28,229 nt of DNA from a virus. The stretch is taken from the IMG/VR virus record IMGVR_UViG_3300028176_000016, positions 1 to 28,229 of that record; one strand, written 5' to 3'. Made by a program: the position numbers and the translations under genes. The notes beneath the pieces are model-generated. The model made no database searches, had not been told where the DNA came from, and saw only the letters and a program-made list of their open reading frames with translations. Below are positions 1 through 28,229 of this stretch, in pieces; the first letter of the stretch is position 1; every line of letters begins with the position of its first letter.

Positions 1-2289
1 CAAACCCATAGCCGAACTAGCGCTGTCAACCAAATACTTGATCCCGCTGGCCAGGGCCTTTCCCAATGCATCAAAACTTGGCTTTAACGCCGACATCGTG
101 ATGTTGTTAATCATATCGGAGAGCGATTTTGTAATATCAAGGGTGCCGTTCCTAATATCCTCAATGATCCCTTTAATCCCAGTTGTAAAATCGCTGCCGA
201 TACTTTTCATCGTTTCGCCGTACTTGGCGTCGTCTTTTTTGGCCTGGAGGTTTTTATCTAGGGCAGCAGAGTATCCCGGGGTGAGTCCACCCGCCTTCAA
301 GGCCGATTCTTTGGCTCGTTGCCAGTCGATGACGAGCTTTTGGAGTTTGGCCTCCTGGTCTGAAATGGACCCCATTAATTGGGCAGTTTCAAGATTAAGG
401 TCTTCGGTTGCTTGTTGATACTGTGTCCTGACTTCTACTTGGCGCTTGAGTTCTTCAGTAATTTTTTTCGCACCCTCAAGTTCTACCTGTTTGGCCTCCG
501 TGTCTAATTTAGCTAAGGTCTTTTTATTTTCGATTTCCAGTTTTTGGCGGGCAATGTCCTTGGCAGCGTCGCTTAATTTCTCATCTTGGTTTAACTGCGC
601 CAGCGATTCTTGGTATGCCTTGGTCTGAGCTTGTTTTTTCTCCTCAATCATGGCCAGGGCAGCAGTGGTTTCCTGTTGCTGTAAATCCTGGAGAGACTGA
701 TAATAGGTTTGCCCGTCAATCAATCCCTCGGCCAGCTTCCTTTCTAATTCCGCTTTTTCTTTCTCATTGCTGGCTTTGAGTAAATCAAACTGGTTTTGAT
801 AATGTTGCAGGGCAGCGTCTCTTTGCGCCTTGTATAAAGCCTGTGTGGGTGCCAGGAGGTTGTCGGTGGTTTCCTTGCCGCCCTTTCCGCCTCCGCCTCC
901 GCCTTTGCCGGGCGATTTAGGAGCATCAGCCTGAGCTTTTGCATTGGCGGCTGCGGCCTCCTGCCTAGCCTTATTGGCAATGTTTTCTTCTTCTTGTAAT
1001 TTAGCCTGCAATTCAGGAGAAATAACCCCGCGGCTACTGATGCCGGAGGTGGTCTTAACTTTGAAGGTTTCCCCTGGGGTTGTCAGGGGACCGCGACCAC
1101 TGATGCCGGCGTTCTTCTGGAGAGCATCCAATTCGTTATGTAGTTCGCGAATTTTGTTAATCCCATAGAGCACCCCGCCCAGGGCCACGGTTATAACAAT
1201 TGACCATGGACCGGAACAGGCCAGCTTTAGACCAGTCACGGCTATGGTAGCCTGGAGGATTTTAGGGATGACTCCAGCTAAAGCCGTGCCGAGCCCTATA
1301 ACCCATCCAGATATTTTCGATAGAACTGCTATTTCCAAAAGAGCTTTGATTAATGCTTGATGTTGGCCGATAAAATTAACCACCTCCCGGCCTGCATTGG
1401 CTATAGTGGTCACCCAGCTACCAATGGCAGCCCCCCATGACTTTAAGCTCTTCTGGTTTGCATCGGCCCATTTTTTTAAATCCATCCATCCCTGGGTCAT
1501 TTCCTGCACCGCAGTGCCCATCACCGGAGCAAATAAGGCCCATAGAGCGATTCTGGCTTCCTCAGCAAAACGAGCCATCGATTGAAGCTGCTTACCCACC
1601 GAGGCGTCCGCCGCCGCCGCGATTCCGGCAAATCCAGCCGACAGCCGCATGACCTCATTGAGCATAGCCTGGGTCTTTTCAACCGCATTCAATTGTTCTT
1701 TGGTCTTGCCCAGGGTGGCCGCAAAACGCTTGTAAATGTCGTCCGTATGCCCCACCTGGATCATCAGGCGGCGGAGGGTTTCCTGCTCCCCGGAAATAAT
1801 TCCCTGCATCATCCGATTCAGGGCTTCGGAGGTATTGATTCCGGCCACTACCGCGATATCCCGGGCACGAGTAGCCAGGTCCTTCAACTGGTTCAGAGGT
1901 ATTCCGGTAGTCAATGCCTTCGTGACGGCCGTCATGGACTCCTGAGTAGTGATTCCGGCACGTTTGAGTTCGTCGACGTAGAATTTCAGGGACTGCGCCG
2001 ACACCCCGTAGGTCTTGCCCACCTGCTGCATGGCGATTTCCAGGGTTTCGGTGCGGGCTCCCACCATGGCGGCGTTTTGGGCAAAACTCTTCAGGGCGGT
2101 GGCGATCTCATAAATCCCCACGGAGACCCCGGCGAAGGTGAGGGCCTGCTTGACCGACTGGCCTACGCCCTGGGCCATATCTTTAAAACCCTGCATTTCG
2201 CGGCGGCCCTCGGACAGATTCTTTTTCATGTCCGACAGATCCACTACGATTTTGCTGAGCAAGACTCCGAGAGCTTCGTTATCGGCCAT
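1..2289 (-). CDS. Tail tape measure protein (3' end beyond window)
   Basis: This frame is open from the ATG at 2289 to the window edge, at least 763 codons, so the C-terminus is missing. Tape measure proteins span the tail tube lumen, set tail length and take part in DNA ejection. The N-terminal ~270 residues resemble the TMP core of many siphophages. Hydrophobic stretches lie at about residues 305-372, then a glycine/lysine-rich linker near residue 465, then a long charged, Lys/Glu/Gln-rich region at roughly 480-680 that should form coiled coil. The start lies one base after the stop of the gpGT-like frame, the classic chaperone/tape-measure order. Family assignment rests on length, composition and position. 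No lysozyme or peptidase motif is visible in the part present. Confidence 0.9.
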   Translation of the reverse strand, partial: MADNEALGVLLSKIVVDLSDMKKNLSEGRREMQGFKDMAQGVGQSVKQALTFAGVSVGIYEIATALKSFAQNAAMVGARTETLEIAMQQVGKTYGVSAQSLKFYVDELKRAGITTQESMTAVTKALTTGIPLNQLKDLATRARDIAVVAGINTSEALNRMMQGIISGEQETLRRLMIQVGHTDDIYKRFAATLGKTKEQLNAVEKTQAMLNEVMRLSAGFAGIAAAADASVGKQLQSMARFAEEARIALWALFAPVMGTAVQEMTQGWMDLKKWADANQKSLKSWGAAIGSWVTTIANAGREVVNFIGQHQALIKALLEIAVLSKISGWVIGLGTALAGVIPKILQATIAVTGLKLACSGPWSIVITVALGGVLYGINKIRELHNELDALQKNAGISGRGPLTTPGETFKVKTTSGISSRGVISPELQAKLQEEENIANKARQEAAAANAKAQADAPKSPGKGGGGGGKGGKETTDNLLAPTQALYKAQRDAALQHYQNQFDLLKASNEKEKAELERKLAEGLIDGQTYYQSLQDLQQQETTAALAMIEEKKQAQTKAYQESLAQLNQDEKLSDAAKDIARQKLEIENKKTLAKLDTEAKQVELEGAKKITEELKRQVEVRTQYQQATEDLNLETAQLMGSISDQEAKLQKLVIDWQRAKESALKAGGLTPGYSAALDKNLQAKKDDAKYGETMKSIGSDFTTGIKGIIEDIRNGTLDITKSLSDMINNITMSALKPSFDALGKALASGIKYLVDSASSAMGL

Positions 2290-2290
2290 G

Positions 2291-3045
2291 TCAGTCCTTT
2301 TTGGGTTTCATGGGTAATCCACTAAAAAATGCTATGGCTTCCGGAGAGAGCTTGGTTCGCTTGGGCTTTGCCATATGAGGCCGATCTTCCCCGCTGGTAT
2401 CCATTGACTTAAGCCAGGCATTCAAGACGTTCCCCTTGCCGCTGCCGATGGTTACGTCTATGGCATTCGTGACCGCGACTGTCAGTCCCAATACCTCGGC
2501 TTTAAGATCATCCCGCCGGTTTTCCATTTCCGCCCGGTATAGATTTACTACCAGGTCCATGGGGTATTCATGCAATAGATCGTAGAGGCGGTGAGACTTT
2601 GATAAAGCCTGTAGCGCCCGGGTAAAATTTAAGCCGCCCTGACCATGCTCTTGCACTGACTCATGATCAGGGGCAAGGAGTTTTTTATCCGGCCCACGTT
2701 CTGGGCGATAATCGTCAAAGCGATGGGCATGATTAAGTCGGGATCGATTTCTTCAACTTCATCTTCAGAAATTATGAGAGTAACCCCGATGATTTCGCCG
2801 ACATATTTAATGGCATCCGGCAAGAGCATAATGATGTCAAGCCAGTGTTCCTTAAATTTTTCTTCGGCGTTATCAATCGTGATCCCCATGTCTTTTAGGG
2901 GTGGCAGGATTGCCAGTAAGGGCGGCAAAACCTTTTTGAGTCGCCCGAAGGACCAGGGCTTGATTTTATAGGGGCCGATCTCAATTTCCGAAAGCAGAAC
3001 GTCAAGTTCATCCGGCCCCGCCGTCTTATCTTTTCCAGTCGCCAT
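2291..3045 (-). CDS. Frameshifted tail assembly chaperone, gpGT-like (-1 ribosomal frameshift)
   Basis: The second frame (about 130 codons, stop at 2291) has no good start of its own. A GTG at 2656 exists, but no Shine-Dalgarno site precedes it, and the frame stays open back to the slippery site. A -1 slip at A-AAA-AAC (2686-2680) joins 122 codons of the gpG-like frame to 129 codons of this frame, giving a protein of about 251 residues. The T part has basic and Lys/Pro-rich stretches towards its C-terminus (PKRTK, MKPKKD), fitting a domain that contacts tape measure or tube protein. The stop is followed after one base by the tape measure ATG. The fusion is inferred from the heptamer and frame geometry. 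Confidence 0.75.
2629..3045 (-). CDS. Tail assembly chaperone, gpG-like (zero-frame product)
   Basis: This 138-residue acidic protein starts at 3045 behind a GGAGGG site. It lies between the major tail protein and the tape measure protein, where tail assembly chaperones are encoded. In lambda-like phages the short gpG-type protein and a frameshifted gpGT-type protein coat the tape measure protein before tube polymerisation. The sequence has a Pro/Leu-rich segment near residues 40-50, but no catalytic motif, as expected for a chaperone. Its 3' end overlaps the next frame by 28 bases, and a canonical slippery heptamer lies in phase at 2686-2680. The function is inferred from position, size and this arrangement rather than from a strong sequence motif. 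Confidence 0.8.
   Translation of the reverse strand: MATGKDKTAGPDELDVLLSEIEIGPYKIKPWSFGRLKKVLPPLLAILPPLKDMGITIDNAEEKFKEHWLDIIMLLPDAIKYVGEIIGVTLIISEDEVEEIDPDLIMPIALTIIAQNVGRIKNSLPLIMSQCKSMVRAA
2680..2686 (-). promoter_or_regulatory. Programmed -1 frameshift slippery heptamer A-AAA-AAC
   Basis: On the minus strand the heptamer reads A AAA AAC, in phase with the gpG-like frame (codons 120-122 are ATA AAA AAC). This fits the X XXY YYZ rule and is among the most efficient bacterial -1 slippery sites. After slippage, reading continues CTC CTT GCC into the gpGT-like frame. The zero frame stops at 2629, about 50 bases later. Confidence 0.8.
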
Positions 3046-3063
3046 TAACCCTCCGGCCCCGGC

Positions 3064-4236
3064 TTATGATTCGCTCAGGGCTTCCCAATCGGCATAGGGT
3101 GAATCCGGGGTAACCGAGTAATTATCCAGGGCTTCGAGTATCATGGGCAGCCGCAGTTCTTTTTCGGGGTCGAACTCCAAGTCGCCAGAGGCCTTCAGCC
3201 GGCACTTGTGGATGTGGCACTTACCCGACAGCCCGACATCCGGAGCAAAATCCATCCGGGCCGCACCCACCTGGTAGTCCGCGGCACCGATGGGAAATTT
3301 GAGGCTCTCCCAAGTGACATGCGTAAAGCTCACCATGACCTCTTCACCGTCCTCCAGAAATCCGCCGGCCAATCGCCCGACCCGCCCCGAAATCAGCCCG
3401 CCGGTGACCTGGCCCGGGTCCAGGATATAATCGGTGTTCTGCACCGCGTTCTGCCGGATACAGTTGATAGTGGCCGGGGTAGTCCAGGGCGTGGTGGCCG
3501 TGATCTGAATCCAATACATCGCTTCGGAACTGTTGACGATGGTGGTTTCCCAGTCAGCCGGCAGATCCCAGTTCATCTTGCCATCCGCGGCCAGGGCCGC
3601 CGCCGCGCCGCCCAGGTTGGCTACCGCAGACCAGGCGCTGCCATCCCAATATTTCACCACCACGGCGCCATAGACGCCTTCCACGGCGAAGTTGAAATAG
3701 GCCTCGGTGAACGGGGTCAACTTGCCCAGGTAGAGAATATCGTCGGCCTCTTTGAGCGTAGCAAAGGCCGTTCCCGCCAGGGTGTCAGCCTCAGCGGAAT
3801 GATCCAGGTAGGCCAGGGCCGACTTGTCATAAAGGAAGCACTTGTCCAGGAACTGGCGCACTGTCACCGCCGAGACCCCGTATTTCCCCAGGGAGGAGAG
3901 CAGCGTGCCGCTCAGGGTGGCTTTCTGGTCCACAATGGCGTCGGTGCTTTCGCCAACCACGGTAATTGCGCCGCCCTTCATAAAAGGCCGCAGGTTGTCC
4001 ACCACCGGGTCAATCAGGGTAAATTCCAGCGTGAACTCTTCCCGCTTGGAAATGATATCGAGGAGCCGCAGCTTCCCGGAACGTTGCGAGTCAATCCGCA
4101 GCTCATCGGTTTTTTGTTTAATCTTCACGCTATTGGGGACGATTTCTCCCAAGTCGCGCATCCCGGCACCGGTATCAAAATTGAGAATGATACCACCGGG
4201 GACGGTGATATTGTCTAAGCTCGGCGGGGTTGGCAT
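3064..4236 (-). CDS. Major tail tube protein with inserted domain
   Basis: This 390-residue protein starts behind AGGAGGG. It lies directly upstream of the gpG/gpGT chaperones, the normal place of the tail tube subunit, which stacks in rings around the tape measure protein. The first ~120 and last ~110 residues look like one tube fold, with a shared style in segments such as 'KLRLLDIISKREEFTLEF' and 'LSGKCHIHKCRLKASGDLEF'. Between about residues 165 and 265 lies a Trp/Ala/Thr-rich insert ('KYWDGSAWSAV', 'MYWIQITATTPW') resembling a beta-sandwich surface domain. Such insertions decorate the tail exterior in other siphophages. Tube identity is inferred from order, length and the double tube-like pattern. 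The insert fold is a guess. Confidence 0.75.
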   Translation of the reverse strand: MPTPPSLDNITVPGGIILNFDTGAGMRDLGEIVPNSVKIKQKTDELRIDSQRSGKLRLLDIISKREEFTLEFTLIDPVVDNLRPFMKGGAITVVGESTDAIVDQKATLSGTLLSSLGKYGVSAVTVRQFLDKCFLYDKSALAYLDHSAEADTLAGTAFATLKEADDILYLGKLTPFTEAYFNFAVEGVYGAVVVKYWDGSAWSAVANLGGAAAALAADGKMNWDLPADWETTIVNSSEAMYWIQITATTPWTTPATINCIRQNAVQNTDYILDPGQVTGGLISGRVGRLAGGFLEDGEEVMVSFTHVTWESLKFPIGAADYQVGAARMDFAPDVGLSGKCHIHKCRLKASGDLEFDPEKELRLPMILEALDNYSVTPDSPYADWEALSES

Positions 4237-4248
4237 GGTAAAGCCCTC

Positions 4249-4710
4249 CTAAGTTAAAATGGTGGTAAAGGGGTTATTAAGGGCGTGACCGTAGGTGACC
4301 CGGTAACGCAACACGAGTTCGCCAAACGCCTCGTTACCAATAGCCGGGCGCTTTAGTTCCTCTTCAACTTTTTTTACTGGGCTGGCCAGGACTGAGGGGC
4401 CAAACATCACCATGTAAACCTGGGCGGCGATCTCATCCGCCTGGTCATAAAAGGTTTGGAAGCCATGATCCTTGTCTGCCTTGAGCCTGATAAAAGCCAC
4501 CATTTCAAGAGATAGAATCCCTTCGGCATGGCGGTTACCTCGTTCCCGGGTAAGGGGGTCGGCCTCATAGAAAAATAGCTGCGACTGCTTGATCTTCTCC
4601 AAGTCAGTTCCTATCGGGTCACGCCGGTGCACCTTGTCAACTCCGGCGACCCCGGCTGCCAGGGCCGTTTCCAAGGATTTCATGAACTGCGTCTGGATGG
4701 TGTCTGCCAT
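4249..4710 (-). CDS. Tail terminator / tail completion protein
   Basis: This 153-residue protein lies between the gpZ-like protein and the major tail protein, where siphophages encode the tail terminator (gpU-like) that caps the tube and joins it to the head. It is an alpha/beta protein with phrases such as 'LEMVAFIRLKADKDHGFQTF' followed by a helix ('YDQADEIAAQVYMVMF') and a C-terminal strand ending in a conserved-looking 'YRVTYGHALNNPF'. That is the usual rhythm of these small proteins. It follows the gpZ-like stop after a few bases and has only a weak ribosome site, so it may be translated by coupling. Assignment depends mainly on synteny. Confidence 0.6.
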   Translation of the reverse strand: MADTIQTQFMKSLETALAAGVAGVDKVHRRDPIGTDLEKIKQSQLFFYEADPLTRERGNRHAEGILSLEMVAFIRLKADKDHGFQTFYDQADEIAAQVYMVMFGPSVLASPVKKVEEELKRPAIGNEAFGELVLRYRVTYGHALNNPFTTILT

Positions 4711-4714
4711 GGCC

Positions 4715-5347
4715 CTAACCGACCTTGATGATTCCGGCTCTTTTGAGTTCTTCCGTTAAAACCGGCTTGGCCCACTGAACGATATCCACCTGGGGATCAA
4801 TCCGGCGTTTGATGACTACCGAGTTCTTGAGGATGAACAAGGGGATGATTGTACCCTTGGCCATCTTTTCCCCCGCCGCCCGGCGCTGCCGGACACCTTC
4901 TGACCGTGCATTCGGGCCGCCAACCTTGCCGAAAATGATTCCCTTGGCTATGAAGGTCGGCATCCCCAAAAACGTCCATTGCCCACCCGCGTTAACCATC
5001 CGCCCCTTGGCAACCCCGGCATTGGTCTTGGCAAAGTCAGTCGGGATGGTCAGGAATCTTTTCTTTGCCTTGATGGTGCCGCCGGTGAAATGGATTCTGA
5101 GATAATTCACCCCGCCAGTAATTTTGGAAGTCACAACGGTTCCCTGCGCGGTGGCTGGCTCTGCCTTCAAGCTCTTGGCCGCAGCGCCGGTGCGCTTGGC
5201 AAGAGAATGATCGCTGGCCCCCGCCATGTGCTGCCGCAGCAGCTTCGCCTCAACCTTTTTGGCCGTGCGGGTAACCGCCCGGATCGCCTTGGGGATCAGG
5301 GCATTGATGATCTTGTCCAGGCTTTCAACAGCGTCTTTGTCCGCCAT
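4715..5347 (-). CDS. Minor tail protein Z / HK97 gp10-like head-tail joining protein
   Basis: This basic 210-residue protein overlaps the connector gene upstream (stop TAA and start ATG share one base, TAATG at 5349-5345). Features of the gpZ/gp10 family are visible. It has a helical N-terminus, then a tract on Thr/Lys-rich 'AKRTGAAAKSLKAEPA', then beta segments with 'INYLRIHFTGG'-type phrasing, and 'TIPTDFAKTNAGVAKGRM' in the middle. These proteins join head and tail or complete the tail before head attachment. Neighbours (gp6-like connector before, tail terminator after) support the role. The exact family (gp10-like versus gpZ) cannot be separated by eye. Confidence 0.65.
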   Translation of the reverse strand: MADKDAVESLDKIINALIPKAIRAVTRTAKKVEAKLLRQHMAGASDHSLAKRTGAAAKSLKAEPATAQGTVVTSKITGGVNYLRIHFTGGTIKAKKRFLTIPTDFAKTNAGVAKGRMVNAGGQWTFLGMPTFIAKGIIFGKVGGPNARSEGVRQRRAAGEKMAKGTIIPLFILKNSVVIKRRIDPQVDIVQWAKPVLTEELKRAGIIKVG

Positions 5348-5952
5348 TACCCAGGCCTCACGCGGTAACGGTTAAGGGTAGCCTTCACCGACTCCAGCCA
5401 CTCGCCCACCTGCATCTTGTTGATCGTGCCATCCGGGAGGGAGACGGCGCTCAGGCCGGGGTCATTGCGCCGGCGCCATTCGTAAACCACCTGCTGGCAA
5501 ATAGCGCCTTCCAGGTCCGCCGGGATGGGGACGTAATCAGCAGCCGAGAAGTTATCGCCTTCGGGAGGATCGTAGCCGCCGGTGTAAGTCACCCGGTAAG
5601 CCTTGACCCCTGCCGGCCAGCACCCGCCGCCCTTGTACCCGATCATTCCGGCCTTAGCGTTCACCAGGGCATAATCGGAGGTGCCATACTCGGTAGCCGC
5701 ATCCCATTCCCAGGTATAGGAATAAAGAATCTCAGCGATTTCGGACACCGGCATTTCGGTCAAGAAGAGGAACCGGCCCCCACCGTCGTGATAGGACACC
5801 CGCTCCACCCGTTCAAACTCACGGTTGCAAAACCGTGCGGCCCGGGCCGAGAGTTCGGTGATCTTGGCCTCAAGTTGCGCCTGCACATCGGCATCCAGGG
5901 CTTCGGTTTCGCCTAGGAGCTGCTGCACATTTTCGATGGTGGTCAGGTCCAT
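5347..5952 (-). CDS. Head-tail connector protein, gp6-like (adaptor)
   Basis: This 201-residue protein has the N-terminal pattern of gp6/gp15-like adaptors, which bind beneath the portal and extend the DNA channel. It begins with a short helix 'MDLTTIENVQQLLGE', continues with 'ITELSARAARFCNREFERV', and then a beta domain with 'VSYHDGGGRFLFL' and 'YRVTYTGGYDPPEGDNF'. The last segment is very typical of this family. The C-terminus contains 'ICQQVVYEWRRRNDPGLSAVSLPDG', also a frequent family phrase. A strong GGAGAGG site lies before the ATG at 5952, which overlaps the stop of a 37-codon ORF. The gene is separated from the head genes by the glycan cassette. Confidence 0.85.
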   Translation of the reverse strand: MDLTTIENVQQLLGETEALDADVQAQLEAKITELSARAARFCNREFERVERVSYHDGGGRFLFLTEMPVSEIAEILYSYTWEWDAATEYGTSDYALVNAKAGMIGYKGGGCWPAGVKAYRVTYTGGYDPPEGDNFSAADYVPIPADLEGAICQQVVYEWRRRNDPGLSAVSLPDGTINKMQVGEWLESVKATLNRYRVRPG

Positions 5953-6065
5953 TATTTCCTCTCCGGCGGTTCCTTAATCATGCGATCCCGGGGCGGTTTA
6001 TCCGGGGCCTTCCGCTCCTGTTTCTGCTCATCCTTCTGGCTCAAATCATTTTCTTCTTGCGCCAT
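5952..6065 (-). CDS. Small charged protein, 37 aa (hypothetical)
   Basis: A short ORF starts inside the end of the methyltransferase gene (ATG at 6065) and stops at 5952, sharing bases with the connector ATG (TAATG). The product is very hydrophilic, rich in Lys, Glu, Gln, Arg and Pro ('SQKDEQKQERKAPDKPPRDR'). Its role is unknown. The ORF fills the only gap between methyltransferase and connector and would couple translation of the connector. The ribosome site is weak (GGGGGCGGAA next to the ATG). It may be an overlapping coupling ORF rather than a functional protein. Confidence 0.4.
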   Translation of the reverse strand: MAQEENDLSQKDEQKQERKAPDKPPRDRMIKEPPERK

Positions 6066-6649
6066 TTCCGCCCCCGGTAGATAGCCCAGACTCCGGCCTC
6101 TTCCCATTGGCCCTTGAACCCCAGATCATCCAGATGATCTTGCAGGACCTGCCGGTCATGATAAGTCCACAACTCCCGGCCCGGCTTCACATCATGGGAA
6201 AGGATCTGAAAAGTCAGACCGCCCCAATGCTTCAAGAGCCGGTGCGCCTCTTCGAGATACCGCTTCACCGTCTCGGTATCCGGGATGTGCTGAAAAGTGA
6301 TGATGGAGAACACCCAATCGAAATAGTTGTCCAAAGGCAGCCCGATGATCCCGGTCCCGTCATAGTGGAGCATTTGGATGTTGCGGCCCTTGATAAACTC
6401 CTGGCCCGCGTCAACCATGGCCTGGCTTGCATCAACCCCGATGCAGTGCTCCGCTCCCCGATCATACAGGGGGATAAGCAGGCGCCCCAGGCCGCAACCG
6501 ATTTCCAGTAACTTCCGGGCCTTGGGGGGCGGCTTGAGCAGGCCCAAGTGGTAGTTCACGTTCTTCTCAGACCAGTCCCCGGTGATGGTTATCTTGAGGC
6601 CGTCCAGGGGCTTGTTGTCGAAAAACTCTTTGACGAAGCTACGGGTCAT
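6041..6649 (-). CDS. SAM-dependent methyltransferase (class I)
   Basis: This 202-residue class I methyltransferase shows motif I 'LLEIGCGLGRLLIPL' near residue 46, the acidic end of strand 2 in 'CIGVDASQAMVDAG', and a motif IV region 'FDWVFSIITFQHIPD'. These are standard for SAM binding and small-molecule or sugar methylation. Its ATG at 6649 overlaps the stop of the glycosyltransferase upstream (ATGA), so the two are translationally coupled. Together with three glycosyltransferases it forms a four-gene cassette placed between head and connector genes. The likely task is methylation of a sugar or of a glycan chain end. That substrate is inferred from context only. Confidence 0.85.
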   Translation of the reverse strand: MTRSFVKEFFDNKPLDGLKITITGDWSEKNVNYHLGLLKPPPKARKLLEIGCGLGRLLIPLYDRGAEHCIGVDASQAMVDAGQEFIKGRNIQMLHYDGTGIIGLPLDNYFDWVFSIITFQHIPDTETVKRYLEEAHRLLKHWGGLTFQILSHDVKPGRELWTYHDRQVLQDHLDDLGFKGQWEEAGVWAIYRGRKWRKKKMI

Positions 6650-7554
6650 GGCTTGGCCTCCAGAACGTCCCAGTAAACCGCCGCCAGGTCCTCGCCCATG
6701 ACTTTCAGGGAGGCGTGGGCTTCGCAGTATTCCCGTGCAGCCTGTCCCTGAATCAGGTAGTTCTCGCCGCTCAGGGCCTCCAGGATAGCCGCCCGGTAAG
6801 CCCCGGCCTCATAGTCCACCCTCACTCCCGCCGCCTCATGGACGCCGCCCTGGAGCCCCTGGCGCCAGATAACCGGGACACCCTTAGCCATGGCCTCAAA
6901 TGCCGCGGCGCAGAATGACTCGTTTCGGCTGGTGTTCACCAGGACCGCCGTTTCATCCAGGACGGTCCAGTAGTCTTGAACCCGGTAGTCAGACAAAATC
7001 TTGAACTCGAACCCCGGGGGCAGGGGGAAGTCCTGCATAATCTTTTCCATGAGAGGGTAATGCTTGGCCCAACGGCCCTTGTCGCCGGCCCACAAAACGA
7101 AGCACCGCGGACCAGCTTTCCCAGGCCGCAGTTTGCCCGTGTCCACCCCATGCCGGATCAGGCACACGAGGCCCCGATCTTCTGGCTCTTCGAAATAGTT
7201 CAACCGGACAACCGTCGCCCGGTAAAACCACTCCCGGCCGTATGTAGCTTTCCACCCGCCGTAGCTTTTCAGGGGTGACCGGGTGATCGGCCCGATAACG
7301 TCCGGGGGGGCCATCCCGGCCCCATGCATGACGGTTATGATCCTGGTGTCGTCAACATGGGTAAGGTCTGCATCGGCCAGGAAATCTGAAATTGCGCCAG
7401 GCGAGGAGAAATGATGCCGGAAGCGGGCCTTTAAGAGAAACTCAGGGTGTAGGCCCAAGGCCGCGACGAGCGCATAGTTGGTGGCGCAGGTGCCCCCCCA
7501 CTTCTCGCCAAAGCCCTTATAAGCGCCCCCGATGTATTTGACCCGGATCGTCAA
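6646..7554 (-). CDS. Glycosyltransferase, GT-B fold (GT4/GT1-like)
   Basis: The C-terminal half contains 'VNTSRNESFCAAAFEAMAKGVPVI', written in family style as N-S-R-x-E-S-F followed by E-A-M-A-x-G-x-P-V-I. This is the nucleotide-sugar-binding signature of GT-B glycosyltransferases. Upstream phrases 'RCFVLWAGDKGRWAKHY' and 'FEFKILSDY' match the strand pattern of the C-terminal Rossmann domain. I choose the TTG at 7554 as start (302 aa). It overlaps the stop of the preceding gene (TTGA) and sits behind GGAGGTG at good spacing. Longer in-frame versions lack a ribosome site. It is coupled to both neighbours and probably adds a sugar to a virion or cell-surface glycan. Donor and acceptor cannot be read from sequence. 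Confidence 0.8.
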   Translation of the reverse strand: MTIRVKYIGGAYKGFGEKWGGTCATNYALVAALGLHPEFLLKARFRHHFSSPGAISDFLADADLTHVDDTRIITVMHGAGMAPPDVIGPITRSPLKSYGGWKATYGREWFYRATVVRLNYFEEPEDRGLVCLIRHGVDTGKLRPGKAGPRCFVLWAGDKGRWAKHYPLMEKIMQDFPLPPGFEFKILSDYRVQDYWTVLDETAVLVNTSRNESFCAAAFEAMAKGVPVIWRQGLQGGVHEAAGVRVDYEAGAYRAAILEALSGENYLIQGQAAREYCEAHASLKVMGEDLAAVYWDVLEAKP

Positions 7555-8207
7555 TTTAGCACCTCCAAAGCCTTGTCCCCGTTCAAAATACTCGTGGCCA
7601 TGTTTTTGTCGTGGATTACCATGTCGCAATACCCCTCCGGGATCGTGACGACCCGGACAGGTTCTCCTAATTCTTTGGCAAGGTGGCCATGCTTAGAGTA
7701 GTAGATATTCCAGTAATTCCCCCCTTCAATGTCCGGCTGATAAAGCGCCAGAAACATAGATGTGCTCTGCTCATGATAACGTTGGCCCATGCGATACCGG
7801 GTCAAGGTGTAGAGGTCCAGTTTCCAGGGCTGAAAGCTAATTATCAAGGGTTTGTCCGGCTGCCGGGATACCTCCGCATGAATCCGGGAAATAAAGTCGG
7901 GGCTTACCAGGTCGTCACAATCAACCCGAGTCTGGATATGAGAGCGGGGGATATTATGGTTCTGACAGGTCTTGGCGATCCCCATAATCTCATCCTCAAT
8001 TCCGTACCCCTGATATGGATGTACTTTCGGGTGTAGCGCATCCACGACCTCATTATGCGCCGGATAGCACCGCAGCCAGATTTCAAAGTTCTGGTCTGTC
8101 TGGCGCAGGAACCGCGGAAGCACCATGCTCCGGTAGAAGGCCAGCCGCCATTCCCATTGCGGATCTTCCGGCTTGAAAGCCATGCGAGTAATGACATGGT
8201 GGATCAA
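7551..8207 (-). CDS. Glycosyltransferase, rhamnosyltransferase-like (GT-A)
   Basis: This 218-residue protein resembles the putative rhamnosyltransferase group. It starts 'MIHHVITRMAFKP', has an R-x-x-D-Q-N-F-E-I-W segment ('RQTDQNFEIWLRC') and a DxDD-type metal/nucleotide site in 'IQTRVDCDDLVSPDFI'. The latter is the usual divalent cation motif of GT-A enzymes. A glycan acceptor is expected. The start is a TTG at 8207 overlapping the upstream stop (TTGA) and preceded by GAGGAG. This overlap style is repeated at the next junction. It is the middle gene of the three-glycosyltransferase cassette. Donor sugar (rhamnose or other) is not determinable here. Confidence 0.75.
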   Translation of the reverse strand: MIHHVITRMAFKPEDPQWEWRLAFYRSMVLPRFLRQTDQNFEIWLRCYPAHNEVVDALHPKVHPYQGYGIEDEIMGIAKTCQNHNIPRSHIQTRVDCDDLVSPDFISRIHAEVSRQPDKPLIISFQPWKLDLYTLTRYRMGQRYHEQSTSMFLALYQPDIEGGNYWNIYYSKHGHLAKELGEPVRVVTIPEGYCDMVIHDKNMATSILNGDKALEVLN

Positions 8208-9082
8208 TTCATCTCCTCACATTTGGCCGTGACCAATCCGATATTAGCTATCCCCAGCCTGACTATCTGCCGGATTTGCTTCATATAGCAGGCCCGCAGT
8301 TCCGAGCCGAACCCGGTATCGGCTTTCACGGTGAGCTGGTTATCGTGGACCCGGCGCCGCATCAATATCTCTTGGCCGCACCGATGACCGATTTCGGCGG
8401 CTGGCAGACGCTTTAAAAATTCGGTATCCGCCGCGCACCGCCAGGGCATGAACCCGCCGACCGCTAAAAACTTTTTCCGCCCGATGAGAAAGACCCCGCA
8501 GGCTTGCTTGACATTGCCCTTAGAATCCTCGCCCATCATGTAGACCGCGACATCAAACCGGCCCTGATTTAGTTCTAATAAGGCGGTGACCATCCCCGGC
8601 TCAGCCGTGTCATCAGCATCGAAAAAGAGGATGAGGTCATGCTTCGCCTTGGCCGCCAGGCTGTTCTTGACCAGGTACGGGCCATAATTCTGATCGAACC
8701 AAAAGACCCGCAGATTTTCATAGTCCCGCAATATTTTGAGCGCCCGGCGCCTGGAAGACTTACAGGCGTCAATCCCCAGGAGGATTTCGTACTTGGCTCC
8801 CCCGGCGAAGTGACTTTGAGCCACCAGGGAGTCAAGGCATTCCTGGAGAAAATCAGCCGCCTTCCATGCCGGGATGACAATAGAGACCCCTTCCGGCTTT
8901 TGAGGGACCGGAAGGGGGGTAGGGGAGGGAGTGACAACGGGGCTTACCAGGGTCAGTTTCCAAGCATTATCCCGCACTAGGCCGGGTGATGGATTCTCTA
9001 AGAGGTCCCCGCCCCCCAAAACACGCTGGCATGGGAGATGGATCGTATAGCCTGGCTTCACCTGGTAAACCGTTGCTTCCAT
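8204..9082 (-). CDS. Family 2 glycosyltransferase with N-terminal phage-type domain
   Basis: This 292-residue protein starts behind AGGAGAA. Residues ~65-200 are a GT2 domain: 'GVSIVIPAWKAADFLQECL' (first strand and helix), 'EILLGIDACKSSRR', and the DxD-like 'LILFFDADDTAEPGM'. The first ~48 residues ('YQVKPGYTIHLPCQRVLGGG' and 'NAWKLTLV') do not belong to GT2. They resemble small phage structural proteins of the type V-x-P-G-Y-x-I ... G-G-D-x-L, joined through a Pro/Ser/Thr-rich linker ('VTPSPTPLPVPQKP'). It follows the decoration-like gene directly, so the fusion may bring the enzyme to a virion protein. The enzyme class is well supported. The N-terminal role is inference. Confidence 0.85.
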   Translation of the reverse strand: MEATVYQVKPGYTIHLPCQRVLGGGDLLENPSPGLVRDNAWKLTLVSPVVTPSPTPLPVPQKPEGVSIVIPAWKAADFLQECLDSLVAQSHFAGGAKYEILLGIDACKSSRRRALKILRDYENLRVFWFDQNYGPYLVKNSLAAKAKHDLILFFDADDTAEPGMVTALLELNQGRFDVAVYMMGEDSKGNVKQACGVFLIGRKKFLAVGGFMPWRCAADTEFLKRLPAAEIGHRCGQEILMRRRVHDNQLTVKADTGFGSELRACYMKQIRQIVRLGIANIGLVTAKCEEMN

Positions 9083-9094
9083 GTTTCTCCTGTT

Positions 9095-9511
9095 TTAGAC
9101 GCTGAACTCTACGTCGTTGACCTGAGTAACCGGGTTAATCTGTGCCTGGGAAAGAACCGCCACCGCGCTCATGGGGACGGTCTGGTTAGCCACAACGTTA
9201 ATGGCCCGGATATAGCGTTTCCGGCCCCGCAGATTGATACGGCCAACGTAGGTCAGGGCGCCAGTGCCCGCAACCTTCTGTGCAAAATCCGCGTCGGTAA
9301 TGTCCGCATACCCGGACCCCAAAGCATTGGACTCCTCGATGTGAACGTCAACAGTCCCGTTGCTGGGGATAACCCCCAGAGCCAGAATAATCAGGGCCTC
9401 GTCATAGCCCCGGCAGTCAATTCCGGTGCCGGTAGCGGTCCCGGCAGTCTGGGCAACGGGGGTAAGAAGTACCTTGGCAACCATTTCCTGAGAAGCAGTT
9501 CCTTTCGGCAT
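9095..9511 (-). CDS. Capsid-adjacent beta-sandwich protein (putative decoration/head protein)
   Basis: This 138-residue protein starts behind AAGGAGAA and directly follows the capsid gene. It has a pattern common in proteins encoded next to HK97-type capsids: 'GIDCRGYDEALIILALGV', then 'GTVDVHIEESNALGSGYADI', then a tract ending 'RKRYIRAINVV' and a final strand. This reads as a beta-sandwich that could decorate the capsid or form part of the head-tail interface. No enzyme motif is visible. The strong translation site suggests high expression. The precise role is unknown. Confidence 0.65.
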   Translation of the reverse strand: MPKGTASQEMVAKVLLTPVAQTAGTATGTGIDCRGYDEALIILALGVIPSNGTVDVHIEESNALGSGYADITDADFAQKVAGTGALTYVGRINLRGRKRYIRAINVVANQTVPMSAVAVLSQAQINPVTQVNDVEFSV

Positions 9512-9532
9512 GTCAATTCTCCTTATGGTAAC

Positions 9533-9560
9533 GGGGCCAGAACCCTCAGACCCTGGCCCC
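9533..9560 (-). other. GC-rich hairpin between capsid and decoration-like genes
   Basis: Inverted repeat GGGGCCAG / CTGGCCCC (9533-9540 and 9553-9560) with a 12-base loop, in the gap after the capsid stop. No U-tract follows, so it is not a typical intrinsic terminator. It could be a partial attenuator or mRNA-stabilising structure at the 3' end of capsid mRNA. Confidence 0.4.
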
Positions 9561-9578
9561 CATGTCAGGGTTCAGGGT

Positions 9579-10844
9579 TTAGCTGGCGGCGATCCGGGCG
9601 GTATTGCAGAGGCACATGCTCTCAGCGTGTCGCAACGCCGTGTCAACTTCGGTGAGAATCCGCACCCAAGTCTGGTCAGTGGCGAAGGCGGTCCCGGCCA
9701 CGTTGGAGGCCATGATCTCGAACCCCATCCATTCGCCGATCAGCACTTCCAGCCAGTTACCGAAATAAATCTCGGTCATATTGGTGGACCCGCCACCACT
9801 CAGATTGATCGGGAGTTGCGTGGACTCTGCGAAGGGGTAGCCGATGGCCGCGCCGATCTGGGGGTCGGTCAAGGGCAGGAGCGGGTATTCACCGCCGGTA
9901 TCCCCGGAGAAATACGGGTTCCGTAGCTTCCGCAGCACATTGGAGATGGCCGGGTGAAACACGAACCCCAGCTTGCCGCGCAGGGCATTGTCCACCGCCA
10001 GCTCATACCGCATCTGCGGCCAGGGGTTGACCCAATCGGGAACCGCGCCCGCCCCGGTGCCCAGGGTGACGGTATTGATCCCGGTCGTGTTGGCGATACC
10101 CAAGGGCTGGTTTTCCGAACCGGAGCCGCGGAGAATGGCCAAATCCAGGGCCAGGCCCAGTGCCATAGCAAAGTCCTGGCGCACCAGGGCCTCTGCCGAC
10201 GGGGACCCGCGGCGGATCAGTTCGTTGTTGATATAGGTCAGGCCCGCCAGCTTCTTGGGGACCATCTTGATCAGACCCGTCCCCAGGTCAGACGGGGTAA
10301 TGGCGGCGCCCTCACCTACCCAGTAGGCGGTGCATCCGCCGGTCTGCTTGACGAAGGTCACCGGGCTCCCTGTGAGGCCGGAGAGGACCCGGGCCCCCAT
10401 GCGCACGCAGACCGCCTCGGCCCGGTACATTTCGATGAAGTCGGGCATGGCCTGAGCCGGGACCAGATAGCCGCCGGTCGCGTCGTCCGTGGTGGACATG
10501 GTACGCTGTTGCGCCGTCTGCCGGAACACGTCGGCCTCAAACCCGGCGTTCTTCCAGTTGTCCATGGGGACGTTGTTTTTGATGTAGGGCAGCGCCCGCA
10601 GGATGGAGAATTGATCAGCGTCCAGTTCGAGCCCAGGGATTCCCGCCCACTTGCGACTCTTGGCCTGCTTCTCGAACTCTTCCAGGCGCTTTTCCAGGGA
10701 GCTATGTTTCTCCTGGAGCGCCGGGAACATCTTGAAGAGGTCGAGCAATTTGATGGCCTGGCCGTCCTCGGTTTTGGTTTCGAGCTGGCCCTTAACCTCC
10801 TCCAGCATGGTTTTGATTTCTTGAGCAACGTTGGTGTCAGGCAT
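9579..10844 (-). CDS. Major capsid protein, HK97 fold
   Basis: This 421-residue protein starts behind AAGGAGCG. The first ~100 residues are strongly charged and helical ('EIKTMLEEVKGQLETK', 'LEKRLEEFEKQAKSR'). This is the delta/scaffold domain that the prohead protease removes in HK97-like phages. The remainder has the typical capsid phrasing: 'TGGYLVPAQAMPDFIEM', 'VRMGARVLSG', 'LGTGLIKMVPKKLAGLTYINNELI', and near the end 'YFGNWLEVLIGEWMGFEIMAS' followed by 'ILTEVDTALRHAESM'. All of these are classic for the family. The protease gene lies directly upstream, as usual. This is among the most secure assignments in the window. Confidence 0.95.
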   Translation of the reverse strand: MPDTNVAQEIKTMLEEVKGQLETKTEDGQAIKLLDLFKMFPALQEKHSSLEKRLEEFEKQAKSRKWAGIPGLELDADQFSILRALPYIKNNVPMDNWKNAGFEADVFRQTAQQRTMSTTDDATGGYLVPAQAMPDFIEMYRAEAVCVRMGARVLSGLTGSPVTFVKQTGGCTAYWVGEGAAITPSDLGTGLIKMVPKKLAGLTYINNELIRRGSPSAEALVRQDFAMALGLALDLAILRGSGSENQPLGIANTTGINTVTLGTGAGAVPDWVNPWPQMRYELAVDNALRGKLGFVFHPAISNVLRKLRNPYFSGDTGGEYPLLPLTDPQIGAAIGYPFAESTQLPINLSGGGSTNMTEIYFGNWLEVLIGEWMGFEIMASNVAGTAFATDQTWVRILTEVDTALRHAESMCLCNTARIAAS

Positions 10845-10862
10845 ATTCGCTCCTTTGCCCGG

Positions 10863-11882
10863 TTACTTGGCCAGGCAGGGTGATTGCTTCAGTTCTTTGG
10901 TGAGGTGCATGATTTCCGCCATATCCAATGATCCCCCCGCTTGTCTCCCCCCCTCAGGCTCTTCGCCGGGGTTTAACGCGAGAGAATAGATACTCGGGGT
11001 AGGGGTAGCCGCCTTGCCCTCATCATCGGCGGGCTCGGCCGCGTCCAGGACTTGCTGGATCATGGCCTGGGCATTTTTCAAGGCCGTCTTGTTTTTGGCG
11101 CTGAGGACGGCCCCGGCTTTGGTGTCAACTGTCACCTTGAACTGCTCATGAAAGACCTTGATCGCATCCTGCCGGATCGCTTCTAATTGATCTTCCGAGA
11201 TAACCAGATCGAATTTCACCGGGGCAACTATGGCTCTGGCTGCGGTGAGTTCGGCTTCCAGATCGCTAACCTTTTTGCGGAGGTCAGCAATAAGGTCTTC
11301 CCCAGTTCTTTCTTCACCCTCCTGGGGCTGAAAAAGCCGCGCCTGCTCTTCCTGGATAACCCCCTTCTGCACCGCATTCATCAGGGCGTAGGGGTTAGCG
11401 GGGACAGGGACCGCGGAGAGTTCGTAAAGGTCCTGTTTTAAATATTTAGTGCCAGTCCGGGGCCGGTATCCCTGTTCATCCGCTTCGCCCAAGATTGGCT
11501 CCCATTCGAGCCCCTGGAAGCCTACGGAGGTAGCCCGGAGGAACCCGCCCAGATAAAGACGGTAGACTGTCTCGGGCGTGGGAACGTGCGTGGGCCAGCC
11601 GGCGACATTAATTTCCTCATCCTTGGGAAAGTAGACCTGGAAAGCCAGGGCGCCGTCGGCCTTGGTTACCTTCCGGGTCGTGCCCACCGGGGGGACGCTG
11701 TAGTTATGCGCCCACAGGAATTGAGGATTTTTCAGGTAGTGCTTCAGATCCCAGCCTTCCACCTCAATGATGTCGCCGTAGCGGTCCACGTCGGCGGTGG
11801 AGCCGATGAACTCAAGAACGCGATCATCAGGGGTGCCTACCTGCCGGACCTGGAAATCTAAGGCTTTATGTAGTAGGGCCAT
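10863..11882 (-). CDS. Prohead maturation protease with C-terminal scaffold-like extension
   Basis: The ATG at 11882 follows AGGAGG. A longer in-frame version would run through the preceding gene and is rejected. The first ~175 residues are an S78/U35-type prohead protease: 'LEFIGSTADVDRYGDIIEVEGW', broken here as S-T-A-D-V-D-R-Y-G-D, the catalytic-type His in 'FLWAHNY' (H59), the Ser in 'LRATSVGF' (S119), and 'YELSAVPVPANPYAL', all family hallmarks. The last ~160 residues are charged and helical ('DLIADLRKKVSDLEAELTAA'), then Pro/Gly-rich, resembling a scaffold. The enzyme would cleave capsid delta domains and its own scaffold during maturation. Confidence 0.9.
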   Translation of the reverse strand: MALLHKALDFQVRQVGTPDDRVLEFIGSTADVDRYGDIIEVEGWDLKHYLKNPQFLWAHNYSVPPVGTTRKVTKADGALAFQVYFPKDEEINVAGWPTHVPTPETVYRLYLGGFLRATSVGFQGLEWEPILGEADEQGYRPRTGTKYLKQDLYELSAVPVPANPYALMNAVQKGVIQEEQARLFQPQEGEERTGEDLIADLRKKVSDLEAELTAARAIVAPVKFDLVISEDQLEAIRQDAIKVFHEQFKVTVDTKAGAVLSAKNKTALKNAQAMIQQVLDAAEPADDEGKAATPTPSIYSLALNPGEEPEGGRQAGGSLDMAEIMHLTKELKQSPCLAK

Positions 11883-12144
11883 CACTTGCCTCCTTATTTT
11901 CCTTTTCGTAAACCGGGGCCTGCCATTGCACCGGATCGGGGGACTTCTGGCCGCCTTCGCTAAAGACCAGAAAAAACTCCCCGGTCTCCCGGTCCACGCC
12001 GCTATTGAGCAGCTTGAAGTTCTCAGGGACACCCTTGTCTGTCAGCCGGGCGGCAAACCCATGTTCCCCGCTGACCTTGGCCCCGATGCGCACTAGTTCC
12101 GCCAGGAGGTGGGGTGAGAATCGGATTCCGAGTTTTACCGGCAT
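11866..12144 (-). CDS. Hypothetical protein between portal and protease
   Basis: This 92-residue protein starts at the ATG at 12144, five bases past the portal-MuF stop, and its end overlaps the protease start by 17 bases. The earlier in-frame start lies inside the portal gene. The sequence reads 'MPVKLGIRFSPHLLAELVRI', then 'GEHGFAARLTDKG', 'NSGVDRETGEFFLVFSEGG'. It is an alpha/beta protein without a motif I recognise. Tight packing inside the head operon suggests a morphogenesis accessory. No function is claimed. Confidence 0.65.
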   Translation of the reverse strand: MPVKLGIRFSPHLLAELVRIGAKVSGEHGFAARLTDKGVPENFKLLNSGVDRETGEFFLVFSEGGQKSPDPVQWQAPVYEKENKEASDGPTT

Positions 12145-12148
12145 GGCC

Positions 12149-14299
12149 TCAATCCCCCAGCACAGGAATCCCGACACACCGGCAGTTGATAACTTCGCCA
12201 GCCGCCCCCGCCGGATCGCAGGGATACCGGCAGCCGTTCGGGAAGGTTTCGCCTCTTTTAATCACCATGCCGGATTGGGCAATATGGGAATTTCTTACAT
12301 TCCCATCTCCCGCCGTGCCCCACTCGATTTTCTCCACCTTCAACTGATCCATGGCGGCATCCCGGGCCGTTGCCATGGCCTGCCCAGTTTCCGTTCGGGC
12401 TATGGTCAGGCTGCGGGAGAATGAGCCGTGGGCGGGGTGCTCATAGGAGTTGAAGACCTCCCGGACCCGGTCCTGTAGCAGGCTCACTGATTCGACTTGC
12501 GACAGACCCTCAGAAAGGGTTTCTCTCAGCTTGTCCCGGGTAATGTCATTGATCTCCACCACCTTGATGAGCTTGTCCTTGAGCACATCAATAGCGGCGC
12601 TGTCCTGGATGACAAACTCGGATAAATCGAACCCAAGCTCAGTGTAGATGGCCTGCCCCGCCTCCTGCCCTGCATTCAGCCAGAAGTTCCAGGACATCTT
12701 CTGCAATTTTTCGTTGGCCTCCTGGAGGTCGAATAAGAGGTCATCGACAAATTCTTTCTTGACGGCGCTCACGGTCTTATCATCACCGCCCAGTCTGTCG
12801 GCCAGAAGCTGCAACTGGACCTTGCGCTGCTCATAGAAGTACCGCTTGATTTTGCTGTGGAACTTCTCTTCCATGGCCGTGCGCAGCTTATTAAAGTTGA
12901 GCCAATAGCTTTTGGGGTCACGCTTGGCTATGGCCGGGGCAGGCAGGGATTTAGGCGGCACATCCTGAATCGATATGACCGTAGCTTTTTGAGGTTCGGT
13001 GGCCGGGAGAGCGGCAGCGTCGCCCACCGGTTGCAGGTTGAAGGGGATATATCCGGTATCGCCGCCTTCAACTTTAGGCAAGCCCAGGTCCAGATATTCA
13101 TTGACCACATTGGCCGGGTAGCCCATGGCCCAAAGTTTTTCAGCCTGCCCCAGGAGGAGTTCACGGTCTTCTTGCAGGGCCGGGATGGATTTGCGGTCAA
13201 ACTCCGGCCAGACCTCCGGGCCGGTTAACCCCCGGCACAACTGGCTCCACAGGATAAGTTCGATCAAGGTCATTTTGGGGTCGAGAGTCGTTTCCCAAAA
13301 TTGTTTCCGGCGCACCTTTTCCCGCGCTTCTGAGCCAACATCTTCATTGAGGCCCAGTTCGCCTATGGGGACCTTATAGACCCCGCCGCAGATCTCTTCC
13401 CGGTTGTACTTCCGGCCCTCCAGGAAATCCATGTCACGCTGAGACAGACCAGCTTCCTTGTATTTGAGCCCGCCCTCCAGGAGCCCGATCTGATGAGCCT
13501 TGCTCACGCCCTGGTGGCGGTCGTTGAACTGCGCCAGGACCCGATCAAACTCTTCCTGGCTTAAATTTTCTTCGGATTCAAGGAAGCCGCCAAGCTGTGC
13601 CCCGTTCTTGAAAAAATTGGCATTGTATTGTGCGGCGTGGTAATCCTGCTCAATTCCCAGGGAGGCAACTGACACCGGCGAGAGGCCCCGGTAATCATCG
13701 TAAGGATTCGGATACCGGAAGAACACGACCTCATGCGGTTCTAGGGGGATTCGCTGTCCGCCTTTCCGGTAAATCCACCCCCGGGTGCCGCCGTTCGCTG
13801 CCGGCACATGCTCAAATCGGTTGGGGTGAAAGGTCCAGATTTCTTTGGGGACGGCGGTGATATTGGGCCGGTCCAGGATGTAGAATGCCTCCCCGGTAAT
13901 CCCCAGGAAAATCATGGTGGCCTCAATGAGTTGGTATCCGCTCATCATGGGGTTCGGGGTTTCAAAGAGCTTGACTATGGGGGCGGATTCCACCAGGCGC
14001 TTATTTTTCTTGGTTCCGGCGTAGAAGTTTAGGGGAACTCCGGCGATGTTCTGGGCGATGGCATTGACGCAGGCATAGACCCAGACGTGCTGAGCATAGG
14101 GTTTTGTCACGCCGGGCCGGAGATTTAACAGGCTAAATGACCCCGCCATGAACATTTGTTCAATGGCGCCGAAATTGGGAGAGGCAAGGGCAGGGGCGTC
14201 GGCCTGGCGCACTACCAGGTCAAGGCCGGCGTCCGCACCGCCACCCCAAAAACCGCGCAATCGCTGTATATATTCCAGCCCCTGGCGAATGAGTCCCAT
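12149..14299 (-). CDS. Portal protein fused to MuF-type head morphogenesis domain
   Basis: The 716-residue product (ATG at 14299; an ATG at 14347 would add 16 residues without a ribosome site) is a natural fusion. Residues ~30-430 are an HK97-type portal: 'YAQHVWVYACVNAIAQNIAGVPL', given as A-C-V-N-A-I-A-x-N-I-A-G-V-P-L, 'EVVFFRYPNPYDDYRGLSPV', and 'YNANFFKNGAQLGGFLE', all strong portal hallmarks. The C-terminal ~160 residues are a Mu gpF-like domain: 'LTIARTETGQAMATAR', 'TAGDGNVRNSHIAQ', and the terminal 'GEVINCRCVGIPVLGD'. The portal ring forms the DNA gate. MuF proteins sit inside the head and may be ejected. Both are expected upstream of the protease, as seen. Confidence 0.93.
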   Translation of the reverse strand: MGLIRQGLEYIQRLRGFWGGGADAGLDLVVRQADAPALASPNFGAIEQMFMAGSFSLLNLRPGVTKPYAQHVWVYACVNAIAQNIAGVPLNFYAGTKKNKRLVESAPIVKLFETPNPMMSGYQLIEATMIFLGITGEAFYILDRPNITAVPKEIWTFHPNRFEHVPAANGGTRGWIYRKGGQRIPLEPHEVVFFRYPNPYDDYRGLSPVSVASLGIEQDYHAAQYNANFFKNGAQLGGFLESEENLSQEEFDRVLAQFNDRHQGVSKAHQIGLLEGGLKYKEAGLSQRDMDFLEGRKYNREEICGGVYKVPIGELGLNEDVGSEAREKVRRKQFWETTLDPKMTLIELILWSQLCRGLTGPEVWPEFDRKSIPALQEDRELLLGQAEKLWAMGYPANVVNEYLDLGLPKVEGGDTGYIPFNLQPVGDAAALPATEPQKATVISIQDVPPKSLPAPAIAKRDPKSYWLNFNKLRTAMEEKFHSKIKRYFYEQRKVQLQLLADRLGGDDKTVSAVKKEFVDDLLFDLQEANEKLQKMSWNFWLNAGQEAGQAIYTELGFDLSEFVIQDSAAIDVLKDKLIKVVEINDITRDKLRETLSEGLSQVESVSLLQDRVREVFNSYEHPAHGSFSRSLTIARTETGQAMATARDAAMDQLKVEKIEWGTAGDGNVRNSHIAQSGMVIKRGETFPNGCRYPCDPAGAAGEVINCRCVGIPVLGD

Positions 14300-14409
14300 G
14301 TCTGGTCTGATTTTCAGGGCACACGAATACCCTGTCAAGACGGGCATTTGTTACCAAATGAGTGCCTAAACCCAATTTATTTAATAATTACATCAAATAA
14401 GCTGCCCTG

Positions 14410-14438
14410 TTGACTTGTCATTTTCAAGTGGGTATAAT
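14410..14438 (+). promoter_or_regulatory. Sigma70 promoter for the sigma4-HNH gene, with internal dyad
   Basis: TTGACT (14410-14415) and a perfect TATAAT (14433-14438) are separated by exactly 17 bases. An inverted repeat ACTTG (14413-14417) / CAAGT (14425-14429) lies in the spacer and overlaps the -35 box, a good position for a repressor. The next gene starts 36 bases beyond the -10 box behind AGGAGG (14462-14467). Confidence 0.8.
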
Positions 14439-14473
14439 TCCCCCATTGAATGTGAATACACAGGAGGTAACTC

Positions 14474-15136
14474 ATGATCACAACAAGAGAATTAGATGTT
14501 ATCAGATTAAGATTTGTGGAGAAAAAATCTATGAGGGTCATTGCGACTGTTCTCGGTATTTCAATCGAAAGGACACGCCAACTGCTAAACAAAGCCCTTA
14601 AAGGGATAATGTATGAAGAAGAGGTTGCGAAGTGGAAACGGAAGATAGGGATCGACCACCTCAGCGATGATTTGGTGCAGTTAATTTATACAGTTGACTC
14701 AGAATTAATAGAGAGGGTTAAGAAACTCATTAGGAATTGGGGCATAAGAGAACTCTCTGATTTTCGGAAAATCAATCTTAAAAATCCGCACACAAAAAGC
14801 GTAGGAGTGGCTACGGCCTTAAAGATAAAGCTGGCACTTCTAAAGTTGGGGGTTCCATATGACTTAGACGATTTTGAGACTATCCAACGGAAGCTCGACG
14901 GGTCTGATAATTGCGACATCGGTTTGAAATTACGATTCAAGATTTTTAATAGAGACGGCTTCGCCTGTCAGTATTGCGGACGGAGCCCGCGAAAAGACCC
15001 CAGCGTTATATTACATGCTGACCACATAATACCGATTTCCAAAAAAGGAGGAAATGGAGAGGAAAACATGATTACTGCTTGCCGCGAATGCAACCTGGGG
15101 AAAGCCGACACTACTGTCAACCTGGATTCGGAATAG
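14474..15136 (+). CDS. HNH endonuclease with sigma-region-4-like N-terminus (homing endonuclease)
   Basis: The 220-residue product starts at an ATG behind AGGAGG. Residues ~4-45 look like sigma70 region 4: 'RELDVIRLRFVEKKSMRVIA' followed by 'LGISIERTRQLLNKALKGI', a helix-turn-helix. Residues ~75-130 ('LIERVKKLIRNWGIRELSDF ... ALLKLGVPYD') resemble the helix-hairpin-helix layout of the RNA polymerase alpha C-terminal domain. Residues 165-210 are a complete HNH module: C165/C168, 'HADHIIPISKKGGNGEENMI' and C203/C206 followed by N207. It is on the plus strand, AT-rich, and lies between the early and late modules. It is probably a free-standing homing endonuclease. The HNH class is secure. The alpha-like reading is inference. 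Confidence 0.88.
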   Translation: MITTRELDVIRLRFVEKKSMRVIATVLGISIERTRQLLNKALKGIMYEEEVAKWKRKIGIDHLSDDLVQLIYTVDSELIERVKKLIRNWGIRELSDFRKINLKNPHTKSVGVATALKIKLALLKLGVPYDLDDFETIQRKLDGSDNCDIGLKLRFKIFNRDGFACQYCGRSPRKDPSVILHADHIIPISKKGGNGEENMITACRECNLGKADTTVNLDSE

Positions 15137-15138
15137 GC

Positions 15139-15172
15139 AAAAAAAAGACCGGAGCCCCCGAAGGGACTCCGG
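15139..15172 (-). terminator. Intrinsic terminator of the HU operon
   Basis: On the minus strand a ten-pair stem CCGGAGTCCC / GGGGCTCCGG (one G-T pair) with a TTCG tetraloop is followed within two bases by eight T residues. It lies 33 bases after the HU stop. In the plus direction the stem has one mismatch and no T-tract, so it terminates mainly the minus-strand early operon. It also shields the plus-strand HNH gene. Confidence 0.9.
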
Positions 15173-15204
15173 CTTGGGATGTTAGTAAAGCAGGTAGTCG
15201 ATCC

Positions 15205-15477
15205 TTACTGCACCGCCTCCTTGAGCGCCTTCTGCGCCTTGAAAACAACCTTCCGCTTGGCCGGGATGTCCAGGACCTCCCCGGTGATCGGGTTCCGGCC
15301 AGTGCGGGCCGCGGTGATTTTGGTGCTGAACTTGCCGAAGCCAGGTAGGGCCACTTCTTTGCCCGCTTTCAATTCCTCCGTGATCTGACTCAAGAAAAAG
15401 TCCAGATAGCGGGCGGCTTCCTTTTGGGTGATCTGTTGGATTTGTGCCGCCTCTTTAATCATATCCGTTTTAGTCAT
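15205..15477 (-). CDS. HU/IHF-family DNA-binding protein
   Basis: This 90-residue protein starts behind GGAGGGG. It has the complete HU fold pattern: an N-terminal helical part ('MTKTDMIKEAAQIQQITQKE'), then 'ELKAGKEVALPGFGKFSTK', then the DNA-gripping arm 'AARTGRNPITGEVLDIPAKR' and the closing 'VVFKAQKALKEAVQ'. HU-like proteins bend and wrap DNA. In phages they act in packaging, replication or site-specific recombination. It is the last gene of the early operon and is followed by a strong terminator. The sequence does not tell HU from IHF. Confidence 0.95.
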   Translation of the reverse strand: MTKTDMIKEAAQIQQITQKEAARYLDFFLSQITEELKAGKEVALPGFGKFSTKITAARTGRNPITGEVLDIPAKRKVVFKAQKALKEAVQ

Positions 15478-15528
15478 AAACCCCTCCTGCTTTTGGATGA
15501 CCGCGACTCGCCGCCGCGGGTGGTTGTG

Positions 15529-15708
15529 TTATGGCACCTGCTGTCCCTGCATTTGAATTATCCGCTTAAGCTGTTCAGCAAATTCGCCTGAGATTTTCAG
15601 AAAGGCCTCTTTCAGTTCGGCCCTGGTCTTGACTTCATCCGCGCTCTGAGTCGGGGCATTCCAAAGAGGGATCACGGTTACGCCGACAAAGAGGTCAAAG
15701 TTTTTCAT
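15529..15708 (-). CDS. Small hypothetical protein, 59 aa
   Basis: The ORF runs from the ATG at 15708 to TAA at 15529. The ATG overlaps the stop of the upstream gene (ATGA) and is preceded by AGGAGG, giving coupled translation. The product begins 'MKNFDLFVGVTVIPLWNAPT' and ends in a charged amphipathic helix ('AELKEAFLKISGEFAEQLKR'). No family is recognised. The coupling and good codon use support a real gene. Confidence 0.7.
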   Translation of the reverse strand: MKNFDLFVGVTVIPLWNAPTQSADEVKTRAELKEAFLKISGEFAEQLKRIIQMQGQQVP

Positions 15709-15890
15709 GCCGCCTCCTGTATCTGCGCCAGGATTATTCGGCCCTCTGCCAATCTCTCAATTCCAAGGTGAGCAACGCGCCGATAATCCATATAGCGCCA
15801 GTAATGCCATACCCGGTTGATTGCCTCTACTTGTTCTTCATCCGTATTGACATACTGAACGCAAGGGGGTCTTTGGGGGTTCCACATCAT
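15705..15890 (-). CDS. Small hypothetical protein, 61 aa
   Basis: I start this gene at the ATGATG at 15890, which overlaps the stop of the Rad50-like gene and follows AGGAGG. The longer frame lies inside that gene. The product is aromatic-rich ('NRVWHYWRYMDYRRVAHLGI') and ends 'IQEAA', the same EAA end as its upstream neighbour because the encoding bases double as ribosome site. It is probably a small helical protein in the early operon. No function is recognised. Confidence 0.7.
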   Translation of the reverse strand: MMWNPQRPPCVQYVNTDEEQVEAINRVWHYWRYMDYRRVAHLGIERLAEGRIILAQIQEAA

Positions 15891-17695
15891 GCCGCCTCCT
15901 GCGCCCGCACCGGGGCCACCTGGCCATCCGATATCCACCAAACCGCGAGCTCCGGGATGGGGGAGGGGTCGGCGTGGTCACTGGTGGCGAAGCAAAGGAT
16001 CGTGTCAAAGTCCTGGCGAATAGCCAGGAGGAAATCGATCAGATTGGCTCTGTTCAGGGGGTCGAGAATGTCGGCTTCGTCGATCATCAGGAGGCGGGAG
16101 CCGGCCAGGGTAGCCAGCACGAATTGAAACGCGATCCCTGCCCGATACCTGGCGGACTTCGAAAGCAGGGCGTACGGAGTGGTCCCCCGGCACACCTCCA
16201 GATCTTGCGTGAGACGCAGGGGTTCATGTTCATCGATATCCGGGAATAAATACCCGGATGCAAAGGCAAGCCGTTCATTGACCGGCCCCAGGGCCTCAGC
16301 GATGAGCTGAGAGGGGATACCGTCCGGAGCCAGGGCCTTGGCCAGGGCATCGTAAAGGGCAATCTCCTTTTCGGCCTGGGCGATCTTGGCTTGGGCCGCG
16401 TCCGCCGCATCCTTCTTGCGCCAGAACTCCCGTACCGCGTCCAGGAGTTCGTATCCGGTTTTCATGCGGAGGTCCAGGGCGGTGATCTGATCATCGATGG
16501 TGGCGGTGTCCTGGGCCTGCACCTGAGCTTCCTTGATCTTGGCGATCTTGTCGGCCAGGACCTGGCGCTGTTTGCAGTAGTCGTCATAGGTGACCTGGGC
16601 CAGCCGGGCCGCGGCAAGGTCGGTTTCGATGAGAGTGACTTCCTTTTCCTGCTCTTGGAGGTCGGCCTTGGCCCTAGCTATAACTGCCGGGACGATGCCT
16701 GTTGGTATAGTGCCCTTGACGGCTTCCTTGCCGGCGCTGGGGCACCCGATGTTGAAAGCCGGACATAGGGCCGGGAAGTTCTGCGGGTCCTGTCCTTCGG
16801 TCATGGCGCCCACATCCCTTTGCAATGCCTCCAGGATACCCCGGTTAATTTCCAGGGCCTTGACGAAATCCTCCACCGGGCGGTCGGGGTCCGGGGGGTC
16901 CGGGGGGGATGCTTCCAGGGAGACGAGGGCCGCTTCCAATTCCGGGAGCTTGTCAACCTTGGCTTCTACCTTGCCGCGGTTGCGCTGCAACTTATCCCGT
17001 TCGGCCCGGAGAGCCGACAGCCCGGCTTCCACGTCCGCCGTCTGGATGTCGGGGAGGATACGGAGCACCCCGCCGATGGTGGCCTTGGGTTCGGGTTCTT
17101 CTGCTGCGAATTCCTTGACGATCCGTTTGGCCACGATCCGGCGATTGATGGCTTCGGTTTCGGCGGCGGCAAAGCCTTTTTCAATAGCCACTTTGGCGAG
17201 GTCGTTTATGGGGCCAACCGTGTGCTCTTCAAATTTCACTTCTCCCAAGGCGCTTGATAGTCTGATAGCCAAATCGCTGCGCGTCGGTGAGAGCCCCGGC
17301 AACAGCCGAAACAGCACCTCACGCCGGGCCTTGTCCTCCAGGGAGAGGAAGTGAAGGGGGTCCGCCAGGATGGACAGCATGACCGCATCTTCGGGGATAG
17401 GGCCGGTGACACTAGCCGGTGTCTTAGGCGTCTTCTTGCGGGTCGTGGTGGTCTTGTCGGCCCAAGTGATCGTGACCTCCGCTGTCTTGGCCCCCTCGTG
17501 GATGAAAGCCGCCTGTTGTTCGTGGGTCTTGAGTCCCCGGGCCTGGCCGGTGAGCGCCCAAGAAATTGAATCCCTCAAAGAAGATTTTCCCGCCTCATTA
17601 GGACCCGCACAAAGATGGATGGGTGCTCCTGACAAATCCCATTTCACCGATTCTATGGCAAGAAAATTTTTGACAGAAAGATGCTGTATTTTCAT
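15887..17695 (-). CDS. SMC/Rad50/RecF-like AAA ATPase
   Basis: The 602-residue product starts at the ATG at 17695 behind GGAGG. The upstream extension overlaps an HNH relic and is rejected. It begins 'MKIQHLSVKNFLAIESVKW', the standard start of RecF/SbcC-like ATPases, with Walker A 'GPNEAGKSS' at 31-39. The C-terminal half carries a signature-like region (~505-520, 'LLSKSARYRAGIAFQF') and Walker B 'LLMIDEAD' at 535-542. Between them lie long Lys/Glu/Ala-rich coiled-coil segments with a short central Cys pair ('LCPAFNIGCP') that is not a true CxxC zinc hook. The family tethers or clamps DNA for nucleases. The PD-(D/E)XK nuclease next to it is a likely partner in recombination or repair. Confidence 0.88.
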   Translation of the reverse strand: MKIQHLSVKNFLAIESVKWDLSGAPIHLCAGPNEAGKSSLRDSISWALTGQARGLKTHEQQAAFIHEGAKTAEVTITWADKTTTTRKKTPKTPASVTGPIPEDAVMLSILADPLHFLSLEDKARREVLFRLLPGLSPTRSDLAIRLSSALGEVKFEEHTVGPINDLAKVAIEKGFAAAETEAINRRIVAKRIVKEFAAEEPEPKATIGGVLRILPDIQTADVEAGLSALRAERDKLQRNRGKVEAKVDKLPELEAALVSLEASPPDPPDPDRPVEDFVKALEINRGILEALQRDVGAMTEGQDPQNFPALCPAFNIGCPSAGKEAVKGTIPTGIVPAVIARAKADLQEQEKEVTLIETDLAAARLAQVTYDDYCKQRQVLADKIAKIKEAQVQAQDTATIDDQITALDLRMKTGYELLDAVREFWRKKDAADAAQAKIAQAEKEIALYDALAKALAPDGIPSQLIAEALGPVNERLAFASGYLFPDIDEHEPLRLTQDLEVCRGTTPYALLSKSARYRAGIAFQFVLATLAGSRLLMIDEADILDPLNRANLIDFLLAIRQDFDTILCFATSDHADPSPIPELAVWWISDGQVAPVRAQEAA

Positions 17696-17705
17696 GATAC
17701 CTCCG

Positions 17706-17849
17706 TTATTGTTTGCCATTGACCCGATAAAATCTCCTGCATTCAGGGTGGCAAGCTTGACCTTGTTTGCCGATGGACAGTTGAATAGGGTCATCATGTA
17801 GTTTGCAGATAGTACATTTTCGCCAGTTCGCGTGTCCACATGCATTTAA
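17706..17849 (-). pseudogene. Relic of an HNH homing endonuclease (C-terminal zinc-binding tail)
   Basis: In this frame the 47 residues before the stop read 'LNACGHANWRKCTICKLHDD' and end 'CHPECRRFYRVNGKQ'. They align without gaps around the cysteines with the tail of the intact HNH protein at 27029-27619 ('LACGNKSWRKCFVCGKYDDP ... HRSCVNEY'). Shared are ACG, WRKC, the second Cys, DDP and a later Cys. No ATG, GTG or TTG start exists between the nuclease stop at 17872 and the homology, and the HNH core is absent. The segment is less GC-rich than its neighbours and fills the gap before the Rad50-like gene. A short live zinc-finger protein with an unseen start is the alternative. Confidence 0.65.
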
Positions 17850-17871
17850 CGCATATCTTGGCTGCCATGAT

Positions 17872-19014
17872 TCATCCCTTAACCTTGCTGAACCCGATCT
17901 TCTCAGTCTGCTTACTCGGAGCCCCGGCCAGGATCGCCTCAAGCAGGTCCTTCCTCTTGAGCTTCTTAAGGCCACGCTCCAAGCTGGTCTTTGTCAGATT
18001 CAATAGCCCCCATACCTGGTCAACTTCCAGGCCCTCGCCCAGCAGCGTCTCGGTAATCTCCCGTGGGTCCAGGTCGTAGGATGTGCTGAGGGAGGTGCCG
18101 TAGATTTGATCGTTTACCCTTACCGGCCCGTTTGCCTGCACGTATTCCTTGAGACGCCCGGTGATCATCTTGTCCGTCTCCCGCACGGCCAGGAGCAGGG
18201 TCGCCGCTTTCTCGGCCTGTTCCCGGGTAGCCGGGGCCATGACCTCCACTGGGATGAGGGCCGACTGCATAACCGGGCAATGGCTTTGCACTCCACACCA
18301 TGAGCAGTAAGACCCGGGTGTAGGGTCATACTTTTTATCCGATTCGATGGTGGCCACCAGTTTTTCCAGTTCGGCCGGCACGGTGTCCAGGTCTTCCGGG
18401 AGCAGCAAGATTTCACGCTCGGCGCCGTATCTGAGAAAGTGGAGCCGTAGCAGAATTTCTTGAGCATCCGGATAGAGCGCCCGGCGCACTGCCCACCCGT
18501 AAATCCGGGTCTGGAGGTTCTTGTCGATGTCCATGACCGCCCTGTTGGATTTCCAATCTTGCACCACGACTAAGCCGCCCTGCCGGTAGGTGAGGTCCAC
18601 CACGGCCCGGAAAAAGGCGTCCTTGGCGAACCACTCCACCGGCTCCCATGCCCGGTTAAAGGCGAGTTGCTTTTCAACCCCAGGGGCTGCCATGGGCGGC
18701 AAGATAAAGTTTTTCACGAACCGGGGCCATACCTCCAGCACGTCCGCCGGGGCCTCCTTGGGGGTGATCGCCTGGGCATAGGTCCAGTCGGTTTGTAGGC
18801 CAACGTCAATGAGCCGGAGCAGGTATTTCGCCGCCAGTTCGTGAAGCATCTGGCCGATGATAAGCGGTTCGCTGGTGGCCCGGGGGATTTTGTCGATGCG
18901 GATGAGCTTATAGGCGTAAGGGCACCCCCCATGCACGTCGCCGCCGTGGTACATCTCCAAAGCTGAGTGAGAATATCCGATTTTTTTACCCATAGTTTGG
19001 CTCTCCTGGCTCAT
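17872..19014 (-). CDS. PD-(D/E)XK nuclease, Cas4/RecB-like with Fe-S cysteines
   Basis: The 380-residue product starts behind GGAGAG. Residues of the RecB/Cas4-type active site are visible: H58 in 'IGQMLHELAAKY', D140 in 'FFRAVVDLTYR', D153 and K155 in 'VVVQDWKSNR', and Q168 in 'LQTRIYGWAV'. A Cys at 31 ('GGCPYAYKL') and three at 237, 240 and 246 ('YCSWCGVQSHCPV') match the split Fe-S cluster pattern of AddB/Cas4-like nucleases. It probably resects double-stranded DNA ends. The Rad50-like ATPase downstream is a plausible partner, as in phage recombination modules. The C-terminal ~100 residues are an extra, mostly helical part. No cas genes are near, so this is not a CRISPR function. Confidence 0.88.
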   Translation of the reverse strand: MSQESQTMGKKIGYSHSALEMYHGGDVHGGCPYAYKLIRIDKIPRATSEPLIIGQMLHELAAKYLLRLIDVGLQTDWTYAQAITPKEAPADVLEVWPRFVKNFILPPMAAPGVEKQLAFNRAWEPVEWFAKDAFFRAVVDLTYRQGGLVVVQDWKSNRAVMDIDKNLQTRIYGWAVRRALYPDAQEILLRLHFLRYGAEREILLLPEDLDTVPAELEKLVATIESDKKYDPTPGSYCSWCGVQSHCPVMQSALIPVEVMAPATREQAEKAATLLLAVRETDKMITGRLKEYVQANGPVRVNDQIYGTSLSTSYDLDPREITETLLGEGLEVDQVWGLLNLTKTSLERGLKKLKRKDLLEAILAGAPSKQTEKIGFSKVKG

Positions 19015-19016
19015 GG

Positions 19017-19220
19017 TTATCTCTCCGCTCGCGCTCTGGCCAATTTCGATAATGACCAGAGCTTTTGGGCCTTTTCTTCAAAAGACGCCTCGCCATAGAA
19101 CGGTACTGCCCCCAGGTTCTGGTGATAAAGGTTTTCGGCTTTCATCCCCTCTATTTCTGCGTTAACTGCTAATGCCTCAATCATGGTTTGCAGCAGCAAG
19201 CCTACCCTAAATGTGTCCAT
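19017..19220 (-). CDS. Small hypothetical protein, 67 aa
   Basis: This ORF starts behind AAGGAGG and ends two bases before the nuclease start. It is a helical protein: 'MDTFRVGLLLQTMIEALAVN', then 'AEIEGMKAENLYHQNLGAVP' and a charged C-terminus. Similar short proteins preceding recombination genes are frequent in phages, but I cannot name a function. Its leader carries a sequence that is repeated before the next gene upstream. Confidence 0.75.
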   Translation of the reverse strand: MDTFRVGLLLQTMIEALAVNAEIEGMKAENLYHQNLGAVPFYGEASFEEKAQKLWSLSKLARARAER

Positions 19221-19232
19221 ATTGCCTCCTTC

Positions 19233-19285
19233 GCCTCCCCCGGGGACCGGCTCTTTGCTCAGTACCGGCTCCTGGTGTTAGGGTT
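19233..19285 (-). repeat. Leader repeat copy A
   Basis: This gap contains a sequence resembling the leader of the upstream gene at 19606-19672. Both have a CTAAC-type start, a GGxGCCG block, a GTA(C/T)TG...CAAAGAGC core and a GGGAGG-type end just before the start codon. Copy A also has GAGCCGGT twice, 18 bases apart. Confidence 0.45.
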
Positions 19286-19289
19286 GACG

Positions 19290-19601
19290 TTAGTCGGGAA
19301 TTCGCTCATAGATAGTCTTCGTTATCACCTTGGCCGCCACTTCGCAGATGCTGTCGGGGTTAAATTCCCATCCGATTTCTCTCGGAGAATTATCGCCCGT
19401 GGTATATGCATCCAGGAAACCGATGAGCATCCCGTCAACCTCGGCCACCACAAAAACATCGGTCCACCACCGATGCTCGCCTTTTTGAGCCTCGTACACT
19501 CGGTTGGCATTAAAGAGGGTTTCGATCAGGGTGTCCTCAGAAACCCCATAGCCCTGGCGCAAATTGTATTCGGTTAAATGCTGTCTGATTTTGTCGTTCA
19601 T
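19290..19601 (-). CDS. Hypothetical protein, 103 aa
   Basis: I choose the ATG at 19601 behind GGGAGG. A longer in-frame version lacks a ribosome site. The product reads 'MNDKIRQHLTEYNLRQGYGV', then 'WTDVFVVAEVDGMLIGFLDA' and a helical end 'VAAKVITKTIYERIPD'. It looks like a small soluble alpha/beta protein. No motif is recognised. It belongs to the early operon. Confidence 0.75.
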   Translation of the reverse strand: MNDKIRQHLTEYNLRQGYGVSEDTLIETLFNANRVYEAQKGEHRWWTDVFVVAEVDGMLIGFLDAYTTGDNSPREIGWEFNPDSICEVAAKVITKTIYERIPD

Positions 19602-19605
19602 AAAT

Positions 19606-19672
19606 CCTCCCTTGGGGCCTCCCCGCTCTTTGTCCAATACGGGTCGGCCCCGGTTGTGGTTAGCATTATCCC
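19606..19672 (-). repeat. Leader repeat copy B
   Basis: This is the counterpart of copy A (19233-19285) in the leader of the 103-aa gene, sharing the GTATTG...CAAAGAGC core and the GGGAGG end. The copies are diverged but in the same place relative to the start codon. They may be a remnant of leader duplication or a shared RNA element. Confidence 0.45.
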
Positions 19673-19709
19673 GGCCCTGGATGTGCGGATGGTGCCGGGC
19701 TAGGAGTGA

Positions 19710-21053
19710 TTAAAACAGTGATTTACGAGTCCCCCCGTTACCCTTGGGCACCTGGTGAGAAGCCACGACCGCCGCCGGGGTAGCATCCAACCGCTCCTTT
19801 CCCTCCTGGGCCTCATCCGCCGCGGTGACCACCTTGAGCACAATCCCAGCCTCGTTAAAGGCTTTTCCGATCTTCTGCACCGTCAACCCGCCGGCCACTT
19901 CCGCCAGGTTGTCCACCAGTTCAAGGGTCATGGTCATGTCGCCGCCCAGGTCCGGCCCCCAGTCGAGCCACCAGCCGATGCGGACGCCTTTGGTGGTCAC
20001 CAGGGCACAGGGCAGGTCCACAACTGCATCAGGGGACTTTGCCAGTTCCATGAGAGCCGGGAGGGTGATTGCCCTGTCAAGGGGCTCCTGGTCCCCTCCG
20101 TTTCCGGGGTCCTGGTCTTGCGTCCCTGCCGCTGCTGAGGGTTCCGGGTCGGGGGTACTGGGTTGGGTAGCCTGGGTCTTTTTCTTGCCGCCAGTGGGCT
20201 TAGGTGCGGTTGTTTCGATGACCACCCCCTCGGGGTAAAATTCTTCCGCCGTTTCCACCTGCTCTTGTGTCGGTTCCTCATGCGGGGCGACAAGCAGGCG
20301 TCGGGCCTGATCCTCAATCAGGTCCATCCTGATCTTGTGCTCCACGCGTTGCCGAGCCCGTTCATATCCCAACTCAGCCAGCTCACTCTCCGGCCCCCGG
20401 TATTCGATGCTCATGACGAAAACCACCATGGGTTTGCCGGTGGTGGGGATGGTGACCGTTTTAGGCGAGAGCACCAGCATCAGGGGGATACCCGATAGCG
20501 GCCCCCCGGTGATTGCCTTGATGAGCGCCATTGACGACAGGATGGCATTGACGCTGTTAAAGGAGGTCGTCCTAAAAGACCAGACGCCGCCCACCCGGTT
20601 GACGCCTTCGATGAGTACGGACAAAGTTCCGAGGGTCTTGCACTTGTCCTGCTCCTGGTACATGGGGTCTTGCCGCTCACAGGGGCACGGGCACGACTGG
20701 TAGTTCCCATTCTCGCCGGTGAGCCGTGAGGCCGTTTCCCCGTCCCCGGAGCACCAGCACCGGGAGCCTTTGTAGCAGGCATAGCGGGTAAAGAAATTCA
20801 AGTCGATGTCATCGTATAAAAGCCGGATCGGGATTTCGGTGAGTTTGCTGCCCCCGGGGTTGATTTGGGCCATAAGGTCGGTGTCGGGCATGAGGCGCCC
20901 GGCCGCGTCCCTCTGCATGGTCGTAATAACGATGTGGTCGAGCTTCTTGGGCTGGGCGAATTGCTTGCCCTGGGCTGAGGTCTTCATCTCGCCCTTCTCC
21001 CCGATCTTAATCCGGCCTCTCTCTGCCAATCTCGGAATGAGATTTTTAATCAT
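19710..21053 (-). CDS. Gp3-like / recombination-directionality-factor-like protein
   Basis: The 447-residue product starts at ATG 21053, seven bases after GGAGGG. The N-terminal ~230 residues match a phage family annotated as Gp3-like or 'hydrolase or metal-binding': 'IPIRLLYDDIDLNFFTRYAC', cysteine-rich 'YKGSRCWCSGDGE' and 'SCPCPCERQ', then 'GVWSFRTTSFNSVNAILSSM', 'ITGGPLSGIPLMLVLSPKTV'. The clustered cysteines suggest metal binding. The middle is a Pro/Glu/Gln-rich linker (about residues 275-325), followed by an unrelated globular C-terminus. The phiC31 Gp3 member controls serine integrase direction. That role is not shown here, and no integrase is in the window. The first gene after the small zinc proteins, it is clearly an early gene. 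Confidence 0.65.
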   Translation of the reverse strand: MIKNLIPRLAERGRIKIGEKGEMKTSAQGKQFAQPKKLDHIVITTMQRDAAGRLMPDTDLMAQINPGGSKLTEIPIRLLYDDIDLNFFTRYACYKGSRCWCSGDGETASRLTGENGNYQSCPCPCERQDPMYQEQDKCKTLGTLSVLIEGVNRVGGVWSFRTTSFNSVNAILSSMALIKAITGGPLSGIPLMLVLSPKTVTIPTTGKPMVVFVMSIEYRGPESELAELGYERARQRVEHKIRMDLIEDQARRLLVAPHEEPTQEQVETAEEFYPEGVVIETTAPKPTGGKKKTQATQPSTPDPEPSAAAGTQDQDPGNGGDQEPLDRAITLPALMELAKSPDAVVDLPCALVTTKGVRIGWWLDWGPDLGGDMTMTLELVDNLAEVAGGLTVQKIGKAFNEAGIVLKVVTAADEAQEGKERLDATPAAVVASHQVPKGNGGTRKSLF

Positions 21054-21080
21054 CAAAAAACCCTCCTTACCCTTGGGGTA

Positions 21081-21221
21081 TTATTTGCCATCGATAAAAT
21101 AGGCGGCCACGTAGATCGAAGCCCAGCCGCCGATCAGCAGGAGAAACAGCGCGGCCATCTTTAGCCGATCCCGCCACGACTCACCCCGTCTCAGGGGCCA
21201 GAAGATATTGAGTAGTTTCGT
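21081..21221 (-). CDS. Small membrane protein, start uncertain (ACG or ATG)
   Basis: The C-terminal 25 residues are a clear membrane helix ('AALFLLLIGGWASIYVAAYF') preceded by a basic region ('WPLRRGESWRDRLK'). The only ATG near it (21158) has no ribosome site and would remove the basic part. A perfect AGGAGG lies seven bases before an ACG codon at 21221, giving a 46-residue protein starting TKLLNIFWPLRR. Which start is used cannot be decided. The gene overlaps the end of the zinc ribbon gene. It could be a small inner-membrane protein. One helix alone does not make it a holin. Confidence 0.5.
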   Translation of the reverse strand, partial: TKLLNIFWPLRRGESWRDRLKMAALFLLLIGGWASIYVAAYFIDGK

Positions 21222-21400
21222 GTCTCTACCTCCTGCACCGCCCGGGCCTCTTGCTCCGCCCACAACGGCGCCCAAATGTCCTCATCTAGCCGCAGCATGA
21301 CCCCGCCGCATTCAATGCAAAGGGCCATGTGATCGTCGACCCCGGCGATGCGCTTGTCACTTTCGCCGCAGTCAGCGCAGAGATACTCATATAGGGGCAT
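21191..21400 (-). CDS. FmdB-type zinc ribbon protein
   Basis: The 69-residue product starts behind GAGGAGG. It begins 'MPLYEYLCADCGESDKRIAG' and continues 'HMALCIECGGVML'. The MPxYEYxC start with two CxxC pairs is the hallmark of FmdB-family zinc ribbons, usually regulatory or of unknown role. It is one of several small zinc proteins in the early operon. Confidence 0.85.
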   Translation of the reverse strand: MPLYEYLCADCGESDKRIAGVDDHMALCIECGGVMLRLDEDIWAPLWAEQEARAVQEVETRNYSISSGP

Positions 21401-21414
21401 AAAACCTCCTCGTC

Positions 21415-21714
21415 TCAACCCCACGCCTGGGCATGGGATTCGTATTTTGCATTCCGTTCATGGCACCGGGGGCATATCCTATGCTCATGACTCCAAAACG
21501 GTTGGCTGCAAGCCAGGCAGATCCGCTTAACCATATTTTCGATGCGAGTACCGGATTTCATGTGCTGCCGTTGCCACCATAACTTCCTCGCCTTTCGGCA
21601 TGACTCCCGGCCGCAAGTGATCTGGTCTTTCCTGTCCTTGAAATACCATCGCATACAACAAATGCACTTCTTGCGGTCCGGTCGTTTTCTGCGGTTGTCG
21701 ATCTTCTCAAGCAT
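21415..21714 (-). CDS. Double zinc-finger protein, 99 aa
   Basis: This basic protein has two cysteine-rich modules: 'KKCICCMRWYFKDRKDQITC' with a following 'GRESCRKAR', and 'ICLACSQPFWSHEHRICPRC'. These look like two zinc ribbons of CxxC...CxxxxC and CxxC...CxxC type, joined by an Arg/Gln-rich helix. It probably binds nucleic acid. The ATG overlaps the end of the upstream gene. No specific family is recognised. Confidence 0.8.
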   Translation of the reverse strand: MLEKIDNRRKRPDRKKCICCMRWYFKDRKDQITCGRESCRKARKLWWQRQHMKSGTRIENMVKRICLACSQPFWSHEHRICPRCHERNAKYESHAQAWG

Positions 21715-22018
21715 TTTTTAATTCCCCCCGGCCCCCATAGAAATAAACTCCGGTTTCCACATCGAAGTATCCGCCGCGCTTTCTCTGCATCCCCTTAGAG
21801 AACGTCCAAAACTCTAGTTCCCAGGTGATAAACCGTCCGCCGAGCCACCGGGAATTGCAGGCGTAGAGGGCCGACATATCATCTTTGAACGCTTCCCATG
21901 ATCCATCCCGGCCCCAGCCCTGGACCTGCGTTCCCACGCAGTATAGGGGCTTCTCTACGATCTTGAGTTCCGGGATCGGGTTCGGTTCCAAGTAGATTTG
22001 CTGGGCTGTGGATTGCAT
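21707..22018 (-). CDS. Hypothetical protein, ~103 aa
   Basis: GGAGG lies eight bases before the ATG at 22018. The ATG at 22024 is too close to it, so the shorter start is chosen. The product is rich in Trp, Tyr and Gly ('GTQVQGWGRDGSWEAFKDDM', 'FITWELEFWTFSKGMQRKRG'), an all-beta-like composition. I recognise no motif. It is the first clearly supported gene of the minus-strand early operon after the operator region. Confidence 0.7.
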   Translation of the reverse strand: MQSTAQQIYLEPNPIPELKIVEKPLYCVGTQVQGWGRDGSWEAFKDDMSALYACNSRWLGGRFITWELEFWTFSKGMQRKRGGYFDVETGVYFYGGRGELKNA

Positions 22019-22154
22019 GGTCATTGCCTCCATTCTGGATTTGAGCAAAGGCGCTCATTGAGGGTCGCGAATCCGCCAGAACTCGTGACCCCGATCAGAG
22101 CCTTCACTGAGTTTCGGTTTAAGGGTTATCGTTTCGCATCGCACTTCCCGGCTG

Positions 22155-22379
22155 CTACTCGCGCCCTTGCCGCTTTCGGTACTTGCTGGCCTTCCGCTCA
22201 CCCCTGGGGTTAATGGGCTGGCCTACACCTGAGCTTTCCCTACGTCGCGCCGCCTGCGCTTTCGCCTCACTTCCGGTTCTTAGCTTCGCCACGGTTGCCG
22301 GGGCCGTGTGCCCCCAAATTGTCTCGGGTGTCAGGTTCATCACCTTGGCGCCCGCGCCGCCAGATGGTTTCGGTTCCAT
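22155..22379 (-). CDS. Small basic protein, 74 aa (hypothetical)
   Basis: This frame has GC-rich third positions and a protein-like composition, rich in Arg, Lys, Ala and Gly, with 'NLTPETIWGHTAPATVAKLR' followed by a very basic tail ('GERKASKYRKRQGRE'). It could be a small DNA- or RNA-binding regulator at the head of the early operon. The ribosome site before the ATG at 22379 is weak. The 106 bases between it and the next gene hold only a possible 29-codon ORF (MRCETITLKPKL...), which I do not list. Existence is moderately supported. Confidence 0.45.
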   Translation of the reverse strand: MEPKPSGGAGAKVMNLTPETIWGHTAPATVAKLRTGSEAKAQAARRRESSGVGQPINPRGERKASKYRKRQGRE

Positions 22380-22633
22380 CGCCTACCTGCCCTACCAGAT
22401 TCGATCTGTCGGCCAGGCGGGGCCGGAATCCCTCCTGTCGCCCCATTTGCAATTTTTATGAGGCGCTACCCTCTACGGTTGCTATCCCGTCTCCGATTGG
22501 CTGGGGTCCGGTTTCTGCTTTAGTTTGCTGGCCGCCGTGAGCCTGGCCACCCCCGCCTTGATTTTTGCGATTTTTTGTCGGTTGTGGCTAACCTCCTTGA
22601 TTTGTTGTGATTGTTTGATTGATTGTCTTTAGC
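22380..22633. other. Leader of the early operon, no certain gene
   Basis: Between operator and first gene, the minus frame from about 22601 to a TAG at 22482 is open with GC-rich third positions and a plausible product ('VSHNRQKIAKIKAGVARLTA...'). It has no ATG, GTG or TTG near the good ribosome site AAGGAGG (22598-22592). It may be leader RNA, a damaged regulator gene, or a gene with an unusual start. Nothing else is seen. Confidence 0.4.
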
Positions 22634-22684
22634 GTATACCAATTTGATATACACGTCAAGTAAAAAAGTACCTATTTGATATTT
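22634..22684. promoter_or_regulatory. Operator pair and divergent promoter region
   Basis: GTATACCAATTTGATATAC (22634-22652) is a 19-bp near-perfect dyad (8 of 9 pairs, central base free). A second, degenerate copy GTACCTATTTGATATTT lies at 22668-22684, about 32 bases away, three helical turns. Between them, on the minus strand, TTGACG (22658-22653) precedes TATA-like sequence within the dyad, so a repressor bound there would block the leftward promoter. Exact -10 boxes are uncertain. This looks like the early control switch of the phage, but no repressor gene is visible in the window. Confidence 0.6.
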
Positions 22685-22816
22685 TTATTAGCTTCGGGAG
22701 GCCGACTCTCGGGATTATCTATGGGATGGCTTTAAAGCGGAGCAGACAGGAAGGTAATTTTCCAGTTGACTTCGCCGCCCGGCATAGGGCATCTTGGCGA
22801 GAGGAGGGACTTGATC

Positions 22817-23131
22817 GTGGAGACTTTGAGCAAATTACTCGCGGGCTTAATCGTCGCCTTTATCGGCTTTTTAGCGATCCCCGGGCACGATATGGTGGTG
22901 GTCTACAAATCGCCGGAAGCGTTCCGGGAGGCCATGGCGCTCTATGATGCCAACAACAAAACCGTGACCCCCGCTTACATCGCCAGGACCTTGGGGCTAG
23001 TGCCGAAGGGCACGAAGGCCGACCTGATGGAATGCTCATGGAGTTATGGCTTGAACAAGGTGCTCATTACTACGGGAGCACAGGCGGGGAAGGTGGGCTG
23101 GGTGCCCATTGAATGGTATCATTCAGAGTAG
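22817..23131 (+). CDS. Small exported protein with SH3-like C-terminus
   Basis: I choose the GTG at 22817, eight bases after GGAGGG, giving 104 residues. Residues ~4-20 ('LSKLLAGLIVAFIGFLAIPG') form a signal peptide or membrane anchor. The C-terminal part ends 'GLNKVLITTGAQAGKVGWVP', the pattern of a bacterial SH3 domain (G-K-x-G-W-V-P). Such proteins act in the periplasm or at the cell wall. It is one of only two plus-strand genes in the window. It diverges from the early operon at the operator region and stops 15 bases from the convergent terminase ATPase stop. It could be a lysogenic-conversion or exclusion gene. That is inference. Confidence 0.75.
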   Translation: METLSKLLAGLIVAFIGFLAIPGHDMVVVYKSPEAFREAMALYDANNKTVTPAYIARTLGLVPKGTKADLMECSWSYGLNKVLITTGAQAGKVGWVPIEWYHSE

Positions 23132-23146
23132 GCGGGGGTTTGTGCC

Positions 23147-24103
23147 TTAAACGACTAGGCACATATCGAACTCAGGGTAAATCAGTCCTTCGCTACTAGG
23201 AATCCTACACAAATATTCTGATTGCCATGTTTGTTCTGATACCTGCCTCTTTTTAGTTATCGCATTTTCTATTGTGTAATAGCCGTCTGCATTGACTGCC
23301 CTTCCTTGGCAATCTTCCCACAAATAACATTCAGCGCAAATTCTTCCTTCACATTTTTCTAAAACGTCGAGCAAACACCAATGATATAGCCGATACCCCC
23401 GGCTCGGGGCCTCTTCCACGATCTGCTGCATGAGGCCGTAAGTCTTGTGCATGGTGCTGTAGATGTGCGTGCTGGCCTGGTGGCCGCCCTTGGTCATGGG
23501 GGTGGATAGTGCCGCCTCGTAAATCCTGGGGTCCATCTCATCAATCTCATCGAGCTTGACTTTTTGCGGGTGAGCGCCGCGGACGCTTTTAGGAGAGGCG
23601 GTGAGCAAGTTGATGCTGGAGAAATTCTTGAGCACCATGGACCGGGTAAGCATTTCGCCGTCCTTATCAGATTTCCCCCGGCGCATTTGTTTGGCTGAGG
23701 CCAGCAGGTAGTGGAAACTCTTGTTCACCAGCCCCCAGCCATCCCCGCCCCCGGTCAAGTGCTCATACATCCGGTTGCTCTGCTCCAGGGAGCCGGCCAG
23801 AACCTGCGTAGAGCATCCTGGCTTGAATACCATGTCCAGGAAAGCTACCAACCCGCCTAACAGCGTCTTGCCGCCGCCCCGGTTAGCCCAGCAGATAGCG
23901 TTCAAAGTCCGCTCGAAAAAGGCGTCACAGAGGTATTGGGCGGGGGAGTCGTGGCCAGGGCATACGCGGGCCTGGGGGATGCTGAGGGATTCGCCTGACT
24001 TGCCCCGGAAGAGAGCCTTGACGAATAGCAGGAGTTCGGCGTCGGTGGTGAAGGGGTGCTGGCGATAGTGCTCTATCAGGCGTCGGTCATCGGCGGTGAA
24101 CAT
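23147..24103 (-). CDS. terL (ATPase half): Large terminase, ATPase domain only
   Basis: The 318-residue product has the packaging-motor ATPase elements: Walker A 'WANRGGGKTLLGG' (about 72-84), Walker B 'VKLDEIDEMD' (182-191, D185/E186) and a coupling motif 'STMHKTYG' (216-223). It ends 'GLIYPEFDMCLVV'. In normal terminases YPEFD is the last ATPase-domain motif before the linker to the nuclease domain, so the protein stops exactly at the domain border. The nuclease is a separate gene at 26551-27060. The last ~83 codons (from about 23397) are clearly more AT-rich than the rest. The ribosome site is weak (CTTGCCCC before ATG). The ATPase identity is secure. Confidence 0.92.
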   Translation of the reverse strand: MFTADDRRLIEHYRQHPFTTDAELLLFVKALFRGKSGESLSIPQARVCPGHDSPAQYLCDAFFERTLNAICWANRGGGKTLLGGLVAFLDMVFKPGCSTQVLAGSLEQSNRMYEHLTGGGDGWGLVNKSFHYLLASAKQMRRGKSDKDGEMLTRSMVLKNFSSINLLTASPKSVRGAHPQKVKLDEIDEMDPRIYEAALSTPMTKGGHQASTHIYSTMHKTYGLMQQIVEEAPSRGYRLYHWCLLDVLEKCEGRICAECYLWEDCQGRAVNADGYYTIENAITKKRQVSEQTWQSEYLCRIPSSEGLIYPEFDMCLVV

Positions 24104-24111
24104 GGGGCAAG

Positions 24112-24453
24112 CTATCCGGTCTCAGCCGGTTCCTTCTTTTCCTTCGGCAGCTTCATTTTCAATCCGAATCCGACCAGGCCCTCAGCCCGGAAATACCTCT
24201 CTACCGAAGGTGCCAGGCCGCCATCGGGGGTGATGATCCCGTGGGCCTTGAGCCGGTCGAAGCCGGCGAGGGCAACTCCGGCGGGCACGTCGGCCAGGTA
24301 CGCCAGGCGGGTGAAGTCGAACCGGATGGTGGCCCAGGGGTCATTGGCAGATTCCGGGGTAGTCCCCTGGACATCATCCCTCTCCACCGCGGGCCAGGCG
24401 AGCGCCAGCCGGTAGAGGGCGGGGGATGACCGGATCAGGGCTATTTTGCGCAT
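24112..24453 (-). CDS. Winged-helix-like protein upstream of terminase ATPase
   Basis: The 113-residue protein begins 'MRKIALIRSSPALYRLALAW' and has a middle part 'FDFTRLAYLADVPAGVALAG' followed by 'FDRLKAHGIITPDGGLAPSV', the rhythm of a winged helix: a helix-turn-helix (A-x-L-A-x-V-P-x-G-V) then a short wing with D-G-G. It could bind DNA or assist packaging, as its stop lies eight bases before the terminase ATPase ATG. Its own ATG lies within the last codons of the AT-rich methyltransferase-like gene. The fold is inferred by eye. Confidence 0.65.
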   Translation of the reverse strand: MRKIALIRSSPALYRLALAWPAVERDDVQGTTPESANDPWATIRFDFTRLAYLADVPAGVALAGFDRLKAHGIITPDGGLAPSVERYFRAEGLVGFGLKMKLPKEKKEPAETG

Positions 24454-25247
24454 GGGGCAAAACCTTTAATATTGTTTATGCGCATAGTGCGCCAGGCTTT
24501 TAGTGCGGCCAGTTTACATCCAATATCCCTGTCTTTAATTACATTTGTTGGGCCTAAAGGATAGTATTTAAAAATAGCTGAATCCATGATAGTCTTTTTA
24601 TTTTTACTCTTATAGCTGTTATAAATAGGCACCATATTTTTAACCATGGCATCAATAACTATATCTTCAATGAAATACGTTATATTCGAACCGTGATATT
24701 GTTGAAGCATCCATTGATAATAATGCCAAGTTAAATGAGTAAAGAATTGGAAGCCACGGTGTTTAAATAAATTATTAATCCCCACCTCTTCTGTAAATTG
24801 TTTACTATATAAGCCACCAACTTGATCTCTTCCTCTCATTAAATTAATATATATTACGGTTGGCGACGCTAAACCAGTGGAATCAAAGCAGGACGTCATA
24901 AAATCTTTAGCTACTTTTCTGGTTAATCCTGAACATAAATCAGCTATAATAATATCTATTGGTGGGTTACCGGTCCAATTTCTAATAAAATCTACTATAT
25001 CAATGCATATAGCCGGTCTTTTTAATTGCTTTATTTTGTTTACTTTCATAACATCTGCATCTATGGCTATTAAATTGCAATCTTTAAACCCCTTTTGTAT
25101 TGCTATCTCTCTGTCTATATCATCTGGGCCTGCCAAATATGCTACTATTAATTCTTGTGGCTTTTTATGCGACATGCGAATTATTTGATTCCATGCCCAC
25201 CTACGATGATTGTTCTTTGTGCCGTATTTATAACAATCGAGACCCAT
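24441..25247 (-). CDS. Rossmann-fold, methyltransferase-like protein (AT-rich cassette)
   Basis: The 268-residue protein is much more AT-rich than most flanking genes. Strand ends expected of a class I methyltransferase are visible: 'LIVAYLAGPDDIDREIAIQK' (motif I region), 'NLIAIDADVMKVNKIKQ' (acidic end of strand 2), 'AICIDIVDFI' and 'IDIIIADLCSGLTRKV' (motif IV region). The usual GxGxG is replaced by AGPDD, so SAM binding is not certain. It follows the 53-aa gene by three bases and its end overlaps the winged-helix gene start. ParB-domain proteins in phages are often followed by DNA methyltransferases, so a DNA-modifying role is possible. No NPPY or PC catalytic motif of DNA methylases is seen. 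Confidence 0.55.
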   Translation of the reverse strand: MGLDCYKYGTKNNHRRWAWNQIIRMSHKKPQELIVAYLAGPDDIDREIAIQKGFKDCNLIAIDADVMKVNKIKQLKRPAICIDIVDFIRNWTGNPPIDIIIADLCSGLTRKVAKDFMTSCFDSTGLASPTVIYINLMRGRDQVGGLYSKQFTEEVGINNLFKHRGFQFFTHLTWHYYQWMLQQYHGSNITYFIEDIVIDAMVKNMVPIYNSYKSKNKKTIMDSAIFKYYPLGPTNVIKDRDIGCKLAALKAWRTMRINNIKGFAPCAK

Positions 25248-25250
25248 GTC

Positions 25251-25412
25251 TTACACCTTTTTCTTTTTAATAGTAATATCGGGGTCGCAATTACATTCTT
25301 GTCCAGAATAAATACTGCACCATTCATCATGGGCAACAATTACATCATAAATATTTGGCGGATATTTCTTTTGATCCCATACCTTGCCCAATTTCTTGAG
25401 ATAGTTATGCAT
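25251..25412 (-). CDS. Small phage protein with HDEWC motif, 53 aa
   Basis: The ORF from ATG 25412 to TAA 25251 encodes 'MHNYLKKLGKVWDQKKYPP', then 'IVAHDEWCSIYSGQECNCDP' and a lysine tail. The HD(D/E)WC...G...CNCxPDI pattern is familiar from short conserved phage proteins of unknown role. The three cysteines may bind metal. It starts five bases after the ParB-like stop, and its stop lies three bases before the methyltransferase-like ATG, so the pair is one AT-rich cassette. The conserved motif makes this a real gene despite its size. Confidence 0.8.
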   Translation of the reverse strand: MHNYLKKLGKVWDQKKYPPNIYDVIVAHDEWCSIYSGQECNCDPDITIKKKKV

Positions 25413-25416
25413 AAAA

Positions 25417-25929
25417 TCAATCTTCCGTCAAAACCGAAAACTTGTAGCCGCACTCAGGACAAGTCACTGTGCCGCCCTCTTTCTTGATAGCTTTGGCCGG
25501 GGGAGGATCGGTGTCAAGAAATTCCAGTTCGCCTGGGTCAAACCCGGTCAACCCCAAATCGAAGTCCATCTCCTCCAGGGCCTTGAGTTCGAGCGCCAGG
25601 GCTTCGGGGAACCACTCACTTTCTGCTGTGCGGTTGTCGGCCAGGGAAAAGCCCCGCTCTTGGGCCTGACTGAGGTGCGTCATCCGGCGGCAAGGCACCA
25701 CGCCGACCCCGAGTTTCTGATATGCCAGGACCGAACCATGCCCCGCCAATATCACGTTGTCGGCATTAATCACGATGTTCTTAGCAATCCCGTACTCTTT
25801 GATGCTTCGGGCGATCTTGTCCACCTGGGCTTCAGGGTGCGCTTTAGCGTTCCGCTCGTAAGGCTTGAGTTGGTCAATCGGCACCATCTCGATTTCAAAA
25901 TCCTTCAACCCCACAGGCTTCTTATTCAT
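25417..25929 (-). CDS. ParB/Sulfiredoxin-domain protein with C-terminal zinc knuckle
   Basis: The 170-residue product starts at ATG 25929 behind GGAGGAGG, overlapping the small-terminase-like gene by eight bases. It has the phage ParB-like pattern: 'MVPIDQLKPYERNAKAHPEA', 'DKIARSIKEYGIAKNIVINA', 'VILAGHGSVLAYQKLGVGVV', and 'SLADNRTAESEWFPEALALE'. These domains are normally N-terminal to, or next to, a DNA methyltransferase. Here the protein instead ends with a single CxxC ('TVTCPECGYKFSVLTED', C157/C160). The domain may bind nucleotide or DNA and modify DNA. It is often found near terminase genes. GHGSVLAY replaces the usual GHGRLLAA, so catalytic activity is unsure. Confidence 0.85.
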   Translation of the reverse strand: MNKKPVGLKDFEIEMVPIDQLKPYERNAKAHPEAQVDKIARSIKEYGIAKNIVINADNVILAGHGSVLAYQKLGVGVVPCRRMTHLSQAQERGFSLADNRTAESEWFPEALALELKALEEMDFDLGLTGFDPGELEFLDTDPPPAKAIKKEGGTVTCPECGYKFSVLTED

Positions 25930-26392
25930 CCCCCGCCTCCTCCTTACCGCCGCCCCCGGCCTTAGCCTCAATCCTGAGCAGCATGTACTTTTCCCGTATT
26001 TCCGGCTTATCGAATGATATCCCGTCCTCAATCGCTTCCGGCATTTTGAACACCGCCCCACACTCTTGCAGGAGCTTTTTCATTTCCTTGAGAGCTTCCA
26101 GGGCGATCCGCGCCCAGCCCACGGCGACCGCGCTTCCGGGGTCCGCTTTCCCGACGTTCTCCAGGGCATCCCGGTAGAGCTGCTTGAGGCCGACAAGGGT
26201 TTCCCCTAGATGCAGCGCCCCGTCGATATGGTCAGCGAGCCACCGCAAGATTGCCTCATATCGCTTCACCAGGCGGTAGACTTGCTTCCGGTCTATCCCC
26301 AGATACCGGGCGATTTCGGTCTTCCCCATCTTTTGAAGTGTCAGAGAGTAGACTTCCATCGCCAGATTGTCGGTTTCTTCCCGCTTACCCAT
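25922..26392 (-). CDS. Terminase small subunit-like HTH protein
   Basis: I start at the ATG at 26392. The GTG at 26416 would lengthen it by eight residues. The 156-residue product has an N-terminal helix-turn-helix at about 23-43 ('MGKTEIARYLGIDRKQVYRL'), then helical segments ('ALEALKEMKKLLQECGAVFK') and an acidic Gly-rich end. This layout fits small terminases, which recognise the packaging site and recruit the large subunit. Between it and the nuclease stop are 158 bases without a clear gene. Position inside the packaging block supports the call. A general regulator with the same HTH is the alternative. Confidence 0.7.
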   Translation of the reverse strand: MGKREETDNLAMEVYSLTLQKMGKTEIARYLGIDRKQVYRLVKRYEAILRWLADHIDGALHLGETLVGLKQLYRDALENVGKADPGSAVAVGWARIALEALKEMKKLLQECGAVFKMPEAIEDGISFDKPEIREKYMLLRIEAKAGGGGKEEAGDE

Positions 26393-26550
26393 TCGCCGTG
26401 CCGCTCCTCCCGGCACTTGAGGACAGATTCAGTCTCGAATCGGCTTGTGGCCCGGTCTTATCTTGCCCCGTCTGGCCCGTCTAACGGCCCGCCATTGAAC
26501 GATCTCCCCCGCACCCTACCCCTTGCATGGCCGGATCGCCTACGGGCTTC

Positions 26551-27060
26551 TTAGCGCCCCGTCCACCCCTTAAGGAAATATCGAACTGCATCACAGCTAT
26601 GATGCGCCCCGATCCCCGCCTGGTGCTCCCGGTAGTCCCGCCATTCCTGGAAAAGCCGCTTCGGACAATGCCTAGAAAAAACCAGCCCCGATTCGCCCCG
26701 GGTCATCTGCGCTGCCTTGAGCCATTGCTTGACGAGTTCATGTCCGGCGTCTACCCGGCCCGGTGCCCCCAGGATATCTACGCCGAAAATTTGGGAGTAG
26801 GCGCGTAAGGCCTCCGGCTTTGAGACATCCCCCCATCCCCCCACCGGCTGCGCCAGGGGACCGTACCCCCGCTCCTGGTGGATGGCCAGGGCTATCTTTG
26901 CGTTTTCTTCATTCGTCCGGGCCGCCTGGAAATGGGCGAACAGGACCGTCAACCGCTCGCTGTCGGGGCTGGCCTGGACCCAGACGGTCGCGTTATTCCA
27001 AAAACCAAAATCAATGGCGAGATATAAATCATGGCCTGGCACATACTTGTCGTCTTTCAT
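26551..27060 (-). CDS. terL (nuclease half): Large terminase, nuclease domain only (5' end restored by HNH element)
   Basis: The 169-residue product has the RNase H-like terminase nuclease motifs: 'LYLAIDFGFWNNATVWV' with catalytic D17, an acidic residue in 'VGGWGDVSKPEALRAY' (D78) and the terminal 'HHSCDAVRYFLKGW' (D157), which matches the (N)DHAxDALRY motif of the family. It cuts concatemeric DNA at packaging start and end. Codons 1-23 are AT-rich and come with the HNH element. From codon 24 the sequence is GC-rich resident DNA. The ATG lies 30 bases upstream of the HNH stop, so translation is coupled. The ATPase half is a separate gene about 2.4 kb downstream. A weak AGGA ribosome site is present. 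Confidence 0.88.
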   Translation of the reverse strand: MKDDKYVPGHDLYLAIDFGFWNNATVWVQASPDSERLTVLFAHFQAARTNEENAKIALAIHQERGYGPLAQPVGGWGDVSKPEALRAYSQIFGVDILGAPGRVDAGHELVKQWLKAAQMTRGESGLVFSRHCPKRLFQEWRDYREHQAGIGAHHSCDAVRYFLKGWTGR

Positions 27061-27619
27061 TGGCATTTTTCCTATTGTATTCATTGACGCATGACCTATG
27101 CCAAGCGTTATGATCCCTGGTATACATGTTATTTGGATCATCATACTTCCCGCAAACAAAGCATTTGCGCCACGATTTGTTTCCACATGCCAAAAAAGCT
27201 CTTAATCTTTTTTCAATAAATCTGTGATATTTTTCATCCTGACAAATAACATGATTTCCTTTACTGTTGTCGTTTTTTATGCCATTGGCATGATGAACAA
27301 CCGCTCCCGGGGGCAAAGGTTTCCCCAATGCTTTCTCAGCGATTAAGATATGCTCATAAGCATAGCCATTGATGCTGTGCGGATGCGTTTTGTTCATTAA
27401 TCTTGGGTATCTATTTTGATGAATCCTTCCACCAGCCCACTTCCAATTATTTGTTCCCCTGGAATGATGGCCATGAATATATTTATTCGGGACGCCTTTG
27501 CTGGCTCCTTTTCTGGTGCTTGATGCCAATTTAGTTTTGCCGCCACAACCACAGGCGCAGTCGCCTGAGGGAATTAATTTGACAGGAATCCCATTTATGA
27601 TAATTTCGGAATAGCTCAT
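27029..27619 (-). CDS. HNH homing endonuclease inserted in terminase nuclease gene
   Basis: The 196-residue product starts at ATG 27619 behind GAGGAGG. It contains 'GDCACGCGGKTKLASSTRKG', a frequent N-terminal cysteine motif in phage HNH enzymes, then 'YAYEHILIAEKALGKPLPPG', the HNH core 'AVVHHANGIKNDNSKGNHVI' (H109/H110, N118) with H132, and a zinc-binding tail (C145, C153, C156, C177; 'SWRKCFVCGKYDDPNN'). The gene is AT-rich, has its own consensus promoter, and lies between the broken and the restored 5' end of the terminase nuclease gene. Its last ten codons overlap the restored start in another frame. This layout is that of a mobile, intronless homing gene. Confidence 0.93.
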   Translation of the reverse strand: MSYSEIIINGIPVKLIPSGDCACGCGGKTKLASSTRKGASKGVPNKYIHGHHSRGTNNWKWAGGRIHQNRYPRLMNKTHPHSINGYAYEHILIAEKALGKPLPPGAVVHHANGIKNDNSKGNHVICQDEKYHRFIEKRLRAFLACGNKSWRKCFVCGKYDDPNNMYTRDHNAWHRSCVNEYNRKNANERRQVCARP

Positions 27620-27692
27620 GACCGATCCTCCTCGATAGGATGGTTTTGGGTTAGGGCCTTGCGGGTGTCTCACCACCTTCAAGGCTCGTTTC

Positions 27693-27721
27693 ATATTATG
27701 GATATTCGGCTGAATTGTCAA
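27693..27721 (-). promoter_or_regulatory. Consensus sigma70 promoter of the inserted HNH gene
   Basis: On the minus strand TTGACA (27721-27716) and TAATAT (27698-27693) are separated by exactly 17 bases. The -35 box overlaps the premature stop that ends the broken nuclease fragment, so the promoter arrived with the insertion. It should drive the HNH gene and the restored nuclease gene. Confidence 0.85.
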
Positions 27722-27786
27722 GATATTTCCCTCAAGTCCAGCGCCAGGAACAACGGCCAACCGGGGGTGTAGCGGTCATCGGTCAT
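27718..27786 (-). pseudogene. Broken 5' end of the terminase nuclease gene
   Basis: ATG 27786 shares bases with the zinc ribbon stop (ATGA). The frame reads MTDDRYTPGWPLFLALDL, then four unrelated codons and a stop. The 18 residues align without gaps with MKDDKYVPGHDLYLAIDF at the start of the intact nuclease gene at 27060: 10 identical and 4 conservative. At DNA level 27 of 54 bases match. The old copy has 34 G+C of 54, the new copy 21. It is thus the original, displaced start of the resident gene, cut directly after the codon following the catalytic Asp. Confidence 0.88.
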
Positions 27787-27965
27787 GGAGCCTCGTTAAT
27801 CTTCCGGATCGCCTGTCTCCGCCGCCACTCCATCTCCCGAGTCTGATTCGGGGCCGGCTTGGGTTGACCAAAGACCCTGCCGCACCTCGGGCATTCGATA
27901 CGGATAGCACCTTCAAGCAGATTGAGCCTGGCGCCGCAGGGACAGCAGAGCTTTTTGCGTCTCAT
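27783..27965 (-). CDS. Zinc ribbon protein, 60 aa
   Basis: The product begins 'MRRKKLCCPCGARLNLLEGA' and continues 'IECPRCGRVFGQPKPAPNQ', with two CxxC-type pairs (C7/C10 or C8/C10, and C25/C28), a Com-like zinc ribbon, then a basic tail. The start ATG overlaps the upstream stop (ATGA) and follows GAGGTGG. Its own stop overlaps the old start of the terminase nuclease gene (ATGA). In the uninterrupted operon it was therefore translationally coupled to the nuclease. It might bind DNA or regulate translation. The role is unknown. Confidence 0.8.
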   Translation of the reverse strand: MRRKKLCCPCGARLNLLEGAIRIECPRCGRVFGQPKPAPNQTREMEWRRRQAIRKINEAP

Positions 27966-28225
27966 AACCACCTCACCCGCGGCTGGACTTCCATCGCCAA
28001 CCCCAGTACCAGAAAATGCAGCGCCCCGATTCCGAAATTATCCATTTCTAGAGGCTTATCTCGGAACGGCTTCCTGGGGTCTTTGTCCGGCATCCGATAT
28101 CGAAAAAACTCTTGCACTGTCTTTGAACATTCCTGAGAGAAACTGATCCCCCCTTGAACAGCCTTGAGTAGCAGTTCCTTTTTAACCGGGTCATGCTCCC
28201 CCTTGAGTACCGCCGCTATCGTCAT
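27962..28225 (-). CDS. Hypothetical protein, 87 aa
   Basis: The ORF begins at ATG 28225, four bases from the window edge, so an upstream extension cannot be excluded. It reads 'MTIAAVLKGEHDPVKKELLL', then 'GGISFSQECSKTVQEFFRYR', then 'DNFGIGALHFLVLGLAMEVQ' near the end, a moderately hydrophobic helix. The stop overlaps the zinc ribbon start (ATGA), so it is coupled. No function is recognised. Confidence 0.6.
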   Translation of the reverse strand: MTIAAVLKGEHDPVKKELLLKAVQGGISFSQECSKTVQEFFRYRMPDKDPRKPFRDKPLEMDNFGIGALHFLVLGLAMEVQPRVRWL

Positions 28226-28229
28226 TGAT

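What the first reader, a model, noticed from the sequence alone, without database searches (positions are those of the whole stretch)
17706..17849. Degraded HNH tail in front of the Rad50-like gene
Forty-seven residues align with the zinc-binding tail of the intact HNH protein 10 kb away, but the nuclease core and start are gone. This is a footprint of an earlier homing gene at the start of another essential-looking gene, the same kind of location as the live one.
Basis: partly seen in the sequence, partly recalled or inferred. Interest (0 to 1): 0.6.

Follow-up and report, generated by a model that had tools for sequence, protein, structure and literature searches.

The report
Remnant of a phage homing-type gene
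Between two DNA-repair-type genes of this phage lies the leftover of a parasitic HNH endonuclease gene whose catalytic middle has been deleted; an intact gene occupies the same spot in a related prophage, so this is an ordinary fossil of a known kind of mobile gene.

Summary
Confirmed. The minus-strand frame ending at 17706 encodes the C-terminal zinc-binding module of an HNH_3-type endonuclease. It lies in the 176-nt gap between the PD-(D/E)XK gene (stop 17872) and the Rad50-like gene (ATG 17695). A profile of the module scores it at E about 1e-16, within the range of intact family members. Of 56 distinct module-bearing ORFs collected, 52 have the HNH core in the same frame and none is a short gene with its own start. 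In L133 the two genes overlap with nothing between. One correction: the start is probably not gone. An ATG with a Shine-Dalgarno-like sequence just after the PD stop opens MAAKI, like the family's 'M..KIP' N-terminus, one base out of frame with the tail. The likeliest history is one internal deletion of about 0.38 kb. The tail probably persisted because HNH 3' ends in this group carry the next gene's ribosome-binding site. A second tail-only case is in L108. This is a known kind of event (T4 I-TevIII; truncated Skunavirus HNH genes).

The parts
17706..17852 (-). 3' remnant of an HNH endonuclease gene: C-terminal zinc-binding module ALNACGHANWRKCTICKLHDDPIQLSIGKQGQACHPECRRFYRVNGKQ, with its stop codon
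17854..17868 (-). Probable 5' remnant of the same HNH gene: ATG GCA GCC AAG ATA (MAAKI), preceded by AGGG at 17878-17875, one base out of frame with the tail
   Evidence: sequence; HNH N-termini M..KIP.G.CQCGCG in L128, L086, L119 and L005; inference
17853..17854 (-). Inferred deletion junction between the 5' and 3' remnants (about 128 codons missing, judged by spacing in L128)
   Evidence: inference
17794..17868 (-). Out-of-frame residual ORF from the retained ATG (MAAKICVKCMWTRELAKMYYLQTT, then stop)
17700..17704 (-). Shine-Dalgarno GGAGG for the Rad50-like gene, directly after the remnant's stop codon
15887..17695 (-). Rad50/SbcC-like ATPase gene; conserved start at 17695 (MKI), not the upstream ATG at 17845 that opens the longest ORF
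17872..19014 (-). PD-(D/E)XK nuclease gene directly upstream of the remnant
27029..27631 (-). Intact HNH_3-type endonuclease with the same tail, overlapping the start of the terminase nuclease-half gene; same family as the remnant

Best explanation
A free-standing HNH endonuclease gene once sat directly after the stop codon of the PD-(D/E)XK gene and in front of the Rad50-like gene. An internal deletion of about 380 nt removed everything from codon 6 to the start of the C-terminal zinc-binding module and joined the two ends out of frame, so no HNH protein is made. The 3' end stayed intact, probably because it abuts the ribosome-binding site of the downstream gene. Shown: the tail's identity, loss of the core, an intact HNH at this junction in a relative, and an empty junction in another. 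Inferred: the single internal deletion, the retained 5' codons, and selection on the downstream ribosome-binding site. Homing as the route of arrival is assumed from knowledge of such phage genes and was not tested.
For: Tail similarity far above chance. The module is otherwise joined to an HNH core in 52 of 56 distinct ORFs; the others are this one, L108, L085 (core in an overlapping other frame) and a weak 24-bit match in L041. L128 has an intact HNH_3 gene 10 nt after the PD stop and upstream of a 68% identical Rad50. In L133 the PD stop overlaps the Rad50 start. Other relatives carry unrelated genes there (L003, L009, L010, L011), so the junction accepts inserts. GC is 0.456 in the remnant, 0.586 and 0.603 in the flanking genes, and 0.42-0.48 in intact HNH genes; no 160-nt stretch of the two flanking genes is below that value. 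MAAKI at the expected place, with a Shine-Dalgarno-like sequence, matches HNH N-termini. In all six intact cases checked, the HNH 3' end overlaps the start of the next gene.
Against: The 5' match is only five residues. The only other copy is a record identical but for one base in 11.8 kb, so there is no independent look at the junction. In L128 small ORFs lie between the HNH and Rad50, so its HNH is not directly in front of Rad50. The tail has not decayed at all, which a dead sequence eventually should.
Confidence: 0.88

Rival explanations
1. The tail is a living mini-protein: a DNA-binding zinc module kept after loss of the nuclease core and expressed by +1 frameshifting from the retained start or from the PD-(D/E)XK gene.
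For: Frame fully open with all conserved residues kept. A second, independent tail-only module sits in a comparable position in L108.
Against: No start codon in frame within the gap and no recognisable slippery site in either case; the gene ends of PD-(D/E)XK relatives carry no such extension. A recent deletion explains the intact frame equally well. None of the 56 tail-bearing ORFs is a short gene with its own start.
Confidence: 0.05
2. A sub-variant of the remnant reading: the HNH gene was lost by recombination or several steps that left only its 3' end; the ATG and MAAKI are a chance match or belong to an unrelated small ORF.
For: L108 shows a tail-only remnant with no 5' piece. Five residues are weak evidence. 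The region is highly mosaic.
Against: The ATG, the Shine-Dalgarno-like sequence, the K-I pair and the placement right after the PD stop all fit HNH 5' ends.
Confidence: 0.25
3. Chance resemblance or a generic zinc-finger fragment unrelated to HNH genes.
For: The frame is short (47 codons) and cysteine motifs are common.
Against: 0 of 2000 shuffles reach the score; profile E about 1e-16; an intact HNH is present at the same junction in L128.
Confidence: 0.01

Closest known systems
I-TevIII in phage T4 (nrdB intron; functional orthologue in RB3), as reviewed in PMC2988022
   Same: An HNH endonuclease gene made inactive by a large deletion, with an intact orthologue at the same site in a related phage
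   Different: I-TevIII lies in a group I intron; this one is free-standing between genes, is of the HNH_3/C-terminal zinc-module group, and is out of frame
Truncated free-standing HNH genes of lactococcal Skunavirus phages (PMC12724721: 56 of 268 HNH genes, most at one site in the replication module)
   Same: Partially deleted leftovers of HNH genes at recurrent sites among replication and recombination genes
   Different: Different phages and hosts, and an HNH subfamily with a C-terminal zinc module that recurs here as the retained part
Pfam HNH_3 (PF13392) endonucleases with the C-terminal ACG...WRKC..C..YDDP...H..C module (window 27029-27631; L128; L118)
   Same: The remnant is the C-terminal module of this group
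   Different: The catalytic HNH core is absent from the remnant

Membership tests
HNH_3-type phage endonuclease with C-terminal zinc module (as a remnant) | C-terminal module ACG...WRKC..C..(Y)DDP...H..C | tested here: met
   62.1 bits, within the leave-one-out range of intact members
HNH_3-type phage endonuclease with C-terminal zinc module (as a remnant) | Catalytic HNH core (PF13392) | tested here: not met
   No core in any frame near 17706-17871; hence a remnant, not a functional member
HNH_3-type phage endonuclease with C-terminal zinc module (as a remnant) | Start codon and N-terminus (M..KIP.G.CQCGCG) | tested here: inconclusive
   MAAKI at 17868-17854 with AGGG upstream, out of frame
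Free-standing homing endonuclease gene | Sporadic presence between conserved genes, with an occupied and an empty allele | tested here: met
   L128 occupied, L133 empty, other relatives with different inserts
Free-standing homing endonuclease gene | Site-specific cleavage of the empty allele and biased inheritance in mixed infection | not testable with these tools
   Needs biochemistry and crosses
Short free-standing zinc-finger protein family | Conserved short ORF with its own start, without HNH core | tested here: not met
   Of 56 distinct tail-bearing ORFs none is of this form

The most novel reading that the evidence does not exclude
The zinc-binding tails of these HNH genes are kept repeatedly after the nuclease is lost, because the tail is still expressed by recoding or because its DNA or RNA regulates the next recombination gene. 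Window 17706-17852 and L108 4239-4430 would be two independent examples.
Probability: 0.05. Interest if true: 0.5.

Novelty: new member of a known kind. Interest (0 to 1): 0.22.

Why it matters
It is a clean three-state series (empty, occupied, decayed) for a mobile HNH gene at one junction between a PD-(D/E)XK and a Rad50-like gene in phages and prophages of uncultured, mostly Deltaproteobacterial, hosts. It suggests a simple reason why such genes decay asymmetrically: their 3' ends carry the next gene's ribosome-binding site. It also warns annotators that the longest ORF for the Rad50-like gene (start 17845) runs through the remnant and that the real start is 17695. The kind of event itself is known.

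Tried and rejected
Phage nucleotide search: no relatives in INPHARED. tblastn of the tail alone: nothing significant. A first tail pattern with a spacing error matched only unrelated frames and was corrected. Pfam and PHROGs do not recognise the tail. Origin by duplication of the window's own live HNH was rejected: the tails are only 35-38% identical, less than to HNHs of relatives (48%). RF2-like or slippery-site frameshifting from PD-(D/E)XK was considered by eye and rejected: no usable slip site and no such extension in relatives. The longest ORF of the Rad50-like gene (652 aa, ATG 17845) was rejected as the true start because all relatives begin at MKI. No structure prediction was run, since fold is not in question. 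The two flanking records L173 and L174 start too close to Rad50 to show the junction. A whole-stretch DNA alignment of the window gap with L128 matched the tail but did not resolve the short 5' piece.

Full report
OBSERVATION. On the minus strand the gap between the PD-(D/E)XK gene (stop TGA 17874-17872) and the Rad50-like gene (ATG 17695) holds an open frame ending in TAA at 17708-17706. It reads ALNACGHANWRKCTICKLHDDPIQLSIGKQGQACHPECRRFYRVNGKQ. Against the HNH protein at 27029-27631 (-) it scores 81, where 2000 shuffles average 27.5 and peak at 54; no other frame of the window exceeds 40. At the DNA level the two copies are barely alignable, so this is not a recent duplicate of the live gene.

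FAMILY. A corrected degenerate pattern for CG...WRKC..C found 84 stretches in IMG/VR. About half of these are true HNH endonucleases in which the module is the C-terminal tail. A profile of 26 such tails scores the remnant at 61-63 bits, E about 1e-16. With 45 intact tails the remnant scores 62.1, inside the leave-one-out range of intact tails (58.3-83.3). All columns invariant in the alignment are kept. After a further scan there were 56 distinct tail-bearing ORFs, of which 52 have the HNH core in the same frame. The other four are the window's own, L108, L085 (core in an overlapping other frame: a frameshifted gene) and a weak 24-bit match in L041. No short free-standing gene with its own start was seen. 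The scans require WRKC, so divergent tails are undersampled.

RELATED LOCI. Viral relatives L003, L009, L010 and L011 (Rad50 52-74% identical) have the PD-(D/E)XK and Rad50-like genes separated by unrelated accessory genes and no HNH tail. The genome scan with the PD-(D/E)XK alignment found seven loci, mostly in Deltaproteobacterial MAGs (Syntrophales, Syntrophobacterales), which hints at the hosts. L128 carries two intact HNH genes (HNH_3). One lies directly upstream of PD-(D/E)XK. The other starts 10 nt after its stop codon (8622-9227), followed by small ORFs and then a Rad50 that is 68% identical to the window's. In L133 the PD stop codon overlaps the GTG of Rad50: the empty state. L118 and L119 have HNH genes directly in front of the Gp3-like gene, and Pseudomonas phage P54 has a tail-less relative directly in front of its PD-(D/E)XK gene. 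The group thus occurs at the front of several different replication, recombination and packaging genes.

ANATOMY OF THE REMNANT. Intact HNH genes here often begin M..(K/E/T)IP.G.CQCGCG. In the window, 3 nt after the PD stop, AGGG-ATGAATC-ATG GCA GCC AAG ATA reads MAAKI, then continues into the tail DNA one base out of frame. The simplest reading is that the first five codons and the tail are the two ends of one gene joined by an internal deletion. Judged from L128 (128 codons between the Ile and the Ala of the tail) about 380 nt are missing. This is inference from five residues plus position. Low GC (0.456 against 0.586 and 0.603 in the flanks and 0.42-0.48 in intact HNH genes) agrees with a foreign insert.

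WHY THE TAIL SURVIVED. In all six intact cases inspected (window live gene, L118, L119, two in L128, L005) the HNH 3' end overlaps the start codon of the next gene. Losing the 3' end would remove the next gene's ribosome-binding site. In the window the GGAGG of the Rad50-like gene directly follows the remnant's stop. In L108 a start-less tail abuts the next ATG (TTATAATG). This is a plausible, untested reason for asymmetric decay.

ALTERNATIVES. Expression of the tail by recoding is not excluded, but nothing supports it beyond the intact frame. The near-identical record (one difference in 11.8 kb) is not independent evidence on the frame.

KNOWN KIND. T4 I-TevIII is an HNH endonuclease inactivated by a large deletion, with a functional orthologue in RB3 (PMC2988022). 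In Skunavirus phages 56 of 268 HNH genes are partially deleted remnants, mostly at one site in the replication module (PMC12724721). The present case is a new member of that kind.

Noticed in passing
window 23147-24103 (-) and 26551-27063 (-): The large terminase is encoded in two separate genes in reversed order: the nuclease half lies about 2.5 kb upstream of the ATPase half, with HTH, ParB-like and other ORFs between. The same split and order occur in relatives (G002, G005, G006, G008, G009), so it is a conserved arrangement, not an assembly error.
   Followed up: partly
L108:4239-4430: Second, independent start-less HNH tail, directly after the stop of a 378-aa coiled-coil gene and overlapping the next ATG, upstream of a DUF3799 (PD-(D/E)XK-like) gene.
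   Followed up: partly
L085:539-1191 (-): HNH gene with core and tail in different overlapping frames, apparently a frameshifted pseudogene; the same contig carries another HNH ORF at 4078-4467.
   Followed up: no
L128:6895-7491 and 8622-9227: Two different HNH genes of the same family flank one PD-(D/E)XK gene, directly before and directly after it.
   Followed up: partly
L003:3130-3490 and L009:3490-3800: Long GC-rich degenerate short repeats (GGCAAGGC-type) between the PD-(D/E)XK and Rad50-like genes; not examined.
   Followed up: no
window 24441-25247 (-): Gene of 268 aa with GC 0.34 in a 0.55 GC phage, no Pfam match and only a weak PHROG match (E 0.22); probably a recent import.
   Followed up: no

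Follow-up and report, generated by a model that had tools for sequence, protein, structure and literature searches.

A gene for a probable terminase-type nuclease in a viral DNA stretch of 28,229 nucleotides (IMG/VR record IMGVR_UViG_3300028176_000016, referred to here in its full length as the window) is interrupted near its 5' end by an AT-rich element that encodes an HNH endonuclease, and is restored by a foreign version of the codons displaced by the interruption. This arrangement had been described in an initial annotation made from the sequence alone and, as an observation, is confirmed as a whole.

The interrupted nuclease locus

The features of the locus, in the order in which they are read, are the following.

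27783-27971, minus strand: zinc-ribbon gene upstream, its stop overlapping the resident nuclease start (ATGA)
27733-27786, minus strand: remnant, resident nuclease 5' end MTDDRYTPGWPLFLALDL, intact in relatives
27733 to about 27008, minus strand: inserted element, about 726 bp, AT-rich, its left end placed by comparison with locus L004
27693-27721, minus strand: promoter-like TTGACA-N17-TAATAT, present in L004 too, upstream of a related HNH gene
27643-27690, minus strand: leader hairpin GCCTTG-aa-GGTG...CACC-cg-CAAGGC, with one compensatory T-A to C-G pair in L004
27029-27619, minus strand: HNH endonuclease gene (HNH_3, 196 aa), ATG at 27619, stop at 27029, motif intact
27007-27060, minus strand: replacement of the 18 displaced codons, MKDDKYVPGHDLYLAIDF, foreign and respelled
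26551-27060, minus strand: restored nuclease gene, 169 aa, ATG at 27060, stop at 26551; RNase H-fold, probably terminase-type

The remnant ORF (27786-27718) reads MTDDRYTPGWPLFLALDL followed by REIS, which is unrelated sequence, and then by a stop at 27718. It bears out the earlier description of a resident ORF that starts at 27786 and is cut at an Asp codon, the interruption lying directly after codon 17, which encodes this Asp, an invariant one (27738-27736). The left junction is placed at 27734/27733 because homology with the L004 element begins there, at GAG, and the right junction lies somewhere from about 27008 to 26991; the resulting length is close to the 725 bp or so first given. The 3' end of the HNH gene overlaps the restored ORF by 32 bp, so that the first 32 bp of the replacement also encode the HNH C-terminus. 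The replacement 5' end continues in frame into the resident nuclease gene, giving the uninterrupted restored ORF that had been claimed. A second virus contig from another record, 99.95% identical, shows the same arrangement with the same junctions.

Since the 3' end of the insert supplies the displaced codons, the reading frame of the target gene is made whole again with neither intron nor intein. An Rfam search of 26900-27990, up to E=10, returned no intron family and no family for the leader hairpin, and as the search gave nothing credible and the restored ORF begins with a start codon of its own, the insert is not a group I or group II intron. Nor is it an intein, because a stop follows the remnant and the HNH and nuclease are in different frames. 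On this point, too, the initial annotation holds.

The HNH gene and its leader

The HNH protein matches PF13392 (HNH_3) with 30.0 bits against a cut-off of 24.8. Residues H109, H110, N118 and H132 are invariant across 14 relatives, and the C-terminus forms a Cys/His zinc-ribbon-like tail. The gene is preceded by an AT-rich leader in which the promoter-like element is followed by the hairpin and a ribosome-binding site. The element had been called a consensus promoter; it is present but matches at 10 of 12 positions, and because one to two matches of that quality are expected by chance in the region, it is conservation in L004 and not the scan that argues for a promoter. A search of all viral contigs for the leader hairpin found it only in L004 and the window's twin; a leader of this kind is thus no general trait of the HNH family.

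Two other genes in the window are of note. A second HNH gene (14474-15136, plus strand), with an N-terminal sigma-70 region-4-like domain, lies between the portal and HU-like genes on the opposite strand. An AT-rich ORF of 268 aa (24441-25247, minus strand; 29-38% GC) lies in GC-rich surroundings and matches no known family; it runs 13 bp into the start of the gene that follows, an overlap much like that of the HNH gene, and may be another insert of the HNH-element kind.

The target gene

The restored protein has no Pfam match and a tblastn search with it against cultured phages gave no match. PHROG_5653 (terminase large subunit) is matched by seven of eight members of the nuclease family (best E 7.7e-5). 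The AlphaFold model obtained for the nuclease, with a pLDDT of 49.6, is poor and too weak to stand alone, its top matches among solved structures being the large terminase nuclease domains of G20c, P74-26 and SPP1 (E 3e-3 to 9e-3). The Asp at the insertion point had been described as catalytic; D17 is indeed invariant in the family, alongside D78 and D157, and it is this invariance that suggests a catalytic role. We conclude with moderate confidence that the gene encodes a terminase nuclease apart from its ATPase. The terminase ATPase (23147-24103, minus strand) and the nuclease (26551-27060, minus strand) appear to be separate genes about 2.4 kb apart, the nuclease coming first.

A second terminase-nuclease-like protein (PHROG_6672) is encoded just upstream (27962-28229, minus strand; full length in L001:1512-2099), with a YIGIKWG motif that has Lys at the position of the other gene's conserved Asp. 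The interrupted gene had been called an essential packaging gene, which is likely, but because a second nuclease-like gene lies just upstream its essentiality is uncertain.

Empty-site relatives and a likely donor form

The initial annotation had suggested a search for relatives with an empty site, and these exist. An intact nuclease gene without an HNH gene is present in L002, L003, L007 and the MAG loci L058-L060, and further genomes of the same class carry intact nuclease relatives with no HNH nearby. Because the relatives carry the intact gene, the upstream 22-codon ORF is a gene fragment and not a separate peptide. In the HNH-free phages this peptide is not seen as a separate ORF, and its residues are those with which the intact nuclease begins; the conservation as a separate peptide that had been named as counter-evidence is thus not seen in empty-site relatives.

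L004 is a diverged relative in which the HNH is 46% identical to that of the window and has the same promoter and hairpin leader. Here the HNH gene ends right at the start of an intact AT-rich nuclease gene and there is no remnant. The left ends of the two elements agree within a few bases (GAGGGAAATATCTTGACA in the window, GAGAGTAATTACTTGACT in L004). From these sequences the L004 arrangement is likely to be the donor form. On the contig that holds the empty-site locus L007, a related HNH gene is found elsewhere (L014:3980-4450) and ends 8 bp inside the start of a homologue of the window gene at 19710-21056.

Origin of the two 5' ends

The remnant and the replacement are identical at 10 of 18 residues and 27 of 54 bases, as had been counted before, and eight of the nine non-Met codons that they share are spelled differently. 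The GC content is 63% in the remnant, 38% in codons 1-23 of the restored gene and 63% beyond. Over the 30 bases before the Asp codon the remnant matches empty-site relatives at 21-22 positions, whereas it matches the replacement at only 14. Because the remnant resembles the empty-site relatives and the replacement does not, the remnant is the resident end and the replacement is foreign, in agreement with the earlier proposal that it is a homologue from elsewhere and not a fresh duplication. The respelling in the window is, however, inseparable from ordinary divergence, because the nearest empty-site relatives of its nuclease gene reach no more than about 60-74% identity.

Recurrence in other genes and phages

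Duplicated 5' ends were scored by comparing every start near each HNH gene with the start of the following gene at 78 distinct HNH loci; this start-codon-anchored test was used in place of an earlier test by gapped local alignment, which was weak. Among 923 mismatched pairs, which served as the null, the median score was 20, the 99th percentile 33 and the maximum 43. The window scored 58, so that the likeness of its two 5' ends is greater than chance would give, and L116 scored 94, with L027 and L044 each at a P of about 0.002, and the majority of the 78 loci showed no 5' duplication detectable by the anchored test.

At L044 the HNH ORF shares the start codon of a gene for a 5'-3' exonuclease, from which it departs after MNPALVD. 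The remnant is identical to the empty site of L200/L201 at 21 of 21 bases, the restored exonuclease begins MNPALVDGDPVCYIC, and beyond the replacement identity to the empty-site gene resumes, at 94%. Nine of 11 synonymous codons are changed within the first 15 codons, against 16 of 227 in the other 245 codons compared (Fisher p=1.7e-8). At L116 the HNH gene interrupts a TerL gene, which overlaps terS at its 5' end and of which intact relatives were found; remnant and replacement agree at 24 of 30 aligned residues, and 15 of the 24 codons for these are respelled. The architecture probably recurs in NinB-like genes, which hold the HNH gene of L027 and, less surely, that of L038; respelling in L027 is slight (two of six within the first eight codons). 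L050 (score 33, P=0.014) and L038, which shares FVG only, are suggestive as further cases.

The arrangement is also found in cultured phages. In Pseudomonas phage P54 the HNH gene occupies the start codon of an exonuclease gene of the PD-(D/E)XK type, which after the HNH gene begins MTVY followed by TVRASSWG, where AUS531phi, PP9W and phi297 have MQTI followed by TVRASSWG; zero bases have been lost at the site. In Corynebacterium phage StAB the HNH gene sits on a helicase start, Stiles and Dina being empty-site sisters, and the helicase begins VKFS before PHDYQ as against MQFE before PHDYQ in Dina. The replacements of P54 and StAB are of four codons only. The StAB insert also gives a new ending to the upstream VRR-NUC gene, which overlaps the helicase start (L151:1255-1274), the endings read off the sequences being IHAIRTA-stop in Dina and IHAIRNT-stop in StAB. 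The insertion point is exact in the filled and empty pairs L044/L200, P54/AUS531phi and StAB/Dina, and in two cases the insertion falls exactly behind an Asp belonging to a conserved nuclease motif. At other annotated HNH neighbours no clear replacement 5' end was seen, namely in Comrade, phiH, Zitch, Thibault, PSTNGR2lys and ctDrO704. Judged by these comparisons, the architecture recurs with relatives of the window HNH in unrelated phages, cultured ones included.

Relatives of the HNH in L017, L018 and L016 end on the starts of SbcC/RecF-like ATPase genes, in which a Walker motif lies close to the 5' end, and on that of a polymerase/exonuclease-like gene with an IDCETTGLN motif. Conserved 5' motifs may be general targets of these HNHs.

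Alternative explanations

It could be supposed that an intergenic HNH gene and the neighbouring nuclease 5' end were moved passively, as a module, by illegitimate recombination, the duplicate being a by-product and the site no target of the HNH. The mosaic nature of phage genomes would favour such an exchange, as would the position of the L004 HNH gene between two genes with no remnant, the lack of a duplication at most HNH relatives and the usually large distance between the genes of T4 free-standing endonucleases and the sites that these enzymes cut (PMC2988022). This explanation nevertheless seems unlikely, if still worth carrying, since clean insertions of this architecture occur in four or more unrelated genes, twice exactly after a nuclease-motif Asp, and since in L044 the respelling is limited to the insert side and then gives way to 94% identity, a pattern that fits targeted insertion better than random mosaicism.

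The remaining explanations were rejected. The flanking of the HNH gene by two copies of one 5' end could reflect a tandem duplication of the resident end, with divergence and later insertion of the HNH gene between the copies, but this is very improbable given the GC contents of 63% and 38%, the match at only 27 of 54 bases, the grouping of the remnant and not the replacement with empty-site relatives, and an L044 remnant that is unchanged beside a respelled replacement. Even less credence is given to the idea that the upstream 22-codon ORF is a separate functional peptide and that there was no insertion into a gene; it retains a start codon and a stop, but in all empty-site relatives its sequence is the intact nuclease N-terminus. 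We regard an assembly chimera of two phages as just as improbable, the abrupt GC shifts at both junctions notwithstanding, because the junctions are identical in a contig from another record, the HNH and nuclease ORFs are both intact and cultured phages have the same architecture.

Comparison with known systems

The closest precedent, at the opposite end of the gene, is provided by mobile endonuclease ORFs of fungal mitochondria with foreign carboxy-terminal duplicates, described for Allomyces atp6 and for Glomus atp6, atp9, cox2 and nad3 (PMC3630166). There, too, a gene is interrupted by an ORF for an endonuclease, which supplies a divergent version of the lost end from a foreign source, so that a hybrid gene results and the native end is left as a remnant. 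The fungal ORFs concern the 3' end, are mitochondrial and encode LAGLIDADG or GIY-YIG enzymes, whereas the phage type concerns the 5' end with its start codon and has an HNH stop that overlaps the restored start.

The Seg and Mob free-standing homing endonucleases of T4-like phages, which undergo intronless homing, likewise have no intron or intein and adjoin conserved genes; they are inherited through repair and co-conversion, and the Mob class combines an HNH with a separate binding domain (PMC2988022). The T4 free-standing enzymes are, however, encoded between genes and cut at a distance of hundreds of bp or more, and where mobE and mobA split a gene they do so without repair, which in the window is provided by the replacement 5' end. 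An HNH insertion within a methylase gene of mycobacteriophage ShiLan (PMC11855218) is similarly placed in a phage gene without intron or intein, and the ShiLan and P54 HNHs are about 43% identical over approximately 75 aa. The ShiLan HNH is read through in frame within the methylase, while that of the window is read in a separate frame, the target gene beginning afresh with a new start codon. In the synthetic gene drives HomeR and Cleave-and-Rescue (PMC7968924, PMC7951863) the gene disrupted by a nuclease is likewise rescued by a respelled version linked to that nuclease. The drives use engineered Cas9, whereas the window element is natural and apparently protein-guided and restores only the 5' end; the likeness is an analogy of working and not one of kinship. 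No phage case of 5' replacement was found in the open-access literature, and priority is uncertain, subscription papers being outside this scope.

A proposed mechanism and its meaning

We consider it quite probable, from the comparisons above, that the window insert is a homing element of the free-standing HNH kind, which enters genes at conserved motifs close to their 5' ends and brings along a rescue version of that end in altered spelling. The suggestion that it repairs its own damage in this way is supported by the foreign 5' end, the donor-type L004 and the independent cases. The HNH would nick or cut the empty site close to the insertion point, and repair from a co-infecting carrier would copy the HNH gene and the replacement together. 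Respelling would keep the restored gene from being cut again and would also block loss of the HNH gene via recombination between the two 5' copies. The spelling of the restored gene should stay different, because otherwise the target site would be recreated and a direct repeat with the remnant formed; the pattern of respelling appears to fit this expectation, strongly so in L044. The overlap between the HNH 3' end and the restored start would tie the rescue to the drive, and translation of the two genes is probably coupled through it. The first transfer into the window lineage was probably from an L004-like phage, by homologous joining within the nuclease gene on the right side and end joining ahead of the HNH promoter on the left.

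More tentatively, with slightly greater doubt than belief, we suggest a natural class of phage 'home-and-rescue' elements, whose HNHs would target conserved catalytic-motif DNA where important genes begin. Each would carry along a 5' end that is synonymously respelled and resistant to cleavage, the difference being maintained by selection both against cutting of the element itself and against recombination with the remnant, and the class would extend over several target genes and host groups.

To our knowledge, selfish endonucleases in coding genes are thought to require an intron or intein, or else to leave the gene split. The loci described here point to another solution, recurring in phages including cultured ones, in which the insert supplies a replacement 5' end. 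Such elements would be a natural counterpart to engineered recoded-rescue drives; the model predicts their cleavage sites to within a few bases and may account for some of the N-terminal mosaicism among phage genes.
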